In this document: positions 1-64,000 of the stretch, piece by piece
Layout: each line of letters opens with the position of its first letter
Numbering within the stretch: the stretch's first letter is position 1
Origin: Sodalis sp. CWE
GTDB lineage: Bacteria; Pseudomonadota; Gammaproteobacteria; Enterobacterales; Enterobacteriaceae
Assembly: GCF_019646055.1 (NCBI RefSeq)
Contig: NZ_JAESFE010000001.1
Coordinates: 450,466 to 514,465 of the forward strand
DNA length: 64,000 nucleotides
Direction of reading: 5' to 3'
Notes under the pieces: generated by a model
Told to the model about the DNA's origin: nothing
The model's input: only the letters and a program-made list of their open reading frames with translations
Database searches by the model: none
Program-made: the position numbers and the translations under genes

Positions 1-1387
1 TGCAAAAAAATATTTTCTATCAGAAAATTAGGACACACATAGTACAGATTATGTAATTATCTTTATCTGCTAGATAAACTCTTTTTTTTTCAAAAAAAAT
101 TAGTTGAAAGAACCTATATTTTGCATTCAAAAATTTCAATCACCAGCAGTATAAACACTATTAATAAATTTATGCGATAAATTATACCGTAGCTCATGTT
201 GTGAAACATGATAACCTATCCGTGTTTTCTTAATTATAGCAATTTTATAGAACCACTAATTAAATACATGCCTTGTTATTAAGTTAATTACTACTCTTAA
301 TTAATTTTTATTCATTTATCTGACTGTTGTGATTATCTTTTTCAGTAATAACAACAAGTTTCGTTTTTAGTGAAAACTCATCATGAAAACTAATAAAAAT
401 AGGGGGTATCAAGACTAACAGTTTATTGTATGATTTATTGTTCTTATTACTTGTATGTATCATTTTTATATTATTAGTGTAAAACACTAATATTTTTTAT
501 TAACTTCTGACAAGAAGACCCTTTTTGTAATTATTGTATTCTAAGCGCGCAATATCACTGTCTTTGCATTAATTATATTTTTAAGCTAAGTTAAAACTAA
601 TTTTTGACTGATCTATAACTAAATCATTAAAAGTTGACCTAAATATTTGCATACGAAACAGTCATTTTTCAATCGCAATATTTCTAAAATACTAGGTTTT
701 TTTCATGATTGAAAAGTAGAATTATTGTGAATTTACAATTTTCTTCCATGCGTATATGTATAACTTTCTTCATAAGAAATTTTTTAAATTATAATTCCAG
801 CTAGAAAATTATTATTAACCTGACCTAAAAATAGAGTTAAAATTTAACTGAACTGTTAATTGATTTTATTCAAGTGAGAATAATTAATGCCTTGTTGCTT
901 TTAATGCTAAGTCTCAAATAAGTCTACTAATTTATACATAAATGACATAATAAGAAGTTGCAACATCTTTAACTGTTTTTAATCAATTTAAATCTTGTTG
1001 AAAAAGAGGATTATTTTAAGTTTATCAAATTAACGTTCACAACACTTTATCATAGTAAAGCATACTGTTCATAATCTATTGTTACTATGTTTAACAGTTC
1101 AATTATACAATTGCGTATTTCTGCAAACATTTCTTTTTAAAGAAAAGAATCTTTGTTTTTTAATTATATCGAAACAGGAATCCCTTCACGATTTAATATA
1201 TCTGGCAAGTTTTATCAAAATCTTTAATGCAGTTCCGTATGCGATATTTATAGCAGCATTTGCCAAAATAAATTTTCTATGAAAGAAAACATCAGATCAT
1301 TTTTTCGTTACTATTTTTCAACACATATTACGTATTGATTGCTATAAGCAATCGGTAAATTTTTACATTTTATCAAATTTTAGTAAA
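1..1387. other. Gene-free AT-rich stretch before hisS
   Basis: I see no recognisable gene, tRNA or repeat here. A 67-codon open frame at 1079-1282 is rich in F, L, I and K and resembles chance translation of AT-rich DNA. A small perfect hairpin with arms TTCTT and AAGAA sits at 1131-1144. The stretch lies downstream of hisS and may hold decayed genes that no longer show homology by eye. Confidence 0.6.
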
Positions 1388-2698
1388 TTAAATATTTTCA
1401 ATATATTTTTCTTTTTTATTTAGAATTTCTTGCAATCGTGCAGCAACAAATTTTTGCTCTAGTATTTCTTGAGTGCTTGTAGACAAATCTTTTATTATTA
1501 TTTTCCCAAAATTCATTTCTTCTTCTCTAAGAAGGAGAACAAGGCGAGCGCCATATTTATTTGCACGGCGAAACTGTTTCTTAATATTTCCACCTCCGTG
1601 ATTAATCATTAATCTTAAGAGCGGTAACGTATCACGAAGTTTTTCTGCTAATTGTAGCGCAACACATTGTTGTAAATTTCCTCCATCTACTATTAGATAA
1701 ACATCTATGTAGTTTTTTACAAAAAATTTGGGGTTAACTTTCTTCGTTAAGAAAACTAATCTTTCCATTCCTATTGCAAAACCAATTGCAGGGGTAGGGT
1801 TACATCCTCCCAAATGTTCTATTAAATTATCGTATCGTCCACCACCACAAATAGTATTTTGCGATCCTGTCAAGCGAGGACTAGTCCATTCGAAGATTGT
1901 TCGATTATAATAATCTAGTCCTCTTGCGAGACGATGGTTAATTGTGTATGGAACATTAACTAGCTCTAATAACTTACAAAGTTCGGAAAAATGAACTTTA
2001 GAATCATTGTCGAGATAGTCAGTTAAAATAGGAGCTTTTTTTAGGAAATTCTGAGTATTAGGGTTTTTTGTATCCAATATTCGAATTGGATTAACATACA
2101 TGTGCCGGCGACTATCATCATCTAGTTGGTTTTCATATTGACGTAAAAATTCTTTTAGAGCTTCAGAATATCTCTCGCGCGTTGATAATGAACCAATGGA
2201 GTTCAGTTCTAATTTCATGTGTTCACAAATACCAAGATCTCTCCAACAACGAGCTGTAAGAAGGATAAGTTCAGCGTCAACATCAGGTCCACAGTGTCCG
2301 AATATTTCGACTCCAGTTTGATAAAATTGTCGATATCGACCTTTTTGTGGACGTTCATAACGAAACATTGGACCCATATACCATAATCGCTGCTCTTGAT
2401 TATGCAGAAAACCATGTTCAATGCCAGCTCGAATGCAGCCAGCTGTGCCTTCCGGACGTAGAGCCACATTCTTTCCGCTTCGATCAATGAAAGTATACAT
2501 TTCTTTACCTACTGTATCAGTAGTAGTTCCAATAGCACGCTGAAACAATTTTGTTTGCTCAATGATAGGAAGACGAATTTCGTTATATCCATATCTAATT
2601 AATACATTTTCAACTGCCTTTTCTACCTGTTGAAAAGTAATTGCATCTTCTGATAAGAAATCGTTCATACCACGGATGGCTTGGATATTCTTTCTCAT
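1388..2698 (-). CDS. hisS: Histidyl-tRNA synthetase
   Basis: This class II aminoacyl-tRNA synthetase charges tRNA-His with histidine in the cytoplasm. The 436-residue protein is slightly longer than the usual 424. It opens with [13 protein letters not shown], as E. coli HisS does, which supports the start at 2698. Motif 1 lies near residues 37-57, motif 2 near 108-120 (MFRYERPQ), the histidine-specific loop LARGLDYY at 257-264, and GGGRYD near 285-290. An anticodon-binding domain follows, with HGGGN near 369. About ten extra residues (KKEKYIENI) follow the usual end. It lies 13 bases after ispG on the same strand and probably shares a transcript with rodZ and ispG. Confidence 0.97.
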
Positions 2699-2711
2699 GT
2701 CATAAAATTTT

Positions 2712-3839
2712 TTATTTATTACTCTCTATCAAGCTTGCCATAATTCGATTTTTTTTATCTAACATTGCTGCTTTTGCGCGAATTCGCGTTTCTAATTGAT
2801 TAATAATTAACTCATTGCTTAAACGTTCATTTTGACGTATTCCATTTTCATAATAGCTGCTTTTCTTATATCCACCGATTACTCCCAATGTAGACGTCAT
2901 AGCTTCACCAAGACCGTTTACTATGCAACCAATAATAGATATATCCATTGGAGTAATGATGTCTTCCAGTCGCTGTTCCAACTCTTTAACAGTATTAATT
3001 ACATCAAATTCTTGGCGAGAACATGTTGGGCAAGCAATAAAATTTATGCCACGAGTGCGAATCCTCAGTGATTTTAAAATATCAAAAGCAACTTTTACTT
3101 CTTCTATTGGATCTGTTGCCAGTGAAACTCGTATCGTATCACCAATACCTTCACTTAATAATAAGCCAAGTCCAATAGCGGATTTTACTGTACCGCTACG
3201 GGCTCCACCAGCTTCGGTAACACCTAAATGAATAGGCTGATCGATATGCGAGGCTAAAAGCCGAGAGGATTGTACTGTCAAAAACACGTCCGAAGCTTTT
3301 ATACTAACTTTAAAACTATCAAAGTTAAGTCGATCAAAAATATTAATATGCCGCATGGCTGATTCTAATAAAGCCTCAGGAGAGGGCTTCCCGTACTTTT
3401 TTTGCAAATCGCGCTCAAGAGAACCAGCGTTAACACCAATACGAATTGGGATATTACTATCACGAGCGCAGTTCACTACAGAACGAATTTTTCTTTCATT
3501 TCCGATATTCCCTGGATTGATACGCAAGCAATCGGCTCCATATTCTGCAACTTTTAGTGCAATGCGATAATTATAGTGAATATCTGCTATCAAAGGAACA
3601 GTTACTTCTTTTTTGATTAATTTAAAAGCTTCAGCAGCATGCATAGTAGGTACTGAGACACGGACCACATCAGCACCAGCTCGCTCCAACGAACGTATTT
3701 GTTGAACTGTCGCTACAACGTCTGTAGTGCGAGTATTAGTCATTGACTGTACAATAATTGGAGCCCCATTACCTATCGGCACTTTACCAATATAAATACG
3801 TTTTGATTTTCGACGAATTATTGAGGTAGACCTACACAT
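2712..3839 (-). CDS. ispG: 4-hydroxy-3-methylbut-2-enyl diphosphate synthase (flavodoxin)
   Basis: IspG performs the penultimate step of the non-mevalonate isoprenoid pathway, reducing methylerythritol cyclodiphosphate with a [4Fe-4S] cluster. The 375 residues match the family length. The cluster ligands are visible as C270 and C273 (ACPTCSR) and C305 (IIGC). The following motif normally reads NGPGE but here reads NGLGE, with leucine at 310 next to E312. This is unusual and was checked in the DNA. The start overlaps the end of rodZ by 22 bases and hisS follows at 13 bases, so the three genes look like one operon. The cluster must be supplied by a system outside this window, because the isc scaffold genes are missing beside iscS. 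Confidence 0.96.
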
Positions 3840-4744
3840 TTATTTTTTCCTAAATTTATGGATAGATTTGATTGGTCATCAATAGGCGGCACAGTTAATT
3901 TTGCAACTTGATTTGATTGAATAAATCGATTAAGATTTATCGATTTTCCGTGAAAATAAATCTGTGTTGCAGCAGGAGCTCCGATGCGGAGTTTATATGG
4001 AATTTGGCCAGTAAGATTTAATTTTGTACCTTTATATTTTGTGCCGCTAAATAATTTTTTTCCAGTGTCATCAAGCACTTCTAACCAACAATCGTCACTA
4101 AATATCAGAACTAGCGTATTTAGATGATTAGAGTCATTAACAAAAACATTAGCAGCATTTGATAATGTATTCGTTGGTAAAAAATACGATGATTTTATTG
4201 GATCTGTTTCATTAGCTGATGAAAACCAACTAACTTCGTCATCAACTTGTTTCATCAATGTAATTTCGTTACTCTTATTATGTAAACTTAGCAAAGAGAA
4301 CTGATTAGTCATACTGGTGGTATCTTGTTGTTGTAGTCGATGATTTTGCCACCACCAAACACCTGTTAAACTAATTAAAATAGACAAAATAAGCCACGTA
4401 AGTTTCATTAACCAATTATCATACTTTTTATATGTATCAGTAAGCGAAAAGTTTTTAATTGGCATTATCTTTGATATTTTTATTGGTACTTGTTTAGCTA
4501 TCATTGTTATTAATTCTTCTTCAGAAATTCTAACAAGACGTGCATAGGATCGAATATACCCTCGTAAAAATGTTAAAGAAAGGTTGGGATTAATAAAATC
4601 ATTTTCGATATCTTTTACCGTGGATACTTTTAAGCAGAGCTTTTTAGCCACTAAGTGTTGACTCAATCCCATATTTTCACGGGCTTGACGTAAACGTCTT
4701 CCTATACTAGTTGATTCTTTGTTTTTCAAAATCTTAACATTCAT
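3818..4744 (-). CDS. rodZ: Cytoskeletal protein RodZ
   Basis: RodZ is an inner-membrane protein that links the MreB cytoskeleton to the cell-wall elongation machinery and helps keep rods in shape. The 308 residues (E. coli has 337) begin with a cytoplasmic helix-turn-helix near residues 14-50 ([12 protein letters not shown]). One membrane segment lies at about 113-132. A periplasmic domain follows, with the conserved pattern [16 protein letters not shown]. The linker after the membrane segment is shorter than in E. coli. The last codons overlap ispG by 22 bases. Retention fits the other wall genes in the window (mltG, lpoB, ldtB). The position directly before ispG-hisS is the E. coli arrangement. 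Confidence 0.93.
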
Positions 4745-5298
4745 TAATTGGAAGGAGAACTGATAACTTATTCGTTATGAAATAACCATTACTTACAAGA
4801 TTTATACTAACAATTAATTTGACTAGTTTAAAAAACTGTATAGTTAATTGATGATTAACATTTATTGCAAACATAAAAGTTATGAAAATTTTAATGAATG
4901 AATGTTCGTGTTGTTATAGTTGAATTATTCGCTATGTTTTAGCGTATTCTTCATTCAAAGAAATATCCATTAAAAGAAAAAATGATTCATAAATTTTTAT
5001 TTAAAAATTCTTCTAGTTATAAAAATATTGCACTTAATTATTTACTTTTATTTTTGATTGATTCAAATAGTTTGAATAAAAAAATTTAATAAGGGATACT
5101 CAACAAGTAATATTACCAATTATATGAATTTGCCTTAATAAAATTTATACTTTTAGTAACATTTCACTCTCATGTTTCAGTTTAAAAAGTTTCTTCGAAC
5201 CTATTTAGATAGTCTATATTAATAATTTTTCTTCTATCTACATAATGAACATTTACTAAACTGATTGACCTATATTAATTTACTTGGTGATTTATCTT
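4745..5298. other. Gene-free stretch between rodZ and rlmN
   Basis: These 554 bases are AT-rich with stops in all frames and no recognisable gene or RNA. In E. coli the two flanking genes are adjacent, so this looks like spacer that has expanded rather than a decayed gene. Confidence 0.5.
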
Positions 5299-6396
5299 TT
5301 AAAGTTTTTTGGAACGATTTATTACGGTTCCAGTTAACTGTCCACAGGCAGCATTGATCTCATCACCACGTGACTTACGAATTATGGTAACAAATCCATA
5401 ACTAATAAGAATTTTAGCAAAATGTTTTATTCGAGCGTTAGAACTACAGTTATAAAAAGCACCTGGAAACGAATTCCATGGAATAAGATTAATTTTACAA
5501 GGTACGCCTTTTAAACATTTTGCCAGCTGATGCGCGTGTTCAATTCTATCATTAAAATGATCAAGCATTACATACTCTATTGTTACATAGCCACGACTAG
5601 CACGAGATTTATTGATATAATTACGTGTAGCTGTTAGAACGGCCTTAATATTATATCTTTGATTGATTGGAACAATCTTGTTACGCATTGAATCATTTGG
5701 TGCGTGCAATGAAATTGCTAACGATACATCAATCATATTACTGAGTTTTTCTAAGGCTGGCACTATACCAGAAGTAGATAATGTCACATGCCGTTTAGAA
5801 AGACCAAAACCAAGATTATCTAACATAATTTCCATTGCAGGTACTACATTCGCGAGATTTAATAATGGTTCTCCCATACCCATCATTACTATATTAGTGA
5901 TGGGGCGTTTTCCTGTAATTTTTTCTGGACCAATCATTTTAGCTACACGCCAAACTTGACCGATAATTTCAGACACTTTTAGGTTTCGATTAAAACCCTG
6001 CTGTCCAGTAGAGCAAAAAGAACACCGTAGCGCGCAACCTACCTGAGAAGAAACACAAAGCGTAGCTCGATTTTTTTCAAGAATGTAAACTGTTTCTATT
6101 TGTTGCTGATTGTCTACCTTAATGATCCATTTAATTGTTCCGTCAGAAGCATGATGTTTCTCTTTTACTTCTGGTGCACGAATTTCTGCTAACGCTTTTA
6201 GCTTAATACGTAAATTTTTATTAAGATTTGTCATGACCTCAAAATCATCACAACAGTAATGGTAAATCCACTTCATTACTTGATCAGCATGAAACGGTTT
6301 TTCTTTTAATAGCAAAAAAAATCGACGAAGTTGCTGACGATTCATGTCAAGTAGGTTTAATTTTTCTTTAGTATCAGAATTAGGAATAACTGACAT
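5299..6396 (-). CDS. rlmN: Dual-specificity 23S rRNA/tRNA adenine C2-methyltransferase RlmN
   Basis: This radical-SAM enzyme methylates carbon 2 of A2503 in 23S rRNA and of A37 in some tRNAs. The 365 residues carry the iron-sulfur ligands in a CxxxCxxC pattern at C121, C125 and C128 (CALRCSFC). The two catalytic cysteines are at about C114 (ATLCVS) and C351 (INAACGQL), each four positions before their E. coli counterparts. The motif GMGEPLLNL is also present. The N-terminus starts at [19 protein letters not shown], close to the E. coli start. It stands alone here, with ndk and the following E. coli genes missing upstream. Confidence 0.96.
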
Positions 6397-7294
6397 TTAA
6401 TACTGGAGTTCTTGGTAAGATTTAACCAACATTACTTTCATAAGTATTTATTCTCTCTGTCACTTTATGATCTAAAAAATCAGAGGTTATTTAGATAACA
6501 ATTCAAATATATACACTACTCTATTTTTTAATTGAAGTAAGTTAAATTGCGAAATCTTCTTGATCAAAGAAATAAAATCAACTTAAAGACATTAAAATTG
6601 GCTTTTAATTTTTTCTTTAATAAAAGAAGGAAAGAAAACTATATAATTTTATTTATTTGTTAGCAGAATTATTTCTAAAAAATAGATTTATATAATAAAG
6701 AACAGTGCATAATATCCAACTTTTTCTTCCAATTTTAGAAGAAAATATGGTACATATTACACGGTACTTATAAATAAATAATAATTATATGTCTATTTAT
6801 GTGCAATCTTTTAAGTAAATCTTCTTGTTAGAAGATAATACATGTTAGACATCTTCTCCGTTGCTTTATTTTTTCTTAAACTAATAGTCTTAAAGAAAGT
6901 TAATTTTATTAAATTAAAGTTTTTTATTAACGCCTTCTATACTAGAAACTTTTCATACTTTCACTATCCAAAAATTTTTTTAAAGTATCGTTTTTCCTAT
7001 AAAAAAATTGAACGATTGGAGTTTCTATTTGAAACTTTTTCTAAGTCAATCTAATTAAAAATTAGAATTTTATTTAAATTAATTAGTTGATTAATAACTC
7101 AATTTTATTTAGGTTTTAACAAACAGAAGCAATGATTTAATTGACACAATTTTAAGAAAGTAAAAGTTTAGTCAATTTACCAAAAATATTATTTAATAAG
7201 CCATTCCATACACATCAATTTATATTAATAACTAAGTTTTTTAAACATTAATCCTTTAAAGGAGACTCTCTATTAAAAGAGATAGTGTTAAATA
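6397..7294. other. Gene-free stretch between rlmN and pepB
   Basis: In E. coli ndk and several other genes lie here, and I find no trace of them. A 70-codon frame at 6842-7054 is F/K/L-rich and looks random. Three perfect small hairpins are visible: 6722-6745 (arms TTTTCTTC and GAAGAAAA), 6820-6837 (core TCTTCT and AGAAGA) and 7252-7263 (arms TCCTT and AAGGA). The last lies just beyond the pepB stop and could help end its transcript. Confidence 0.55.
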
Positions 7295-8611
7295 TTAATC
7301 CTTTTCTTTAGCTAATAAAAAATTAGCTAATGTACAAACACCTAATCCAGTTGAACCTGCTGACCATTTTTCTACTTCCTTTTCATAGTAAGAGGCAGAA
7401 CAATCTATATGTAACCAGTTACAGCGATAATTTTCTATAAAAAAGGATAAAAATGCTGCGGCAATACTAGCGCCCGCAGTAATTGTAGAATTACAATATG
7501 TTACGTTACTTATGTCTGCAAAGTTAGATGACAAATGACAACGATGCATTTCTGCCAAAGGCAGACGCCAAAAATACTCATGTTCTTCTCTAGCGCTTTT
7601 TATTAGTTCTTTTGCTAATATTTCATCAAAACTAAATAATGCATGGTAATCATTACCTAAGGCAATTTTTGCTGCACTAGTTAATGTAGCGCAGTCAACA
7701 ATAAACTTCGGCTTAATTAAGCTAGCATCAATAAGTCCATCAGCCAATATTAAACGTCCTTCCGCATCAGTATTCATTACTTCCACGGATTTTCCATTAC
7801 GATAATGGATAATATCGCCTGCTTTTAAAGCGTTTCCATTTATCATATTATCCGTGCAGCACAAAATTAACTGTACTCTTTTTTTTAATCCACGACAGAT
7901 AGCCAAAGCTAATGCACCTGTTAACATAGCAGCACCACTCATATCTGACTTCATAGAATTCATGAAAACACTATTTTTCAGATGATAGCCACCTGTATCA
8001 AAAGTTACCCCTTTCCCAACTAAGCAAAACAATGTTGGGGTTTTTGTATCTCCACTTGGATTATAATCTATTGTTAATAATACTGGATTTCGATCAGAAC
8101 TACGACCAACAGAATATAAACCTAAATAACGATTGTCTAATAGAGATTTACCTGCCAAAATACGATAATTTGCATCATTTTTAGCTATGGAAAAAATAAA
8201 GCCTATCGTATTCTGTACTAATTGCTCTGGACCAAGCTCATCTGCTGGTGTATTGATTGTATGTCTAACCCAATCAACAACTTTGATTCTATCATTTAAT
8301 TCCTTGCGATCTTTATCTAAAAGAATTGGCCAGGTTATACAACTTTCTTTTTTAGGAGAATAAAAACCCTGCCAGAACGCCCAGCAACGATTTAAGTTCC
8401 ATGCATCTCCAATTAATGCGATTTCTCTTATTCCTTGCTTACTAATTATTCGTCCTGCTTTTTGAATTGCAATCAGTGGATCATTATCTATCAAGTGAAT
8501 AGTCATTACATGTTTGTTAGTACTTAGCAGTGCTTTTTCTCCCCAAAACCACTCAGCTGGTATGGAAGATATTGTAAGATGCATTATTTTTTTTATCAAA
8601 AACTTCTCCAA
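7295..8611 (-). CDS. pepB: Peptidase B (M17 leucyl aminopeptidase family)
   Basis: PepB is a cytoplasmic two-metal aminopeptidase that recycles peptides. The 438 residues (E. coli PepB has 427) show the M17 signature NTDAEGRL at 280-287. The metal-binding and catalytic segments are KGVTFDTGGYHLK near 200-212 and MKSDMSGAA near 220-228. The shared opening of the family (WGEKALLS, then DADRCWAFWQG-like text) points to PepB rather than PepA. The start could be here or at the methionine nine codons further in (MHLTIS), which lines up better with E. coli. The E. coli partner genes iscX, fdx, hscAB, iscA and iscU, which separate pepB from iscS, are missing. Confidence 0.93.
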   Translation of the reverse strand: MEKFLIKKIMHLTISSIPAEWFWGEKALLSTNKHVMTIHLIDNDPLIAIQKAGRIISKQGIREIALIGDAWNLNRCWAFWQGFYSPKKESCITWPILLDKDRKELNDRIKVVDWVRHTINTPADELGPEQLVQNTIGFIFSIAKNDANYRILAGKSLLDNRYLGLYSVGRSSDRNPVLLTIDYNPSGDTKTPTLFCLVGKGVTFDTGGYHLKNSVFMNSMKSDMSGAAMLTGALALAICRGLKKRVQLILCCTDNMINGNALKAGDIIHYRNGKSVEVMNTDAEGRLILADGLIDASLIKPKFIVDCATLTSAAKIALGNDYHALFSFDEILAKELIKSAREEHEYFWRLPLAEMHRCHLSSNFADISNVTYCNSTITAGASIAAAFLSFFIENYRCNWLHIDCSASYYEKEVEKWSAGSTGLGVCTLANFLLAKEKD

Positions 8612-9061
8612 AAAGATTTAGACTGAATCTTAATTCTTAAATTATTATTAATGTATTGAATACCACCTGCTTCTTAGCATATCAAACACTTAAAGGAAAA
8701 TTTTCTAAATATTATCTAATTATACGTTTTTCATAAAATTCTCTATAGAACTATCAAAACTAATTCCAGATTAAAAAATTTTTTCTAAAAAAGAAAATAA
8801 TTTAATCTTTCAAAATTAAAAAACCGCGATAAATTTCTTCGGAATTAAGAATGATTTAATTATTAGTTTTTTTATCGCTTTTTAATAAAAAACATTGCTA
8901 GAATAATCTTTCTATTTAATGTTACTTTAAAAATAAAAAAATTTGTTTTATTTACTCTAGTAACGTTTGCTAAATAACAAATTATTGTAATGCTGTTTAT
9001 TAAGCATAAAACAAATTCGCCCTAACAAAAAAACTAACTGGTTTCAATATACAATAGTAAT
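8612..9061. other. Remnant gap where iscU-iscX would lie
   Basis: In E. coli the genes iscU, iscA, hscB, hscA, fdx and iscX fill the space between iscS and pepB. Only about 450 bases remain. I find no open frame or recognisable fragment of any of them on either strand. Confidence 0.6.
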
Positions 9062-10216
9062 TTATATAGAACGAAGTTTTGTTATTGCTTTCTTAACTTG
9101 ATTAACAGCGTATTCTATTTCTTCACTAGTGGTAAAACGTCCTAAAGAAAAACGAATAGAACAATGAGCAAGTGTATCTTCTATCCCCATAGCTCGCAAA
9201 ACATAAGATGGTTTGAGAGTAGAAGAAATACAAGCAGATCCTGTTGATACAGCTAAATTTTTTAGGGCAAGAATAAGAAGTTCACTATCAACAACATTCT
9301 TAAAACTAACGTTCAATATTGTTGCTAAATTTTGATGTAGCGTTCCATTTAGTATTACTCCACCAACCTGGTTTAATCCTTCCCATAACTGATTACGGAG
9401 AATTTTAAGTCGTGGCATTTCGTCCCCAATTTTTTGAGCTGCAATACGACAAGCCTCACCCATTCCAACAATCTGATGTACAGGTAACGTTCCAGCACGT
9501 ATACCTTGCTCTTGATTGCCTCCATGTATTTGTGCTTTAAGACGTACTGGTGGAGTTCGACGTATAAACAAACCACCAATACCTTTTGGTCCGTATATTT
9601 TATGTCCGCTAAAAGACATCAGATCCACTGGAAGTTTTGCAAGATCGATGGGAAGTTTTCCAATACTTTGGGTAGCATCCGAATGAAAAAGTACTTTACG
9701 GACACGACATAAGTTACTAAAAGCTGCAATATCGTGGATCACTCCGGTTTCATTATTAACATGCATTAAAGACACTAAAATGGTATCATCTCGTAAAGCA
9801 TCACTTAACTGATCCAGAGAAATAGAACCATTTTTTGCTGGAGATAATCTTGTTATAGAAAATCCTTCTTTTTCTAGTTGCCAACAAGTTTCTAGTACTG
9901 CTTTATGCTCAGTCATGGCTGTAATGATATGTCGTCCCTTGGAAAGATTAGCATAAGCAGCCCCTTTAAGAGCCAAATTATTAGATTCAGTTGCTCCAGA
10001 AGTAAAAATAATTTCTCGAGAATCACTACCAATCAATTTAGCAACATGATTTCGTGCAATATCCACCGCCTCTTCTGCCAACCATCCGTAATAATGTGAA
10101 CGGGAAGCTGGATTACCAAAAACGCCTTTTATTGTAAGGTACTGCATCATTTTTTCTGCTACCTGTGGATCTGCTGGCGTAGTAGAAGAATAATCAAGAT
10201 AAATTGGTAATTTCAT
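9062..10216 (-). CDS. iscS: Cysteine desulfurase IscS, lacking the usual C-terminal tail
   Basis: IscS is a pyridoxal-phosphate enzyme that takes sulfur from cysteine and passes it as a persulfide to partners such as IscU (clusters) and TusA (tRNA thiolation). The 384 residues show the cofactor lysine K206 in [10 protein letters not shown] and the persulfide cysteine C329 in STGSACISS. The first 384 residues align with E. coli IscS from [10 protein letters not shown] onward. The protein then stops at TKLRSI, about 20 residues before the E. coli end, which includes the segment known to contact IscU. No isc partner gene remains beside it. Retention for tRNA thiolation would fit the presence of tusE in this window; that role is an inference. 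Confidence 0.95.
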
Positions 10217-11416
10217 TAATATTAATTCTATGCAAGATAAATTGTTTCAATACAAAACTATGATATGCTAAAATCTTTTGTATTAATTAGTGTTAACATC
10301 AATGGTAATTTTATTACGATAAATCATCAATTGTATTAATTCTTTGAAAGAATTTATACTCAAAAAACCTGTATATACAATGTTGTGATCTTAACTCAAC
10401 TCAGTAAGAAGGTTCTGTGTAAATAAAAAAAAATTATTTTAATGAAATTTTAGAATAATATTTTTAACAGAAAAAGCCTAAGAAAACGAAGTAGGACAGC
10501 GTCGTCAATCATAAAAAACAGAAACTCTTTAGTGCTTTTAACTTATTCTAAATCAATTTCTAAAAACTATTCATTAATAAAGCTAACATATGGATAAAAA
10601 ATCGCATTTGCATAATAGTAACTGTAATTGTTTTACGCACCAGTTAGTATGCAATACCTATTTTAAGCGACTAGTTAATTCATAAAAGCAATTACTCGAG
10701 ATAATTTTACGAGATTTCTAAATATATTTTTTTGAGCTAGATCATGATGAAATCGAATTCAATAAAAATATGAAATATTCCTTACAGTTAATAATCGTTT
10801 GGCTAGCTGTCTTATAAGACTAAAAACTAAAACCTAGTATTTTTAATTATAACTCTAGTTCTTTGAAGAAGATTTTTATTTTCCTGTTGTAAGAATGAAA
10901 ATCAACTCAACACATAACAAAGAATTGATTTATTTTATTCAATATTCAGCTATGATGTAATATTTAGTGTTTGAAATCACCAAAAACTATATAAAGAGTA
11001 ATGATTGAGGACGATTACAATTCTGACATGTTTTTTACCAAAACTAAACTAATCACTGGTAACTGATTTCATTTAAGAAACAGAATTAAATTAAAAACTA
11101 TTAAACTTATCACTTAAGATATTTGAGATTGATTGGTTAGGAAGTTATACATATTACTATACAATTATTCATGTGCACTGTTAGTTATTATATATATTAT
11201 ATAGGTCGTTCTATTTTTTAACCTTTAAAAAAAACTACTATTAAATATAGAAAATTTTAAAATTAAACTGCATCCTATTGTTGAATAGATATCAAAAATT
11301 ACATAAAAAGTTATATGATAAAAAAATCGTAAATCTTCTAAAATTTTAGAATTATACAGCATAAGTTTGCACTGTTTTTATCCCAGAAAATTTAAATTTA
11401 ATTTAGTGGAAAACCT
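10217..11416. other. Gene-free stretch where iscR and trmJ would lie
   Basis: E. coli has iscR and trmJ between iscS and suhB. Neither can be recognised in these 1200 bases, which are AT-rich with no frame of note. No tRNA or obvious regulatory repeat is visible. Confidence 0.6.
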
Positions 11417-12247
11417 ATGCACCCGATGCTTAATGTTGCTACTCAAGCCGCAAGAAAGGCAGGAAGTTTAGTTATTAAATATTATGAAATTGTCGATTCA
11501 GTCATTGCTAGTAAAAAAAGCATGGCAGACTTTATAAGAAAGCTGAGTTGTGCGGCAAATCATTCAATGATCGATGTTATCCATAAGTATTATCCGCAAC
11601 ATGTTATTACCAACAAAGAAAAGAGTATTGTAGTGGGAAAAGATGCTACTGTCCAGTGGATTATCGATCCGCTTGACGGTAAAACTAACTTTACCAAACG
11701 TTTACCTCATTTTGCTATTTCTATAGTTGTATATATTAAGGGTCGTACAGCAGTTTCAACAATCTATGACCCTATTCGCAATGAACTTTTTACTGCAACT
11801 CGTGGTTATCATTCTCAACTTAATGGTTATCGTTTAAGGAGCAGTTCTGTAAGAACTCTAGATCATGCAGTCTTGGCTCCTGGATTTCTCTTTCAGCAAG
11901 AGCAAAATTTAAACGGCTATGCTACACTAGCGAATGAATTATTTATTCAATGCGCAGATTTTCGTCGTACCGGTTCTACCATTCTAGATTTAGCTTATGT
12001 AGCTGCTGGACGAATGGATGGTTTTTTTAAATTTGGCTTAAATTATTTAGACTTTGCTGGCGCTGAATTGTTAGTACGTGAAGCAGGGGGGTTAATCACC
12101 GAACTTACCGGCGAAGATTACGATTGTCTTCTTCCTGGAAACCTCATTGCCGGTAATCCCTGTATTATAAAAGCAATACTTTCTGTTTTAAAAAATAAAT
12201 TTCGTAAAAAATCCAGAAATAGTCATCACTTATTATTTGATAATTGA
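11417..12247 (+). CDS. suhB: SuhB, inositol-monophosphatase family, catalytic residues replaced
   Basis: In E. coli SuhB is an inositol monophosphatase and, separately, a partner of NusA in rRNA transcription antitermination. The 276 residues align without gaps with E. coli SuhB from MHPMLN through about residue 225. The metal-binding core keeps D84, L86, D87 and D212. However, the catalytic glutamate at 67 is lysine (TNKEK), the threonine at 89 is lysine (DPLDGKT), the aspartate at 44 is serine, and tryptophan 211 is leucine. These positions hold the metal and activate water in this family. R184 and the surrounding helix (RRTGS) are kept. A short extra tail follows residue 265. I infer that the phosphatase is inactive and that the transcription role is what is kept. 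Confidence 0.92.
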   Translation: MHPMLNVATQAARKAGSLVIKYYEIVDSVIASKKSMADFIRKLSCAANHSMIDVIHKYYPQHVITNKEKSIVVGKDATVQWIIDPLDGKTNFTKRLPHFAISIVVYIKGRTAVSTIYDPIRNELFTATRGYHSQLNGYRLRSSSVRTLDHAVLAPGFLFQQEQNLNGYATLANELFIQCADFRRTGSTILDLAYVAAGRMDGFFKFGLNYLDFAGAELLVREAGGLITELTGEDYDCLLPGNLIAGNPCIIKAILSVLKNKFRKKSRNSHHLLFDN

Positions 12248-13229
12248 TCAATTTTTAAATCTCTCCTAAAACTAGCACTATAGTTTTATTATTGTTAATT
12301 CTTTATTAAAAAAGAAAATAAATATCGAGAAATCTATAGGTCAATAAATATACTATTTATTAAAGCAAATTAAAGTTATTTGCACCGTATCACTTACAAG
12401 TTTCGTTTATAGACAATTTTCTTAATTAATCTGAAATATTATCAAATAGGTTTTAATCTATACTACTCATTTTTAATGAGGATTTTAGTGATAAATCCTG
12501 TTAAAAACGTAAAGAAAATTATTCCTATTCGTATAAAAATAAACATATTAGTCTCGAAATTTTATCTATAATGGATTTATTAAATAATTTATTCATTTTT
12601 TCTGTTGTACGCAGGACAACAATTAAGCAGACGGTAGTTATCAAAAATCACAACTTATTAATTTATAATTACTAATTCTATTGCAATCAAATCAATTGAT
12701 TTTAAATCAAATTAGCGGAAATTTTTTATATCCATAATTATGTGCGCAAATGGTATACGCCTTGGGATTCTTTTTACCAAATAACTCTTTTCTAGAGTTG
12801 AGAGAAATTTTGATAAACGAAACTTATTGAAATAGCTTATCCATAAATAAAAGAAAATAAAAAGAACCGTTTAATTCTAAATTAGTCGGTTTTTAAGGAT
12901 ATTTAAAGAATAATTAATACTCAATCATTTTTATACAAATTTTATTTATCATTATTCTTCAAATAAGAGAACAGTGCTAAACCAAACCGTAGATAAATAA
13001 GAATTTAAGATTCTATTTTGAAATAGCTAGGCAGAATCACTTATTATTTTTCTATAATAGTGAAAAGATAAGTTCCGTTTAGTATAACTAACAGAGCAGC
13101 TTCGAAATTAATTATGGCCCATTAAAAGAAAAAATGATTGAAGTCAGAAAACAGTTAAGAGTTTTCTCTTAAAAAGAGAATCGCTCCTGACAAAGTACCA
13201 GGAATCTTTGTGTTGCGCAAAATAATTTC
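12248..13229. other. Gene-free stretch between suhB and glyA (convergent ends)
   Basis: The two genes point at each other across 982 bases with no recognisable gene. A perfect 7-bp hairpin (arms TTCTCTT and AAGAGAA, loop AAA) lies at 13164-13180, about 50 bases beyond the glyA stop. It might take part in ending that transcript, but no run of U follows it on the glyA strand. Confidence 0.5.
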
Positions 13230-14483
13230 TTAAAAATAAACGGGATAACAAGCACAAATACTTAGAACTTTATTTTTAATGCGTTTTAGCAAATTTTCAT
13301 TATAAGTACTTTCCAATATATCACACATCCAATTAGCCACATTACATACGTCAGACCCTGAAAAACCTCTTCTTGTTATTGCTGAAGTACCTACTCGAAT
13401 TCCAGAAGTTGTAAAAGCGCTTCTTTGATCATTAGGAATAACATTTTTATTAACAATAATATTACTCCGACTTAAAACTTCACTTGCTTCTTTACCAGAT
13501 AAATTTTTTTCTGTCAAATCCACCAAAAATAAGTGACTATCAGTTCCACCGGAAACAACCTTAAATTTTCGTGATAAAAAAACCATCGCCATAATTTGAG
13601 CATTTTTAATTACTTGCTGTTGATATGTTTTAAATGATGGCTCCATTGCTTCTTTTAATGCAACCGCTTTTGCAGCAATTACATGCATCAACGGTCCACC
13701 CTGTGTTTTAGGAAACACAGCAGAATTTAATTTATCGTATAAAATGTTATCACCATTTTTAACTAAAATTAAACCGCCTCGTGGACCAGCGAGTGTTTTA
13801 TGAGTAGTTGTAGTAACAACATGAGCATAAGGCAATGGAGTTGGATATATACCAGCAGCAACAAGGCCAGCTATATGAGCCATATCTACTAATAAATAGG
13901 CACCGATACTATCGGCAATTTGTCTCATTTTAATCCAATCAACTATCCTAGAATAGGCAGAAAAACCAGCAATAATCAGCTTTGGTCGGATGGTTATTGC
14001 TAATTTAGCTAAATGACTGTAATCAATACAACCATTTATATTGGTTTCATAAGAAAAACTATTGTATAACGCGCCAGAGAAGTTGACCAAGGAACCATGA
14101 GTTAAATGTCCGCCATGTTTCAGACTCATTCCTAATATTTTGTCTCCAGGTTTTAATAAAGCAGAATAAACAGCAAAATTGGCTTGCGAACCAGAATGAG
14201 GCTGTACGTTTGCATAATCAGCATTAAATAAGACCTTGGCACGATCGATAGCCAATTGTTCTATCACGTCAACATATTCGCATCCACTATAGCAACGTTT
14301 TTTGGGATAACCTTCAGCGTATTTGTTAGTTAACTTTGACCCCTGTGCTTGCATAACACGCAAGCTAGCGTAGTTTTCAGATGCAATTAATTCGATATAT
14401 TCTTCTTGGCGAATTTCTTCTTGTCTTATTGCTTGCCATAATTTACGATCATAGTCTGCAATATTTTTACTGTGCTTTAACAT
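13230..14483 (-). CDS. glyA: Serine hydroxymethyltransferase
   Basis: GlyA converts serine and tetrahydrofolate to glycine and methylene-tetrahydrofolate, the main source of one-carbon units. It has 417 residues, exactly the E. coli length, and aligns without gaps. The pyridoxal-phosphate lysine is K229 in TTTTHKT. D200 and H203 of VDMAHIAG bind the cofactor, and [11 protein letters not shown] lies at 96-106. The start [12 protein letters not shown] is the only reasonable one. The C-terminal end is shifted in sequence but not in length. It stands alone, with more than 1 kb of spacer upstream. Confidence 0.97.
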
Positions 14484-16060
14484 TTAACTTCTTAAATTGT
14501 AGTCAAATTAACCTGAACATAGCGGAAACTAATTAAGTTAATTCCGGAGCTTACTTTATCCCTATTTTCATCATTTTTAATGACTCAGAAACTGATAAAT
14601 TTGAAAATAATTAATCGTTATTATAAATTTTGACAGAATTAAAACATACAATGCTAGTACATATATTTCATTTTTCTTTCTTTCAAAAGAAATGGATATT
14701 ATACTTAATTTAATTCCACATTAAAGTTCGTTACTTAATGAAAAGATACAGTTTATCCAGTAACATAAATGCAGATTGATACGATTAAACTTATTTCCAC
14801 TTTTCTAAAGTACTACGTTCCTATATCTATTCTTTTTTAAGAATTTTATTCAATGTGCGGTAATGGTCTGTTAAATATCTGCGTTTGAAATATTAGGAAG
14901 CTAAAAACGTCCTTTACAGTCATATTGTTAAGCTTTTTTAGAAAGTTCTCTACTGAACGTAGTTATATAATAACACGCGCTTCTTTTATCAAAGTCTTTT
15001 TACAAAAGATTTTTATTTTAGCATTAACACACATTGTTACCTAAGACATAGTTATAAAATAAATTTTTATTTATCTTTTAAAAAGATAAAAAAGCGAGGA
15101 TTAACATCATATCTAATATCTATGGCTTAACTCAAGTAAACAAAGAAATTATTAAAATTTTGTATAATTAAATTTTATAAAAACATAATCATTTTCATTA
15201 AATCTAATAAATACTTTCAATAAAAAATTGAAAGCTCATTATTTTAATAAATTTCTTTTAAAAGAATCTTTTATTACGATTCTTTAGAAAAGTTTAAACC
15301 TTTCATTGGAGCAAAAATCATATTTATGATCGACAATCTCTTATAAAGAGGTGAATGTCTTCCTTGAGATAAATTGCTAAAAAAAAGAAAATTTCACATC
15401 TGCTTAAGTTTAACTTAGCTATTTTGGATTCCTCTTTAAAGGGGCTCTTCTGCTTTATATCTTTGAGGTAAGAAATTAATAATGTTCGTCTACTAAATTT
15501 GATTGCCGCCATCTAATAGATAGATAAGTAAGTTATTTATCATCTATTACTTTATTACTTTTTTAAAAAAGCATGATAAAGGAATAATTTCTATTAAGAT
15601 AGAATATTCTGCAATGTATTTACGTATTTCACTTACGCTATTTGCATATACAAAGTTATATTCGAATAGTAAATTGTATTTGATTTACGATATAACTTTT
15701 ACAATTTTTGTAAAATTATCCTAGTTAATTTTATTAAAATTTAATTTTCTGTACTTACAGATATTCAAATTTAAATGAATAATTTAGTTGCTCATCACAA
15801 AAATGCATCAAATTAATTAGTTGAAAAACTGATTAATAAAGTAGAACTATATTCTGATAATTAAAAAACTTTTTAGTAAAGCTCAACTTTGTTGAAGACA
15901 ATCTTTTATAATCTTTTTGTATTCAAGTCAGCTTGACTGATATTTATCTTTTATTCTAAATTAGAATTTAATAGACCAAATTTAAATTGTATGATTTTCC
16001 TAAAGATCACGCTCCCTAAAAATAAAAAGTAGTTGTAATAGTAGTGGATTTGTTTACACG

Positions 16061-16092
16061 CCTCTTTTTAAGAGGTTGTTGTTTTCCAACAA
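16061..16092. other. Two tandem perfect hairpins upstream of lepA
   Basis: Arms CCTCTT and AAGAGG with loop TTT occupy 16061-16075. They are followed at once by arms TTGTTG and CAACAA with loop TTTTC at 16076-16092. They end about 95 bases before the likely lepA -10 element. The role is unknown: they could be the end of an upstream transcript or a chance structure. Confidence 0.4.
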
Positions 16093-16185
16093 AAGGAAAA
16101 TATTTAGTTTTTTATTCCTCTCAAAAAGCTAATTGATTATTTTAAACTGTACCTTTTTTGCGAAAAGCTTTTATTGCAGTTGATG

Positions 16186-16191
16186 TATAAT
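16186..16191 (+). promoter_or_regulatory. Likely -10 element of the lepA operon
   Basis: A perfect TATAAT preceded by TG lies 47 bases before the lepA start codon. No good -35 hexamer sits at the normal 16-18 base spacing; TTGCGA at 16158 is 22 bases away. The call therefore rests on the -10 sequence and its position alone. Confidence 0.35.
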
Positions 16192-16238
16192 AGTTTATTT
16201 TTTTTGCATTTTTCTTTTAAGAATGAACTCTTAATGTA

Positions 16239-18038
16239 ATGAAAAATATTCGTAACTTTTCAATTATTGCTCATATTGATCATGGAAAATCCACATTATC
16301 TGATCGCCTAATACAAATTTGTGAAGGATTTAGCAAATATAAAAAATATACTCGAGCATTAGATTCGATGGACCTCGAACGTGAACGCGGTATTACCATT
16401 AAAGCACACAGCGTAAGATTAAATTATAAGGCGATTGATGGCGTATCATATCAATTAAATCTTATTGATACTCCAGGACACACAGATTTTTCTTATGAAG
16501 TTTTCCGATCACTTGCTGCATGTGAAGGAGCATTGTTAGTAATCGATGCTGAACAAGGAGTGAAAGCTCAAACATTGGCTAACTATTATACTGCAATGGA
16601 AAGAAATTTGAAAATAGTGCCCGTGCTAAACAAAATTGATCTTCCAAACGCTAATCCTGAACGTGTCACACAAGAAATTAAAGATCTTATTAATATTAAT
16701 GAGATTTCTAATATAGTGCATTGCTCAGCAAAAACTGGTTTTGGAATGCTTAATCTTCTTGAACGATTGATACATGACATCCCACCTCCAAACGGAGATC
16801 CGACTGCATCATTACAGGCGTTAATTATCGATTCTTGGTTCGATAATTATTTAGGTATTGTTTCTTTAGTATGTATTAAAAACGGTTCCTTACGCAAAGG
16901 AGATCTAATTAAAGTAGTGAATACCAGTAAAACCTATTATGTGAATCGTATTGGTATTTTTACTCCAAAACATATTGACTGCGAATTTCTTAATTGCGGA
17001 GAGGTTGGCTGGTTAGCTTGTGCCATGAAAGATATTCAAAGCGCATCGGTAGGTGATACCCTAACATCGGCTGGTCATCCTGCAACTAGTTCATTAATCG
17101 GCTTTAAAAAAATAAAACCAAAAGTTTATGCTGGTTTTTTTCCAACAAATTCTAGTGATTACGAAGCTTTTCGTAGCGCTCTTGGAAAACTTTCCTTGAA
17201 TGATTCATCTTTATCTTATGAACCTGAAAATTCAACCTCATTAGGTTCTGGTTTCAGATGTGGATTTCTTGGATTGCTTCACATGGAAGTTATCCAAGAA
17301 CGCTTAAAACGTGAATATAATATTGAATTAATCATAACCGCACCTATGGTTACCTATGAAATTTTAACGACTAGAAAAAATGTAGTCTACATAGACAATC
17401 CCGTTCACTTACCTTCTTTAAATAACATTATTGAACTACGAGAACCTATTGCAGAGTGCCGTATTCTAGTTCCAAGAAACTATTTAAATAATATTATTAC
17501 GTTATGTATCAAAAAACGCGGAGTTCAGATCAGATTAACTAATTTTGGGAACCAAATAGAGTTAATCTACGAAATTCCTATGGCCGAAGTTATATTAGAC
17601 TTTTTTGATAAGATAAAATCTGTATCGCGGGGGTTTGCTTCACTGAATTATGAATTTAAACGATTCCAAAGTGCAGATATAGTACGAGTTGATATATTGC
17701 TCAATAGGGAAAAAATTGATGTATTAACACTGATGTCACATCGAAGTAAAGCTCTATATCGCGGGAAAACATTTGTTGATAAGCTTCAAAAGCTTATTCC
17801 TAGACAACAATTTGATATAATTATTCAGGCATCCATTGAAAATAACATAATTGCTCGTGCTGCTATTAAACAGCTTCGTAAGAACGTATTAGCTAAGTGC
17901 TATGGTGGTGACATTACTCGCAAGAAGAAATTATTAAAAAAACAAAAAAAAGGAAAAAAAAAGCTAAAACGGCTAGGCAATATTAGTCTTTCAAAAGAAA
18001 CGTTCCTAAAAATTCTTTATGTAAATAATAAATATTAG
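16239..18038 (+). CDS. lepA: Elongation factor 4 (LepA)
   Basis: LepA is a ribosome-bound translational GTPase thought to aid initiation or to back-translocate stalled ribosomes. The protein has 599 residues, identical in length to E. coli. The P-loop is AHIDHGKST near residues 11-19, then DTPGHTDF near 77-84 and NKID near 131-134. The EF-G-like domains and the LepA-specific C-terminal domain follow. The C-terminus is very lysine-rich near 560-585, which is common in AT-rich genomes. It opens a plus-strand run with lepB 16 bases downstream, the E. coli operon order. Confidence 0.97.
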
Positions 18039-18054
18039 AAGGTATATTTCAGAT

Positions 18055-19038
18055 ATGGCCAATACTTTTGTGTTGATATTAGCAGCTGTGACATTTGTTT
18101 CTGGAATTTTTTGGCTTTTTAAAAAGTTTAAGAAATTGGCTTTCATCTTTCATTTAAGAAACCAGTCTACCTGCAGGCAATCATATATTTCAAATATAAT
18201 TATAAAAACAACAATCAATCAATTAAAGAAATTAGCAGAATTCAGCGCGTCAATTTTTCCAGTCTTACTTTTAGTGTTCATTATTCGGTCATTTATTTTT
18301 GAGCCATTTCAAATTCCATCAGGATCAATGATGCCAACTTTACTAAGTGGAGATTTTATTCTCGTTGAGAAATTCGCTTATGGAATTAAAAACCCAATTA
18401 CCCAAACAACACTAATTAAAACGGGTCGCCCAAAACGAGGTGATATTGTAGTTTTTAAATATCCGTTTAATTCAAAATTAGATTACATCAAACGAGTTAT
18501 AGGATTACCAGGTGATCGAGTCAATTATGATCCCATTAACAAAAGGTTAACAGTACATTTTAGTCAAACAAATGAGCAACAGATTTTTAGTTCGATTTTT
18601 CCAATAACTTATAGAGATTTCGTTCCAAGCGAATTTTCTCAGCTGTTTAATTATACTAAAAGCGGTGAAACCAAAAGCATTTTCTTAAAAAGATCAAATA
18701 ACCAAAAAATAAATGGCGAACTACGATTAATGCAATGTGAAGAATTATTTAATAATGTAGGGCATAACATATTAATAATTCCTGAACAAAAAGATCCAAC
18801 AGAAATTTATTACCAACAACAAGGTAACTGTGATGTATTGGCGGAATGGACAGTGCCTCAAGGAAAATATTTTATGATGGGTGATAACCGTGATAATAGT
18901 GCCGACAGTCGCTACTGGGGTTTTGTCCCGGAAAGAAACTTAGTAGGTAAAGCAATAATTATTTGGTTGAGTGTTGACAAACAAGAGGGACAATGGCCAA
19001 AAGGGATACGCTTTAGTCGCATTGGCAGCATTTATTGA
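18055..19038 (+). CDS. lepB: Signal peptidase I
   Basis: LepB cleaves signal peptides from exported proteins at the outer face of the inner membrane. The 327 residues match the usual 324. Two N-terminal membrane segments lie at about 3-22 and 62-82. The catalytic dyad is S91 in PSGSMMPT and K146 in DYIKRVIGLPGD, at the same numbers as in E. coli. The downstream box GDNRDNSADSRYWG is near 278-291. A purine-rich site (GAAGGT) lies about 14 bases before the start. The gene follows lepA closely, as in E. coli. It shows that Sec-type export is still used, fitting lolCDE, lpoB and ldtB. Confidence 0.97.
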   Translation: MANTFVLILAAVTFVSGIFWLFKKFKKLAFIFHLRNQSTCRQSYISNIIIKTTINQLKKLAEFSASIFPVLLLVFIIRSFIFEPFQIPSGSMMPTLLSGDFILVEKFAYGIKNPITQTTLIKTGRPKRGDIVVFKYPFNSKLDYIKRVIGLPGDRVNYDPINKRLTVHFSQTNEQQIFSSIFPITYRDFVPSEFSQLFNYTKSGETKSIFLKRSNNQKINGELRLMQCEELFNNVGHNILIIPEQKDPTEIYYQQQGNCDVLAEWTVPQGKYFMMGDNRDNSADSRYWGFVPERNLVGKAIIIWLSVDKQEGQWPKGIRFSRIGSIY

Positions 19039-19109
19039 TAGTTTAAGCTTAAATTTATTTTGCCATCTCTATGGTGCTTATGCATAAATGGTTATTGGAT
19101 AATTAATAT

Positions 19110-19784
19110 ATGAACTACTTAATCAATAAGCTTGAAGAAAGGTTAGGTTACTTTTTTCAAAAGCAAGATTTATTGTTGCAAGCCTTAACACATCGAAGTG
19201 CCGATAGTAAACATAACGAAAGGTTAGAATTTTTAGGTGACTCAATTTTAAGTTATGTTATTGCTAATGCACTGTATCAAAATTTTCCTTATATTAATGA
19301 AGGAGACATGAGTCGAATGCGTTCTTCTTTAGTTTGCGGAGATACACTTGCTAAAATTGCTAAAGAATTTGAAATAGGAACATATCTACGTCTTGGATCG
19401 GGAGAATTTAAAACCGGTGGACCCTATCGTGAATCAATTTTAGCTGATACAATGGAAGCGCTAATTGGTAGCATATTCTTGGACAGTAATATTCAAACTA
19501 TTGAAGAAAAGATTCTTAATTGGTACTGCTCTCGTTTAGAAACAATTAGACCTGGTAATAAACAAAAGGATCCGAAAACACGATTACAAGAATATCTTCA
19601 AGGACATCGCTTACCTTTACCGTTGTATCGAATAGTTCAAGTTAGCGGAGAGGCACATGATCAAATGTTTACTATACATTGCCAGGTCAGTATATTAATT
19701 AATCCTGTAGTTGGTAATGGAACCAGTCGTCGTAGAGCTGAACAAGAGGCAGCAGAACGAACTCTTAAATTACTGGAACTTTAG
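19110..19784 (+). CDS. rnc: Ribonuclease III
   Basis: RNase III cuts double-stranded RNA, including the rRNA precursor and some mRNA leaders. The 224 residues (E. coli has 226) show the signature ERLEFLGDS at 37-45. Catalytic acids are E40, D44, D113 and E116 ([10 protein letters not shown]). A double-stranded-RNA-binding domain fills about residues 154-224, with [14 protein letters not shown] near its end. The stop TAG is followed immediately by the era start codon, so the two are likely translationally coupled, as in the E. coli rnc-era-recO operon. Confidence 0.97.
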
Positions 19785-20657
19785 ATGAATGACGCACAAG
19801 TTACTTATTGCGGATATGTAACAATCATAGGTAGACCAAATGTTGGAAAATCTACATTGCTGAATCAGATCATGCAAAAAAAAATATCGATTACTTCACG
19901 TAAACCTCAAACTACTTCCTATCCTGTTATGGGAATTTCCACTATAGGGCCTTACCAAACTATTTATGTTGATACACCAGGATTACAGTTCTTGGAGAAA
20001 AGGACAATAAATCGATTAATGAATAAAATAGTTAATAGCTTTATTATTGATGCAGCATTGGTAATCCTCGTAGCAGAAGAAACACACTGGACGCATGATG
20101 AGGAACTATTAATAAAGAAACTATTTAATATTCACTGTCCGATTGTTTTAGCTATTAACAAAGTTGATAATTTATCTGACAAGAAAAAATTACTACCTCA
20201 CATAAACTTTCTTAATCAGAAGATGTTGTTTAACGACATTGTTCCAATATGCGCTAAAAATAATATAAATGTTAAAAATTTAATTAAAATTGTTCAAAAA
20301 AACCTCCCAAGGGGAGCGCATCGTTTTTCAAACAACAATGTTACTAATCTTTCTCAAAGGTTTATGGTTTCAGAAGTTATAAGAGAAAAACTAATGCGAT
20401 TACTTGGAGATGAGCTTCCTTACTACACCACAGCAAAAATTAACCATTTTTTTATTAATAATCATGGTCATTATGACATTCATGCTTTTATTTTAGTAGA
20501 AAAAAGCAACCAAAAGAAAATAGTTATTGGAAATAAAGGAAATAAAATTAAACTAATTGGAATTAAAGCAAGAAAAGATATTGAAAGTTTGCTTAAAAAG
20601 CAAGTGTATCTAAGTCTTTGGGTAAAAACCAAATCAAGAAGAATTGATAATAACTGA
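19785..20657 (+). CDS. era: GTPase Era
   Basis: Era is a GTPase that binds the 3' end of 16S rRNA and helps mature the small ribosomal subunit. The 290 residues show G1 GRPNVGKS at 16-23, G3 DTPG at 62-65 and G4 NKVD at 124-127. A C-terminal KH domain contains IGNKGNKIKLIG near 248-259. The protein ends about a dozen residues before the E. coli end, so the short C-terminal tail is missing. It starts directly after the rnc stop codon, with recO 55 bases downstream. Confidence 0.96.
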   Translation: MNDAQVTYCGYVTIIGRPNVGKSTLLNQIMQKKISITSRKPQTTSYPVMGISTIGPYQTIYVDTPGLQFLEKRTINRLMNKIVNSFIIDAALVILVAEETHWTHDEELLIKKLFNIHCPIVLAINKVDNLSDKKKLLPHINFLNQKMLFNDIVPICAKNNINVKNLIKIVQKNLPRGAHRFSNNNVTNLSQRFMVSEVIREKLMRLLGDELPYYTTAKINHFFINNHGHYDIHAFILVEKSNQKKIVIGNKGNKIKLIGIKARKDIESLLKKQVYLSLWVKTKSRRIDNN

Positions 20658-20712
20658 TAGTATTTACAGTAATTTGAACTATAGTCAAAATTTTTAGAAC
20701 AAGGTTATCTTA

Positions 20713-21405
20713 ATGGAAGTTTGGCAACGGGCTTTCGTATTACAAACACATTTTTACGGCGAAAGAGGACTTATTCTTGATCTATTTACCGAACATCAAG
20801 GACGAACTCGCGTTCTAGCCAAGAATGTATATTCTCAATACTCTATTTTTAAAGGCATTTTCCAACTTTTTACGCCATTATTAATATGTTGGAAAGGGCG
20901 CAGTGCATTAAAAACTATGCAAAGCGCCGAGCCGATCTCACTAAGTTTACCGCTAAGCGGAAAAATATTATATTGTGGTCTTTATGTTAATGAATTACTT
21001 TCACGTGTTCTTCTTTACGAAGCCGACTATTCTACGTTATTTTATGATTACCTCTATTGTTTACAATCATTAGCAAAAACTACTCATTCACCAGAACCAA
21101 TACTTCGAAAATTTGAATTTTCACTTCTAAATTATTTAGGATATGGTGTTGATTTTTTGCATTGCGCTGACAGTGGTGAACCAATTAAGGATAGTAAGAT
21201 ATATTCTTATCAAGAAGAAAGAGGTTTTGTTACCGCTGATGCATTTAAAAATTACTGTCATTTTAATGGATATGAATTGCAAGCAATAGCAGAACAGAAT
21301 TTTTTTAATTCTGATATATTGCAAACTGCAAAACGATTTATCCGTTTAGCATTAAAACCTTATCTAGGAAATAAATTGTTAAAAAGTTATGAGCTCTTTC
21401 ATTAA
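20713..21405 (+). CDS. recO: DNA repair protein RecO
   Basis: RecO works with RecF and RecR to load RecA on gapped DNA. The 230 residues (E. coli 242) begin MEVWQRAFVLQTHFYGERGLI, which fits the family's OB-fold. Segments such as LYCGLYVNELLSRVL near 94-108 and FEFSLLNYLGYGVDFLHC are typical. The C-terminus is a little short, ending at SYELFH. Whether recF, recR and recA survive cannot be seen here, and many reduced genomes lose parts of this pathway. Position after era is the E. coli order. Confidence 0.95.
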   Translation: MEVWQRAFVLQTHFYGERGLILDLFTEHQGRTRVLAKNVYSQYSIFKGIFQLFTPLLICWKGRSALKTMQSAEPISLSLPLSGKILYCGLYVNELLSRVLLYEADYSTLFYDYLYCLQSLAKTTHSPEPILRKFEFSLLNYLGYGVDFLHCADSGEPIKDSKIYSYQEERGFVTADAFKNYCHFNGYELQAIAEQNFFNSDILQTAKRFIRLALKPYLGNKLLKSYELFH

Positions 21406-21541
21406 CTAATTAAGAATCCGTAAGTTCCCCTTTCATTCTAGAAGGTAATTATTCAAATTCAAAAAATTTGACTTACATTTCGATTATTTTTTATTATCTA
21501 GAGTTACTGAATTTTAATTCACCAAAATTTAAGGAAAGAGC

Positions 21542-22273
21542 ATGTCTGAATTATTGCTAGGTGTTAATATCGATCATATTGCAACGGTGCGAAACGTTCG
21601 TAAAACAGCGTGGCCAGATCCGATCTTGGCAGCTTTTATCTCTGAACAAGCAGGAGCTGATAGTATTACTGTACATTTACGTGAAGACAGAAGACATATT
21701 ACTGATCGTGACATACAATTATTGAGAAAAACAATTTATACCAAAATGAATTTGGAAATGGCAGCTACAAAAGAAATGATCTCTATTGCTTGCAATATAG
21801 CTCCATATTCTTGTTGTTTAGTACCAGAAAAACGTCAGGAGATAACCACTGAATGCGGATTGGATGTAGTCAATCAACTAAAAAAACTCAAACAAGTAGT
21901 AAGTCAATTATCTGACTTTGGTATTCAGGTATCATTATTCATTGATCCTGACGAGAAGCAAATTGCAGCAACTGCAGATGTAGGAGCACCATGTATTGAA
22001 ATTCACACAGGCGCTTATGCAAATGCAATTAATGAGGAAGTTCGAATGATAGAATTTTCTCGTATTCGAAAAAGTGTAGATTTTGCTGTTAAAATAGGCT
22101 TAAAGGTCAACGCAGGTCACGGACTTGATTATCATAATGTTAAAGCAGTGGCGGCTTTGCCACAAATACAAGAACTAAATATCGGACATGCGATTATTGG
22201 TCGTGCTGTTATTAGCGGCCTAGCAGCTGCAGTAAAAGATATGAAGCACCTTATGTATGAAGCGCGTAGCTAA
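21542..22273 (+). CDS. pdxJ: Pyridoxine 5'-phosphate synthase
   Basis: PdxJ condenses 1-deoxyxylulose 5-phosphate with an aminoacetone phosphate to make pyridoxine phosphate, the last ring-forming step of vitamin B6 synthesis. It has 243 residues, the E. coli length. The opening [14 protein letters not shown] holds the substrate-binding HIATVRN motif. Later segments [17 protein letters not shown] and [15 protein letters not shown] are also diagnostic. A strong ribosome site (AAGGAAAGAG) sits just before the ATG. acpS begins three bases after the stop, so the pair is one operon. B6 is needed by iscS, glyA and pabC nearby. Confidence 0.97.
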
Positions 22274-22276
22274 AAA

Positions 22277-22657
22277 ATGGCAATTGTCGGGATTGGTACC
22301 GATATTATTGAAATAAGTCGTATCGAAAAAATTGTTTTTCGTCACGGGAGTCGATTTGCGCGTCGTATTCTGAGCTCTAAAGAATGGAAACAATATCAAT
22401 ATTGTCATCAACCCACACGTTTTCTTGCAAAACGCTTTGCAGTAAAGGAAGCAGCGTCTAAAGCATTAGGAACTGGTATTCGTTGCGGATTATCTTTTTC
22501 TCAATTTGAGGTCTACAGCAGTTCGTTGGGGAAGCCAACATTGCGGCTTTTTAAACAAGCGGCACTACTGGCTAATTTGTTAGAGATTACTAGTATGCAT
22601 ATTACATTATCTGATGAGCGATGCTACGCTTATGCAATAGTTATTTTTGAGCGATAA
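22277..22657 (+). CDS. acpS: Holo-[acyl carrier protein] synthase
   Basis: AcpS transfers 4'-phosphopantetheine from CoA to the acyl carrier protein, activating the product of acpP in this window. The 126 residues match the family. The magnesium ligands are D9 in GIGTDIIEI and E58 in [16 protein letters not shown]. It follows pdxJ by three bases, as in E. coli. A hairpin that may be its terminator lies about 20 bases after the stop. Confidence 0.97.
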
Positions 22658-22676
22658 AAATTTTTTATAAATATTC

Positions 22677-22698
22677 ACTTCCTCTTAATTGGAGGAGT
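22677..22698 (+). terminator. Possible terminator of the pdxJ-acpS transcript
   Basis: The arms ACTTCCTC and GAGGA-GT pair with a single bulge around a TTAATTG loop. They begin 20 bases after the acpS stop and are followed by T-rich sequence (CTATCTTTTTATC). The position and the following T runs fit a weak intrinsic terminator. Confidence 0.45.
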
Positions 22699-23252
22699 CC
22701 CTATCTTTTTATCTTTTTATTGAAAATAACTGAAACTCTTTTCATAAAGAAAAGAAATTGAAATAGTATATTCTATAATTAAACTATCAGTAGTTTTTAT
22801 GTTTAAAAATGTAAACTAAACTTGTTAATTTAACACTTTATTGTCAAATAATATTAATGCTAAGACATAATAGTAAGTTTTAAAATTATATAAGGAATAA
22901 GAAACAAAAAATATATCAAGACATTGATTTCAACCATGCGTTCTTTTTTTTAGAAAAAATTATTTATATTTAGATGTACTGATTAATTTATAAAAATTAT
23001 TAATTTGCGAAAAGATCTAGAATAAAGCCCTTTATAAAAGGATATATATGTTTATCTTGATTTTTTATCTTTTTTCGAAACCGATAAACCTGAAATTTTT
23101 ATACGAATAAAATTCACTTTCAAAAAAGAAGAAATGGTAAGTTTGAAAATCGGAAAAATAAATAAAAAGTTTCAAATCCTTTGAATCATAATCTAAGTAA
23201 ATTTAATATAAATTGTTATAGTCCTTTCTGAAAAAAACCTTATAAAAGGGAG

Positions 23253-23272
23253 CTACTTTTTTATAAAAGTAG
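23253..23272. other. Perfect 8-bp hairpin in the acpS-pgpC gap
   Basis: Arms CTACTTTT and AAAAGTAG surround the loop TTAT. A smaller hairpin (CCTT and AAGG) lies just upstream at 23238-23249. No gene is close enough to assign a role. Confidence 0.4.
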
Positions 23273-23926
23273 TCTTCATTTCTAAAATGGAATTGCAAGG
23301 GTTTCCTAAAGGAACAACTCATTCTTTCTAGACAAGTGAGAGCTATATTTTTTATTAACCATTTTCAATGAAAATTATTAAAAATATGTTGATTATCATT
23401 GATATAATATTTATTATAAGTTCTTTGTTTTATATCCTATCTCTGATAAAAAAATACATTTAGTAGTGGACAAATTGTTTTTAAAAACTTTCCTTTTAAA
23501 AAAAAGCACTAATCTAGTTTTAGTAAAGCTTATAGTCTCTCTCTTAAAGAAATAAATTTCTAACAGCTCTACGTAGCCCAAAAGTTAACACTGATCCTAC
23601 ACTATAGTTTTATAAAAAAGAGCACATCATAGACAGCTCGATTAGTAAATGATTGTCAATCGTCTATTAGAGAATAATTTTTATACATTTATAAGTTCGT
23701 AGTTCTTTAATTAAGAATTCTCTTTAAGATTAAAAAGAATTTTTTTATAGATTTTCGTTAAATGGGCAAAATTTTATGAAACGCTTCGTAAAATTACTCC
23801 TTAATAAAAGACAAGACCATTAGTTGCACTAAAACTATAACTAACTTTTTCATATGGAAAGAAGTAATTGTTGATTTAGATTATAATATCTAAGTAAATT
23901 AAAAATTTTAATTCTGGAGGTATTTT

Positions 23927-24565
23927 TTGAATAAACGGAACATTCAACGAATTGTTTTTTTTGATTTAGACGGAACGTTACATCAACAAGATATGTTTGG
24001 TTGTTTTCTTCTTTATTTACTCTTTCGTCTTCCTTTAAACATTATACTAGTTACTCTTGTTCTCCCAGTGGTATTATCCGGATTGTTAATCAGAGGTGTC
24101 TTAATAAGATGGCCAATAAGTTTGCTACTTTGGTCTATTACTTTTGGTCATAGTGAAGCACAATTACAGAGATTACAAGAAAAATTCGTAATTATGTTTC
24201 GTTTTCGTTTACACCGTTTTCCACAAGTAATGGCTCATTTAAATAGTTATCTTAATAAGAAGCATACTCAAGTATGGATTATCACCGGCTCACCACAACT
24301 TTTAGTAGAAAAAGTTTACAGTGATATGTTTTTTTTTTCGAAAATACGACTTATTGGAAGCCAGATACAGTGGCGTTACGGAGGTTGGATTATGACATTG
24401 CGTTGTTTAGGCAATGAAAAAGTAACCCAGTTAGAACGAATACTAGGGGTTCCGTTAAAATTATACAGTGGTTATAGTGATAGTTCTCGTGATGCCCCGT
24501 TACTTCGTTTTTGCCAAAATCGCTGGCATGTAACACATGACGGGCAGCTTAAACGACTTAATTAA
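23927..24565 (+). CDS. pgpC: Phosphatidylglycerophosphatase C
   Basis: PgpC is a membrane-associated HAD-family phosphatase that dephosphorylates phosphatidylglycerophosphate, the step after PgsA in this window. The 212 residues match E. coli YfhB (211). The HAD nucleophile motif is FFDLDGTLH near residues 10-18, ITGSP lies near 123-127, and SGYSDSSRDAP is near the C-terminus. A hydrophobic stretch occurs at about 24-60. The start is TTG, supported by a strong GGAGG site six bases upstream and by alignment of the N-terminus. It keeps its E. coli neighbour tadA. Confidence 0.93.
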   Translation: MNKRNIQRIVFFDLDGTLHQQDMFGCFLLYLLFRLPLNIILVTLVLPVVLSGLLIRGVLIRWPISLLLWSITFGHSEAQLQRLQEKFVIMFRFRLHRFPQVMAHLNSYLNKKHTQVWIITGSPQLLVEKVYSDMFFFSKIRLIGSQIQWRYGGWIMTLRCLGNEKVTQLERILGVPLKLYSGYSDSSRDAPLLRFCQNRWHVTHDGQLKRLN

Positions 24566-24619
24566 TTTCAGTTAAACCACGATAGATTCATATTTAATTA
24601 ACACGAGTCGAGGTTATAA

Positions 24620-25090
24620 ATGAATCATTATAATGATGAGATATGCATGCGTTATGCCATAAACCTAGCTAAGTATGCAGAATCCAAAGGAGAAGTACCA
24701 GTTGGTTCAATTTTAGTATTAAATGGTTCAATTATTGGAGAAGGTTGGAATTGTTCTATCGAACATTGCGATCCAGTTGCTCATGCTGAAATTATAGCAC
24801 TTCAAAGCGGAGCGGCCCAGATAGGAAATTATCGTTTGTTAAAAGCAACATTGTATGTCACGATGGAACCGTGTGTGATGTGTGCTGGAGCGATGATTCA
24901 GGCCCGTATTAGTCGTTTAGTGTTTGGCGCCAAGAGCGAAAAAACCGGAGCAGCAGGATCACTTTTAAATGTATTTAATTATCCAAATCTAAATCATCAG
25001 ATTAAACTTACCGGAGATGTCTTATCACAAGATTGCTCCAATCAACTCAGCAATTTTTTTCGACAACGCCGACGAAAAAATAGCTTTTAA
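24620..25090 (+). CDS. tadA: tRNA-specific adenosine deaminase
   Basis: TadA converts adenosine 34 to inosine in the anticodon of tRNA-Arg(ACG), which lets one tRNA read three arginine codons; it is essential in E. coli. The 156 residues carry the zinc and catalytic residues H55 and E57 (VAHAEIIAL), and C85 and C88 (EPCVMC). It lies 54 bases after pgpC. The C-terminus ends in a basic stretch, RQRRRKNSF. It is one of several RNA-modification enzymes kept in the window. Confidence 0.96.
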   Translation: MNHYNDEICMRYAINLAKYAESKGEVPVGSILVLNGSIIGEGWNCSIEHCDPVAHAEIIALQSGAAQIGNYRLLKATLYVTMEPCVMCAGAMIQARISRLVFGAKSEKTGAAGSLLNVFNYPNLNHQIKLTGDVLSQDCSNQLSNFFRQRRRKNSF

Positions 25091-25497
25091 AAATCTATTA
25101 GCTTTAAACATAAAGTATGCTAGAAAAACTTTAGTTTAATTACTTTTAAACGACAGTGTGAATTACAGTAGTCATTATAGTTAGTGAATTAAAATTTAAA
25201 TCTTATTAAGATAATACAATTTTCATTTTTATCAAATACAATCAATTAAAGTTGAAATTTGCGACTGTATAAATTTAAACTAATAATTTACTTATCTTCT
25301 TTTAAGAATTTTCCTTTCTTTAAATAAAAGATACTGTTAATTAAATTTGTATCATGAATTAATAGAAAGAAATTACAAAATGTAAAGAATAATAAATAAA
25401 ATTTAAATAAGTGAAACGATAGTTATCAAATTGATCAAGATCGCAGAGATCCCTCTACTAAAACAATCCCTTGGAAATGGGAGATTTGTCAATTATT
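25091..25497. other. Spacer between tadA and nadB (second inversion joint)
   Basis: About 400 bases with no recognisable gene. If the tadA-lepA block was inverted relative to E. coli, the second endpoint lies here. A short purine-rich ribosome site (GGGAG at 25479-25483) lies near the nadB start. Confidence 0.5.
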
Positions 25498-27102
25498 ATG
25501 AAATCATTAAAAGAACATACTACTGATGTTCTCATTATTGGAAGTGGCGCAGCTGGTTTATCACTAGCACTACGTTTATCTGACAATCTCAATATTACAA
25601 TTTTAAGCAAAAGTTCAATAAATGAAGGATCTACTTTATATGCTCAAGGCGGTATTGCGGCAGTTTTCAATAAATCTGATAGCATCAGCTCTCATATTAA
25701 CGATACGCTAAAAGCTGGGGTTGGTATCTGCGATCCAGAAATAGTTGAATTTGTCGTTAGTAACGCCAGTCATTGTATAAAATGGCTAGAAAATCAGGGA
25801 GTATCATTCGATACTGAGGAGTCTTTAGATTCGAACATAGCTCATTATCGACTTGCTCGTGAAGGGGGTCACAGTTATCGTCGCATACTACATGTTTCCG
25901 ACGCAACAGGTATGGCAATTGAGACCGCTCTGGTTAAAAAACTATCAACACATCCTAGAGTTAAAGTTTTAGAATACTGTCAAGCGATAGATTTAATTAT
26001 ATCAAATCATGTAAGGTGGTCTGGTTCAAAACGAGTTCTTGGAGCCTATATATGGAACCGTGCTAAAGAAGAAGTAGAGCTATACCAATCCAATACAATA
26101 GTGCTGGCTACTGGAGGTGCATCTAAAGTGTATCAATACACTACAAATCCAGAAATTTCTTCTGGTGACGGTATTGCTATGGCTTGGCGTGCTGGCTGCC
26201 GAGTGGCTAACTTAGAGTTTAACCAATTTCATCCAACATGTTTATTTCACCCAAAAGAACATAATTTCCTACTTACAGAGGCATTAAGAGGTGAGGGTGC
26301 TTATCTTTGTAGATCAGATGGAAGTCGTTTTATGACAAAATTTGATGTACGTGCAGAGCTAGCACCTAGAGACATTGTTACGAGAGGTATCGACTGCGAA
26401 ATGAAGCGATTAGGCATGGATTGTATGTATCTTGATTTGACCCATTGGTCAAAAAATTTTTTAAGCCAGCGATTTCCAACTATTTATAATAAATTACTAA
26501 CTGTAAATATCGACCCTACCTGTCAATTTATTCCTATTGTTCCAGCTGCCCATTATACCTGTGGCGGTATAGTTGTCGATAAACACGGAAAAACCGACTT
26601 AGAAGGTCTCTATGCAATTGGAGAGGTTAGCTATACTGGTTTGCATGGTGCTAATCGTTTGGCCTCTAATTCTCTTTTAGAGTGTCTTGTGTACAGCTGG
26701 TCGGCAGCGGAAAATATTTCCCATCATATATCAACTACAAGTAAAGTCTGTCAAATTCCACCCTGGAATATAAATTGGTTTAATGATCCTGATGAAAAAT
26801 TAATACTTCGAAATATTGAACATGAATTGCGATCATTCATGTGGAACTATGTCGGCATTATACGAACTAAAAAGCGTTTAGAGCGCGCACAACATCGAAT
26901 AGAACTATTACATAATGAAATAAGTAGATATTACTCTGATTTTCGCTTTTCTAAGCATTTGTTAGAAGTTCGAAATTTAATACAAGTTTCTGAATTGATT
27001 ATAAAAAGCGCCTTGCAAAGGAAGGAAAGTCGGGGTTTGCACTTTATTTTAGATTATCCAAATATGGAGGTAGATACATTTCCAACTATTTTAGAACCTT
27101 AA
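25498..27102 (+). CDS. nadB: L-aspartate oxidase
   Basis: NadB oxidises L-aspartate to iminoaspartate, the first step of de novo NAD synthesis; NadA, its partner, is not in this window. The FAD-binding motif [12 protein letters not shown] lies near residues 11-22. Conserved fumarate-reductase-family segments such as [18 protein letters not shown] and [18 protein letters not shown] are all present. The frame is open nine codons further upstream, from TTG at 25471 or ATG at 25477. I chose the ATG at 25498 because [11 protein letters not shown] lines up residue for residue with the E. coli start MNTLPEHSCDV. With this start the protein has 534 residues (E. coli 540). Confidence 0.95.
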
Positions 27103-27765
27103 ATAAATAAAAGGCCCTTTTTTTAATTTTTATTTTTTAGCTAAAAATTCTTTTTTATCTTCTTCAAAAGAAAATTAGCTAACTTTTAGAGAGATCTTTT
27201 TAATTCCACTACGGAATCTATAGCGATTAATGACGTTGATATATTAAATATTGCAAGTTTTTTTTAAAAAGTAAGTTAATAAACTCACAAACACGGCTAT
27301 ATTAGATAACTTTCACCATTAGAAATTATTTTTTCCTCTTTTCTTTAGAAAACAGAGTTTAATTTCGTAGTTTATTATATAAAAATAGCTTTTTAAAAGT
27401 ATTCATTTACGAAAAATTCACTTCAAATTGGTAGTTAGACAACACTATAGAATAGAAAAAACTCTTTTGAAGAAAAAATTTTTAATTTTTTTAAAAAAAT
27501 TCTTTCTATAAAATAGTATTATAATGTATGAACTAAAACTTATTGTAATCGGATTTCGAAGAAAGTAGAAAATTTAATAGACATTGGTTAGAAAATAAAT
27601 CTTCCAATTTTTTGACCAATTTGATCATCTTAATTGTTTTTTTACTTAAAATGTACTTAAAAGAAGCAATTGAAAATTATTGCAAGTAATTTCATTCAAC
27701 TCCAAAAAACTAATATTTTAAAGGCATCGCAAAAATATCATTTTTATTTTTTTTGAAGTGGAAAA
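27103..27765. other. Gene-free stretch between nadB and fabA (convergent ends)
   Basis: These 663 bases contain only AT-rich sequence without a recognisable gene. Just after the nadB stop is AAAAGG followed by CCC and a run of seven T, which may act as a weak terminator. The joint between two distant E. coli map regions falls here. Confidence 0.5.
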
Positions 27766-28284
27766 TTAGAAAGAATCAGTATCTTTAAACAAACCTACTT
27801 TCAAATCTCTTGCAGTATAAATGATAGCACCGTCACGTAATAATTCACCGTCAGCCATGCCCATAACTAACTTGCGATTAATTATGCGACGAAAATGAAT
27901 GCGGTAAGTTACTTTTTTTGTATTAGGAAGAATTTGTCCAGTGAATTTCACCTCGCCTACGCCTAATGCACGCCCTCTTCCTTCTCCGCCAAGCCAGCCT
28001 AAGTGGAAACCAACTAATTGCCACATAGCATCTAGACCAAGACAACCTGGCATTACTGGATCTCCAATAAAATGACAACTAAAAAACCACATATCTGGAT
28101 GAATATCTAATTCTGCTTCTACAAACCCTTTATTATAATTACCACCATCTTCGGTCATTTTAATAACTCGATCCATCATTAGCATATTAGGTGCAGGCAA
28201 TTGTGGTCCTTCTTTTCCAAAGAGCTCACCTCGTCCAGAAGCTAAAAGATCTTTTTTTGTATAAAAAACTTGTGTATTTATCAT
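27766..28284 (-). CDS. fabA: 3-hydroxydecanoyl-[ACP] dehydratase/isomerase
   Basis: FabA dehydrates 3-hydroxyacyl-ACP and isomerises the ten-carbon product, the branch point for unsaturated fatty acids. The 172 residues equal the E. coli length. The active-site histidine is H71 in [14 protein letters not shown] and the aspartate is D85 in LGLDAMWQ. FabA normally works with FabB, which is not in this window. It is a single-gene unit pointing away from hspQ. Confidence 0.97.
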
Positions 28285-29276
28285 GTTTATTTTAACCTTA
28301 ATTGTTTAAATGCATATATTGTTCAATAAGTTAGACATTTAATATAAGTTCTATTTTTATAGAAAATTATTTAATAGTGATAAAATAATCATTACTTTCG
28401 TAAATCAATATTAACTTTACTTTTATAAAAAAATTTTATTAAAAAATTTACTTTTATCGTCAAACAATAATATCTCAAATCAATACATTAACGATAATTT
28501 TAATTAACAAATAAATATATCATTTAATAAGGTTGTATTAATATGCAATGGTTTTTTTTAATTAACGTGTTTATACTTCCATCTGCTTATTATTTTTAAT
28601 AAAAATAGATAAATATGCGTAAGCATAATCCATTTATTTTCTAAATAGAAAATTAACTTATGTTATTTCTATAAATTCTTTTTAAGAGATGTCAAACTCA
28701 TTAAATAAGTAAATCGAATATTCTTCTCATCTGAGGGAAGTTAACACAAACATAAAAATTCTTGTGAAATTATAGTCTTCTGGAATGGATATTGAAACTA
28801 AATTTAGTTTAGTTTAATGATAAATTAACCATTATCTCATTATAGAATATAATTAATAGAAAACAGGTGGTCAAATAAAAAAGCAATTTTTTAACATTAG
28901 TAATGTATTTTCATATTCAAACTTACCTTAATTCTAATCGCTTTTTCATTTCAAATGATTTTCTGACCATTCATTTTAGATTAAAGTTTCATATATATCT
29001 TTTTAAGACAGCTTGTTCATATTTTTAGACAAAAAACTCGATGTATTTGCTATATTTTCTGAAATTTCTCCCACTAACATTTTTCACTTTAATTTTAATA
29101 GATTGATGAACAATATAGTCGTGATTTTTAATCTACGCTTATTTAACTATGATGATGAAATTAATCTAATAAGTAGATCGGAATAGCGTGCGATCTTAAA
29201 GATCTAAATTATGCTTATGTAGGATACATTTTTGACTTATCTTACCAAGATTTACCAATTAAAAAGCTCTTCCTCT

Positions 29277-29293
29277 GGAAGAGAAGTTTTAAA
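29277..29293. other. Hairpin with G+C-containing 7-bp stem
   Basis: Arms CTCTTCC and GGAAGAG with loop TCT give a perfect stem with four G-C pairs. Outer AAAA and TTTT can extend it across a small internal loop. It stands out from the surrounding sequence, but no gene lies within several hundred bases. Confidence 0.45.
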
Positions 29294-29446
29294 CTTACAG
29301 TTTCTTGGTCTACTGAGCTAATTAAATCAGATATCAAATATTTAAATTTAACTAACTCATCCACATCTCTAAAGCTGTGGCTTGCAAACTAATTAATTCT
29401 AATAGAACAAACATATGTGGAACAATCTATGATAATGTTACTATTT

Positions 29447-29477
29447 AATTAGATTTTCTTAAAAAGAAAATTTAATT
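29447..29477. other. Long hairpin, 14-bp stem
   Basis: Fourteen bases at 29447-29460 pair with 29464-29477 around the loop AAA, with one G-T pair. The core arms are TTTTCTT and AAGAAAA. This is the longest stem I noticed in the window and is longer than expected by chance for this base composition. Confidence 0.5.
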
Positions 29478-30248
29478 AAAGTTGTAGAAATTACGAAATC
29501 ATTTTTCATAAACTAAATTTGATTCTAGATTATTAATACTAGTAATTAAATCTTAATTACATTGGTTTAACATTAAAAAATTATTTTTATTTAACTTGAG
29601 TAATATTATTTATGTTATCCCTTAGATAAAAGACCTCCAACTTTTATTAGTCATCTTGATAAAGATAGATACTGGTAAACACTTGCTATAAGCACAATTA
29701 TAAAATAAGTTATCTGAGGATTAGTTATCTATGCTAATTTTTAGTGTAAGAACTAATTATTCTTAAATGTATTGCAATTTGTATTACTTATAATATTTGT
29801 TAATTAACATTAACAATTTTTAACTAAAATTATCAATAATTGTTCATCGAATATAATTTCTTTCTAAGTTATAGAAATAAAATTTCTCTAATTATATTAT
29901 TTTATTTTTCATAAAAAAATAAGTTAATAGGCATGTAATTTAACTAAATTAAACAACGAATTTACTTTCAATTATATTAGCGAACTGTCTTAAATGTTTA
30001 GTATTTTATAACTAACTGTATATTATACTATAATCCAAGAATCGCTTTATTTTTATAATCTTTTTCTATTAAAAGCTTTACCAAATCGATTAAGATACCA
30101 TTATCAATCAGCAAAAGTAATAGAACTGCTACGATTTCAATTCTATTTAGTTTTTTTAAACTAATTTATTTTCTTGAATTTTTTTAAAGAAAAATGTACA
30201 GTGGGCACACGATAATCGTTAAGTGTATTTAAATGAGGTAAAATCCTT

Positions 30249-30566
30249 ATGATTGTTAGTAAGTTTGGTATAGGGCAGCAAGTCCGACATAGACTGTTAG
30301 GATATCTTGGAGTTATTATTGATGTAGATCCTGAGTTTTCACTAGAAAGGCTTGCATTAAAAGACATTGTAATAGAGGATAATTTGCGTAAATCTCCATG
30401 GTATCATGTAGTCATGGAAGACGAGACCGGAAAACCCGTTCATACTTATCTAGCGGAAGTACAGCTTGGATATGAATTTTTTCCTGTTCATCCAGATCAT
30501 CCAACATTGGATGATTTAGCTGAATCAATTAAATTACAACTTCAAGCTCCTTGTTTAAGAAATTAA
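30249..30566 (+). CDS. hspQ: Heat shock protein HspQ
   Basis: HspQ is a small protein that in E. coli influences DnaA stability and acts as an activator of Lon protease. The 105 residues equal the E. coli length, with close matches at the start ([19 protein letters not shown]), in the middle ([21 protein letters not shown]) and at the end (LQAPCLRN). A ribosome site (GAGGT) lies 10 bases before the ATG. In E. coli it is in the heat-shock regulon, but I could not find a convincing heat-shock promoter here. Confidence 0.95.
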
Positions 30567-30913
30567 TTAAAATAATTGAATGGGTGATCACACATACATT
30601 AGTTTAGCTTTTAAAAAAAAGTTAATTGAATTTCTTTCCTGCTTTTCAAGGAAAAGTTATTCATTAATATTTTTTTGGGAATTAAACATTTTAGTTTTTT
30701 AAATCAAAGCAGAATTCTAGAAAACTTCTGAAAAGAAAAGGAAAAAATTAAATGTTCCAATTCTCTTCTGTTTTATGACTTGTTTTTTCTTTCGAAAACC
30801 AACTATCTACATAATAGATGTCTACTTATTTTTGGGTATGTGAGGTAGTTACTAAAAGACCTGTTTACTAAATAACTACGTATAATTTAACCGTACATGT
30901 AAGGTTTTCTCTT
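30567..30913. other. Spacer between hspQ and tusE (convergent ends)
   Basis: About 350 bases without a gene. A hairpin with arms CTTTCC and GGAAAAG at about 30634-30657 lies 70 bases after the hspQ stop and might contribute to termination. Confidence 0.45.
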
Positions 30914-31243
30914 TTATAGACATCTCACTGATTTTGGTAATCCAGCAATTTTTGTCGCCTGCTTCGCAGGTCCTTTAGGAAATAAGCTAAAAAGATAACG
31001 ACTATTACCTTTTTTCTCCCCGTAATTCTGCGTCATAAATTTTACTAACATCCGCATAGTCGGAGATATGTTGTATTTCAAATAAAACTCACGGATAAAG
31101 TAAATTACTTGCCAATGATTTTCATTTAAGAAAATACCTTCTTGACATGCAATTTCTTTTGCTAAAGATTCAGACCAATCTTTCAAAGAAATTAAATATC
31201 CCTGCGTGTCAGTTTCAATTATCGTTCCATTAAATTTCATCAA
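30914..31243 (-). CDS. tusE: Sulfur relay protein TusE
   Basis: TusE accepts sulfur from the TusBCD complex and hands it to MnmA for 2-thiolation of the wobble uridine in tRNAs for Lys, Glu and Gln. The 109 residues equal the E. coli length. The sulfur-carrying cysteine is the penultimate residue, C108 (SVRCL). The segment [26 protein letters not shown] is typical of the DsrC/TusE family. It is the downstream end of the chain that IscS begins. TusA, TusBCD and MnmA are not in this window. Presence of TusE supports a tRNA-thiolation role for the lone iscS. Confidence 0.96.
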
Positions 31244-31622
31244 TATTTTTTATTTAATTAAATTACTATTCTTAAATAAGAAGTTAATCAAATAGTTCTA
31301 AATCTATATTAGAAATATATAATAAAATAGATTTCATAATTTTTTCGATATATATTAATAAATAATTTGTACTTTACAACGAAATTTTTATACAATCATC
31401 ATTCGAAACTTGTCAAGAATATATAGGATATTTTTGATCTTTATTAAAGATAATACAATTTAATTCATTTATAATTAAATTTAATATTTAAAGTTAAGGA
31501 TTTCTAATTTACATGTCAAAATTTTCTTTAAAAAAGAAAAAGAAAAAAATAGATAAACCTTAATTAACTGAAGTAATACTCCTTGCAATATAAAATGTAC
31601 CAATTATAGTTCACTTCGTTGT
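31244..31622. other. Spacer between tusE and tRNA-Ser
   Basis: About 380 bases holding no gene. An A/T-rich hairpin with arms TTTTCTT and AAGAAAA is at roughly 31520-31543. The tRNA promoter should lie in the last 100 bases, but I cannot fix it. Confidence 0.4.
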
Positions 31623-31707
31623 GGAGGAGTGGCCGAGTGGTTGAAGGCACCGGTCTTGAAAACCGGCAACGCGAAAGCGTTCTAGAGTTCGAATCTCTAC
31701 TCCTCCG
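31623..31707 (+). tRNA. serT: tRNA-Ser(UGA)
   Basis: The acceptor stem GGAGGAG pairs with CTCCTCC, and the discriminator is G. The anticodon stem CCGGT/ACCGG holds the loop CTTGAAA with anticodon TGA at 31657-31659. A long variable arm (class II) and the T-loop TTCGAAT follow. It reads UCA and related serine codons. CCA is not encoded; the next bases are TGC. In E. coli serT lies in the same general map region as fabA and tusE. Confidence 0.97.
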
Positions 31708-32959
31708 TGCTTTTAATCAGTTTATTAGATGTTTTAGTTTTAATTCTATTTTGTGTTAACGTTTCAGATGGGTTTTTCTATTGACAGTTAATATCGAAAA
31801 AAAAATAAGATATTAGAGAATTAAAGGAATATATCAAAAAGTATGTGGAAAAAAGATTTTTTCATAAAAATCTTTTATGACATAAGTATACTGGCTGCAT
31901 CTTTTTCTAGGAGTCAACGCTAAAACCTGATAGCAAAAAGTAGCTAAGGAGCGCGTCTTAAAGTTAGATTAAAAAATACGGCATCTCCATATAACAAGAG
32001 TTGTTATGACAAGTTAATACTTAAGCAGAATAATCTTTGACAAAAGATGTAGTGCTATTCTAACAATATATTTAAAAAATACTTTTTGAAGCCTAATTAA
32101 AATAATTAAAAAATTCTCTAAATAAAAGACTTCATAACATGTAAATAGTAAATTTTTATTCTTCTAATTCAAGAAACCCCTTAATTGCAGAATAACTGCT
32201 TATTAGATTCAATGACGTAATAGTTTTTAAAAGTCTTTTTATAAAGAACTTTAGATCTTATAAGATGTAAAAAGCTGCTTTTTAAGCAATTGATTTATTA
32301 AAATCTTAATATAACTAAAATTTAGTGTGCCAACTATTGCTAATAATAACCATAATTTATTAATTTTTTAAAACCTAAAAATTACTCCTTACTAAGCAGA
32401 TTCTACTAATTTACTTAAATTAAGGAGTTAATGCAAAATGTAAATAATCTTAAAAATTAATACATAAAAGATCTTTTTAAAAGTTCCCTTATATTATTTA
32501 AAATAACAATCCCGAAATTATAAGAGTTACAATTAGTTTTATTTTATGAAAACTAAAATCATCATGAAAATACTTCGATAGTAATTAAGGTTTGTAACAC
32601 TAAAAATACTTTAAAAATTTCTATTAATTTATTTAGATTTTATTTGACAAAGCAATAGATAGCTTGAATGAAAGTCATAAAGAAATCTTTAGTTGATCCA
32701 TATTGTTTTACTAAACTTTCTTCATCATTGAATTTTAATAATTTATACTCTACAATTGTAGATTGCGAGCCAATATTGTTAAGTAACAAAGCTGTCTCTT
32801 AGTACTACTATAAATAAAATCCGCCATTCTTTTAAGGAGATATATTAAGAATATTGATGCTTAATTAAGCAGAAATAATCAAATAATATTGATATTAATT
32901 AAAGTAGTTAACTAGCTTGACGTTTGCCAAATTTCTTAACAAGGGGACTTTTTTTAAAA
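31708..32959. other. Gene-free stretch between tRNA-Ser and uvrC
   Basis: No recognisable gene in about 1250 bases. An 11-bp A/T-rich hairpin lies at 31850-31875, and small palindromes with core CTT-AT-AAG or CTT-TTT-AAG lie at about 32255-32288. Confidence 0.55.
31850..31875. other. Perfect 11-bp hairpin downstream of tRNA-Ser
   Basis: Arms AAAAGATTTTT and AAAAATCTTTT surround the loop TCAT. It begins about 140 bases after the tRNA gene, so a role in ending that transcript is possible. There is only one G-C pair in the stem. Confidence 0.4.
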
Positions 32960-34795
32960 GTGATTGATAGTTCTTTTAATGCTAAAAAATTTTTGAGTAC
33001 CTTAACTAGTCAATCTGGTGTCTACAGTATGTATGATGCGTTCGGTAAAGTAATTTATGTAGGCAAAGCTAAAAATTTAAAAAAACGTTTATCCAGTTAC
33101 TTTCGTCTAAACATTTCCAATCGAAAAACAGAAGTCTTAGTAAAAAATATTCACCATATTGATATTGCCGTTACTCATACAGAAACTGAAGCACTCTTGC
33201 TTGAGCAAAACTATATTAAGGTACATCGACCAAAGTATAATGTACTGTTACGTGATGATAAATCTTATTCTTTTATTTTTCTTAGCGAAGAGCAACACCC
33301 TCGCCTTGTACTACATCGAGGACCTAAACGTGCAAAGGGAGATTACTTCGGGCCATTTCCTAACAATTATCTAATAAAAGAAACATTATCCTTATTAAAA
33401 AAGATGTTTCCTATTCGTCAATGCAACGATAATACTTATAGAAACCGTTCACGTCCATGCTTACAATATCAAATTGGGCATTGCTTGGGACCTTGCATAA
33501 AAGGATTAGTTAGTGATGAAGAGTATAAACAGCAAGTAGAATATGTACGTTTATTCTTGTTAAACAAAGATCAACAGGTACTTAATAAACTTGTAGAAAA
33601 AATGGATATCGCTAGTCGTACTCTAAAATTTGAAGACGCAGCTTATATACGTGATCAAATAAAAACAGTAAAGCAAGTAACAGAAAAACAATATGTCTCT
33701 GGAGAAAAAGCAGATCTCGATGTTATTAGTATTTCCTTTAATAATGGAATCGCTTGTATGCATGTACTTTTTATTCGAGAGGGAAAAATGATAGGCAACC
33801 AAAATTTTTTTCTAAAAACACCAATTATCGCCGAATCATCAGAAATCAAACAAACATTTATCAGTCAATTTTACTTATATCAAAACCAAAAACAATTTTT
33901 GCCTTTAAAAATTTTATTAGACTTTTCTTTTCCTGAGAGGAAACTTTTTTCATCACTTTTAAGCAAACAAGCCGGTAAAAAAATTTGTATTGAAACCTCC
34001 GCCAAGGGAGATAACGTTTCTTATTTGAAACTAGCTCGTATAAACGCTGAGGCAGGGTTAATTACAGAATTAGCTCAATCTTCCACAATGCATTACCGAA
34101 TGTTGTCTTTATCAAAAGTATTAGGTGTCAAAAAAATTAATCGAATTGAATGTTTTGACGTTAGCCATATCATGGGAGAACAAACTGTCGCTTCCTGTGT
34201 AGTTTTTAATAAAGACGGTCCAGTACGCTCAGAGTGTCGCCATTATAATATAAAACATATTATTCCTGGTGATGATTGCGCTGCAATAGGTAAAGCTTTG
34301 CAGCGTAGGTACAATAGAAATCTAAAAGAAGAAAAAATTCCCGATGTGATAATAATTGATGGAGGAAAAGGACAGTTAGGAATAGCAAAAAAAATTTTTT
34401 CCCAATTAGAGATTTCTTGGGATAAATCTCGCGTAATTTTGGTTAGTATAGCAAAAAGGAAATCTCAAAAGAACAACTTTGAGACATTATTTTTTCAACC
34501 TTATGGAAAAGGATTGACCTTGACAAAAAATTCGTCTGCATTAAATGCAATACAATATATTCGTGATTATGCTCACAACCTTGCTATTACTTTTCATCGT
34601 AAAAAACGCAATAAAGAAAAAAGCACAAGTACGCTAGAATTAATCAAAGGTATTGGGCCAAAAAGAAGACAGTTATTATTAAAATATATGGGCGGACTAC
34701 AATCATTAAGTAATGCCAATATTGAAGATATTACGAAAATTCCTGGAATTTCTCATATCTTAGCATCGAAAATTTTCAATACTTTAAAAAAGTAA
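32960..34795 (+). CDS. uvrC: Excinuclease ABC subunit C
   Basis: UvrC makes both incisions around bulky DNA lesions in nucleotide excision repair with UvrA and UvrB. I chose GTG at 32960, giving 611 residues (E. coli 610), because it aligns [12 protein letters not shown] with the E. coli start; the frame is open to a TTG at 32924. The GIY-YIG nuclease domain is at the N-terminus ([25 protein letters not shown]). A UvrB-binding UVR segment is near 200-235. The RNase H-like nuclease domain keeps its acidic positions in CFDVSH, PGDD and IDGGKGQL, and the histidine in FHRKKR. A helix-hairpin-helix pair ends the protein. pgsA follows, as in E. coli. Confidence 0.96.
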
Positions 34796-34846
34796 TGATG
34801 TAATTTACTTAGATCTTCATTTTATTCATTGAATTAAAATAGTATC

Positions 34847-35395
34847 ATGCAGCTCAATATACCTACTTGGTTCACCCTGTTTCGCATTTTTATGATTCCA
34901 TTTTTTCTTTTGGCTTTTTATCTTCCATTTCGATGGACGTCGTTTTGTTGTACATTAATTTTTATTTTAGCGGCAATAACAGATTGGTTTGACGGTTTTT
35001 TAGCGCGTCGTTGGAAGCAAACTACCTATTTTGGTGCATTCCTTGACCCTGTTGTTGATAAAATTATGGTAACAATAGCGTTAGTTCTAATTATTGAACA
35101 TTTTCATTCGTGGTGGATTACATTACCTGCGGCGACAATGATTGCTAGAGAAATTATTATTTCTGCATTACGTGAATGGATGGCAGAAATAGGTAAACGA
35201 AGCAACATGACAGTTTCTTGGGTTGGTAAAATAAAGACTACAGCACAAATGTTCGCTTTAGTAACATTATTATGTCGGTCAAACGGTCTTGTTTTCGAAA
35301 TAGGAATTGCTACATTACATATTTCGGCTATACTAACATTTTTTTCTATGTTTCAATATTTATATGCCGCTAGGCGAGATTTATTCAAAAAATAA
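34847..35395 (+). CDS. pgsA: CDP-diacylglycerol-glycerol-3-phosphate 3-phosphatidyltransferase
   Basis: PgsA is an inner-membrane enzyme that makes phosphatidylglycerophosphate, the committed step to phosphatidylglycerol and cardiolipin. The 182 residues equal the E. coli length. The CDP-alcohol phosphotransferase motif is complete: D46, D49-G50, A53-R54, G63, D67 and D71. Four or more membrane segments are visible. PgpC (23.9 kb) would remove the phosphate from its product. It lies 51 bases after uvrC, and the tRNA pair that follows it in E. coli is also kept. Confidence 0.97.
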
Positions 35396-36002
35396 AAATA
35401 ATTCGTTTTAAAAAATCAAAGAAATAATTTGACAAAAAAATTTTCTTATAAAGAAAAAAATACTAAACTATACCCTAATTTTATTTTCTTTCTTTTTAAG
35501 AAAAGCTTAACATATATAAGATACAAAAATTTAACAAATGAACTATTCTTTTTTTTATCATAATAACTACTAATTTTAATTGGTTTAAAAAATTATCTTT
35601 CTTATAAAAAGAATATCCTAGTATAAGTATTAAAATTTGTTCAATTGTAGCATTTTCATAAATGAATATATCTCGTACGATTAATTATGTAAAACCGATA
35701 TAAACCAAATAATTAAGATGTAAAATTTGTTAAAAAGTTAAATATTTATCTATGAATGTCTTACAGAAATTTTTAAAATATGAAAAATAGTAGCTTTTAA
35801 ATTTGAACTGTTTATGTTTATAATATTTTCATCCAAAATATATATAACGTACTTTATTTTGAACAAGATTTTTGCTATCTTTTGACAATTCAAAATTTTT
35901 TCTTATGAATTGTTTCTGACTCACTCTTTATTGAACGACACTAGCAAATTAGTATCCTTATAAAACTATATTAAATTTTAATTAATTAAAAAAATTTTTA
36001 AA
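35396..36002. other. Spacer between pgsA and tRNA-Cys (glyW missing)
   Basis: E. coli has the tRNA-Gly gene glyW here; no tRNA-like cloverleaf is visible. Two hairpins with arms TTTTCTT and AAGAAAA (35441-35457) and TTTCTT and AAGAAA (35489-35503) lie 45-110 bases after the pgsA stop. Confidence 0.55.
35882..35909 (+). promoter_or_regulatory. Possible promoter for the tRNA-Cys/tRNA-Leu pair
   Basis: A perfect -35 TTGACA at 35882 is followed after 16 bases by TATGAA at 35904-35909. It would start RNA about 85 bases before tRNA-Cys. The -10 is imperfect, so this is a tentative call. Confidence 0.3.
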
Positions 36003-36075
36003 GGCGCATTGGCAGAGTGGTCATGCAGCGGATTGCAAATCCGCCCACACCCCGGTTCGAGTCCGGGATGCGCCT
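36003..36075 (+). tRNA. cysT: tRNA-Cys(GCA)
   Basis: The acceptor stem GGCGCAT pairs with ATGCGCC, and the discriminator is T, the identity base for cysteine. The anticodon stem GCGGA/TCCGC holds the loop TTGCAAA with anticodon GCA at 36035-36037. The T-arm CCCGG/CCGGG with TTCGAGT is intact. CCA is not encoded. It lies 14 bases before tRNA-Leu, as in the E. coli glyW-cysT-leuZ cluster. Confidence 0.97.
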
Positions 36076-36089
36076 GTAATTTCTCATAT

Positions 36090-36171
36090 GCCCGGGTGGT
36101 GAAATGGTAAACACAAGGGACTTAAAATCCCTCGGCTGTCAGCTTTACGAGTTCAAGTCTCGTCCCGGGTA
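36090..36171 (+). tRNA. leuZ: tRNA-Leu(UAA)
   Basis: The acceptor stem GCCCGGG pairs with CCCGGGT, and the discriminator is A. The anticodon stem AGGGA/TCCCT holds anticodon TAA at 36123-36125. The long variable arm and the T-loop TTCAAGT are class II features. It reads UUA and UUG, likely the main leucine codons in this AT-rich genome. CCA is not encoded; the next bases are TTA. Confidence 0.97.
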
Positions 36172-36675
36172 TTATAATATTTGCTTTTTCCTTTTTTCTT
36201 TTTTCTAGATTAATAATTAACAGATTTATTCATGAAAGCGCATAGTAACGCGTGCTTAAAACATTGTAATCAATAATTGCTTTATTTATGTAAATTCTGT
36301 TTACTTTTAAAAACCGAAAAATGTAAAAATGATAATTTTTGATCTTTAATTAAACACTCTCCTTTAAATAAGATAGTAATATCAAAAACATTTTTTGATC
36401 TAAAATATTCATTATTTTAGAAACTAATTTAAAAATTTGAATTTTTTTATTCCTGTAAATAAAATTTAAGATTCTTTAACAAAGAAATGAGCTCCTACTT
36501 TTTATTTCAAACTAATGTTTTTTGTTTATCTTTTCTATAAAATGAAATTAATAGAGATTAGTCCTTCTTAATAAGAAGGAATCCTGATTAAGTTTTATAC
36601 TTTTAATAAGTATAAGTATTTTATAAGTAAAAATAATTAAAAAATACCAAAGGTTCTCTTTTTATAAGAAGCAGA
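36172..36675. other. Spacer between tRNA-Leu and ldtB
   Basis: Holds no gene. Two perfect palindromic hairpins are visible: 36562-36580 (arms TCCTTCTT and AAGAAGGA) and 36597-36613 (arms ATACTT and AAGTAT). Both lie 60-115 bases beyond the ldtB stop. Confidence 0.5.
36562..36580. other. Near-perfect palindrome downstream of ldtB
   Basis: TCCTTCTTA and TAAGAAGGA surround one central A, giving about eight paired bases around a short loop. A terminator role for the convergent ldtB and tRNA transcripts is possible, but no U run follows on either strand. Confidence 0.4.
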
Positions 36676-37656
36676 TTAATTAATCACATTTTTATTTTTG
36701 CTGCTTTTTTTACTGATATCTTCTGGCATTCCAGAACGGCGACGTAACGCTTTATCAACATCTACTTGATTTATGTCAAAATTTTCCAAAAATTCTCTAA
36801 TTTCACTAGAGATAAAAATCGGTATTTGTTCATTAGAATCAAACTGCTCTTGAGTAGAAGAAAGAGGATTATGCACTTCTATATAAAAAGTATTATTTGG
36901 TTCTATTGTTGTTTTTATTGGTTCGTTAATAAATTGAACACGGGTTCCAATTGGAACATGATCGAATAGATATTTAATATCCTTAGCTCTTAGACGGACA
37001 CAACCATGACTTACTCGTAATCCAATTCCGAAATTAGCATTAGTGCCATGAAGTGCGTATAAACGACCAACATATAGTGCATGTAATCCCATCGGGTTAT
37101 TTGGTCCAGCTGGAAAAATTTTTGGTAATGTCTCATTATATTTTAAATACTCTTTACGCATAGCTTGCGTTGGAGTCCAAGTGGGGTTATTTTTCTTACG
37201 CTGTACTGACGTTATCCAATTAGAGGGTGTTTCTGTACCAACTTCACCGATGCCAATTGGCAACACAACTACCTTATTAGTATTTTTTGGATAAAAAAAT
37301 AGCCGCATTTCCGCGTTATTAATTATAATCCCTTCATGTACTGTGTTTGGTAAAATCAATTGTTTCGGAATAATTATCTTGGTACCTGGGATAGGTAGAT
37401 ATACATCTATTCCTGGATTAGCTTCAAGTATATTGCTAAGTCCAACTTGAAACTGATTAGCAAAGTACTCAAGTGAATGTTTATTTCCATCTGGAATGGT
37501 AATTTGTAAGTTTTCTCCTATTAAACGACTTTTTTCTTTTGGCAATGAATAAATAACTGCTATGGTAGATTGGCTATAGATGACTATTAATAATACTAAA
37601 CTGAGTAGTGAAAATATTCTCTTTCTTTTAAAGAAAGAAGTGCTAAATAAAATCAT
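36676..37656 (-). CDS. ldtB: L,D-transpeptidase (YbiS/LdtB-like)
   Basis: L,D-transpeptidases of this group attach Braun lipoprotein to peptidoglycan in the periplasm. The 326 residues start with a basic stretch (FFKRKR) and a hydrophobic signal segment at about 14-34. A LysM-like region near 60-100 ([11 protein letters not shown]) follows. The YkuD catalytic domain shows [20 protein letters not shown] near 207-226, with the nucleophilic cysteine in SHGC. From memory it resembles YbiS more than ErfK or YcfS ([19 protein letters not shown]), so the exact paralogue is less certain than the family. A lysine-rich tail extends the C-terminus. A perfect hairpin at 37621-37637 lies within its signal-peptide codons. 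Confidence 0.9.
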
Positions 37657-38038
37657 TTATACAGACTAATAAGTATAAATTTTTAATAAAAAATGAGATT
37701 TTTTTGTATAAATAATATAAATTAAAAATAATCAACATGATTTAGTAATCAATAACGCATAATCGAAAATTTTGTTCAGAAAACCAAAATAACTATAAAA
37801 ATTGATAACTTTAAATAAAGTTTATGAATCGCAAAATGAATGAGCTATGTTTTTATATCTATTATTACTTAATCTCCTAGTAATTTTAATTAATTACTTC
37901 AACAATGCAAAAAAAACTTCTTAATATCTGTGATAACAGAACAAATTCAGGAACCTGATTAGTTATCTAGTGATTAATAATATTGTTCAAAAATCTTCAT
38001 TTTAGGCTTTAAAAAAGCGTGATATTTTTAATTTTTAA
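37657..38038. other. Spacer between ldtB and trhO
   Basis: About 380 bases of AT-rich sequence; I see no gene or clear structure in it. Confidence 0.45.
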
Positions 38039-39010
38039 TCAAAGTCTCTCTTTTAGAGAAACAGGAAAAAATATTTTTTCTTTACAGAGGACACTACAAC
38101 AATTCAAATAATTTTTAGTGCAAATATTGCATTGAATAAATAACAGATTGCATTGCTGATTATAGCAATTAACATATCTATCGCATAAGGAATTACATTG
38201 ACGACAATGAGAGATGATATCTGTGGTAACACGTTCACTTAATCGCTCATCAAAAACAAAATTCTTACCAATAAATCTTACTGGTAATTTTTTTTTCCAT
38301 GCACGACGTACATATCCAATAATTCCACCGTCTATCTGAAATACATTCTTAAAACCATTGTATCGCATCCATGCACTAGCTTTTTCACAACGTATTCCTC
38401 CTGTACAATATAAAATTATTTTTTTATCTTTTTTATTTTTTAGCCTTTCTACAACCATTAATAATTTTTCACGAAATGTATTCGAGGGAATCTCAATAGC
38501 CCGATCAAAATGTCCTATCTCATATTCGTAATGATTACGTACATCAATCAGTAATACTTGTGGATCGGCCATCATAGCATTAACTTCTTCTGCTTTTAAA
38601 TAATAACCAACATTTTTTGGATTAAAATTTGGATCATTGATCCCATCTGCTAAGATTTTTTTTCTTACCTTTAAACGTAATTTCGAAAAAGAGTTATTAT
38701 TATTTTCTAAAGCAACATTTATTCGAATATCTTTTAATTGTGGATGAAACTTATATAAGGTTGTACGAAATTTGTTAAAATAAATTCGAGGTACACTAAT
38801 TTGTGCATTAATTCCTTCGAAAGCTACATAGATACGACCGAGAATGTGTAAAGCAGTGAACACACGGTGAAGTTGATCACGAAAATATTGTGGATCTTCT
38901 AAAGCAAAATAATGATAAAAAGAAAGAGTAATTCGTGATATCTTTAAAAAAGAATCTGATTTTATTTCCTTCTTAGGAAGGAGATCATAATACCGTTGTG
39001 TCATAGACAT
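38039..39010 (-). CDS. trhO: tRNA uridine(34) hydroxylase TrhO (YceA)
   Basis: TrhO hydroxylates uridine 34 in certain tRNAs, an oxygen-dependent route to 5-hydroxyuridine. The 323 residues (E. coli 350) contain a rhodanese-like domain with the active loop YCTGGIRCEKASAWM near residues 201-215 and the flanking IDVRNHYEYEIGHF. A cysteine-rich C-terminal region (CRQCNSLC, then CNICTKNYLNC) is typical of the family. Compared with E. coli the disordered C-terminal tail is cut short. It is divergent from lpxL, its E. coli neighbour. Confidence 0.94.
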   Translation of the reverse strand: MSMTQRYYDLLPKKEIKSDSFLKISRITLSFYHYFALEDPQYFRDQLHRVFTALHILGRIYVAFEGINAQISVPRIYFNKFRTTLYKFHPQLKDIRINVALENNNNSFSKLRLKVRKKILADGINDPNFNPKNVGYYLKAEEVNAMMADPQVLLIDVRNHYEYEIGHFDRAIEIPSNTFREKLLMVVERLKNKKDKKIILYCTGGIRCEKASAWMRYNGFKNVFQIDGGIIGYVRRAWKKKLPVRFIGKNFVFDERLSERVTTDIISHCRQCNSLCDRYVNCYNQQCNLLFIQCNICTKNYLNCCSVLCKEKIFFPVSLKERL

Positions 39011-40192
39011 GATGATGATTTCTAATCAAAAATTTTTGATGTATTATATAGAAAAAAATCAATATAGATATATGTATCACTGTATATTTCAAGTTTATAA
39101 TGAAAGATATTTCATATTTCATTAATTAAATTAAATTTAATAATTTTTAAATCAATCTTTTTCTCTTCTAAGAAAAACATCTTTTTAAAGTTTAAAAAAT
39201 AATTGTGAATATGTTAAAAATGGTATTAGCGAAATCATGACTTCAAAACTGAAGGTTATTTATTTAACAAAAATTATATAAGTAATTCACTTATTTAATT
39301 TTTTTTGTTATAAAATTAATTTTTCAATAAAAATATACATAAAAACATGAAGCAGTTTACTTATCTTTATTCAAGATAAATGATTAGGATGGGAAGTTCT
39401 TTTTAAGAAATTCTAAGTTTTTCAAAAATTATTCTGTATTAAAAAAGATCATACTATTAAGTATCAACCCTAAACTTGTTTGAAAAGGATTAATTTAATA
39501 AAGGAAACGGGGTATCAGTTTGATCCTATTTAATATTATTTCTCCTCCTCTCCTTAAAATAAATACTTTATTTCTGTTAGATTACTAAACGTCATATAGT
39601 GAATCTTAAGATTGAACTCATTTCTAATAATGAAATAGTAAAAAAATATTTTTTTTACTTACATAAACATATAGTTAATTTAATTAATATTATTTGATCA
39701 TGGATCAAATCGGTTAGATAACTCTACTCGGAGTTAAATTGATATTTTTTATATTGACACATTTTTATTTTAAAAATGTATGTTTATATAACAGTACAAT
39801 TTCTATTGACTTAAACATACTTTGGTTCGCGTGGCCACAACTTTCCATAATAGTTAGGAAGAAAATACTACTATCGCTTCTAAAGATTGTAAAACGCAAT
39901 CATTATTGTTGTTTCTAAATAACAATAATAACATCCTTTACATAACTAACGATAATATATAATTTTTTAATAAAACTGATTAATATGATTAATTAAAAAA
40001 TTAAAACAATTTTATTGTTGCCTTTGATATAAAAATTTTATGAAATTATAGAATTTTTTGATTGATTAATGTTAACTCATTGAAAGTAAATTTCAATAGT
40101 ATTCTATATTAGCTTATTTTATTTTTTTTGCTGAAAGTCTAGAAAATAATGTCAATCATGAATAATTCGTACATGTAAATTACCAATGAAAC
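39011..40192. other. Gene-free stretch between trhO and lpxL (divergent starts)
   Basis: No gene in about 1180 bases. Two hairpins lie close together: 39361-39379 (TTATCTT and AAGATAA) and 39397-39409 (TTCTT and AAGAA). TTGACA at 39754 has no matching -10 at normal spacing. Promoters for both genes must be here but cannot be fixed. Confidence 0.5.
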
Positions 40193-40213
40193 ATGAATAA
40201 AATAATAATGGAT

Positions 40214-41137
40214 ATGAATGCACTTCCTGTTTTTCGCTGTTCTTTATTACATCCACGTTACTGGTTAACGTGGATAGGTATTGCAATAATGTATCTTTTA
40301 ATGTTGCTACCTTATCCAATTCTTCACATATTAGGCATTCGATTAGGACGACTTGCTATGTACTTTATGCGCTATAGGAAAGAAATTATACGTCGTAATT
40401 TGCGGTTATGTTTCCCAACTATGTCCACAAAAGAACAAGATGTGCTTCTAAAAAAGAATTTTGAATCTGTTGGCATGGGATTAATTGAAACAGGCATAGC
40501 TTGGTTTTGGCCTAATTGGCGCATTAAACGTTGGGTATCTATTGTCGGATTGGAACATATTGCTAATATTCGAATAAAAAATAAAGGAATACTGCTTATT
40601 GGTATACATTTTCTTACTCTTGAGTTAGGTGCACGAATTTTTGGGATGTATAATCCTGGCATTGGGGTTTACCGTCCTAACAACGATCCATTGTTAAATT
40701 GGTTGCAAACTTGGGGACGCATGCGATCCAACAAATCTATGTTAGATCGTTCAGACATTAAAGGTATGATTCGTGCTTTGAAAAATGGTGATATTATTTG
40801 GTACGCACCAGATCACGACTATGGACCAAAAAGTAGTGTGTTTGTTCCATTATTTTCTGTTCCACGAGTTGCAACTACTTCTGGCACTTATTTACTAGTT
40901 AAAGCAGCAAAACCAGCAGTAATTCCATTTATTCCTCGACGCTTACCTCATGGTAAAGGATACGAACTAATAATTTTACCAAATGAAAAAAATATACCGT
41001 TAAGTAGTAATATTGAAACCGCTCGTTATATGAATAAGATAGTAGAAAAAATTATATTATCTGCTCCAGAACAATATATGTGGTTTCATCGAAGATTTAA
41101 GACTAGGCCTCCAGGAGAGTTTTCTCTATACCATTAA
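40214..41137 (+). CDS. lpxL: Lipid A lauroyl acyltransferase LpxL
   Basis: LpxL (HtrB) adds laurate to Kdo2-lipid IVA at the inner membrane, a late step of lipid A synthesis. The acyltransferase motif is HFLTLE, with H132 and E137 when counted from the ATG at 40214, the E. coli numbers; this is why I chose that start (307 residues). In-frame ATGs at 40193 and 40208 would add seven or two residues, and none has a clear ribosome site. A membrane segment occupies about residues 16-40. [10 protein letters not shown] and the C-terminal [10 protein letters not shown] are diagnostic. It implies that the cell still makes acylated lipid A. Confidence 0.96.
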
Positions 41138-42573
41138 CTTCTTATAAGAATCTAATTACCTTTTATTTTTTATTCTATAGAGAATAGACCATTTTGCAAA
41201 ATGTGTTTCTGTCCTAAAAAAAGACTATTTCAGCAATTTTTAAAATTATTTAAGTTTAATACAACAACACACTTTACTCTAGCAACTAGAAATTAGTTCT
41301 TTTATAAAAAAATTTTGGCAGTAAAGAAAGATAATGTAAAAAAAAGACGTAACAAACTTCTCCTATAACGAAAAATGAAAAAATTAAGATGATCATAGTT
41401 TTTTTAATTTAGCAAAAACTATAAATGTGCAGATTAAAAAAATTAGCGTAGAAATTAGAAAGATTGTTTCAATCAATGTTTTGTTGAACAAAACAAACGA
41501 AATTATAACTGCAATCTAATTATCAATTAAATACTTAAAAATATGCTAAATTTGTTAGAATAAACATCCTATCATTAGGAAAGGAAAAACAAAAAAGCCG
41601 GAGCTGACGATTTTTTCTGCAATGTGTCTACTAGCACAGATCCTTGATCAGAAAAAAAGTAGTTTCTTCGCTCCAAACATTGATCGATGGTAGCAATGAA
41701 AGTTATATGTAAGGGTATAGACATCTTGGTTATCGATGCTGGCATAATATTTAGATTTTAAAAAAATTTAAAATTTTTTAAAAAAGTCTATCCGTGTTGT
41801 TTAAATAAAAAAACATCAATGTAGCAACATAAACTATTTGATAGTGTAGTTTTTCTATATAGACAGGTTTTTTTCTTTCTATAGGAATAGAAAATTTTTT
41901 TATTATATCTTTCTTTAAAAAGAATAGCTCAAAAAGAATCAAATACTACTTCAGTAGTTACAGAAATACTTATTGAAATAATAACATTACTATTATTGAT
42001 TTACTCAAAACATTTTATCAATCTATCTGTTGTATAATTTGAAATATACATTCCCTTTTTTTTAGAAACTGTATTATTCCGATGTATATTGAAATAGATT
42101 CAAATGAATTGTTCCTATTAACAAAATTTATTTTTGTATTATCTTTCCTGTTTAATAGCATTATTGGAGTGATTTCAGACATAATGTAATCAACTGAAAA
42201 CATACTTTCTTTCTTAAGAAGAAAATGAAAGGTTTATTCTTTTTTATAGATATTGTTTGAAGCAAAGCTATTTTGTCGATAACCAATACTCATTTTTTTG
42301 TTTATTCCTGCTAATTAAGTTTGATTGTTTAAATCTTTCTTTACTATTATTTGTTTCAGTTGACGTTTTTTTAAAAAGGTGTCCTTGTTGAGAATTGTGA
42401 TTTATTGATTTTTATTTTCTTATTCTTCTTTATGGAAAGAATGATTATTTGCGATGGTTCGTCTATTGCACTAATTTCTGCAAACCTAGATTCTTTAATG
42501 TCTATGTCAGTTATTGTGACTCTTTCTGAAGAATTTTTGGTGGTAGAATATTGTATCAATGAATTATTCGCTT
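41138..42573. other. Gene-free stretch between lpxL and rne (convergent ends)
   Basis: Over 1.4 kb with no recognised gene, lying just downstream of the shortened rne. A 68-codon minus-strand frame (42371-42577) overlaps the rne stop and is described separately. A 61-codon minus frame at 42018-42203 shows no features. A hairpin with arms TTTCTT and AAGAAA is at 42210-42224. Confidence 0.5.
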
Positions 42574-42577
42574 TCAT
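42371..42577 (-). other. 68-codon frame overlapping the rne stop (possible rne tail remnant)
   Basis: The start codon overlaps the rne stop as ATGA on the same strand. The predicted peptide contains NSSERVTITDIDIKESRFAE and a lysine-rich end, a mixed composition unlike the F/L/K/I-rich chance frames elsewhere. It could be the continuation of the RNase E scaffold domain in another frame after a frameshift, a small coupled gene, or chance. I recognise no family. Confidence 0.25.
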
Positions 42578-45018
42578 ATTTGAAAATGTGGAAAATTAAC
42601 AAAAGGTATTGATGAAGAAAACAAATAATGCTCACCACGATGGTGAAGACTGAATCGACAGTTATCATTGAAGCGTAAATAATATAAAGAAAGTTTAAGA
42701 AGACGTAGCACGGTAACGGTTATATTATCATTATCTTGGTAAAAATCACTACTACTAGTATTATTGTGTACTATATTATTTTTTCTTTGTTTTTGTTCGT
42801 TATGGTTTTCATTATTCTGACTTTTTTCCTCTAAAAACGTGGAAGTGGTATGTCTCATTTTTTCATGTGAAACATTAGTTGAGTTAATTGAGCGAACGAT
42901 TTTGCTGTTGAAACGGATTTTACGGTTTAGGTTACGATGTCGATAATAAGATGATGTCCGTTGTTCTTTTCTTTGTTTGCATTCAAAATTGATGTTTCTT
43001 GTTATTTTTTTTGCTTCAGTAGACTGCTGCATACGCTGATGAAAACGATGAAAATTATGGTAGTGACGATTATTTTCAACTTGACTCACTCGGTTTAAAT
43101 TATCGTTACGGCCATAACGGTTATTATACCGATATCGATACTGAACGCGTCGATTCAAGCGATCATTTTTTTCGTGACGAAAAGATGTTGTTAACTCGTT
43201 TGGTTCTGCAATAGTTATTAAAGATGTAGCATTCGTTTTCTGTTGCAATACTGATAGTAAATTAGTAATAAAAGATTTAAAACCATCCACTAAACGATTA
43301 AATAAACCATATACGAAACGACTATTTATCCTGGTTGTGCTAACATTAGATTCTTTTGTTAGTACATGCTCATTCAAAACATCTAATCGTTCATTAGCTA
43401 ACAGTGAATCATGGACTAAAAACGCTGTTAAAGATGGTTGTCGATGGTATTTTTGCTCAGATGAAGCGCTATACTCTATCGAATGACTTAATTCTGATTC
43501 GTGTAATTGTGGTAATAAATAACTTAAAGTGGATGCCGTTTCCTCGCCTTTACGCACACGCAGTACTGCATATTGTGGAGTTTGCATTTGATCATTCGGA
43601 ACAATAACTGCCCGAACTCCGCCTTGACGCTTCTCAATGGCATTAACTGCCTCACGTTTTTCATTCAGCAAATAAGATGCTATGGGAACTGGTACAATTG
43701 CATGTACCTCGTGAGTATTCTCTTTTAGAGCTTCTTCTTCAATAAGTCGAAGAATGGAAAGAGAAAGTGATTCATTATCACGAATAGTGCCTGTTCCATT
43801 ACAACGAGGACAAACGTGATGACTTGATTCACCTAATGAAGAACTTAGACGTTGGCGAGATAGTTCTAATAAACCAAATCGAGAGATACGTCCAATTTGG
43901 ATACGAGCCCGATCATGACGAACCAACTCTCGTAGAGAATTTTCCACCTCACGCTGATGATTTACCGGAGTCATGTCGATAAAGTCAATAACAATTAATC
44001 CACCTAAGTCACGCAAACGAAGTTGTCTAGCTATTTCATCTGCAGCTTCAAGATTAGTATTAAAAGCGGTCTCTTCAATATCACCACCTCGAGTTGAGCG
44101 TGCAGAATTAATGTCGATAGCTGTTAATGCCTCAGTGGTATCGATAGCAATAGAACCCCCAGAAGGAAGCTGTACTTTTCGCTGGAAAGCGGACTCAATT
44201 TGAGATTCAATCTGGTAGTGACTAAAAAGAGGAATTTCTCCACTATAAAGTTTAATTTTTCTGGTAAAATCAGGACGCCCTAGCGAAGCTATGTGTTCTT
44301 TTGCTAATCCAACCACTTTAGGGTTATCAATTAAAATTTCACCAATATCGGGTCGTAAATAATCACGAAAAGCCCGAATGATAACATCGCTTTCTTGATG
44401 AATTAAAAAAGGCGCTTGCCGTTCTTCAGCAGCTTTTTTAATTGCTTGCCAGTGTTTTAGACGAAAAGTTAGATCCCATTGTAACGCATTAGTGGATTTG
44501 CCAACACCAGCAGTACGAACAATAAGGCCCATACCATCCGGTAACTCAAGAGAAGCTAAAATTTCTTTCAATTCAGCTCGATCTTCACCTTCTATGCGTC
44601 GAGAAATTCCACCTGCACGAGGATTATTTGGCATAAGAACCAGGTAAGTCCCGGCTAAACTAATAAAAGTAGTTAGAGCAGCACCTTTGTTACCACGTTC
44701 TTCTTTGTCAACTTGCACAATAATTTCTTGACCTTCACGTAGCACATCTTTGATGCTGATTTTTCCATATAAACTGTTTGAAGAAAAATATTCACTAGAA
44801 ATTTCTTTAAGAGGAAGAAAACCGTGGCGTTCTACGCCGTAATCTACAAATGCTGCTTCTAAACTAGGTTCAATGCGAATAATTTTACCTTTATAAATGT
44901 TGGCTTTCTTCTGTTCATGTTTAGGACTTTCAATGTCTAAATCATATAATTTTTGGCCATCAACTAGGGCAATACGCAACTCTTCTCGTTGAGTTGCATT
45001 AATTAACATTCTTTTCAT
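42574..45018 (-). CDS. rne: Ribonuclease E, shortened C-terminal half
   Basis: RNase E is the main endonuclease of mRNA decay and also processes rRNA and tRNA. The catalytic half is intact: an S1 domain near 35-120, DNase I-like acids D302 and D345 with N304, and the zinc-link C403 and C406 (CPRCNG). The 814 residues compare with 1061 in E. coli. A likely membrane-binding amphipathic helix ([16 protein letters not shown]) near 570-590 and an arginine-rich RNA-binding stretch follow. The acidic, proline-rich scaffold that binds helicase, enolase and PNPase is not recognisable. The last 50 residues have no family resemblance, which may mean a frameshift replaced the natural end. Confidence 0.94.
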
Positions 45019-45568
45019 CGTAATTTACTCGTTTATTTTTCTTAGAATATCTTAAGAATAAGGAAGTTAGTCTGTCAGTGATAGATTAATAACTTAGCGA
45101 AGCTAAACTGCAACCAAGAAACAATTTTTTTGATGATTTCTTTGCGTTTGTATTAAGGAATAGCTTTCCTTATTCAATAGAAAAAGAGGTTACGGAAACT
45201 CTCAATTTGAACAAGATTCCAATTTTTAGAGTCTTATTCCAATCTATAATCAAGTTTTTGCTTGATCACAGAATATTTACGTCATAAATTTATATTATAA
45301 ACTGATAAACTCAAAAATTTAAAATTCCTTAAACTTTGTTTCGTACAAAAATGAAAAACTCATGGTTAAAGCTCATATTGATAAATACACTATGTTGTTC
45401 ACTATATTTGAACTATTATTCATTACTAATTAATTTAAGCTAAGTCCGCTAATAATCTTAATCTAATTTTCGAAAAAAATTGTATAAACTTTTTAAAAAA
45501 CTCATTTATTAAAATCTCAAAACGAGACTGTCGAATTTGCATTTCAATATTTAAAGCATTTGATTTTT
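45019..45568. other. Divergent spacer between rne and rluC
   Basis: About 550 bases hold the leaders of both genes. In E. coli the rne leader carries structures that RNase E uses for self-control. I see a hairpin with arms AAGGAA and TTCCTT at about 45155-45171, but cannot show that it is equivalent. Confidence 0.45.
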
Positions 45569-46528
45569 ATGAAGATAAATAATTTTGGCGTACAACTTAT
45601 TAATGTTTCAGAAGACATATCTGGTCAACGAATTAGCAATTTTTTATTTACTTACCTGAAAGATGTTCCAGAAAGTGCAATTTATCGTTTCCTTCGTAAA
45701 GGAAATATACGCGTTAACAAAAAAAGAGTAAAACCAGAATATAAGCTACAAAATAACGATAAATTACGTATTCCTCCAATACAACGAACAAAACAAAGTC
45801 ATGTCTTTAATCAATTGAATAAATTTACAATATTAAATGCTGATATTCTTTATGAAGATAAAAGTCTATTAATTTTAAATAAACCATCTGGAACGGCTGT
45901 GCATGGAGGAAGCGGTCTTAATATTGGCCTTATTGAATATCTTCGAGCATTACGTCCTACAGAAAATTTTCTAGCACTGGTTCATCGTTTAGATAAAGAG
46001 ACCTCTGGAGTTTTATTAATAGCCAAAAAGCGATCAGTATTGCGTACTCTACACGAACAAATGCGCGCTAAAAAAATTCAAAAAGAATATCTAGCTCTAG
46101 TACGTGGCCACTGGAAACCTAATGTCAAGGTTATTTCGGCGCCACTTTTAAAATATTGTTTTTCCAATAGCAGAAAATATGTCATGCAAATTAACGCCGC
46201 GGGCAAACCATCAGAAACCCTTTTTAAAATTGAAGAACGTTTCAGGTTTGCTACTTTAGTTCGAGCAAGTCCAATAACTGGACGTACTCACCAAATTCGA
46301 GCTCATGCTCAGTATGCGGGACATCCAATTGCATTTGATGATCGCTATGGCGATAAAACATTTAATCGAAAATTAAAAAGTTATGGCATAACCAGGCTAT
46401 TTTTACATGCCATATCCGTTCGTTTTAATTATCCAAAAAATGGGAACATCTTTCAGATTAAAGCGCCAATGGATTTATCTTTACATCAATGCTTATCATG
46501 TTTGCGACGTTCTTTTAAAGAAAAGTGA
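45569..46528 (+). CDS. rluC: 23S rRNA pseudouridine(955/2504/2580) synthase RluC
   Basis: RluC makes three pseudouridines in 23S rRNA. With the ATG at 45569 the protein has 319 residues, exactly the E. coli length; the frame stays open three codons further to a TTG at 45560. An S4 RNA-binding domain comes first (YRFLRKGNIRVNKKRVKPEYKL), followed by the catalytic motif HRLDKETSG with the nucleophilic aspartate near residue 142. TGRTHQIRAHAQYAGHPI is also typical. Divergent from rne, as in E. coli. A small hairpin covers its last codons (46510-46522). Confidence 0.96.
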   Translation: MKINNFGVQLINVSEDISGQRISNFLFTYLKDVPESAIYRFLRKGNIRVNKKRVKPEYKLQNNDKLRIPPIQRTKQSHVFNQLNKFTILNADILYEDKSLLILNKPSGTAVHGGSGLNIGLIEYLRALRPTENFLALVHRLDKETSGVLLIAKKRSVLRTLHEQMRAKKIQKEYLALVRGHWKPNVKVISAPLLKYCFSNSRKYVMQINAAGKPSETLFKIEERFRFATLVRASPITGRTHQIRAHAQYAGHPIAFDDRYGDKTFNRKLKSYGITRLFLHAISVRFNYPKNGNIFQIKAPMDLSLHQCLSCLRRSFKEK

Positions 46529-47680
46529 GAATTAGAAAAATATTTCGCACTTCCGTTCAATTATTGCTTTTTTAAAACATAAAAACAGTTACTATTTTCA
46601 TACTTATTCAATTTACGAAAAATTGTTATTTTAAGGCTATATTACCAATACTTCTTATTTCATAGAATGACGAGTCGCTCCATTATTGAAATTACAACAA
46701 AATCAATATAACTATAAAATCGTAATGATTAAAAATTTTTAATAATTAAGTAATATTCATTATTCTTAACTTACAGTTCCTATGGAAAATATACTGTCAA
46801 ACTTCTATTTATTCATAAGGTAATTTTTAAAATTTTAGAAGGGATAAAACTAACAAACTCTATTAAGATTAAAGGTAGTCGGTACGTTCAATTATAAAAT
46901 ATTGTCTAGTTCCATCAAAAACGTTTTAAAGAAATTGGTACAATATCATGTATTAGTATAATGTATGCGTTCTTCGCGATAACCCTTAAAAATTAATTTA
47001 AAAATTTATTTATACATGCTAGAATTTAGCAATGCATATTGAGAATGTGCTGATTGATAGCAGCATGATCAAACTAGTAAATAAAAGGATCTTTTTTAAA
47101 GAAATTCTAATTTTTTAAATCATAAGACGATCCCTGTTAAATGTAACAATATGCTTTCTACTTGAATTAAATTAAAGAGTGTTTAGCAATTCTAGACTTC
47201 AGGTAAAGATTTTATTACAATCTATATCGAAATTACCTGAAATTTCAATGGCAGCTTATTTGTCTTAAAACAATGTTGCAAATGATGCTCTTCGGGCAGA
47301 TAATGAATAAAAGATAAAAAGTATTAATCAATAGTTATACAGTAAACAAAACAAGTAATTAATTAAAGTTAATCGATTAACCAAAGAATTATCAAAATTC
47401 TTTTTATAAAAAAATTTATGTTAATAATCAAATTTAATAGCTTTTAATGAGTAATTATAACGATAATAAAAATTTATTCTCTATCTATTCCCAATTTATC
47501 GTCTATATGTACTGTACAAAAACTACAGGTATAAATTAGGATCGATCAAGTATAACATGGATGTTTTACATAATCTGTAAAATAAATAGATTTCGATTCA
47601 TGTTATAACGTATTAATTTATTTTTTACAAAGACAGGAAAGCCAACATACTCCCTATGCTGGCTTAAAAAGGAGCAAACA
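46529..47680. other. Gene-free stretch between rluC and rpmF (yceF, yceD missing)
   Basis: E. coli has yceF and yceD in this interval; neither is recognisable in about 1150 bases. The last 42 bases hold a hairpin and ribosome site for rpmF, described separately. Confidence 0.6.
47639..47665 (+). promoter_or_regulatory. Hairpin in the rpmF leader
   Basis: Arms AAGCCA-CATA and TATG-TGGCTT pair around the loop CTCCC, with one A/C mismatch, giving ten base pairs. The structure ends five bases before the GGAG ribosome site of rpmF. The position suggests control of translation or RNA stability, but no ligand or protein is known to me. Confidence 0.4.
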
Positions 47681-47854
47681 GTGGCAGTACAACAAAATAA
47701 ACCTACTCGTTCAAAAAGAGGAATGCGTCGTTCTCACGATACATTAGCTAACCCAATTATATCAGTAGATAAACATTCCGGTGAAACTCATCTACGTCAC
47801 CATATCACTTGTAATGGATTTTACCGTGGTCGTAAGATTCATTACTACTTTTAG
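47681..47854 (+). CDS. rpmF: 50S ribosomal protein L32
   Basis: L32 is a small protein of the large ribosomal subunit. It has 57 residues, the E. coli length. The opening [20 protein letters not shown]-like segment and the end [14 protein letters not shown] are diagnostic. The start is GTG with GGAG six bases upstream. Its TAG stop shares one base with the GTG start of plsX (TAGTG), so the two genes are coupled. In E. coli rpmF and plsX are also neighbours but do not overlap like this. Confidence 0.96.
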
Positions 47855-48873
47855 TGGTTAGAGACTCAACATTGAGACATCTAACCATTGCGTTAGATGC
47901 TATGGGCGGTGATTTTGGTCCTAAAGTAACAATACCTGCTGCTTTACAAGCATTAAATTTGTATCCTCAGCTTAATTTGTTACTTATTGGTAATCCAGAA
48001 GCGATACGTCCTTTACTGGTAAAAACTGATTCTATCTTACTTGAACGATTGGTAGTTATTCCTGCTAGATCAGTGATTACTAACGACGCCAAGCCATCGC
48101 AAGCTATAAGAGCAAGTCGTGGTACATCCATGCGTATTATGCTAGAACTTATTAAGGATAACAGTGCTCAAGCCTGTGTTAGCGCTGGAAATACCGGCGC
48201 ATTAGTTGGACTAGCAAAGTTTGTATTAAAACCCCTTAAAGGTATTGAACGACCAGCTTTAATGGTTATTTTACCGCACCAAAAATCAGGTAAAACAGTT
48301 GTGCTGGACTTAGGGGCTAATGTTTACTGTGATGGCCGGATGCTAACACAATTCGCTTTAATGGGTTCAGTGATAGCAGAACACATTGTTGGAATCGCTA
48401 ATCCACGTGTAGCTTTATTAAATATTGGTGAGGAAGAAATCAAGGGAATTGATCCAATTCAACATGCAGCATCCTTGTTAAGAAACGCTCCGTCAATTAA
48501 TTATATTGGTTATCTTGAAGCTAATGAATTACTAACAGGAAAAACTGATGTTCTTGTTTGCGATGGTTTTATCGGAAACATCACATTAAAGACTATGGAA
48601 GGAGTAATAAGAGTCATTTCATCGTTACTAGCTCCTCCTGAAGGAGATAAAAAAAAACAGAGTTGGCTAATACAACAATTTAATCAGTTAAACCCCGACC
48701 AATATAATGGTGCCTATTTGGTAGGTTTACGTGGTACAGTAATTAAAAGTCATGGGGCAGCTAATCAACATGCATTTATCGCTGCTATTAAGCAAGCTAT
48801 TCAAGCAATGGAGCGAAGAATTCCAGAGCGAATAGGTGCACGCCTAGACGCAGAACCACTTAAAAGCGATTAA
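47854..48873 (+). CDS. plsX: Phosphate acyltransferase PlsX
   Basis: PlsX makes acyl-phosphate from acyl-ACP, feeding phospholipid synthesis. The 339 residues begin with a GTG that overlaps the rpmF stop. The family motif [14 protein letters not shown] lies at 10-23, and SAGNTGALV and [18 protein letters not shown] are conserved. The C-terminal [18 protein letters not shown] helix is typical. fabH starts five bases after the stop, so rpmF, plsX, fabH, fabD, fabG and acpP form a compact cluster, as in E. coli. Confidence 0.97.
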
Positions 48874-48878
48874 GGTAC

Positions 48879-49850
48879 ATGTTCACAAAGATTGTTGGTA
48901 CAGGAAGTTATCTTCCTACACACGTTCGATCAAATGCTGATTTGGAAAAAATGGTAAATACATCAGACGAATGGATTGTTGTTCGTACTGGTATTCGTGA
49001 GCGTCGTATTGCTGCGATTGATGAGACTGTTTCTTGTATGGGAAGAAACGCGGCTGAACGAGCGCTAGCTATGGCAGGTATTGAAGCCGAAAAAGTTGGC
49101 ATGATTATTGTTGCTACTACATCATCTAGCCATGCTTTTCCGAGTTCAGCCTGTCAGATTCAACGCGGACTTGGTATAAATGACTGCATTTCTTTTGATT
49201 TAGCAGCGGCCTGTTCTGGTTTTACTTATGCGCTAAGCGTAGCTGATAGTTATGTTAAAGCAGCCAATTATATTGGAAAGAATATAGTAGAGTACGCACT
49301 TGTAGTTGGTTCTGATGCACTAAGTTATACTTTGGACCCTAAAGATCGGGAAACACTGATTTTATTTGGTGATGGCGCTGGAGCAGTGGTTCTTGGGCGT
49401 TCTGTTGAACCAGGTATTATTTCCACTCATTTACATGCTAAAGGTTGTTACGGTGATCTATTAAAACTTCCTTATCATAATCGGTTTGATCCAAATTCTT
49501 CAGTTTATCTGAAGATGTCTGGTAACGAAGTTTTCAAAGTTGCGGTCACTGAATTAATTAATATCGTTGATGAGGCGCTTAACGCTAACGGTATCGAAAG
49601 AAATGAATTGAATTGGTTAGTACCTCACCAAGCCAATATTCGTATTATTACTGCTACCGCAAAGCGACTAGGAATAGATATGGAAAAAGTAGTCATTACT
49701 CTTGATCGTCACGGAAATACTTCTGCAGCTTCCATTCCGTTAGCATTAGATGAAGCAGTGCGAGATAACCGTATTCAGCCTGGACATCTAGTGCTTCTTG
49801 AAGCATTTGGTGGTGGGTTTACATGGGGATCAGTATTACTACGATTTTAA
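48879..49850 (+). CDS. fabH: 3-oxoacyl-[ACP] synthase III
   Basis: FabH starts fatty-acid synthesis by condensing acetyl-CoA with malonyl-ACP. The 323 residues show the catalytic cysteine in [13 protein letters not shown] near 112, the histidine in [10 protein letters not shown] near 250 and the asparagine in HGNTSAAS near 280. The C-terminal [14 protein letters not shown] is the family signature. It is tightly packed between plsX and fabD. Confidence 0.97.
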
Positions 49851-49880
49851 TAATTTAACTCTTTAATTTCAGAAAGGAAC

Positions 49881-50876
49881 ATGATGACTAGTTTTGCTAT
49901 GGTATTTCCAGGGCAAGGTTCTCAAAAAGTAGGCATGTTAACAGACCTAGCAAAAAATTATCCAATAGTTAGAACAACATTTAATGAGGCTTCTTCTATT
50001 TTACACTACGATTTATGGAAGTTAGTACAATATGGTCCATCGGAAAAACTAAATAGAACTTATGTAACTCAACCAGCTTTATTAGCTGCATCGGTTGCCA
50101 TTTGGCGTATTTGGAAAGCTAAAAGAGGAAAGATGCCAACTTTTATGGGAGGACATAGTCTAGGTGAGTATTCCGCACTTGTATGTGCTGATAGTTTAAA
50201 TTTTTTTGATGCAATTTCTTTAGTAGCTCTTCGAGGGAAGATAATGCAAAAAGCATTTCCAGCTGGCACTTGTGCGATGTCTGCTATTATAGGTCTTAAA
50301 AGCAATTTGATCATGACTATTTGCAAAGAAGCATCTCAAGAACAGATTGTTTCGCCGGCAAATTTTAATGCACCCGACCAAATTGTTATTGCTGGACATA
50401 AAGAAGCAGTCGAACGTGCCTGTTCAGCCTGCAAGAAAGCTGGAGCAAAACGCATAGTTCTATTGCCAATAAGTGTGCCATCCCACTGTGCTTTAATGAA
50501 ACCGGCTGCTGAAGAATTGGCAAAAAAACTAAACACCATAACATTTTCTACACCTAAAATTCCTGTAATTAACAATGTTGATATACGTATAGAAAAAGAT
50601 CCAAAGGATATTTGTCAAGCGTTAATTCGTCAACTTTATAATCCAATTTATTGGACAAAAGTTGTCGAATATTTATCGTTGCAAGGGGTAGAAATATTAC
50701 TAGAAATCGGTCCTGGAAAAGTACTGACTAATCTAACCAAGCGAATTGTTAAGACTTTATTAAGCGTAGCAGTAAACGATTCTAATTCATTAATAAAAAC
50801 GATTAAACAAGAAAATTTTGGAGATAAGATTACTAATGAATCTAAAAGGAAAAACTGCGCTGGTAACCGGTTCTAG
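49881..50876 (+). CDS. fabD: Malonyl-CoA:ACP transacylase, extended C-terminus
   Basis: FabD moves malonate from CoA to ACP. The 331 residues include the nucleophile motif GHSLGEYSAL near 91-100, the oxyanion segment FPGQGSQKVGM at the start, and H201-like VPSHCALM. The family usually ends near residue 309. Here about 20 extra residues (DKITNESKRKN and more) run past the normal end and overlap the first 41 bases of fabG in another frame. This looks like loss of the original stop codon. A ribosome site (GAAAGGAA) lies just before the start. Confidence 0.96.
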   Translation: MMTSFAMVFPGQGSQKVGMLTDLAKNYPIVRTTFNEASSILHYDLWKLVQYGPSEKLNRTYVTQPALLAASVAIWRIWKAKRGKMPTFMGGHSLGEYSALVCADSLNFFDAISLVALRGKIMQKAFPAGTCAMSAIIGLKSNLIMTICKEASQEQIVSPANFNAPDQIVIAGHKEAVERACSACKKAGAKRIVLLPISVPSHCALMKPAAEELAKKLNTITFSTPKIPVINNVDIRIEKDPKDICQALIRQLYNPIYWTKVVEYLSLQGVEILLEIGPGKVLTNLTKRIVKTLLSVAVNDSNSLIKTIKQENFGDKITNESKRKNCAGNRF

Positions 50877-51570
50877 CCGAGGTATTGGTCGCGCAACAGC
50901 AGAAATGCTTGCAGGGAAGGGAGCTACAGTTATTGGCACTGCTACCAGTGAGTTAGGTGCTTCAATTGTTAGCTCTTATCTTAATGGTAAAGGGAAAGGA
51001 ATAGAATTGGACGTGTCTGACAGCGCATCTATCTGTGCTTGTTTAAAACAAATACATACAGAATTTGGAAGTATAGATATTTTGGTGAATAATACAGGTG
51101 TTAAACGTGATAATTTGTTAATACGTATGAAAGAAGATGAATGGCAGTCTGTTCTCGATATTAACTTGACATCTGTATTTCGTATTTCAAAAATAGTAAT
51201 ACGATCGATGATAAAAAAACATTACGGTAGAATTATTAATATTGGTTCCATTGTAGGTACTATAGGGAATATTGGTCAAGCAAATTATGCTTCGTCCAAA
51301 GCGGGTTTGGTGGGACTCAGTAGATCCTTAGCACGTGAGGTGGCTTCATACGGTATTACCGTTAACATAGTTGCACCGGGTTTTATATCGACTGATATGA
51401 CTAAAGGATTAGAAAAGGAACATCGCGAAAAAATTTTATCTAAAATTCCTACAAATCGTTTTGGTTCTCCGAGAGAAGTTGCTAGCGCTGTTGCGTTCTT
51501 CGCCTCAGAGGAGGCAGCATACATAACTGGCGAAATAATACATGTTAATGGTGGAATGTGTATGTTGTAA
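50836..51570 (+). CDS. fabG: 3-oxoacyl-[ACP] reductase
   Basis: FabG reduces 3-oxoacyl-ACP with NADPH, an essential step in elongation. I chose the ATG at 50836, giving 244 residues like E. coli, because MNLKGKTALVTGSS aligns with its start; an upstream in-frame start at 50818 would add six residues. The nucleotide-binding GSSRGIG, the NNTG variant of NNAG, the catalytic serine in IGSIVGT, and the Y and K of YASSKAG are visible. The start lies inside the extended end of fabD. Confidence 0.97.
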   Translation: MNLKGKTALVTGSSRGIGRATAEMLAGKGATVIGTATSELGASIVSSYLNGKGKGIELDVSDSASICACLKQIHTEFGSIDILVNNTGVKRDNLLIRMKEDEWQSVLDINLTSVFRISKIVIRSMIKKHYGRIINIGSIVGTIGNIGQANYASSKAGLVGLSRSLAREVASYGITVNIVAPGFISTDMTKGLEKEHREKILSKIPTNRFGSPREVASAVAFFASEEAAYITGEIIHVNGGMCML

Positions 51571-51647
51571 AATCAATTTTTATTCATCTTTTTGATAAAA
51601 AAGAAGATAGAATAGAATTGTAAGTTGAAATTTAGTTAGTCGAGGTT

Positions 51648-51661
51648 GAGTTATGTAACTC
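51648..51661 (+). promoter_or_regulatory. Perfect hairpin in the fabG-acpP spacer
   Basis: Arms GAGTTA and TAACTC surround TG. Outer CGAG and CTCG nearly extend the stem. It lies 55 bases before the acpP start, where E. coli has the acpP promoter. A TATAAA follows at 51677. It could be a leader structure or a protein site. Confidence 0.35.
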
Positions 51662-51716
51662 TCGATTCTTGTTTACTATAAAACATCGCGTGAATAAATT
51701 TTGATAGGAAAATAGT

Positions 51717-51953
51717 ATGAGCACTATCGAAGATAGCGTTAAAACAATTATTGCTGAACAATTAGGAGTGAAGAAAGAGGAAGTTGTTAATCATGCATCT
51801 TTCGTTGATGATCTCGGAGCCGATTCTCTTGATACAGTTGAATTAGTAATGGCTTTAGAAGAAGAATTTGATACTGAAATCCCAGATGAAGAAGCTGAAA
51901 AAATTACTACTGTTCAAGCGGCAATCGATTTTATTCAAGCAAGTCAGAAGTAA
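51717..51953 (+). CDS. acpP: Acyl carrier protein
   Basis: ACP carries growing acyl chains on a phosphopantetheine arm attached by AcpS. It has 78 residues, the E. coli length, and is nearly identical to it. The attachment serine lies in [18 protein letters not shown] near residue 37. The protein is strongly acidic, as expected. It has its own 146-base leader after fabG. The fabF gene that follows in E. coli is missing. Confidence 0.98.
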
Positions 51954-52334
51954 TAAAAATTTTTGTCAATAAATATCTCTTAAGCTAAAAATCTTAAATT
52001 TCGATAGGCTAGATCAATTTATGAAAAATAATTTGTCTTTCGAAATAAAGCGAACAACAGGAAAGAACATTTAAATTTGCTCAGTATCTTGCTGAATCAG
52101 CGGTTAGGTGGTTTTTTCTTATTGTTATGTTATCAACAATCTCAGTTAACTTTAACTATATATTTAAATTTTCATGATCAGCTCTTTTTAATAAGCATAC
52201 TTAATAAACGTAATTAACGACTATAAGGAAATAGAATCCAAATTACAGAATAAATTTTTTAATCCAGAGAAAATTTATTTTTATTAAAAGAACTTACATT
52301 CTATAATAGAAAAAATTGAAAAAACAACTTAATA
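51954..52334. other. Gap where fabF would lie
   Basis: E. coli has fabF between acpP and pabC. These 381 bases contain no open frame or recognisable condensing-enzyme fragment. Elongation would then depend on a FabB-type enzyme encoded elsewhere, which FabA's presence makes likely. Confidence 0.6.
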
Positions 52335-53150
52335 ATGAAAGATGAAACATGTTGGATTAACGGTATTCAAAGCAAAAAATTATCTCTCACTGATCGCACA
52401 ATCCATTTTGGAGACGGGTTTTTCACTACAACTCGAGTTATAAATGGTAAAATTCACCTTTTATCATGGCATCTTGAACGACTGCTGCTAGCAGCAAATC
52501 GACTATTGTTTGCACCGTTTGATGTAATTGCTCTACGAGAAGAAATGTTAATAGCAGCAAAAACAAGCAACAAAAATAATGGTGTTGTTAAAGTATTAAT
52601 TAGTCGGGGTGAAGGAAATCGAGGTTATAGCTTCAAAAATTGTAATAGTCCGACACGAATCGTCTTTTACTCACCTTATCCAAGAGGTTACCTAAAATGG
52701 CGCCAAAACGGAATACGACTATGTAAAAGTCCAATTCGTTTAACACGTAATCCTTTACTAGCTGGCATCAAGCATAACAACAGACTCGAACAAATAATGA
52801 TCCGAGCTCATATGGAACCCACTGGGGCGGATGAAGCGCTGGTGTTGGATTCTGAAGGGAAAGTAGTAGAGTGCATAAGCGCCAACCTTTTTTGGCGAAA
52901 AGGATTAGAAGTTTTTACTCCAAAAATATATTATGCTGGCGTTTCTGGTGTAATGCGCCGTCACGTCATATCAGTATTACCGACACTTGGATATTCTTTA
53001 TCAGAAGTTTTAGTCGGTCCTAACGCTCTGGAAGTTGCAGAAGAAGTGTTTATTACTAATTCGTTGTTGCCATTAGCTTCAGTAAAAGAGATAGATGGTC
53101 GGCATTATAATGACAAGACTCTTTACCTTCAACTTTCTTTGTTGTGTTAA
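52335..53150 (+). CDS. pabC: Aminodeoxychorismate lyase
   Basis: PabC releases 4-aminobenzoate from aminodeoxychorismate for folate synthesis, using pyridoxal phosphate. The 271 residues (E. coli 269) show the fold-type IV pattern. FGDGFFTTTRV lies near the start, the cofactor lysine is in LLAGIKHNNRLEQ near residue 145, and EALVLDSEGKVVECISANLFW near 175-195. It opens a run with mltG, tmk, holB and ycfH, the E. coli order. Folate made here feeds glyA. Confidence 0.95.
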   Translation: MKDETCWINGIQSKKLSLTDRTIHFGDGFFTTTRVINGKIHLLSWHLERLLLAANRLLFAPFDVIALREEMLIAAKTSNKNNGVVKVLISRGEGNRGYSFKNCNSPTRIVFYSPYPRGYLKWRQNGIRLCKSPIRLTRNPLLAGIKHNNRLEQIMIRAHMEPTGADEALVLDSEGKVVECISANLFWRKGLEVFTPKIYYAGVSGVMRRHVISVLPTLGYSLSEVLVGPNALEVAEEVFITNSLLPLASVKEIDGRHYNDKTLYLQLSLLC

Positions 53151-53217
53151 TTAATACTTAAAAGCTTAAAGATAACGTTTTAAAAAAATTTTTTATTTAC
53201 TAGTTAAGATTGACACA

Positions 53218-54201
53218 ATGACAATAAAGATGACCATGATTATCATGCTAATAGTATTACTTATACTAACAACTATCAGTTATTTACTGCAAATTGAGCA
53301 ATTCTCTGCTAAACCATTACTCCTTCAAAAGGAAAAAATTTTTACTTTGTCGTCTGGCGCTAATCAATATAGTTTAAAGATTTTCCTTAAAAAGGAGCAT
53401 TTAGTTTCATCGCATATCGATCAACTTTCTCAATTGGTCACTTTGGAGCCAAAACTAGCATTAATAAAAGCTGGCACATATAGATTAACACCTGGAATGA
53501 CAATTCGTGATTTACTTTTACTTTTAGTTAGTGGCAAAGAAGCGCAATTCCCTATTCGCCTTGCTGAAGGGTCAACTCTTAAAGAATGTTTAAATTCGCT
53601 TGCACAAGCACCATATTTGAAGCATTCCCAACAAGAATGTATAAAACTAAAAAACCTTCTAGAAGGAAATTTTTATCCGGATACTTACCTGTATACTTCT
53701 TCTACTTTTGATAGTGAAATTCTTGATCGTGCACAACTTCGAATGGAAACTTTTCTAAAGAAAATTTGGCATGAACGAGATAAACACTTGCCATACACAT
53801 CTCCAAATTCATTATTAATTATGGCTTCCCTTATTGAAAAGGAAACAAGTATAAAAAAAGAAAAAGCACGAATAGCATCTGTATTTATTAATCGATTGCG
53901 TATTGGAATGAAATTACAATCAGACCCGTCAGTAATTTACGGTATTAACAAAGATTATCATCGTGGAATCACTCGAAAAGACCTAGCTGTACCAACGCCA
54001 TATAATACTTATTTTATTAATGGACTTCCGCCAACGCCAATTGCGATACCAAGCCAATCTTCCATCGAAGCTGCTGCACATCCAGAAAAAAGCAACTATT
54101 TTTATTTTGTTTCCGATAGGAACGGAGGTCATATTTTTTCTACTAATCTAATAAATCATAATCAAGCGGTACAGAAGTATCGTAAACAAAGGAAAATATG
54201 A
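53218..54201 (+). CDS. mltG: Endolytic murein transglycosylase MltG
   Basis: MltG cuts new glycan strands at the inner membrane and so limits their length. The 327 residues (E. coli 340) start with one membrane segment at about 5-25. The catalytic glutamate is E207 in MASLIEKET, followed by [21 protein letters not shown] and [16 protein letters not shown], which are family signatures. It overlaps the next gene, tmk, by four bases (ATGA), so the two are coupled. Confidence 0.96.
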
Positions 54202-54851
54202 ATGGTAAATTTATAGTAATTGAAGGTCAAAAAGGCGCCGGAAAAACCAGTGCAGTTACTCAGGTTATTAAAACTCTAAAGAAATATGGAATCAAAGATG
54301 TAATCGCTACTCGTGAACCTGGAGGTACTCCGTTAGCAGAAGCTTTACGTAAACTCATCAAACATGGAGTAAATGATGAATCTATCACTGACCATGCAGA
54401 GTTATTAATGCTTTATGCTGCAAGAGCACAACTACTAGAAAAGGTAATCAAACCGGCATTAATTCGAGGTACTTGGGTAATAGGAGATCGTCATGATCTT
54501 TCTTCTCAAGCCTATCAGGGTGGAGGACGCGGCATAAGTACACATTTATTGCAAACATTACGCAATTCCATTTTAGGAAATTTTTCTCCAGATCTAACTT
54601 TTTATTTAGATGTTTTACCTAAAATTGGTATAATGCGATCTAGAGAAAGATTTGATAAAGGTAACGATCGTATTGGAACAGAATCAACTGATTTTTTTGA
54701 TCGAACCTATAAACAATATCAAACGCTTGCAGCAAAAGAAGACCGAATCATTACTATTGACGCTAATCAATCGCTTGTTAGCGTAAAGGTTGCTATTCAT
54801 GATCAACTAAAAAAATGGCTTAACACTCAACAAGTCTTATCATTACAATGA
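54198..54851 (+). CDS. tmk: Thymidylate kinase
   Basis: Tmk phosphorylates dTMP to dTDP for DNA synthesis. The 217 residues show the P-loop [10 protein letters not shown] near 8-17, the DR motif in [20 protein letters not shown] near 95-114 and the lid region [13 protein letters not shown]. It overlaps both neighbours by four bases, mltG before and holB after, indicating translational coupling through the whole run. Confidence 0.97.
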
Positions 54852-55861
54852 AATGGTATCCATGGTTAAATTTTTCTTATCAAAAAATTATAGCACAATA
54901 CCAGCGACAATCTGGCGGTCATCATGCTCTTTTGCTACATAGTCAACCTGGAAATGGAGAAGAGTCATTATCTTATGCTTTAAGACGTTGGCTAATGTGT
55001 CAAAAAAAAAACGATACTAAAAGTTGTGGAGTGTGCCGTGGATGTAAATTAATGATAGCTAATAATCACCCTGATTGTTACCCTCTATGTCAAGAAGAGC
55101 GCTATCCAAAAGGAACTATTGGAATTGATGATGTTCGTACTGTTATCAATAATATTCATAAACGCGCTCATCAAGATGGAGTAAAGATAGTATGGTGTCC
55201 TTATACTGAGCTACTAACTGAACAGGCAAGTAATTCAATACTAAAAATTTTAGAAGAACCACCTGAAGATACTTATTTTCTACTAGCTTGCCAGACTCCT
55301 TCAAGGTTGTTACCAACAATTAGAAGTCGCTGTCTTTATTGGAAGATATCAACCCCCAATGAAATATTAGGAATATTTTGGCTAAAGCACGTAGGCTACA
55401 ATGATTCCTTATCTATTTGTGCCGCATTACGTCTATGTAATTATGCACCACTAGCAGCGCAGGCTCTGCTCTCACCAGAAAATTGGGAGGCCCGCTTATC
55501 TCTTTTTACTACGCTTCAAGAAGCTTATTATAAGAAAGATTTTCTGATACTTCTTCCAATACTGCTAAATCAAAAAAAAAGTGATGAACCATTACGTTGG
55601 TTACTCAGTCTACTAAGTGATTTAATTAAAAACAAACAAGAAAGCACCGAAACTTTTTTAATCAATATTGATAAGAAAGAACTAGTGAATCTGTTATCTA
55701 CATATTGGTCTGATAGGATTTTGAAAAAACAGTGGGAACAATGGCTACAGTGCTTCATTCAGTGGAGAGAAATAAGTAATGTCAATTATGAATTACTACT
55801 AACATATTATTTACTTAACTGGGAAAAAGATACAATAAATCAGGATCTTGCTAGATATTAA
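54848..55861 (+). CDS. holB: DNA polymerase III subunit delta'
   Basis: HolB is the stator subunit of the clamp loader at the replication fork. The 337 residues (E. coli 334) begin [14 protein letters not shown], close to E. coli. Zinc-binding cysteines occur at [10 protein letters not shown] near 56-65. Conserved [21 protein letters not shown] and LLPTIRSRC lie near 130-165. The C-terminal collar domain is more divergent. The start overlaps the tmk stop by four bases. Confidence 0.95.
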
Positions 55862-55902
55862 GATTTATGATAAAGTTTTACTTTTTTTAAAAGTGTATAG
55901 AT

Positions 55903-56700
55903 ATGTTTTTAGTTGATTCTCATTGTCATCTTGATAGCTTAAATTATCAGATGTTACATCGAGATGTGACGGATGTTATCGACAAGGCTAAGTTGCAAGA
56001 TGTAAAAATAATATTAACAGTGTGTACTACTATTTCTAATTTTCATTTTATGAGAGAAATGATAGGCACTCGTAAAGGTGTGCTGTTTTCTTGTGGCACT
56101 CACCCATTAAATCTTGATGAATCTTATAGTTTTTTCGATCTTTACAATTTTGCAATGATGGAAGATGTAATAGCAATCGGTGAAACCGGTTTAGATTATT
56201 TTCGTAGACAAGATAATAAAGAAAAACAAAGAATGGCATTTCGTGAACATATTCGTGTAGGCCGTATGTTAAATAAACCGCTGATTGTACACATGCGAAA
56301 TGCACATAAGGACATATTAATTATCCTTAGTGAGGAGCGGGCGTATGAGTGTGGAGGTGTGCTGCATAGCTTTGCTGAAGATCGAGAAACCGCTAGAAAA
56401 TTACTTGACGAAGGTTTTAGTATTTCGTTCTCTGGAATGGTGACTTTTCGAAATGCGAAAGAACTACATGAAGTAGTGCGTTACATTCCATTTGATCGTC
56501 TTCTTATAGAAACAGATTCTCCGTATCTTACTCCTGCTCCTTATCGTGGAAAGGAAAATCAACCAGCTTATGTACGTAATATTGCAGAATGTATAGCAAC
56601 AATAAAAGGATGTTCCCTCGCTTGGTTAGCTAATTCTACTACCAATAATTTTGGACGATTATTTCATGTAAATATTAATTCTTATTTAAAAACTGACTAA
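55903..56700 (+). CDS. ycfH: TatD-family metal-dependent hydrolase YcfH
   Basis: YcfH belongs to the TatD family of metal-dependent deoxyribonucleases; its cellular role is poorly defined. It has 265 residues, the E. coli length. The metal-binding motifs are MFLVDSHCHLDSL at the start, IGETGLDYF near 92-100, VHMRNA near 130 and TDSPYLTPAP near 205-214. It follows holB at 41 bases, as in E. coli, where ptsG then comes next; ptsG is missing here. Confidence 0.94.
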   Translation: MFLVDSHCHLDSLNYQMLHRDVTDVIDKAKLQDVKIILTVCTTISNFHFMREMIGTRKGVLFSCGTHPLNLDESYSFFDLYNFAMMEDVIAIGETGLDYFRRQDNKEKQRMAFREHIRVGRMLNKPLIVHMRNAHKDILIILSEERAYECGGVLHSFAEDRETARKLLDEGFSISFSGMVTFRNAKELHEVVRYIPFDRLLIETDSPYLTPAPYRGKENQPAYVRNIAECIATIKGCSLAWLANSTTNNFGRLFHVNINSYLKTD

Positions 56701-57065
56701 CAATAAATGTTTCATTTAAATTAAACTTAAAGAAATGTTACTCTTTCAATAATACTCAAATGCTGATTTGGAGATAAAATAGAAAAACTTTCTTTGCAAT
56801 TAAAAGCTATTGTATATATTAACTATTATGAAAAATAGTATTTAATCTATGAGTATTCCTTTATATTAGAAGGAATATTTCGTTCAAAATGAATTTGCTC
56901 TCTTATATACAAGTTAAATCTTAATTTAAAAAATTGTTTTAACGCTACACATAGCAATTGACATAGTTAAGCGTCTTATTCAAAGAATTTTTATTATTAT
57001 ACTTATTAATAATCTTGAATTAATTTTTAATCAAAAAAATAAAAGTATAAAAAGCATTAACCACT
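56701..57065. other. Spacer between ycfH and hinT (ptsG, fhuE missing)
   Basis: About 365 bases replace ptsG and fhuE of E. coli. The only structure is a perfect 8-bp hairpin at 56854-56877 (arms TATTCCTT and AAGGAATA). TTGACA at 56958 lacks a -10 at normal distance. Confidence 0.5.
56854..56877. other. Perfect 8-bp hairpin between ycfH and hinT
   Basis: Arms TATTCCTT and AAGGAATA surround an eight-base A/T-rich loop. It lies 154 bases after the ycfH stop and may mark the end of the pabC-ycfH transcript. Confidence 0.4.
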
Positions 57066-57419
57066 ATGGATAATAAAGGAAACGTTTTCAGCAGAATTAT
57101 TCGCCGAGAAATTTTGGCTGATATTCTTTACCAAGATGATTTAGTAACTGCTTTTCGTGATGCTAATCCTAGAACTCCAGTTCATATTCTAATTGTCACA
57201 AATATGATTATTCCTACCGTTAATAACGTTACCAGTGAAAATGAAATAATTCTGGGTAGACTATTTACAGTTGCGGCAAAGATGGCAAAAAAAGAAAAAA
57301 TTGATACACTTGGTTATCGATTGATAGTTAATTGCAATCAACATGGAGGACAAGAGATTTATCATTTACATATGCACATGTTAGGAGGGAGACCACTTGG
57401 CCCAATGCTAGTTTTTTAA
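57066..57419 (+). CDS. hinT: Purine nucleoside phosphoramidase HinT
   Basis: HinT is a small HIT-family hydrolase that removes AMP from phosphoramidates and aminoacyl-adenylates. The 117 residues (E. coli 119) show the histidine triad HLHMH at 100-104 with HGGQEIY just before. [21 protein letters not shown] at the start is typical. It precedes lpoB and thiK, as in E. coli once the missing ycfL is set aside. Confidence 0.96.
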
Positions 57420-57817
57420 CTGATTTCAAAAATAGAACCAAAATAATACTACTAAAATTATTTTCCAATAGAGTTTTTCTTTAATTAAAATAAATATAAT
57501 AGTTTTGCTGAAATTGATCTTCTTATCATCTTTTCTTTATCAAAGATTTACAATTCATTAAGGGTAATTATTCCTAATTTCAAATATTATTCTTGTTTAT
57601 TTACCCATAAAAATTGAAAATTAAAAATACATAAGTGTATGATATTGTTTTTTTTTGTTATCAGTATACCTTGTGCTAGAATTTCAGTTAGAATCCCTCT
57701 CGGAGATTTTTTTATTTTTCATATATTAGCTTTTGAAAAATAAAAGAATGATAAACGAATGTATCTAATTTAAACTAGGAATATATTCGTTTATTATTTG
57801 TTTGTCATTTATTACAA
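57420..57817. other. Spacer between hinT and lpoB
   Basis: E. coli has the small gene ycfL here; I see no trace of it in about 400 AT-rich bases. Confidence 0.45.
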
Positions 57818-58408
57818 ATGGGCAAGAAAACGTCTATTATTTTTATAATAACAGTTCTAATCAGTTTTGCTTTCAAGATACTTGCAAAAATATCAACTAA
57901 ATCCTTTTCTTCTCCATATTTTATTTTGATACAAGAAAAACCATCTATTACAAATAAATTAATGAACATACCAAAGAAAACTAAAACAATAGATTGGACA
58001 ACTAAGCTATCACCTCTAGTACATCAGCTTTTATCTGTAAGAGGAATTAATAAGGGAAGTATGTTAGTTATAAATACGATGAAAAATGCCACTAATGGCA
58101 GCGTGCAAACCCGTAAAGCTACGTCTACGCTTGTTCATTTAATTAAAGCAGTAGATACCGATAATAAATTTCATATTGTAAAAATTGATCAGTTGAATGC
58201 AGCACGTCGTATGTTAGGCCTTTCAGTAGACGACAGTTTAGAGTCACGTGGTAAAGCAATAGAATTAGCCCGCTATCTTAGTGCACAATATCTACTTTAT
58301 AGTGTTATTTTTGGCGATATAAAAAATCCAAAGCTTAATCTTCAGTTAATGTTGGTACAATCTGGTGAAATTGTTTGGTACTGCAACAATGTTCTTCTAG
58401 ACCAATAA
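57818..58408 (+). CDS. lpoB: LpoB-like penicillin-binding protein activator, lipobox cysteine absent
   Basis: In E. coli LpoB is an outer-membrane lipoprotein that reaches through the wall and activates PBP1B. The C-terminal domain is well kept, from TTKLSPLVHQLL near residue 68 to LQLMLVQSGEIVW near the end. The N-terminal 30 residues are basic then hydrophobic (KKTSIIFIITVLISFAF), like a signal segment, but contain no cysteine. The expected lipidated position reads phenylalanine (TTC). The proline-rich spacer is also much shorter, giving 196 residues against 213. It would be held by an uncleaved membrane segment or released into the periplasm. Position before thiK matches E. coli. Confidence 0.88.
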   Translation: MGKKTSIIFIITVLISFAFKILAKISTKSFSSPYFILIQEKPSITNKLMNIPKKTKTIDWTTKLSPLVHQLLSVRGINKGSMLVINTMKNATNGSVQTRKATSTLVHLIKAVDTDNKFHIVKIDQLNAARRMLGLSVDDSLESRGKAIELARYLSAQYLLYSVIFGDIKNPKLNLQLMLVQSGEIVWYCNNVLLDQ

Positions 58409-58434
58409 ATACTTTTCAGTTGAAATTACTATTT

Positions 58435-59250
58435 ATGTTCTTAAAAAGAACACGGATACTAAAATGCGAACCGGTGCAAGGATTAACTAATGATAGTTGG
58501 AGATTGCGAGGAATCAAGAACGATCTTTTAATACGCAGCACTAATAAACATAAAATCCAGCTTGGCATTAATCGTCATCGAGAATTTCGTCTACTACGTA
58601 GTTTAAACGATACAAATTTAGCGCCGCGTCCAAGAGCAAATAATGCTGGATTACTTTTATTAGATTGGATTTATGGAGAATCTATAAAAGAATTAGATTG
58701 GCAAAGCATAACAATAGTTAGCAAATTAGCAACCGCTTTAGCTTCACTTCATCAACGTCGCTGCTGTGGTTATCCAATAAATCTACTAGAACGCTACATT
58801 CACTACTGGCAAAACAGTGATCCATCAAGGCGTTCACCAGCCTGGTTAAAACTCCAACACCACTTTTTAAATCAAAATCAACCAAAAGTTTTACGACGGG
58901 CTTTTTTACATATGGATGTGCATCGAAAAAATGTTTTGAAAAAAAAAAGCGGCTCGTTAGTACTTATTGACTGGGAATATGCTGGTGATGGAGATATAGC
59001 ATTAGAATTATCAATGTTTTTTTGTAATAATAATTTTTCAACAGAAGCTCGTGAATGTTTTTTGCGCGGCTATACAAAAAAATTACACGGTATTGAATTT
59101 AATAAACTTTCTCAACAAATCAAAAAATGGACTCCTTGGGTCAAGTATTTGATTTTATTATGGTATGAAGTACGTTGGCAACAAACTAAAAATCCAAATT
59201 TTATTGTTATGGCAGAACCACTGCGTTACTATTTTAATTTAGCAAAATAA
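58435..59250 (+). CDS. thiK: Thiamine kinase
   Basis: ThiK phosphorylates thiamine for salvage. With the ATG at 58435 the protein has 271 residues (E. coli 274); the frame is open further upstream into lpoB but without a convincing start. The aminoglycoside-phosphotransferase-like core shows HMDVHRKNVL, the catalytic loop, and LIDWEYAGDGDIALEL, the metal-binding loop. The N-terminal glycine-rich region is weakly conserved. A perfect hairpin (58437-58451) starts inside the initiation codon. Retention suggests that thiamine is taken up rather than made, though thiamine synthesis genes could lie elsewhere. Confidence 0.88.
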   Translation: MFLKRTRILKCEPVQGLTNDSWRLRGIKNDLLIRSTNKHKIQLGINRHREFRLLRSLNDTNLAPRPRANNAGLLLLDWIYGESIKELDWQSITIVSKLATALASLHQRRCCGYPINLLERYIHYWQNSDPSRRSPAWLKLQHHFLNQNQPKVLRRAFLHMDVHRKNVLKKKSGSLVLIDWEYAGDGDIALELSMFFCNNNFSTEARECFLRGYTKKLHGIEFNKLSQQIKKWTPWVKYLILLWYEVRWQQTKNPNFIVMAEPLRYYFNLAK

Positions 59251-59573
59251 AGAATCTCTATTAAAATTTTATACATAATCTTTCTATGAAAAATTTATAA
59301 CAACAAATGATGTATGTTAGTTATTTTTTTCTATATTAGAATAGTATGATCTTACTGAATTTAATAACAAAATGAGTAGATAGTAATCATTTTTTAAAAA
59401 ATTCCTTAAATTTTTTCATGTGTCTATATGGAATAACGTAGATAATAGTAAAGAAAAATTATTAATAACATGGTAGGATTGATGATCGATAAGATCAATC
59501 ATTAGTCTCATAATTTAGTTCTACTATTTACGGTTCTTAGAACTTGTATTTTGTACACAATATTAAAAAAACA
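59251..59573. other. Spacer between thiK and lolC
   Basis: About 320 bases without a gene. A 7-bp hairpin at 59477-59500 lies some 75 bases before lolC. E. coli genes nagZ through mfd and ycfT, which lie in this interval, are missing. Confidence 0.5.
59477..59500 (+). promoter_or_regulatory. Hairpin upstream of lolC
   Basis: Arms GATTGAT and ATCAATC surround a ten-base loop that itself contains GATCGAT. It might be part of the lolCDE leader or an operator. No regulator is known to me. Confidence 0.3.
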
Positions 59574-60788
59574 ATGTATCAACCTGTTGTACTATACATT
59601 AGTATACGTTATGTATATAGATATGCAGTTTATTGTTTTGAAGACTTTGTATCTTCCTGGCTTTCTATTATTGGTATTTCATTAGGAGTTACATCATTAA
59701 TAGTTGTATTGTCAGTAATGAACGGCTTTGAGCATGAGCTTGAGAAGAATATCCTCGGCTTAATTCCTCAAGCGCTGCTGACTAATTCTGAAGAACGTCT
59801 CAATCCTGAAAACACTCCACCTCCGACATTAAATGCACTTCCTGGAGTTTCTCTTATCACAACGCTAACTACTAGTGATGTAGTATTGCAGAGTAATCAA
59901 AATATAGCAATGGGTGTAATGCTTGGGATTAACCCAACTGATCCAGAACCTTTATCGCACTATCTTATGGATAATGCTAATCAAAAGGACCTTATTGCTG
60001 GTCAATATCGAATAATTTTAGGCTATAAGTTAGCTAACGCTCTTGATGTAAAACGTGGCGATATAGTACGGCTAATAATGCCAAATATTAGCCAATTTAC
60101 GCCAGTAGGTCAATTGCTCAATCAGAGACTTTTCACTGTAATTGGTTTTTTTTCCACTAAAAGTAATGTTGATAGTTATCAACTACTAGTTAATCAACGG
60201 GATGCATCACGTCTAATGCTTTATCCAGATGGATATATTACTGGATGGCGCTTATGGTTAAAACAACCAATAGAAATAGAAAAGTTATTACGAAATAAAT
60301 CTCTACCAGATGGTTTCGTATTACACGATTGGAGAGAACGTAACGGTGAATTATTCCAAGCTGTGCACATGGAAAAAAAAGTCATGAGTTTGTTATTCAG
60401 TCTTATTATTATAGTTTCAGTATTTAATGTTATTTCTTCACTCGGATTGCTAATCATGGAGAAACAAGCTGAAGTAGCGATTCTTCGAACTCAAGGATTG
60501 AGTAGCCGTCAAGTAATGCTAATATTTATGATTCAAGGAGCAATTGGAGGTATCGTTGGCGCGTCTTTTGGAGCTAGCGTTGGAGTTTTATTAGCGAAAT
60601 ATTTGAACAAACTGGCATTTTTAGTACCTAAGTTATTATTTAATAATATAGTTTTACCTGTTAGTATCGATTCTTTACAAGTGATAAATATCATTCAGTT
60701 GACTATGATTTTAACATTATTGTCGACAATTTACCCTTCTTGGTGCGCTGCTATTGCTTCACCTGCCAAAGTGTTACGATATGAATAA
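59574..60788 (+). CDS. lolC: Lipoprotein-releasing system transmembrane protein LolC
   Basis: LolC and LolE form the membrane part of the ABC machine that extracts lipoproteins from the inner membrane for transfer to LolA. I chose the ATG at 59574 ([13 protein letters not shown]), which matches the E. coli start and gives 404 residues; an upstream extension is possible. Four membrane segments are visible, near 25-50 and three in the last 140 residues. [11 protein letters not shown] and [14 protein letters not shown] are characteristic. Its end overlaps the lolD start by eight bases. Confidence 0.95.
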
Positions 60789-61488
60789 AGTTCCTTTACT
60801 GCGTTGTTCTAATTTAAGTAAACAATATCAAGAAGGTAAAACTTATACGGATATATTACACGACATTAATTTTTCATTACATTATGGTGAGATGGTGGCA
60901 ATTGTTGGTAATTCCGGTTCTGGTAAAAGCACGTTACTTCATTTACTAGGTGGATTAGATCAACCAACCAGTGGACAAATAATGTTTGAAGGAAAATTAA
61001 TGAGTGCTTTAACATCTAAAGAACAAGATTTAATGCGCAATCGTCGCCTTGGTTTTATTTATCAATTCCATCATTTATTACCAGACTTTTCCGCGTTAGA
61101 AAATATAGCAATGCCTTTACTAATTAGTGGGGTTCATCCAGCAAGAGCGCGAGAAAAAGCGAGAAATATGTTAGAAACAGTTTATCTTGAACAATATAGT
61201 CAGCATCGACCATCGGAACTTTCTGGAGGTGAACGACAACGCGTAGCGATTGCGCGTGCATTAGTAAATCATCCAGTACTAGTTTTGGCTGATGAACCAA
61301 CTGGAAATTTGGACCAAAAAAATTCAGATAATATTTTTCAATTATTGCACGAAATTAATGTACGTGAAGGCACTGCTTTTTTGATTGTAACTCATGATCT
61401 GCAGTTTGCAAATCAACTAGATCGAAAATTAGAAATATGCGCTGGTAAATTACAATCTAAGGTTACATTTTCTACAGTTACAAAATGA
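60781..61488 (+). CDS. lolD: Lipoprotein-releasing system ATP-binding protein LolD
   Basis: LolD is the ATPase of the LolCDE complex. With the ATG at 60781 it has 235 residues (E. coli 233). Walker A is GNSGSGKST near 42-50, the signature is [14 protein letters not shown] near 145-158 and Walker B is [12 protein letters not shown] near 164-175. The LolD-specific [12 protein letters not shown] segment is present. It overlaps lolC by eight bases and lolE by four, so the three are made together. Confidence 0.97.
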
Positions 61489-62732
61489 AAACACCATTAT
61501 CTTTATATATTGCATTTCGATTCAATCGGAGTAATTGCGGAAAGTTGATATCATCAATTTCAATGATTTCCATAATTAGCATTGCTCTTAGCATAACGGT
61601 CTTGATCATTGGCCTCAGTGCTTTAAACGGTTTTGAGCGTGAGCTAAATAATCGTGTATTAGCAGTCATTCCACACGGAGAAATCGAACCGGTAAATTCG
61701 GAATTTTTTGATTTATTGACGGTGTTAAAACGTATTAAACAAGTGCCAGGTATTCGCTCTGCTGCACCTTATCTGAACTTTAATGGCATTATTGAAAGTA
61801 ATAATAAATTGCAAGCAGTACAGGTTAAAGGGATTGATCCAAAAATAGAAATGCAATTAAATATTTTACCAAACTATGTTCAAGATAATTATTCATGGTC
61901 TCTTTTTAAGGCTGGTCAGCGACAGATTATTATTGGTAAGGGAGTTGCTAATTCACTTAAAATTGAACCAGGTAAATGGATAACAATGACAATTGCGAGT
62001 AAAAACCTACAAGGAATAAAACTTTCAAAACCAAAACAAATCCACTTACAAGTAGTTGGTATTTTGAATTTGAATGGACAATTGGATCACCATCTTGTAT
62101 TAATGCCTTTATCAGATGCTCAACAATATTTACAAGAAAATAAAAACGTATGTGGAATAGCTATCAAAGTTAACAATGTCTTTAACGCCAACAAGTTAGT
62201 AGATCAAGCAGGAAGGGTAACTAATACTTATGTTAAGATTCGAAGTTGGATTGGCACATATGGTTATATATATAATGATATTCAGATGATTCGTAAAATT
62301 ATGTATCTATCTATGATGCTGATAGTTGGAATTTCTTGTTTCGGGATTATTTCTGTTTTGGCAATGGTTGTGAAAGAAAAAAATATGGATATCGCAATAT
62401 TGCGAACGTTAGGAGCCAGAAATAAACTGATCCACTTTATCTTTGTTTGGTATGGATTCTTGTTAGGGTTAGCAGGTAGTTTAATTGGAATTGTAATGAC
62501 TTTAATGACTATCATAAATTTACCTCTGATAGTAAGGGAATTAGAAAAATTCTATGGTCATAAACTATTATCTAGCGGTATCTATTTTATCAACTTTCTA
62601 CCTATTGAATTATCTTGGAAAGATATAGTTAATACAGTAATAATAGTATTATTAATTAGCGTACTAACAAGTTGGTATCCAGCTCAGCGCGCGAGTCATA
62701 TCAATCCAATTAAAATATTAACTGGTCGATAA
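61485..62732 (+). CDS. lolE: Lipoprotein-releasing system transmembrane protein LolE
   Basis: LolE is the second membrane subunit of the LolCDE complex. The 415 residues (E. coli 414) have the same plan as LolC: one membrane segment near 22-45, a large periplasmic domain, then three membrane segments. [22 protein letters not shown] and [17 protein letters not shown] are typical. It overlaps the end of lolD by four bases. Keeping all three genes implies that at least some lipoproteins are still sorted to the outer membrane, even though LpoB here lacks its cysteine. Confidence 0.96.
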
Positions 62733-63282
62733 TTAATTTTTTTTGTGTTTCGTGAGGAATATTCCAATATGGAAATGCTGAATTGTCATGATTTAGTTAG
62801 ATTTCAAAAGAAAAAAAGATTTAAACAACAGCGACAACGTGCAAATATTTTTCGTTTAAATGGATCTCAGTGTGTTCTAAAAATTCCATTTTAGTGATTT
62901 CTTCAATCTCCAAGAAGGAAGGATTAATGCTAAGCAATCACCGCTATGTAAAATCTTCCACTTAGATAGATGGTAAAAACTTTACAAAAGGTGAAAAGAT
63001 TTCAGTAATAAAAAGAAACATTAAGAAAAACAGTAAGAACGAAGTTATCTATGGAAGATAACTATTTTATTTTTCAGTAAATACTCTCTAGAGAGCTATT
63101 TTTTTCTTTTGATTAATATGGAGAAAATAGTATTATTTTAATAAATTTAAAAACGGATAAATGAAAAATTAAAATTAATAGCAAAACTACTTGATAAGTA
63201 TCATCATAGGTAGGAAAATTTTTACATTTAACAAATAAAGATTGTCTTTTTATTTAAAAAATTACCAAACGAAAAAATAGTT
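62733..63282. other. Spacer between lolE and purB (convergent ends)
   Basis: About 550 bases with no recognisable gene; nagK, cobB and other E. coli genes of this interval are missing. I see no clear terminator. Confidence 0.5.

Positions 63283-64000
<718 letters not shown>

Follow-up and report, generated by a model that had tools for sequence, protein, structure and literature searches.

What is a SuhB protein kept for once much of its active site is gone? In E. coli, SuhB is an inositol-1-monophosphatase (IMPase) and also a Nus factor (structures 2qfl, 6ib7, 6ib8 and 6tqn). The suhB gene studied here lies in a 64,000-nt stretch of the Sodalis sp. CWE genome, which we call the window. This genome (G000) is made up of two contigs totalling 797,418 bases, and the bacterium is probably an insect symbiont. 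Judging from the sequence comparisons below, it is highly probable that the gene is a true suhB, that its product has lost IMPase catalysis, and that it is kept as a non-enzymatic subunit of the Nus complex (rRNA antitermination/RNA-chaperone function). The features of the locus are listed in Table 1; residue numbers are those of E. coli SuhB.

Table 1. Coordinates of suhB and its features in the window
Feature	Positions	Strand	Basis
suhB, SuhB/inositol-monophosphatase fold with degraded active site, 276 aa	11417..12247	+	ORF, profile matches, alignment, predicted structure
Region before suhB without autoregulatory boxA	11337..11416	+	motif search
Codon 44, Ser (AGT) replaces Asp44 of the family Asp/Thr pair	11546..11548	+	alignment, codons
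Codon 67, Lys (AAA) replaces metal ligand Glu67	11615..11617	+	alignment, codons; ligand role from passages of PMC2080633
Codon 84, metal ligand Asp84 kept	11666..11668	+	alignment, codons
Codon 87, metal ligand Asp87 kept	11675..11677	+	alignment, codons
Codon 89, Lys (AAA) replaces Thr89 of DPLDGT	11681..11683	+	alignment, codons
Codon 205, Lys (AAA) replaces substrate contact Glu205	12029..12031	+	alignment, codons; role from passages of PMC2080633
Codons 211-212, Leu (TTA) replaces Trp211; metal ligand Asp212 kept	12047..12052	+	alignment, codons
KAIL, E. coli K251-L254, mapped NusA-AR2 contact, kept	12170..12181	+	alignment; contact from passages of PMC6614801

The window protein belongs to SuhB according to the equivalog profile NF008027 (PRK10757; 344.7 bits, cut-off 332) and to the inositol monophosphatase superfamily according to PF00459 (178.3 bits, cut-off 27), in agreement with its fold. 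It is not a CysQ by profile TIGR01331 (57.9 bits, cut-off 228.8), and no second match to this profile at E<=1e-15 was found in the genome besides suhB. The gene is flanked by iscS-like (9062-10216) and glyA-like (13230-14483) reading frames, which by eye is the E. coli order. The initial annotation had assumed a gap-free alignment to E. coli SuhB; with the 6ib7 sequence this holds up to approximately residue 232, after which there is a one-residue insertion. Its claim of an intact fold agrees with the predicted structure: the AF2 model has a mean pLDDT of 82.6 and a pTM of 0.83, and its best Foldseek matches in the PDB (TM 0.82-0.86 to the query) include E. coli SuhB in 2qfl (0.85) and 6ib7 (0.82), 6ib8, and the rrnTAC chain 6tqn_T (0.84). 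Thus, the window protein resembles E. coli SuhB in family, predicted fold, synteny and the residues K251 and L254, and its genome also contains NusA with the acidic repeat AR2, NusB and boxA. It differs in that D44, E67, T89, E205 and W211 are replaced and in that no autoregulatory boxA precedes the gene.

The D44/T89 pair is presumably the one that activates water. For M. tuberculosis SuhB, passages of PMC2080633 describe metal binding by the equivalents of E67 (Glu83 there), D84, D87 and D212, and substrate contacts by those of E205 (Glu228 there), G88 and T89. Alignment and codons confirm all four substitutions pointed out previously (D44S, E67K, T89K and W211L) as well as the retention of D84, D87, D212 and R184. 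K34 is also kept, and E205K is a fifth active-site change that had been overlooked. With E67K, D44S and T89K, the protein lacks the full set of four acidic metal ligands and the Asp/Thr pair. A misalignment at position 67 was considered and rejected: over residues 60-80 the BLOSUM62 sum is 43 in register and at most -5 when shifted by one or two residues, and a register shift does not rescue Glu67. Since three of the four metal ligands are present, it is possible that the protein retains some metal binding, while phosphatase activity would be absent. In the window protein considered alone, 60 near-invariant columns are broken, and catalytic positions are not significantly overrepresented among them (Fisher p=0.24); the significance of the loss therefore rests on the comparison across genomes.

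For this comparison 80 of 108 small genomes were sampled so that the small-genome genera were covered (some 30 congeners with small genomes were omitted). SuhB was present in 79 of the sampled genomes, and the query brings the set to 80 proteins from 53 genera, all from genomes below 3 Mb; these genomes would belong to host-restricted symbionts. At least one of the four metal ligands is gone in 77 of the 80 proteins, and all four are intact in just three (genomes of 2.2, 2.0 and 1.4 Mb). As in the query, fold columns are kept in the SuhBs of the other reduced Enterobacterales genomes, and in most of these proteins fewer ligands remain than in the query. In the 62 genomes below 1 Mb, zero to five of the seven catalytic residues remain (zero or one in 43), the 13 genomes of 1-2 Mb keep one to six, and two of the five genomes of 2-3 Mb keep all. 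Among genomes of at least 3 Mb in the query's family, all seven residues were found in 70 of 71 SuhBs (24/25 in the sample and 46/46 in an extra set made up of the best-scoring among the matches listed). The only one with a lost metal ligand is G127 (locus L145), which carries E67K alone in a 4.3 Mb genome and possibly represents an early stage of loss in a recent symbiont. Out of 38 named loci, 30 have all seven residues; five named symbionts are incomplete (two Serratia symbiotica, Gullanella, Sodalis sp. Ffu and Wigglesworthia), and E205 is missing from three other loci, in one case along with D84. An eroded SuhB catalytic site is thus not peculiar to the lineage of strain CWE, the only one considered in the initial annotation. 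In a phylogenetic tree (partial gene L141 left out) at least eight changes between intact and eroded states are needed, of which two are forced by well-supported branches; given this and long-branch attraction, the count of independent losses is approximate.

One may ask whether such proteins are still enzymes with an altered mechanism or substrate, in which D84, D87 and D212 hold the metal and lysines 67, 89 and 205 serve catalysis or substrate binding. The three ligands and K34 remaining in the window protein would fit this idea. However, D44 and T89 are both lost in 57 of the 80 small-genome SuhBs and at most one metal ligand is left in 55, and the replacements differ widely between lineages (T89 is changed to I, K, S, A, N, V, Q and others), which argues for release rather than for a new site. 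For the same reason an adaptive cationic pocket formed by the new lysines was rejected. The lysines are likely products of AT-biased mutation, and relaxed selection under this bias (GAA to AAA and the like) may have driven the active-site changes. We therefore give little credence to an altered enzyme.

If catalysis was released, the question is whether the active site was hit selectively or simply shared in a general erosion of proteins under genome reduction. The latter would be in line with identities to E. coli SuhB as low as 33% in the smallest genomes and with the loss of many non-catalytic columns. CysQ, the 3'(2'),5'-bisphosphate nucleotidase, shares the fold and the catalytic motifs with SuhB and was used as a control in 27 genomes harboring both genes (26 small genomes and G127; the set includes L175, which scores slightly under the cut-off, but not the fragment L176). 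At six catalytic positions, CysQ is intact in 162 of 162 cells, that is in all 27 genomes and unlike the SuhB of the window, but SuhB in only 46 of 162. A fully intact catalytic site was found in none of the 27 SuhBs, although their overall divergence is similar to that of CysQ. Thus, the loss of the catalytic site is not general erosion. Column retention points in the same direction: of 173 near-invariant SuhB columns, the seven catalytic ones rank among those most often lost, with a mean retention in small genomes of 0.29 vs 0.63 for the 166 others (p=3e-4), and among 36 columns common to SuhB and CysQ retention is 0.26 for the six catalytic positions and 0.76 for the other thirty.

General erosion is also contradicted by genomes outside the query's family. 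Of 22 further genomes, 21 were from other families of the order; the remaining one, G028 (query's family, 49% complete), has just a 92-aa piece of a broken suhB and was dropped. All seven catalytic residues are present in 15 of the 21. Two others have a single change (G055 D44A, G057 T89S), while G036, G038, G044 and G056 (5.1, 3.5, 4.6 and 1.7 Mb) have lost at least two metal ligands. The family of G036 consists of one genus, and all 11 of its species (4.4-5.2 Mb; L320-L330 in G036 and G416-G425) carry E67K, D87N, E205S and D212E; positions 44 and 89 are changed as well in eight of them, and K251 and L254 are kept in all. With a median dN/dS of 0.13 over 54 of 55 pairs, these SuhBs are under strong purifying selection. 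The idea that large genomes always keep the catalytic site is refuted by this genus together with G038 and G044, and the loss does not need genome reduction. We consider general erosion without a special release of catalysis even less credible than an altered enzyme.

Could suhB instead be an early-stage pseudogene on its way out? Some of the smallest genomes do lack the gene: among 21 genomes checked, 12 without any NF008027 match are 0.2-0.4 Mb in size, with a single exception of 0.5 Mb. Still, a SuhB match is retained in at least 375 of the 392 genomes of the query's family, and the window gene is an intact reading frame with conserved synteny and a score above the equivalog cut-off. With weighting by genus, no small-genome SuhB has lost W81, N91, P97, Y117 or E222. 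In 30 congeneric pairs of eroded SuhBs from 24 genera, dN/dS ranges from 0.12 to 0.51 and is below 1 in each pair, so these proteins are under purifying selection. We regard decay to a pseudogene as the least credible of the three alternatives.

The proposed retention of SuhB as a Nus subunit is consistent with the presence of its partners in the CWE genome. NusA (498 aa) has both acidic repeats; compared to a relative with a 4.6 Mb genome, AR2 is 61% identical, AR1 52% and the remainder 81%. NusB is encoded by a 156-aa reading frame (146 bits), and upstream of the one 16S gene found there are a perfect boxA (TGCTCTTTAACAA) and a boxC core (TCTGTGTGG) with the usual spacing. According to passages of PMC6614801, mutation of K251 or L254 in SuhB lowers the affinity for AR2 more than 1000-fold, and both residues are present in the window protein. 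Binding of SuhB to NusA and a function at boxA are therefore probable in strain CWE as well. The same passages state that AR2 also binds the alpha-CTD of RNA polymerase, and thus the presence of AR2 is not specific for SuhB, and that SuhB is able to enter the complex without AR2.

The initial annotation had called for a comparison of selection on active-site and NusA-contact positions. Retention in the small genomes is 0.66 for K251 and 0.70 for L254, about that of the average conserved column (0.63), and hence these data argue only weakly, if at all, for a special protection of the NusA contact. In the 80 genomes searched for NusA, AR2 is present in 57 and absent in seven of those with SuhB, and present in four and absent in 12 of those without (p=1e-6; the 12 include one genome that yielded no NusA). 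Counted by genus the ratios are 47/6 and 4/3 (p=0.06), four SuhB-less genomes retaining AR2. SuhB and AR2 thus appear to tend to be lost together. Position 254 is Leu in one of seven SuhBs from AR2-less genomes vs 40 of 55 with AR2 (p=0.005), and position 251 is Lys or Arg in three of seven vs 46 of 55 (p=0.03), neither value being corrected for relatedness or for the multiple versions of the comparison; in stricter and looser versions, uncorrected likewise, p is 0.21 for exact Lys at 251 and 0.08 for L/I/M/V at 254. An rRNA leader with boxA followed by boxC, each with at most two mismatches, was detected in 16 of 21 genomes with SuhB (CWE included) and in two of eight without; 30 genomes were queried, of which two yielded no 16S gene. 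The five SuhB-containing genomes failing in this search are G082, G087, G147, G033 and G021.

Several observations on the Nus factors of other genomes are worth recording. In eleven very small SuhB-less genomes (G083, G208, G354, G409, G125, G235, G308, G369, G221, G295 and G359) the NusA match stops before AR2, and in several of them it reads through stop codons. NusB is apparently shortened or split in G124, G234 and G123, and in G118 the NusB search matches only a longer RsmB-like frame.

Despite the perfect boxA of the rRNA leader, no boxA was found within 80 nt of the ATG of the window suhB. In the large genomes checked, a boxA is located 24-38 nt before suhB. It is present in 25/25 large, 6/18 mid-size and 4/61 small (<1 Mb) genomes, counted without the partial gene L141, and in all 46 further large genomes (the best-scoring among the matches listed). 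Ten genomes of the eroded size classes thus retain it, and at L071, L084, L093, L095 and L100 a perfect boxA precedes a SuhB missing catalytic residues. According to passages of PMC5725501, boxA-dependent autoregulation of suhB is common in enterobacteria but not universal, and its absence therefore does not define the family.

Taken together, the earlier suggestion that this lineage kept SuhB only as a transcription factor fits the fold predicted to be intact, the NusA (with AR2), NusB and boxA found in the genome, the residues K251 and L254, and the selective loss relative to CysQ. The word "only" goes further, since it is an interpretation and the AR2 contacts are no better kept than average. 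That the two functions can be separated was already known from the bench, since passages of PMC4807359 report that the growth defects of E. coli suhB mutants do not accompany the loss of IMPase activity; in the same passages, Singh et al. (2016) left open any link between the rRNA role of SuhB and its phosphatase activity. In symbionts, a metabolic model of Buchnera omitted suhB as unconnected to biomass (PMC2649895, in the part concerned), and the relevant part of a Blochmannia reannotation placed an inositol-monophosphatase-like protein in the inositol pathway (PMC1360075). Among the open-licence PMC papers listed, we found no prior report of the pattern of catalytic-site loss in SuhB. What is new is the natural scale of the separation of functions and the CysQ control.

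Our data suggest that the RNA-related job of SuhB is the indispensable one. We think it probable that SuhB combines two proteins that can be separated. The phosphatase would be dispensable, linked to lifestyle and retained by almost every large Enterobacteriaceae-type genome checked, while the Nus role would be held by selection; many lineages, including a large-genome genus of another family, would independently have made it a dedicated pseudo-phosphatase transcription factor for rRNA. This raises the question why the catalytic site is kept in 70 of the 71 large enterobacterial genomes checked; we know of no evident metabolic need for the SuhB phosphatase in E. coli. When the metabolism of symbionts is reconstructed, suhB should not be counted as an inositol phosphatase gene. 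The eroded SuhBs amount to many naturally occurring separation-of-function variants. Last but not least, repeated loss of the site combined with purifying selection amounts to a natural experiment, according to which the rRNA role of SuhB needs no phosphatase in evolution.
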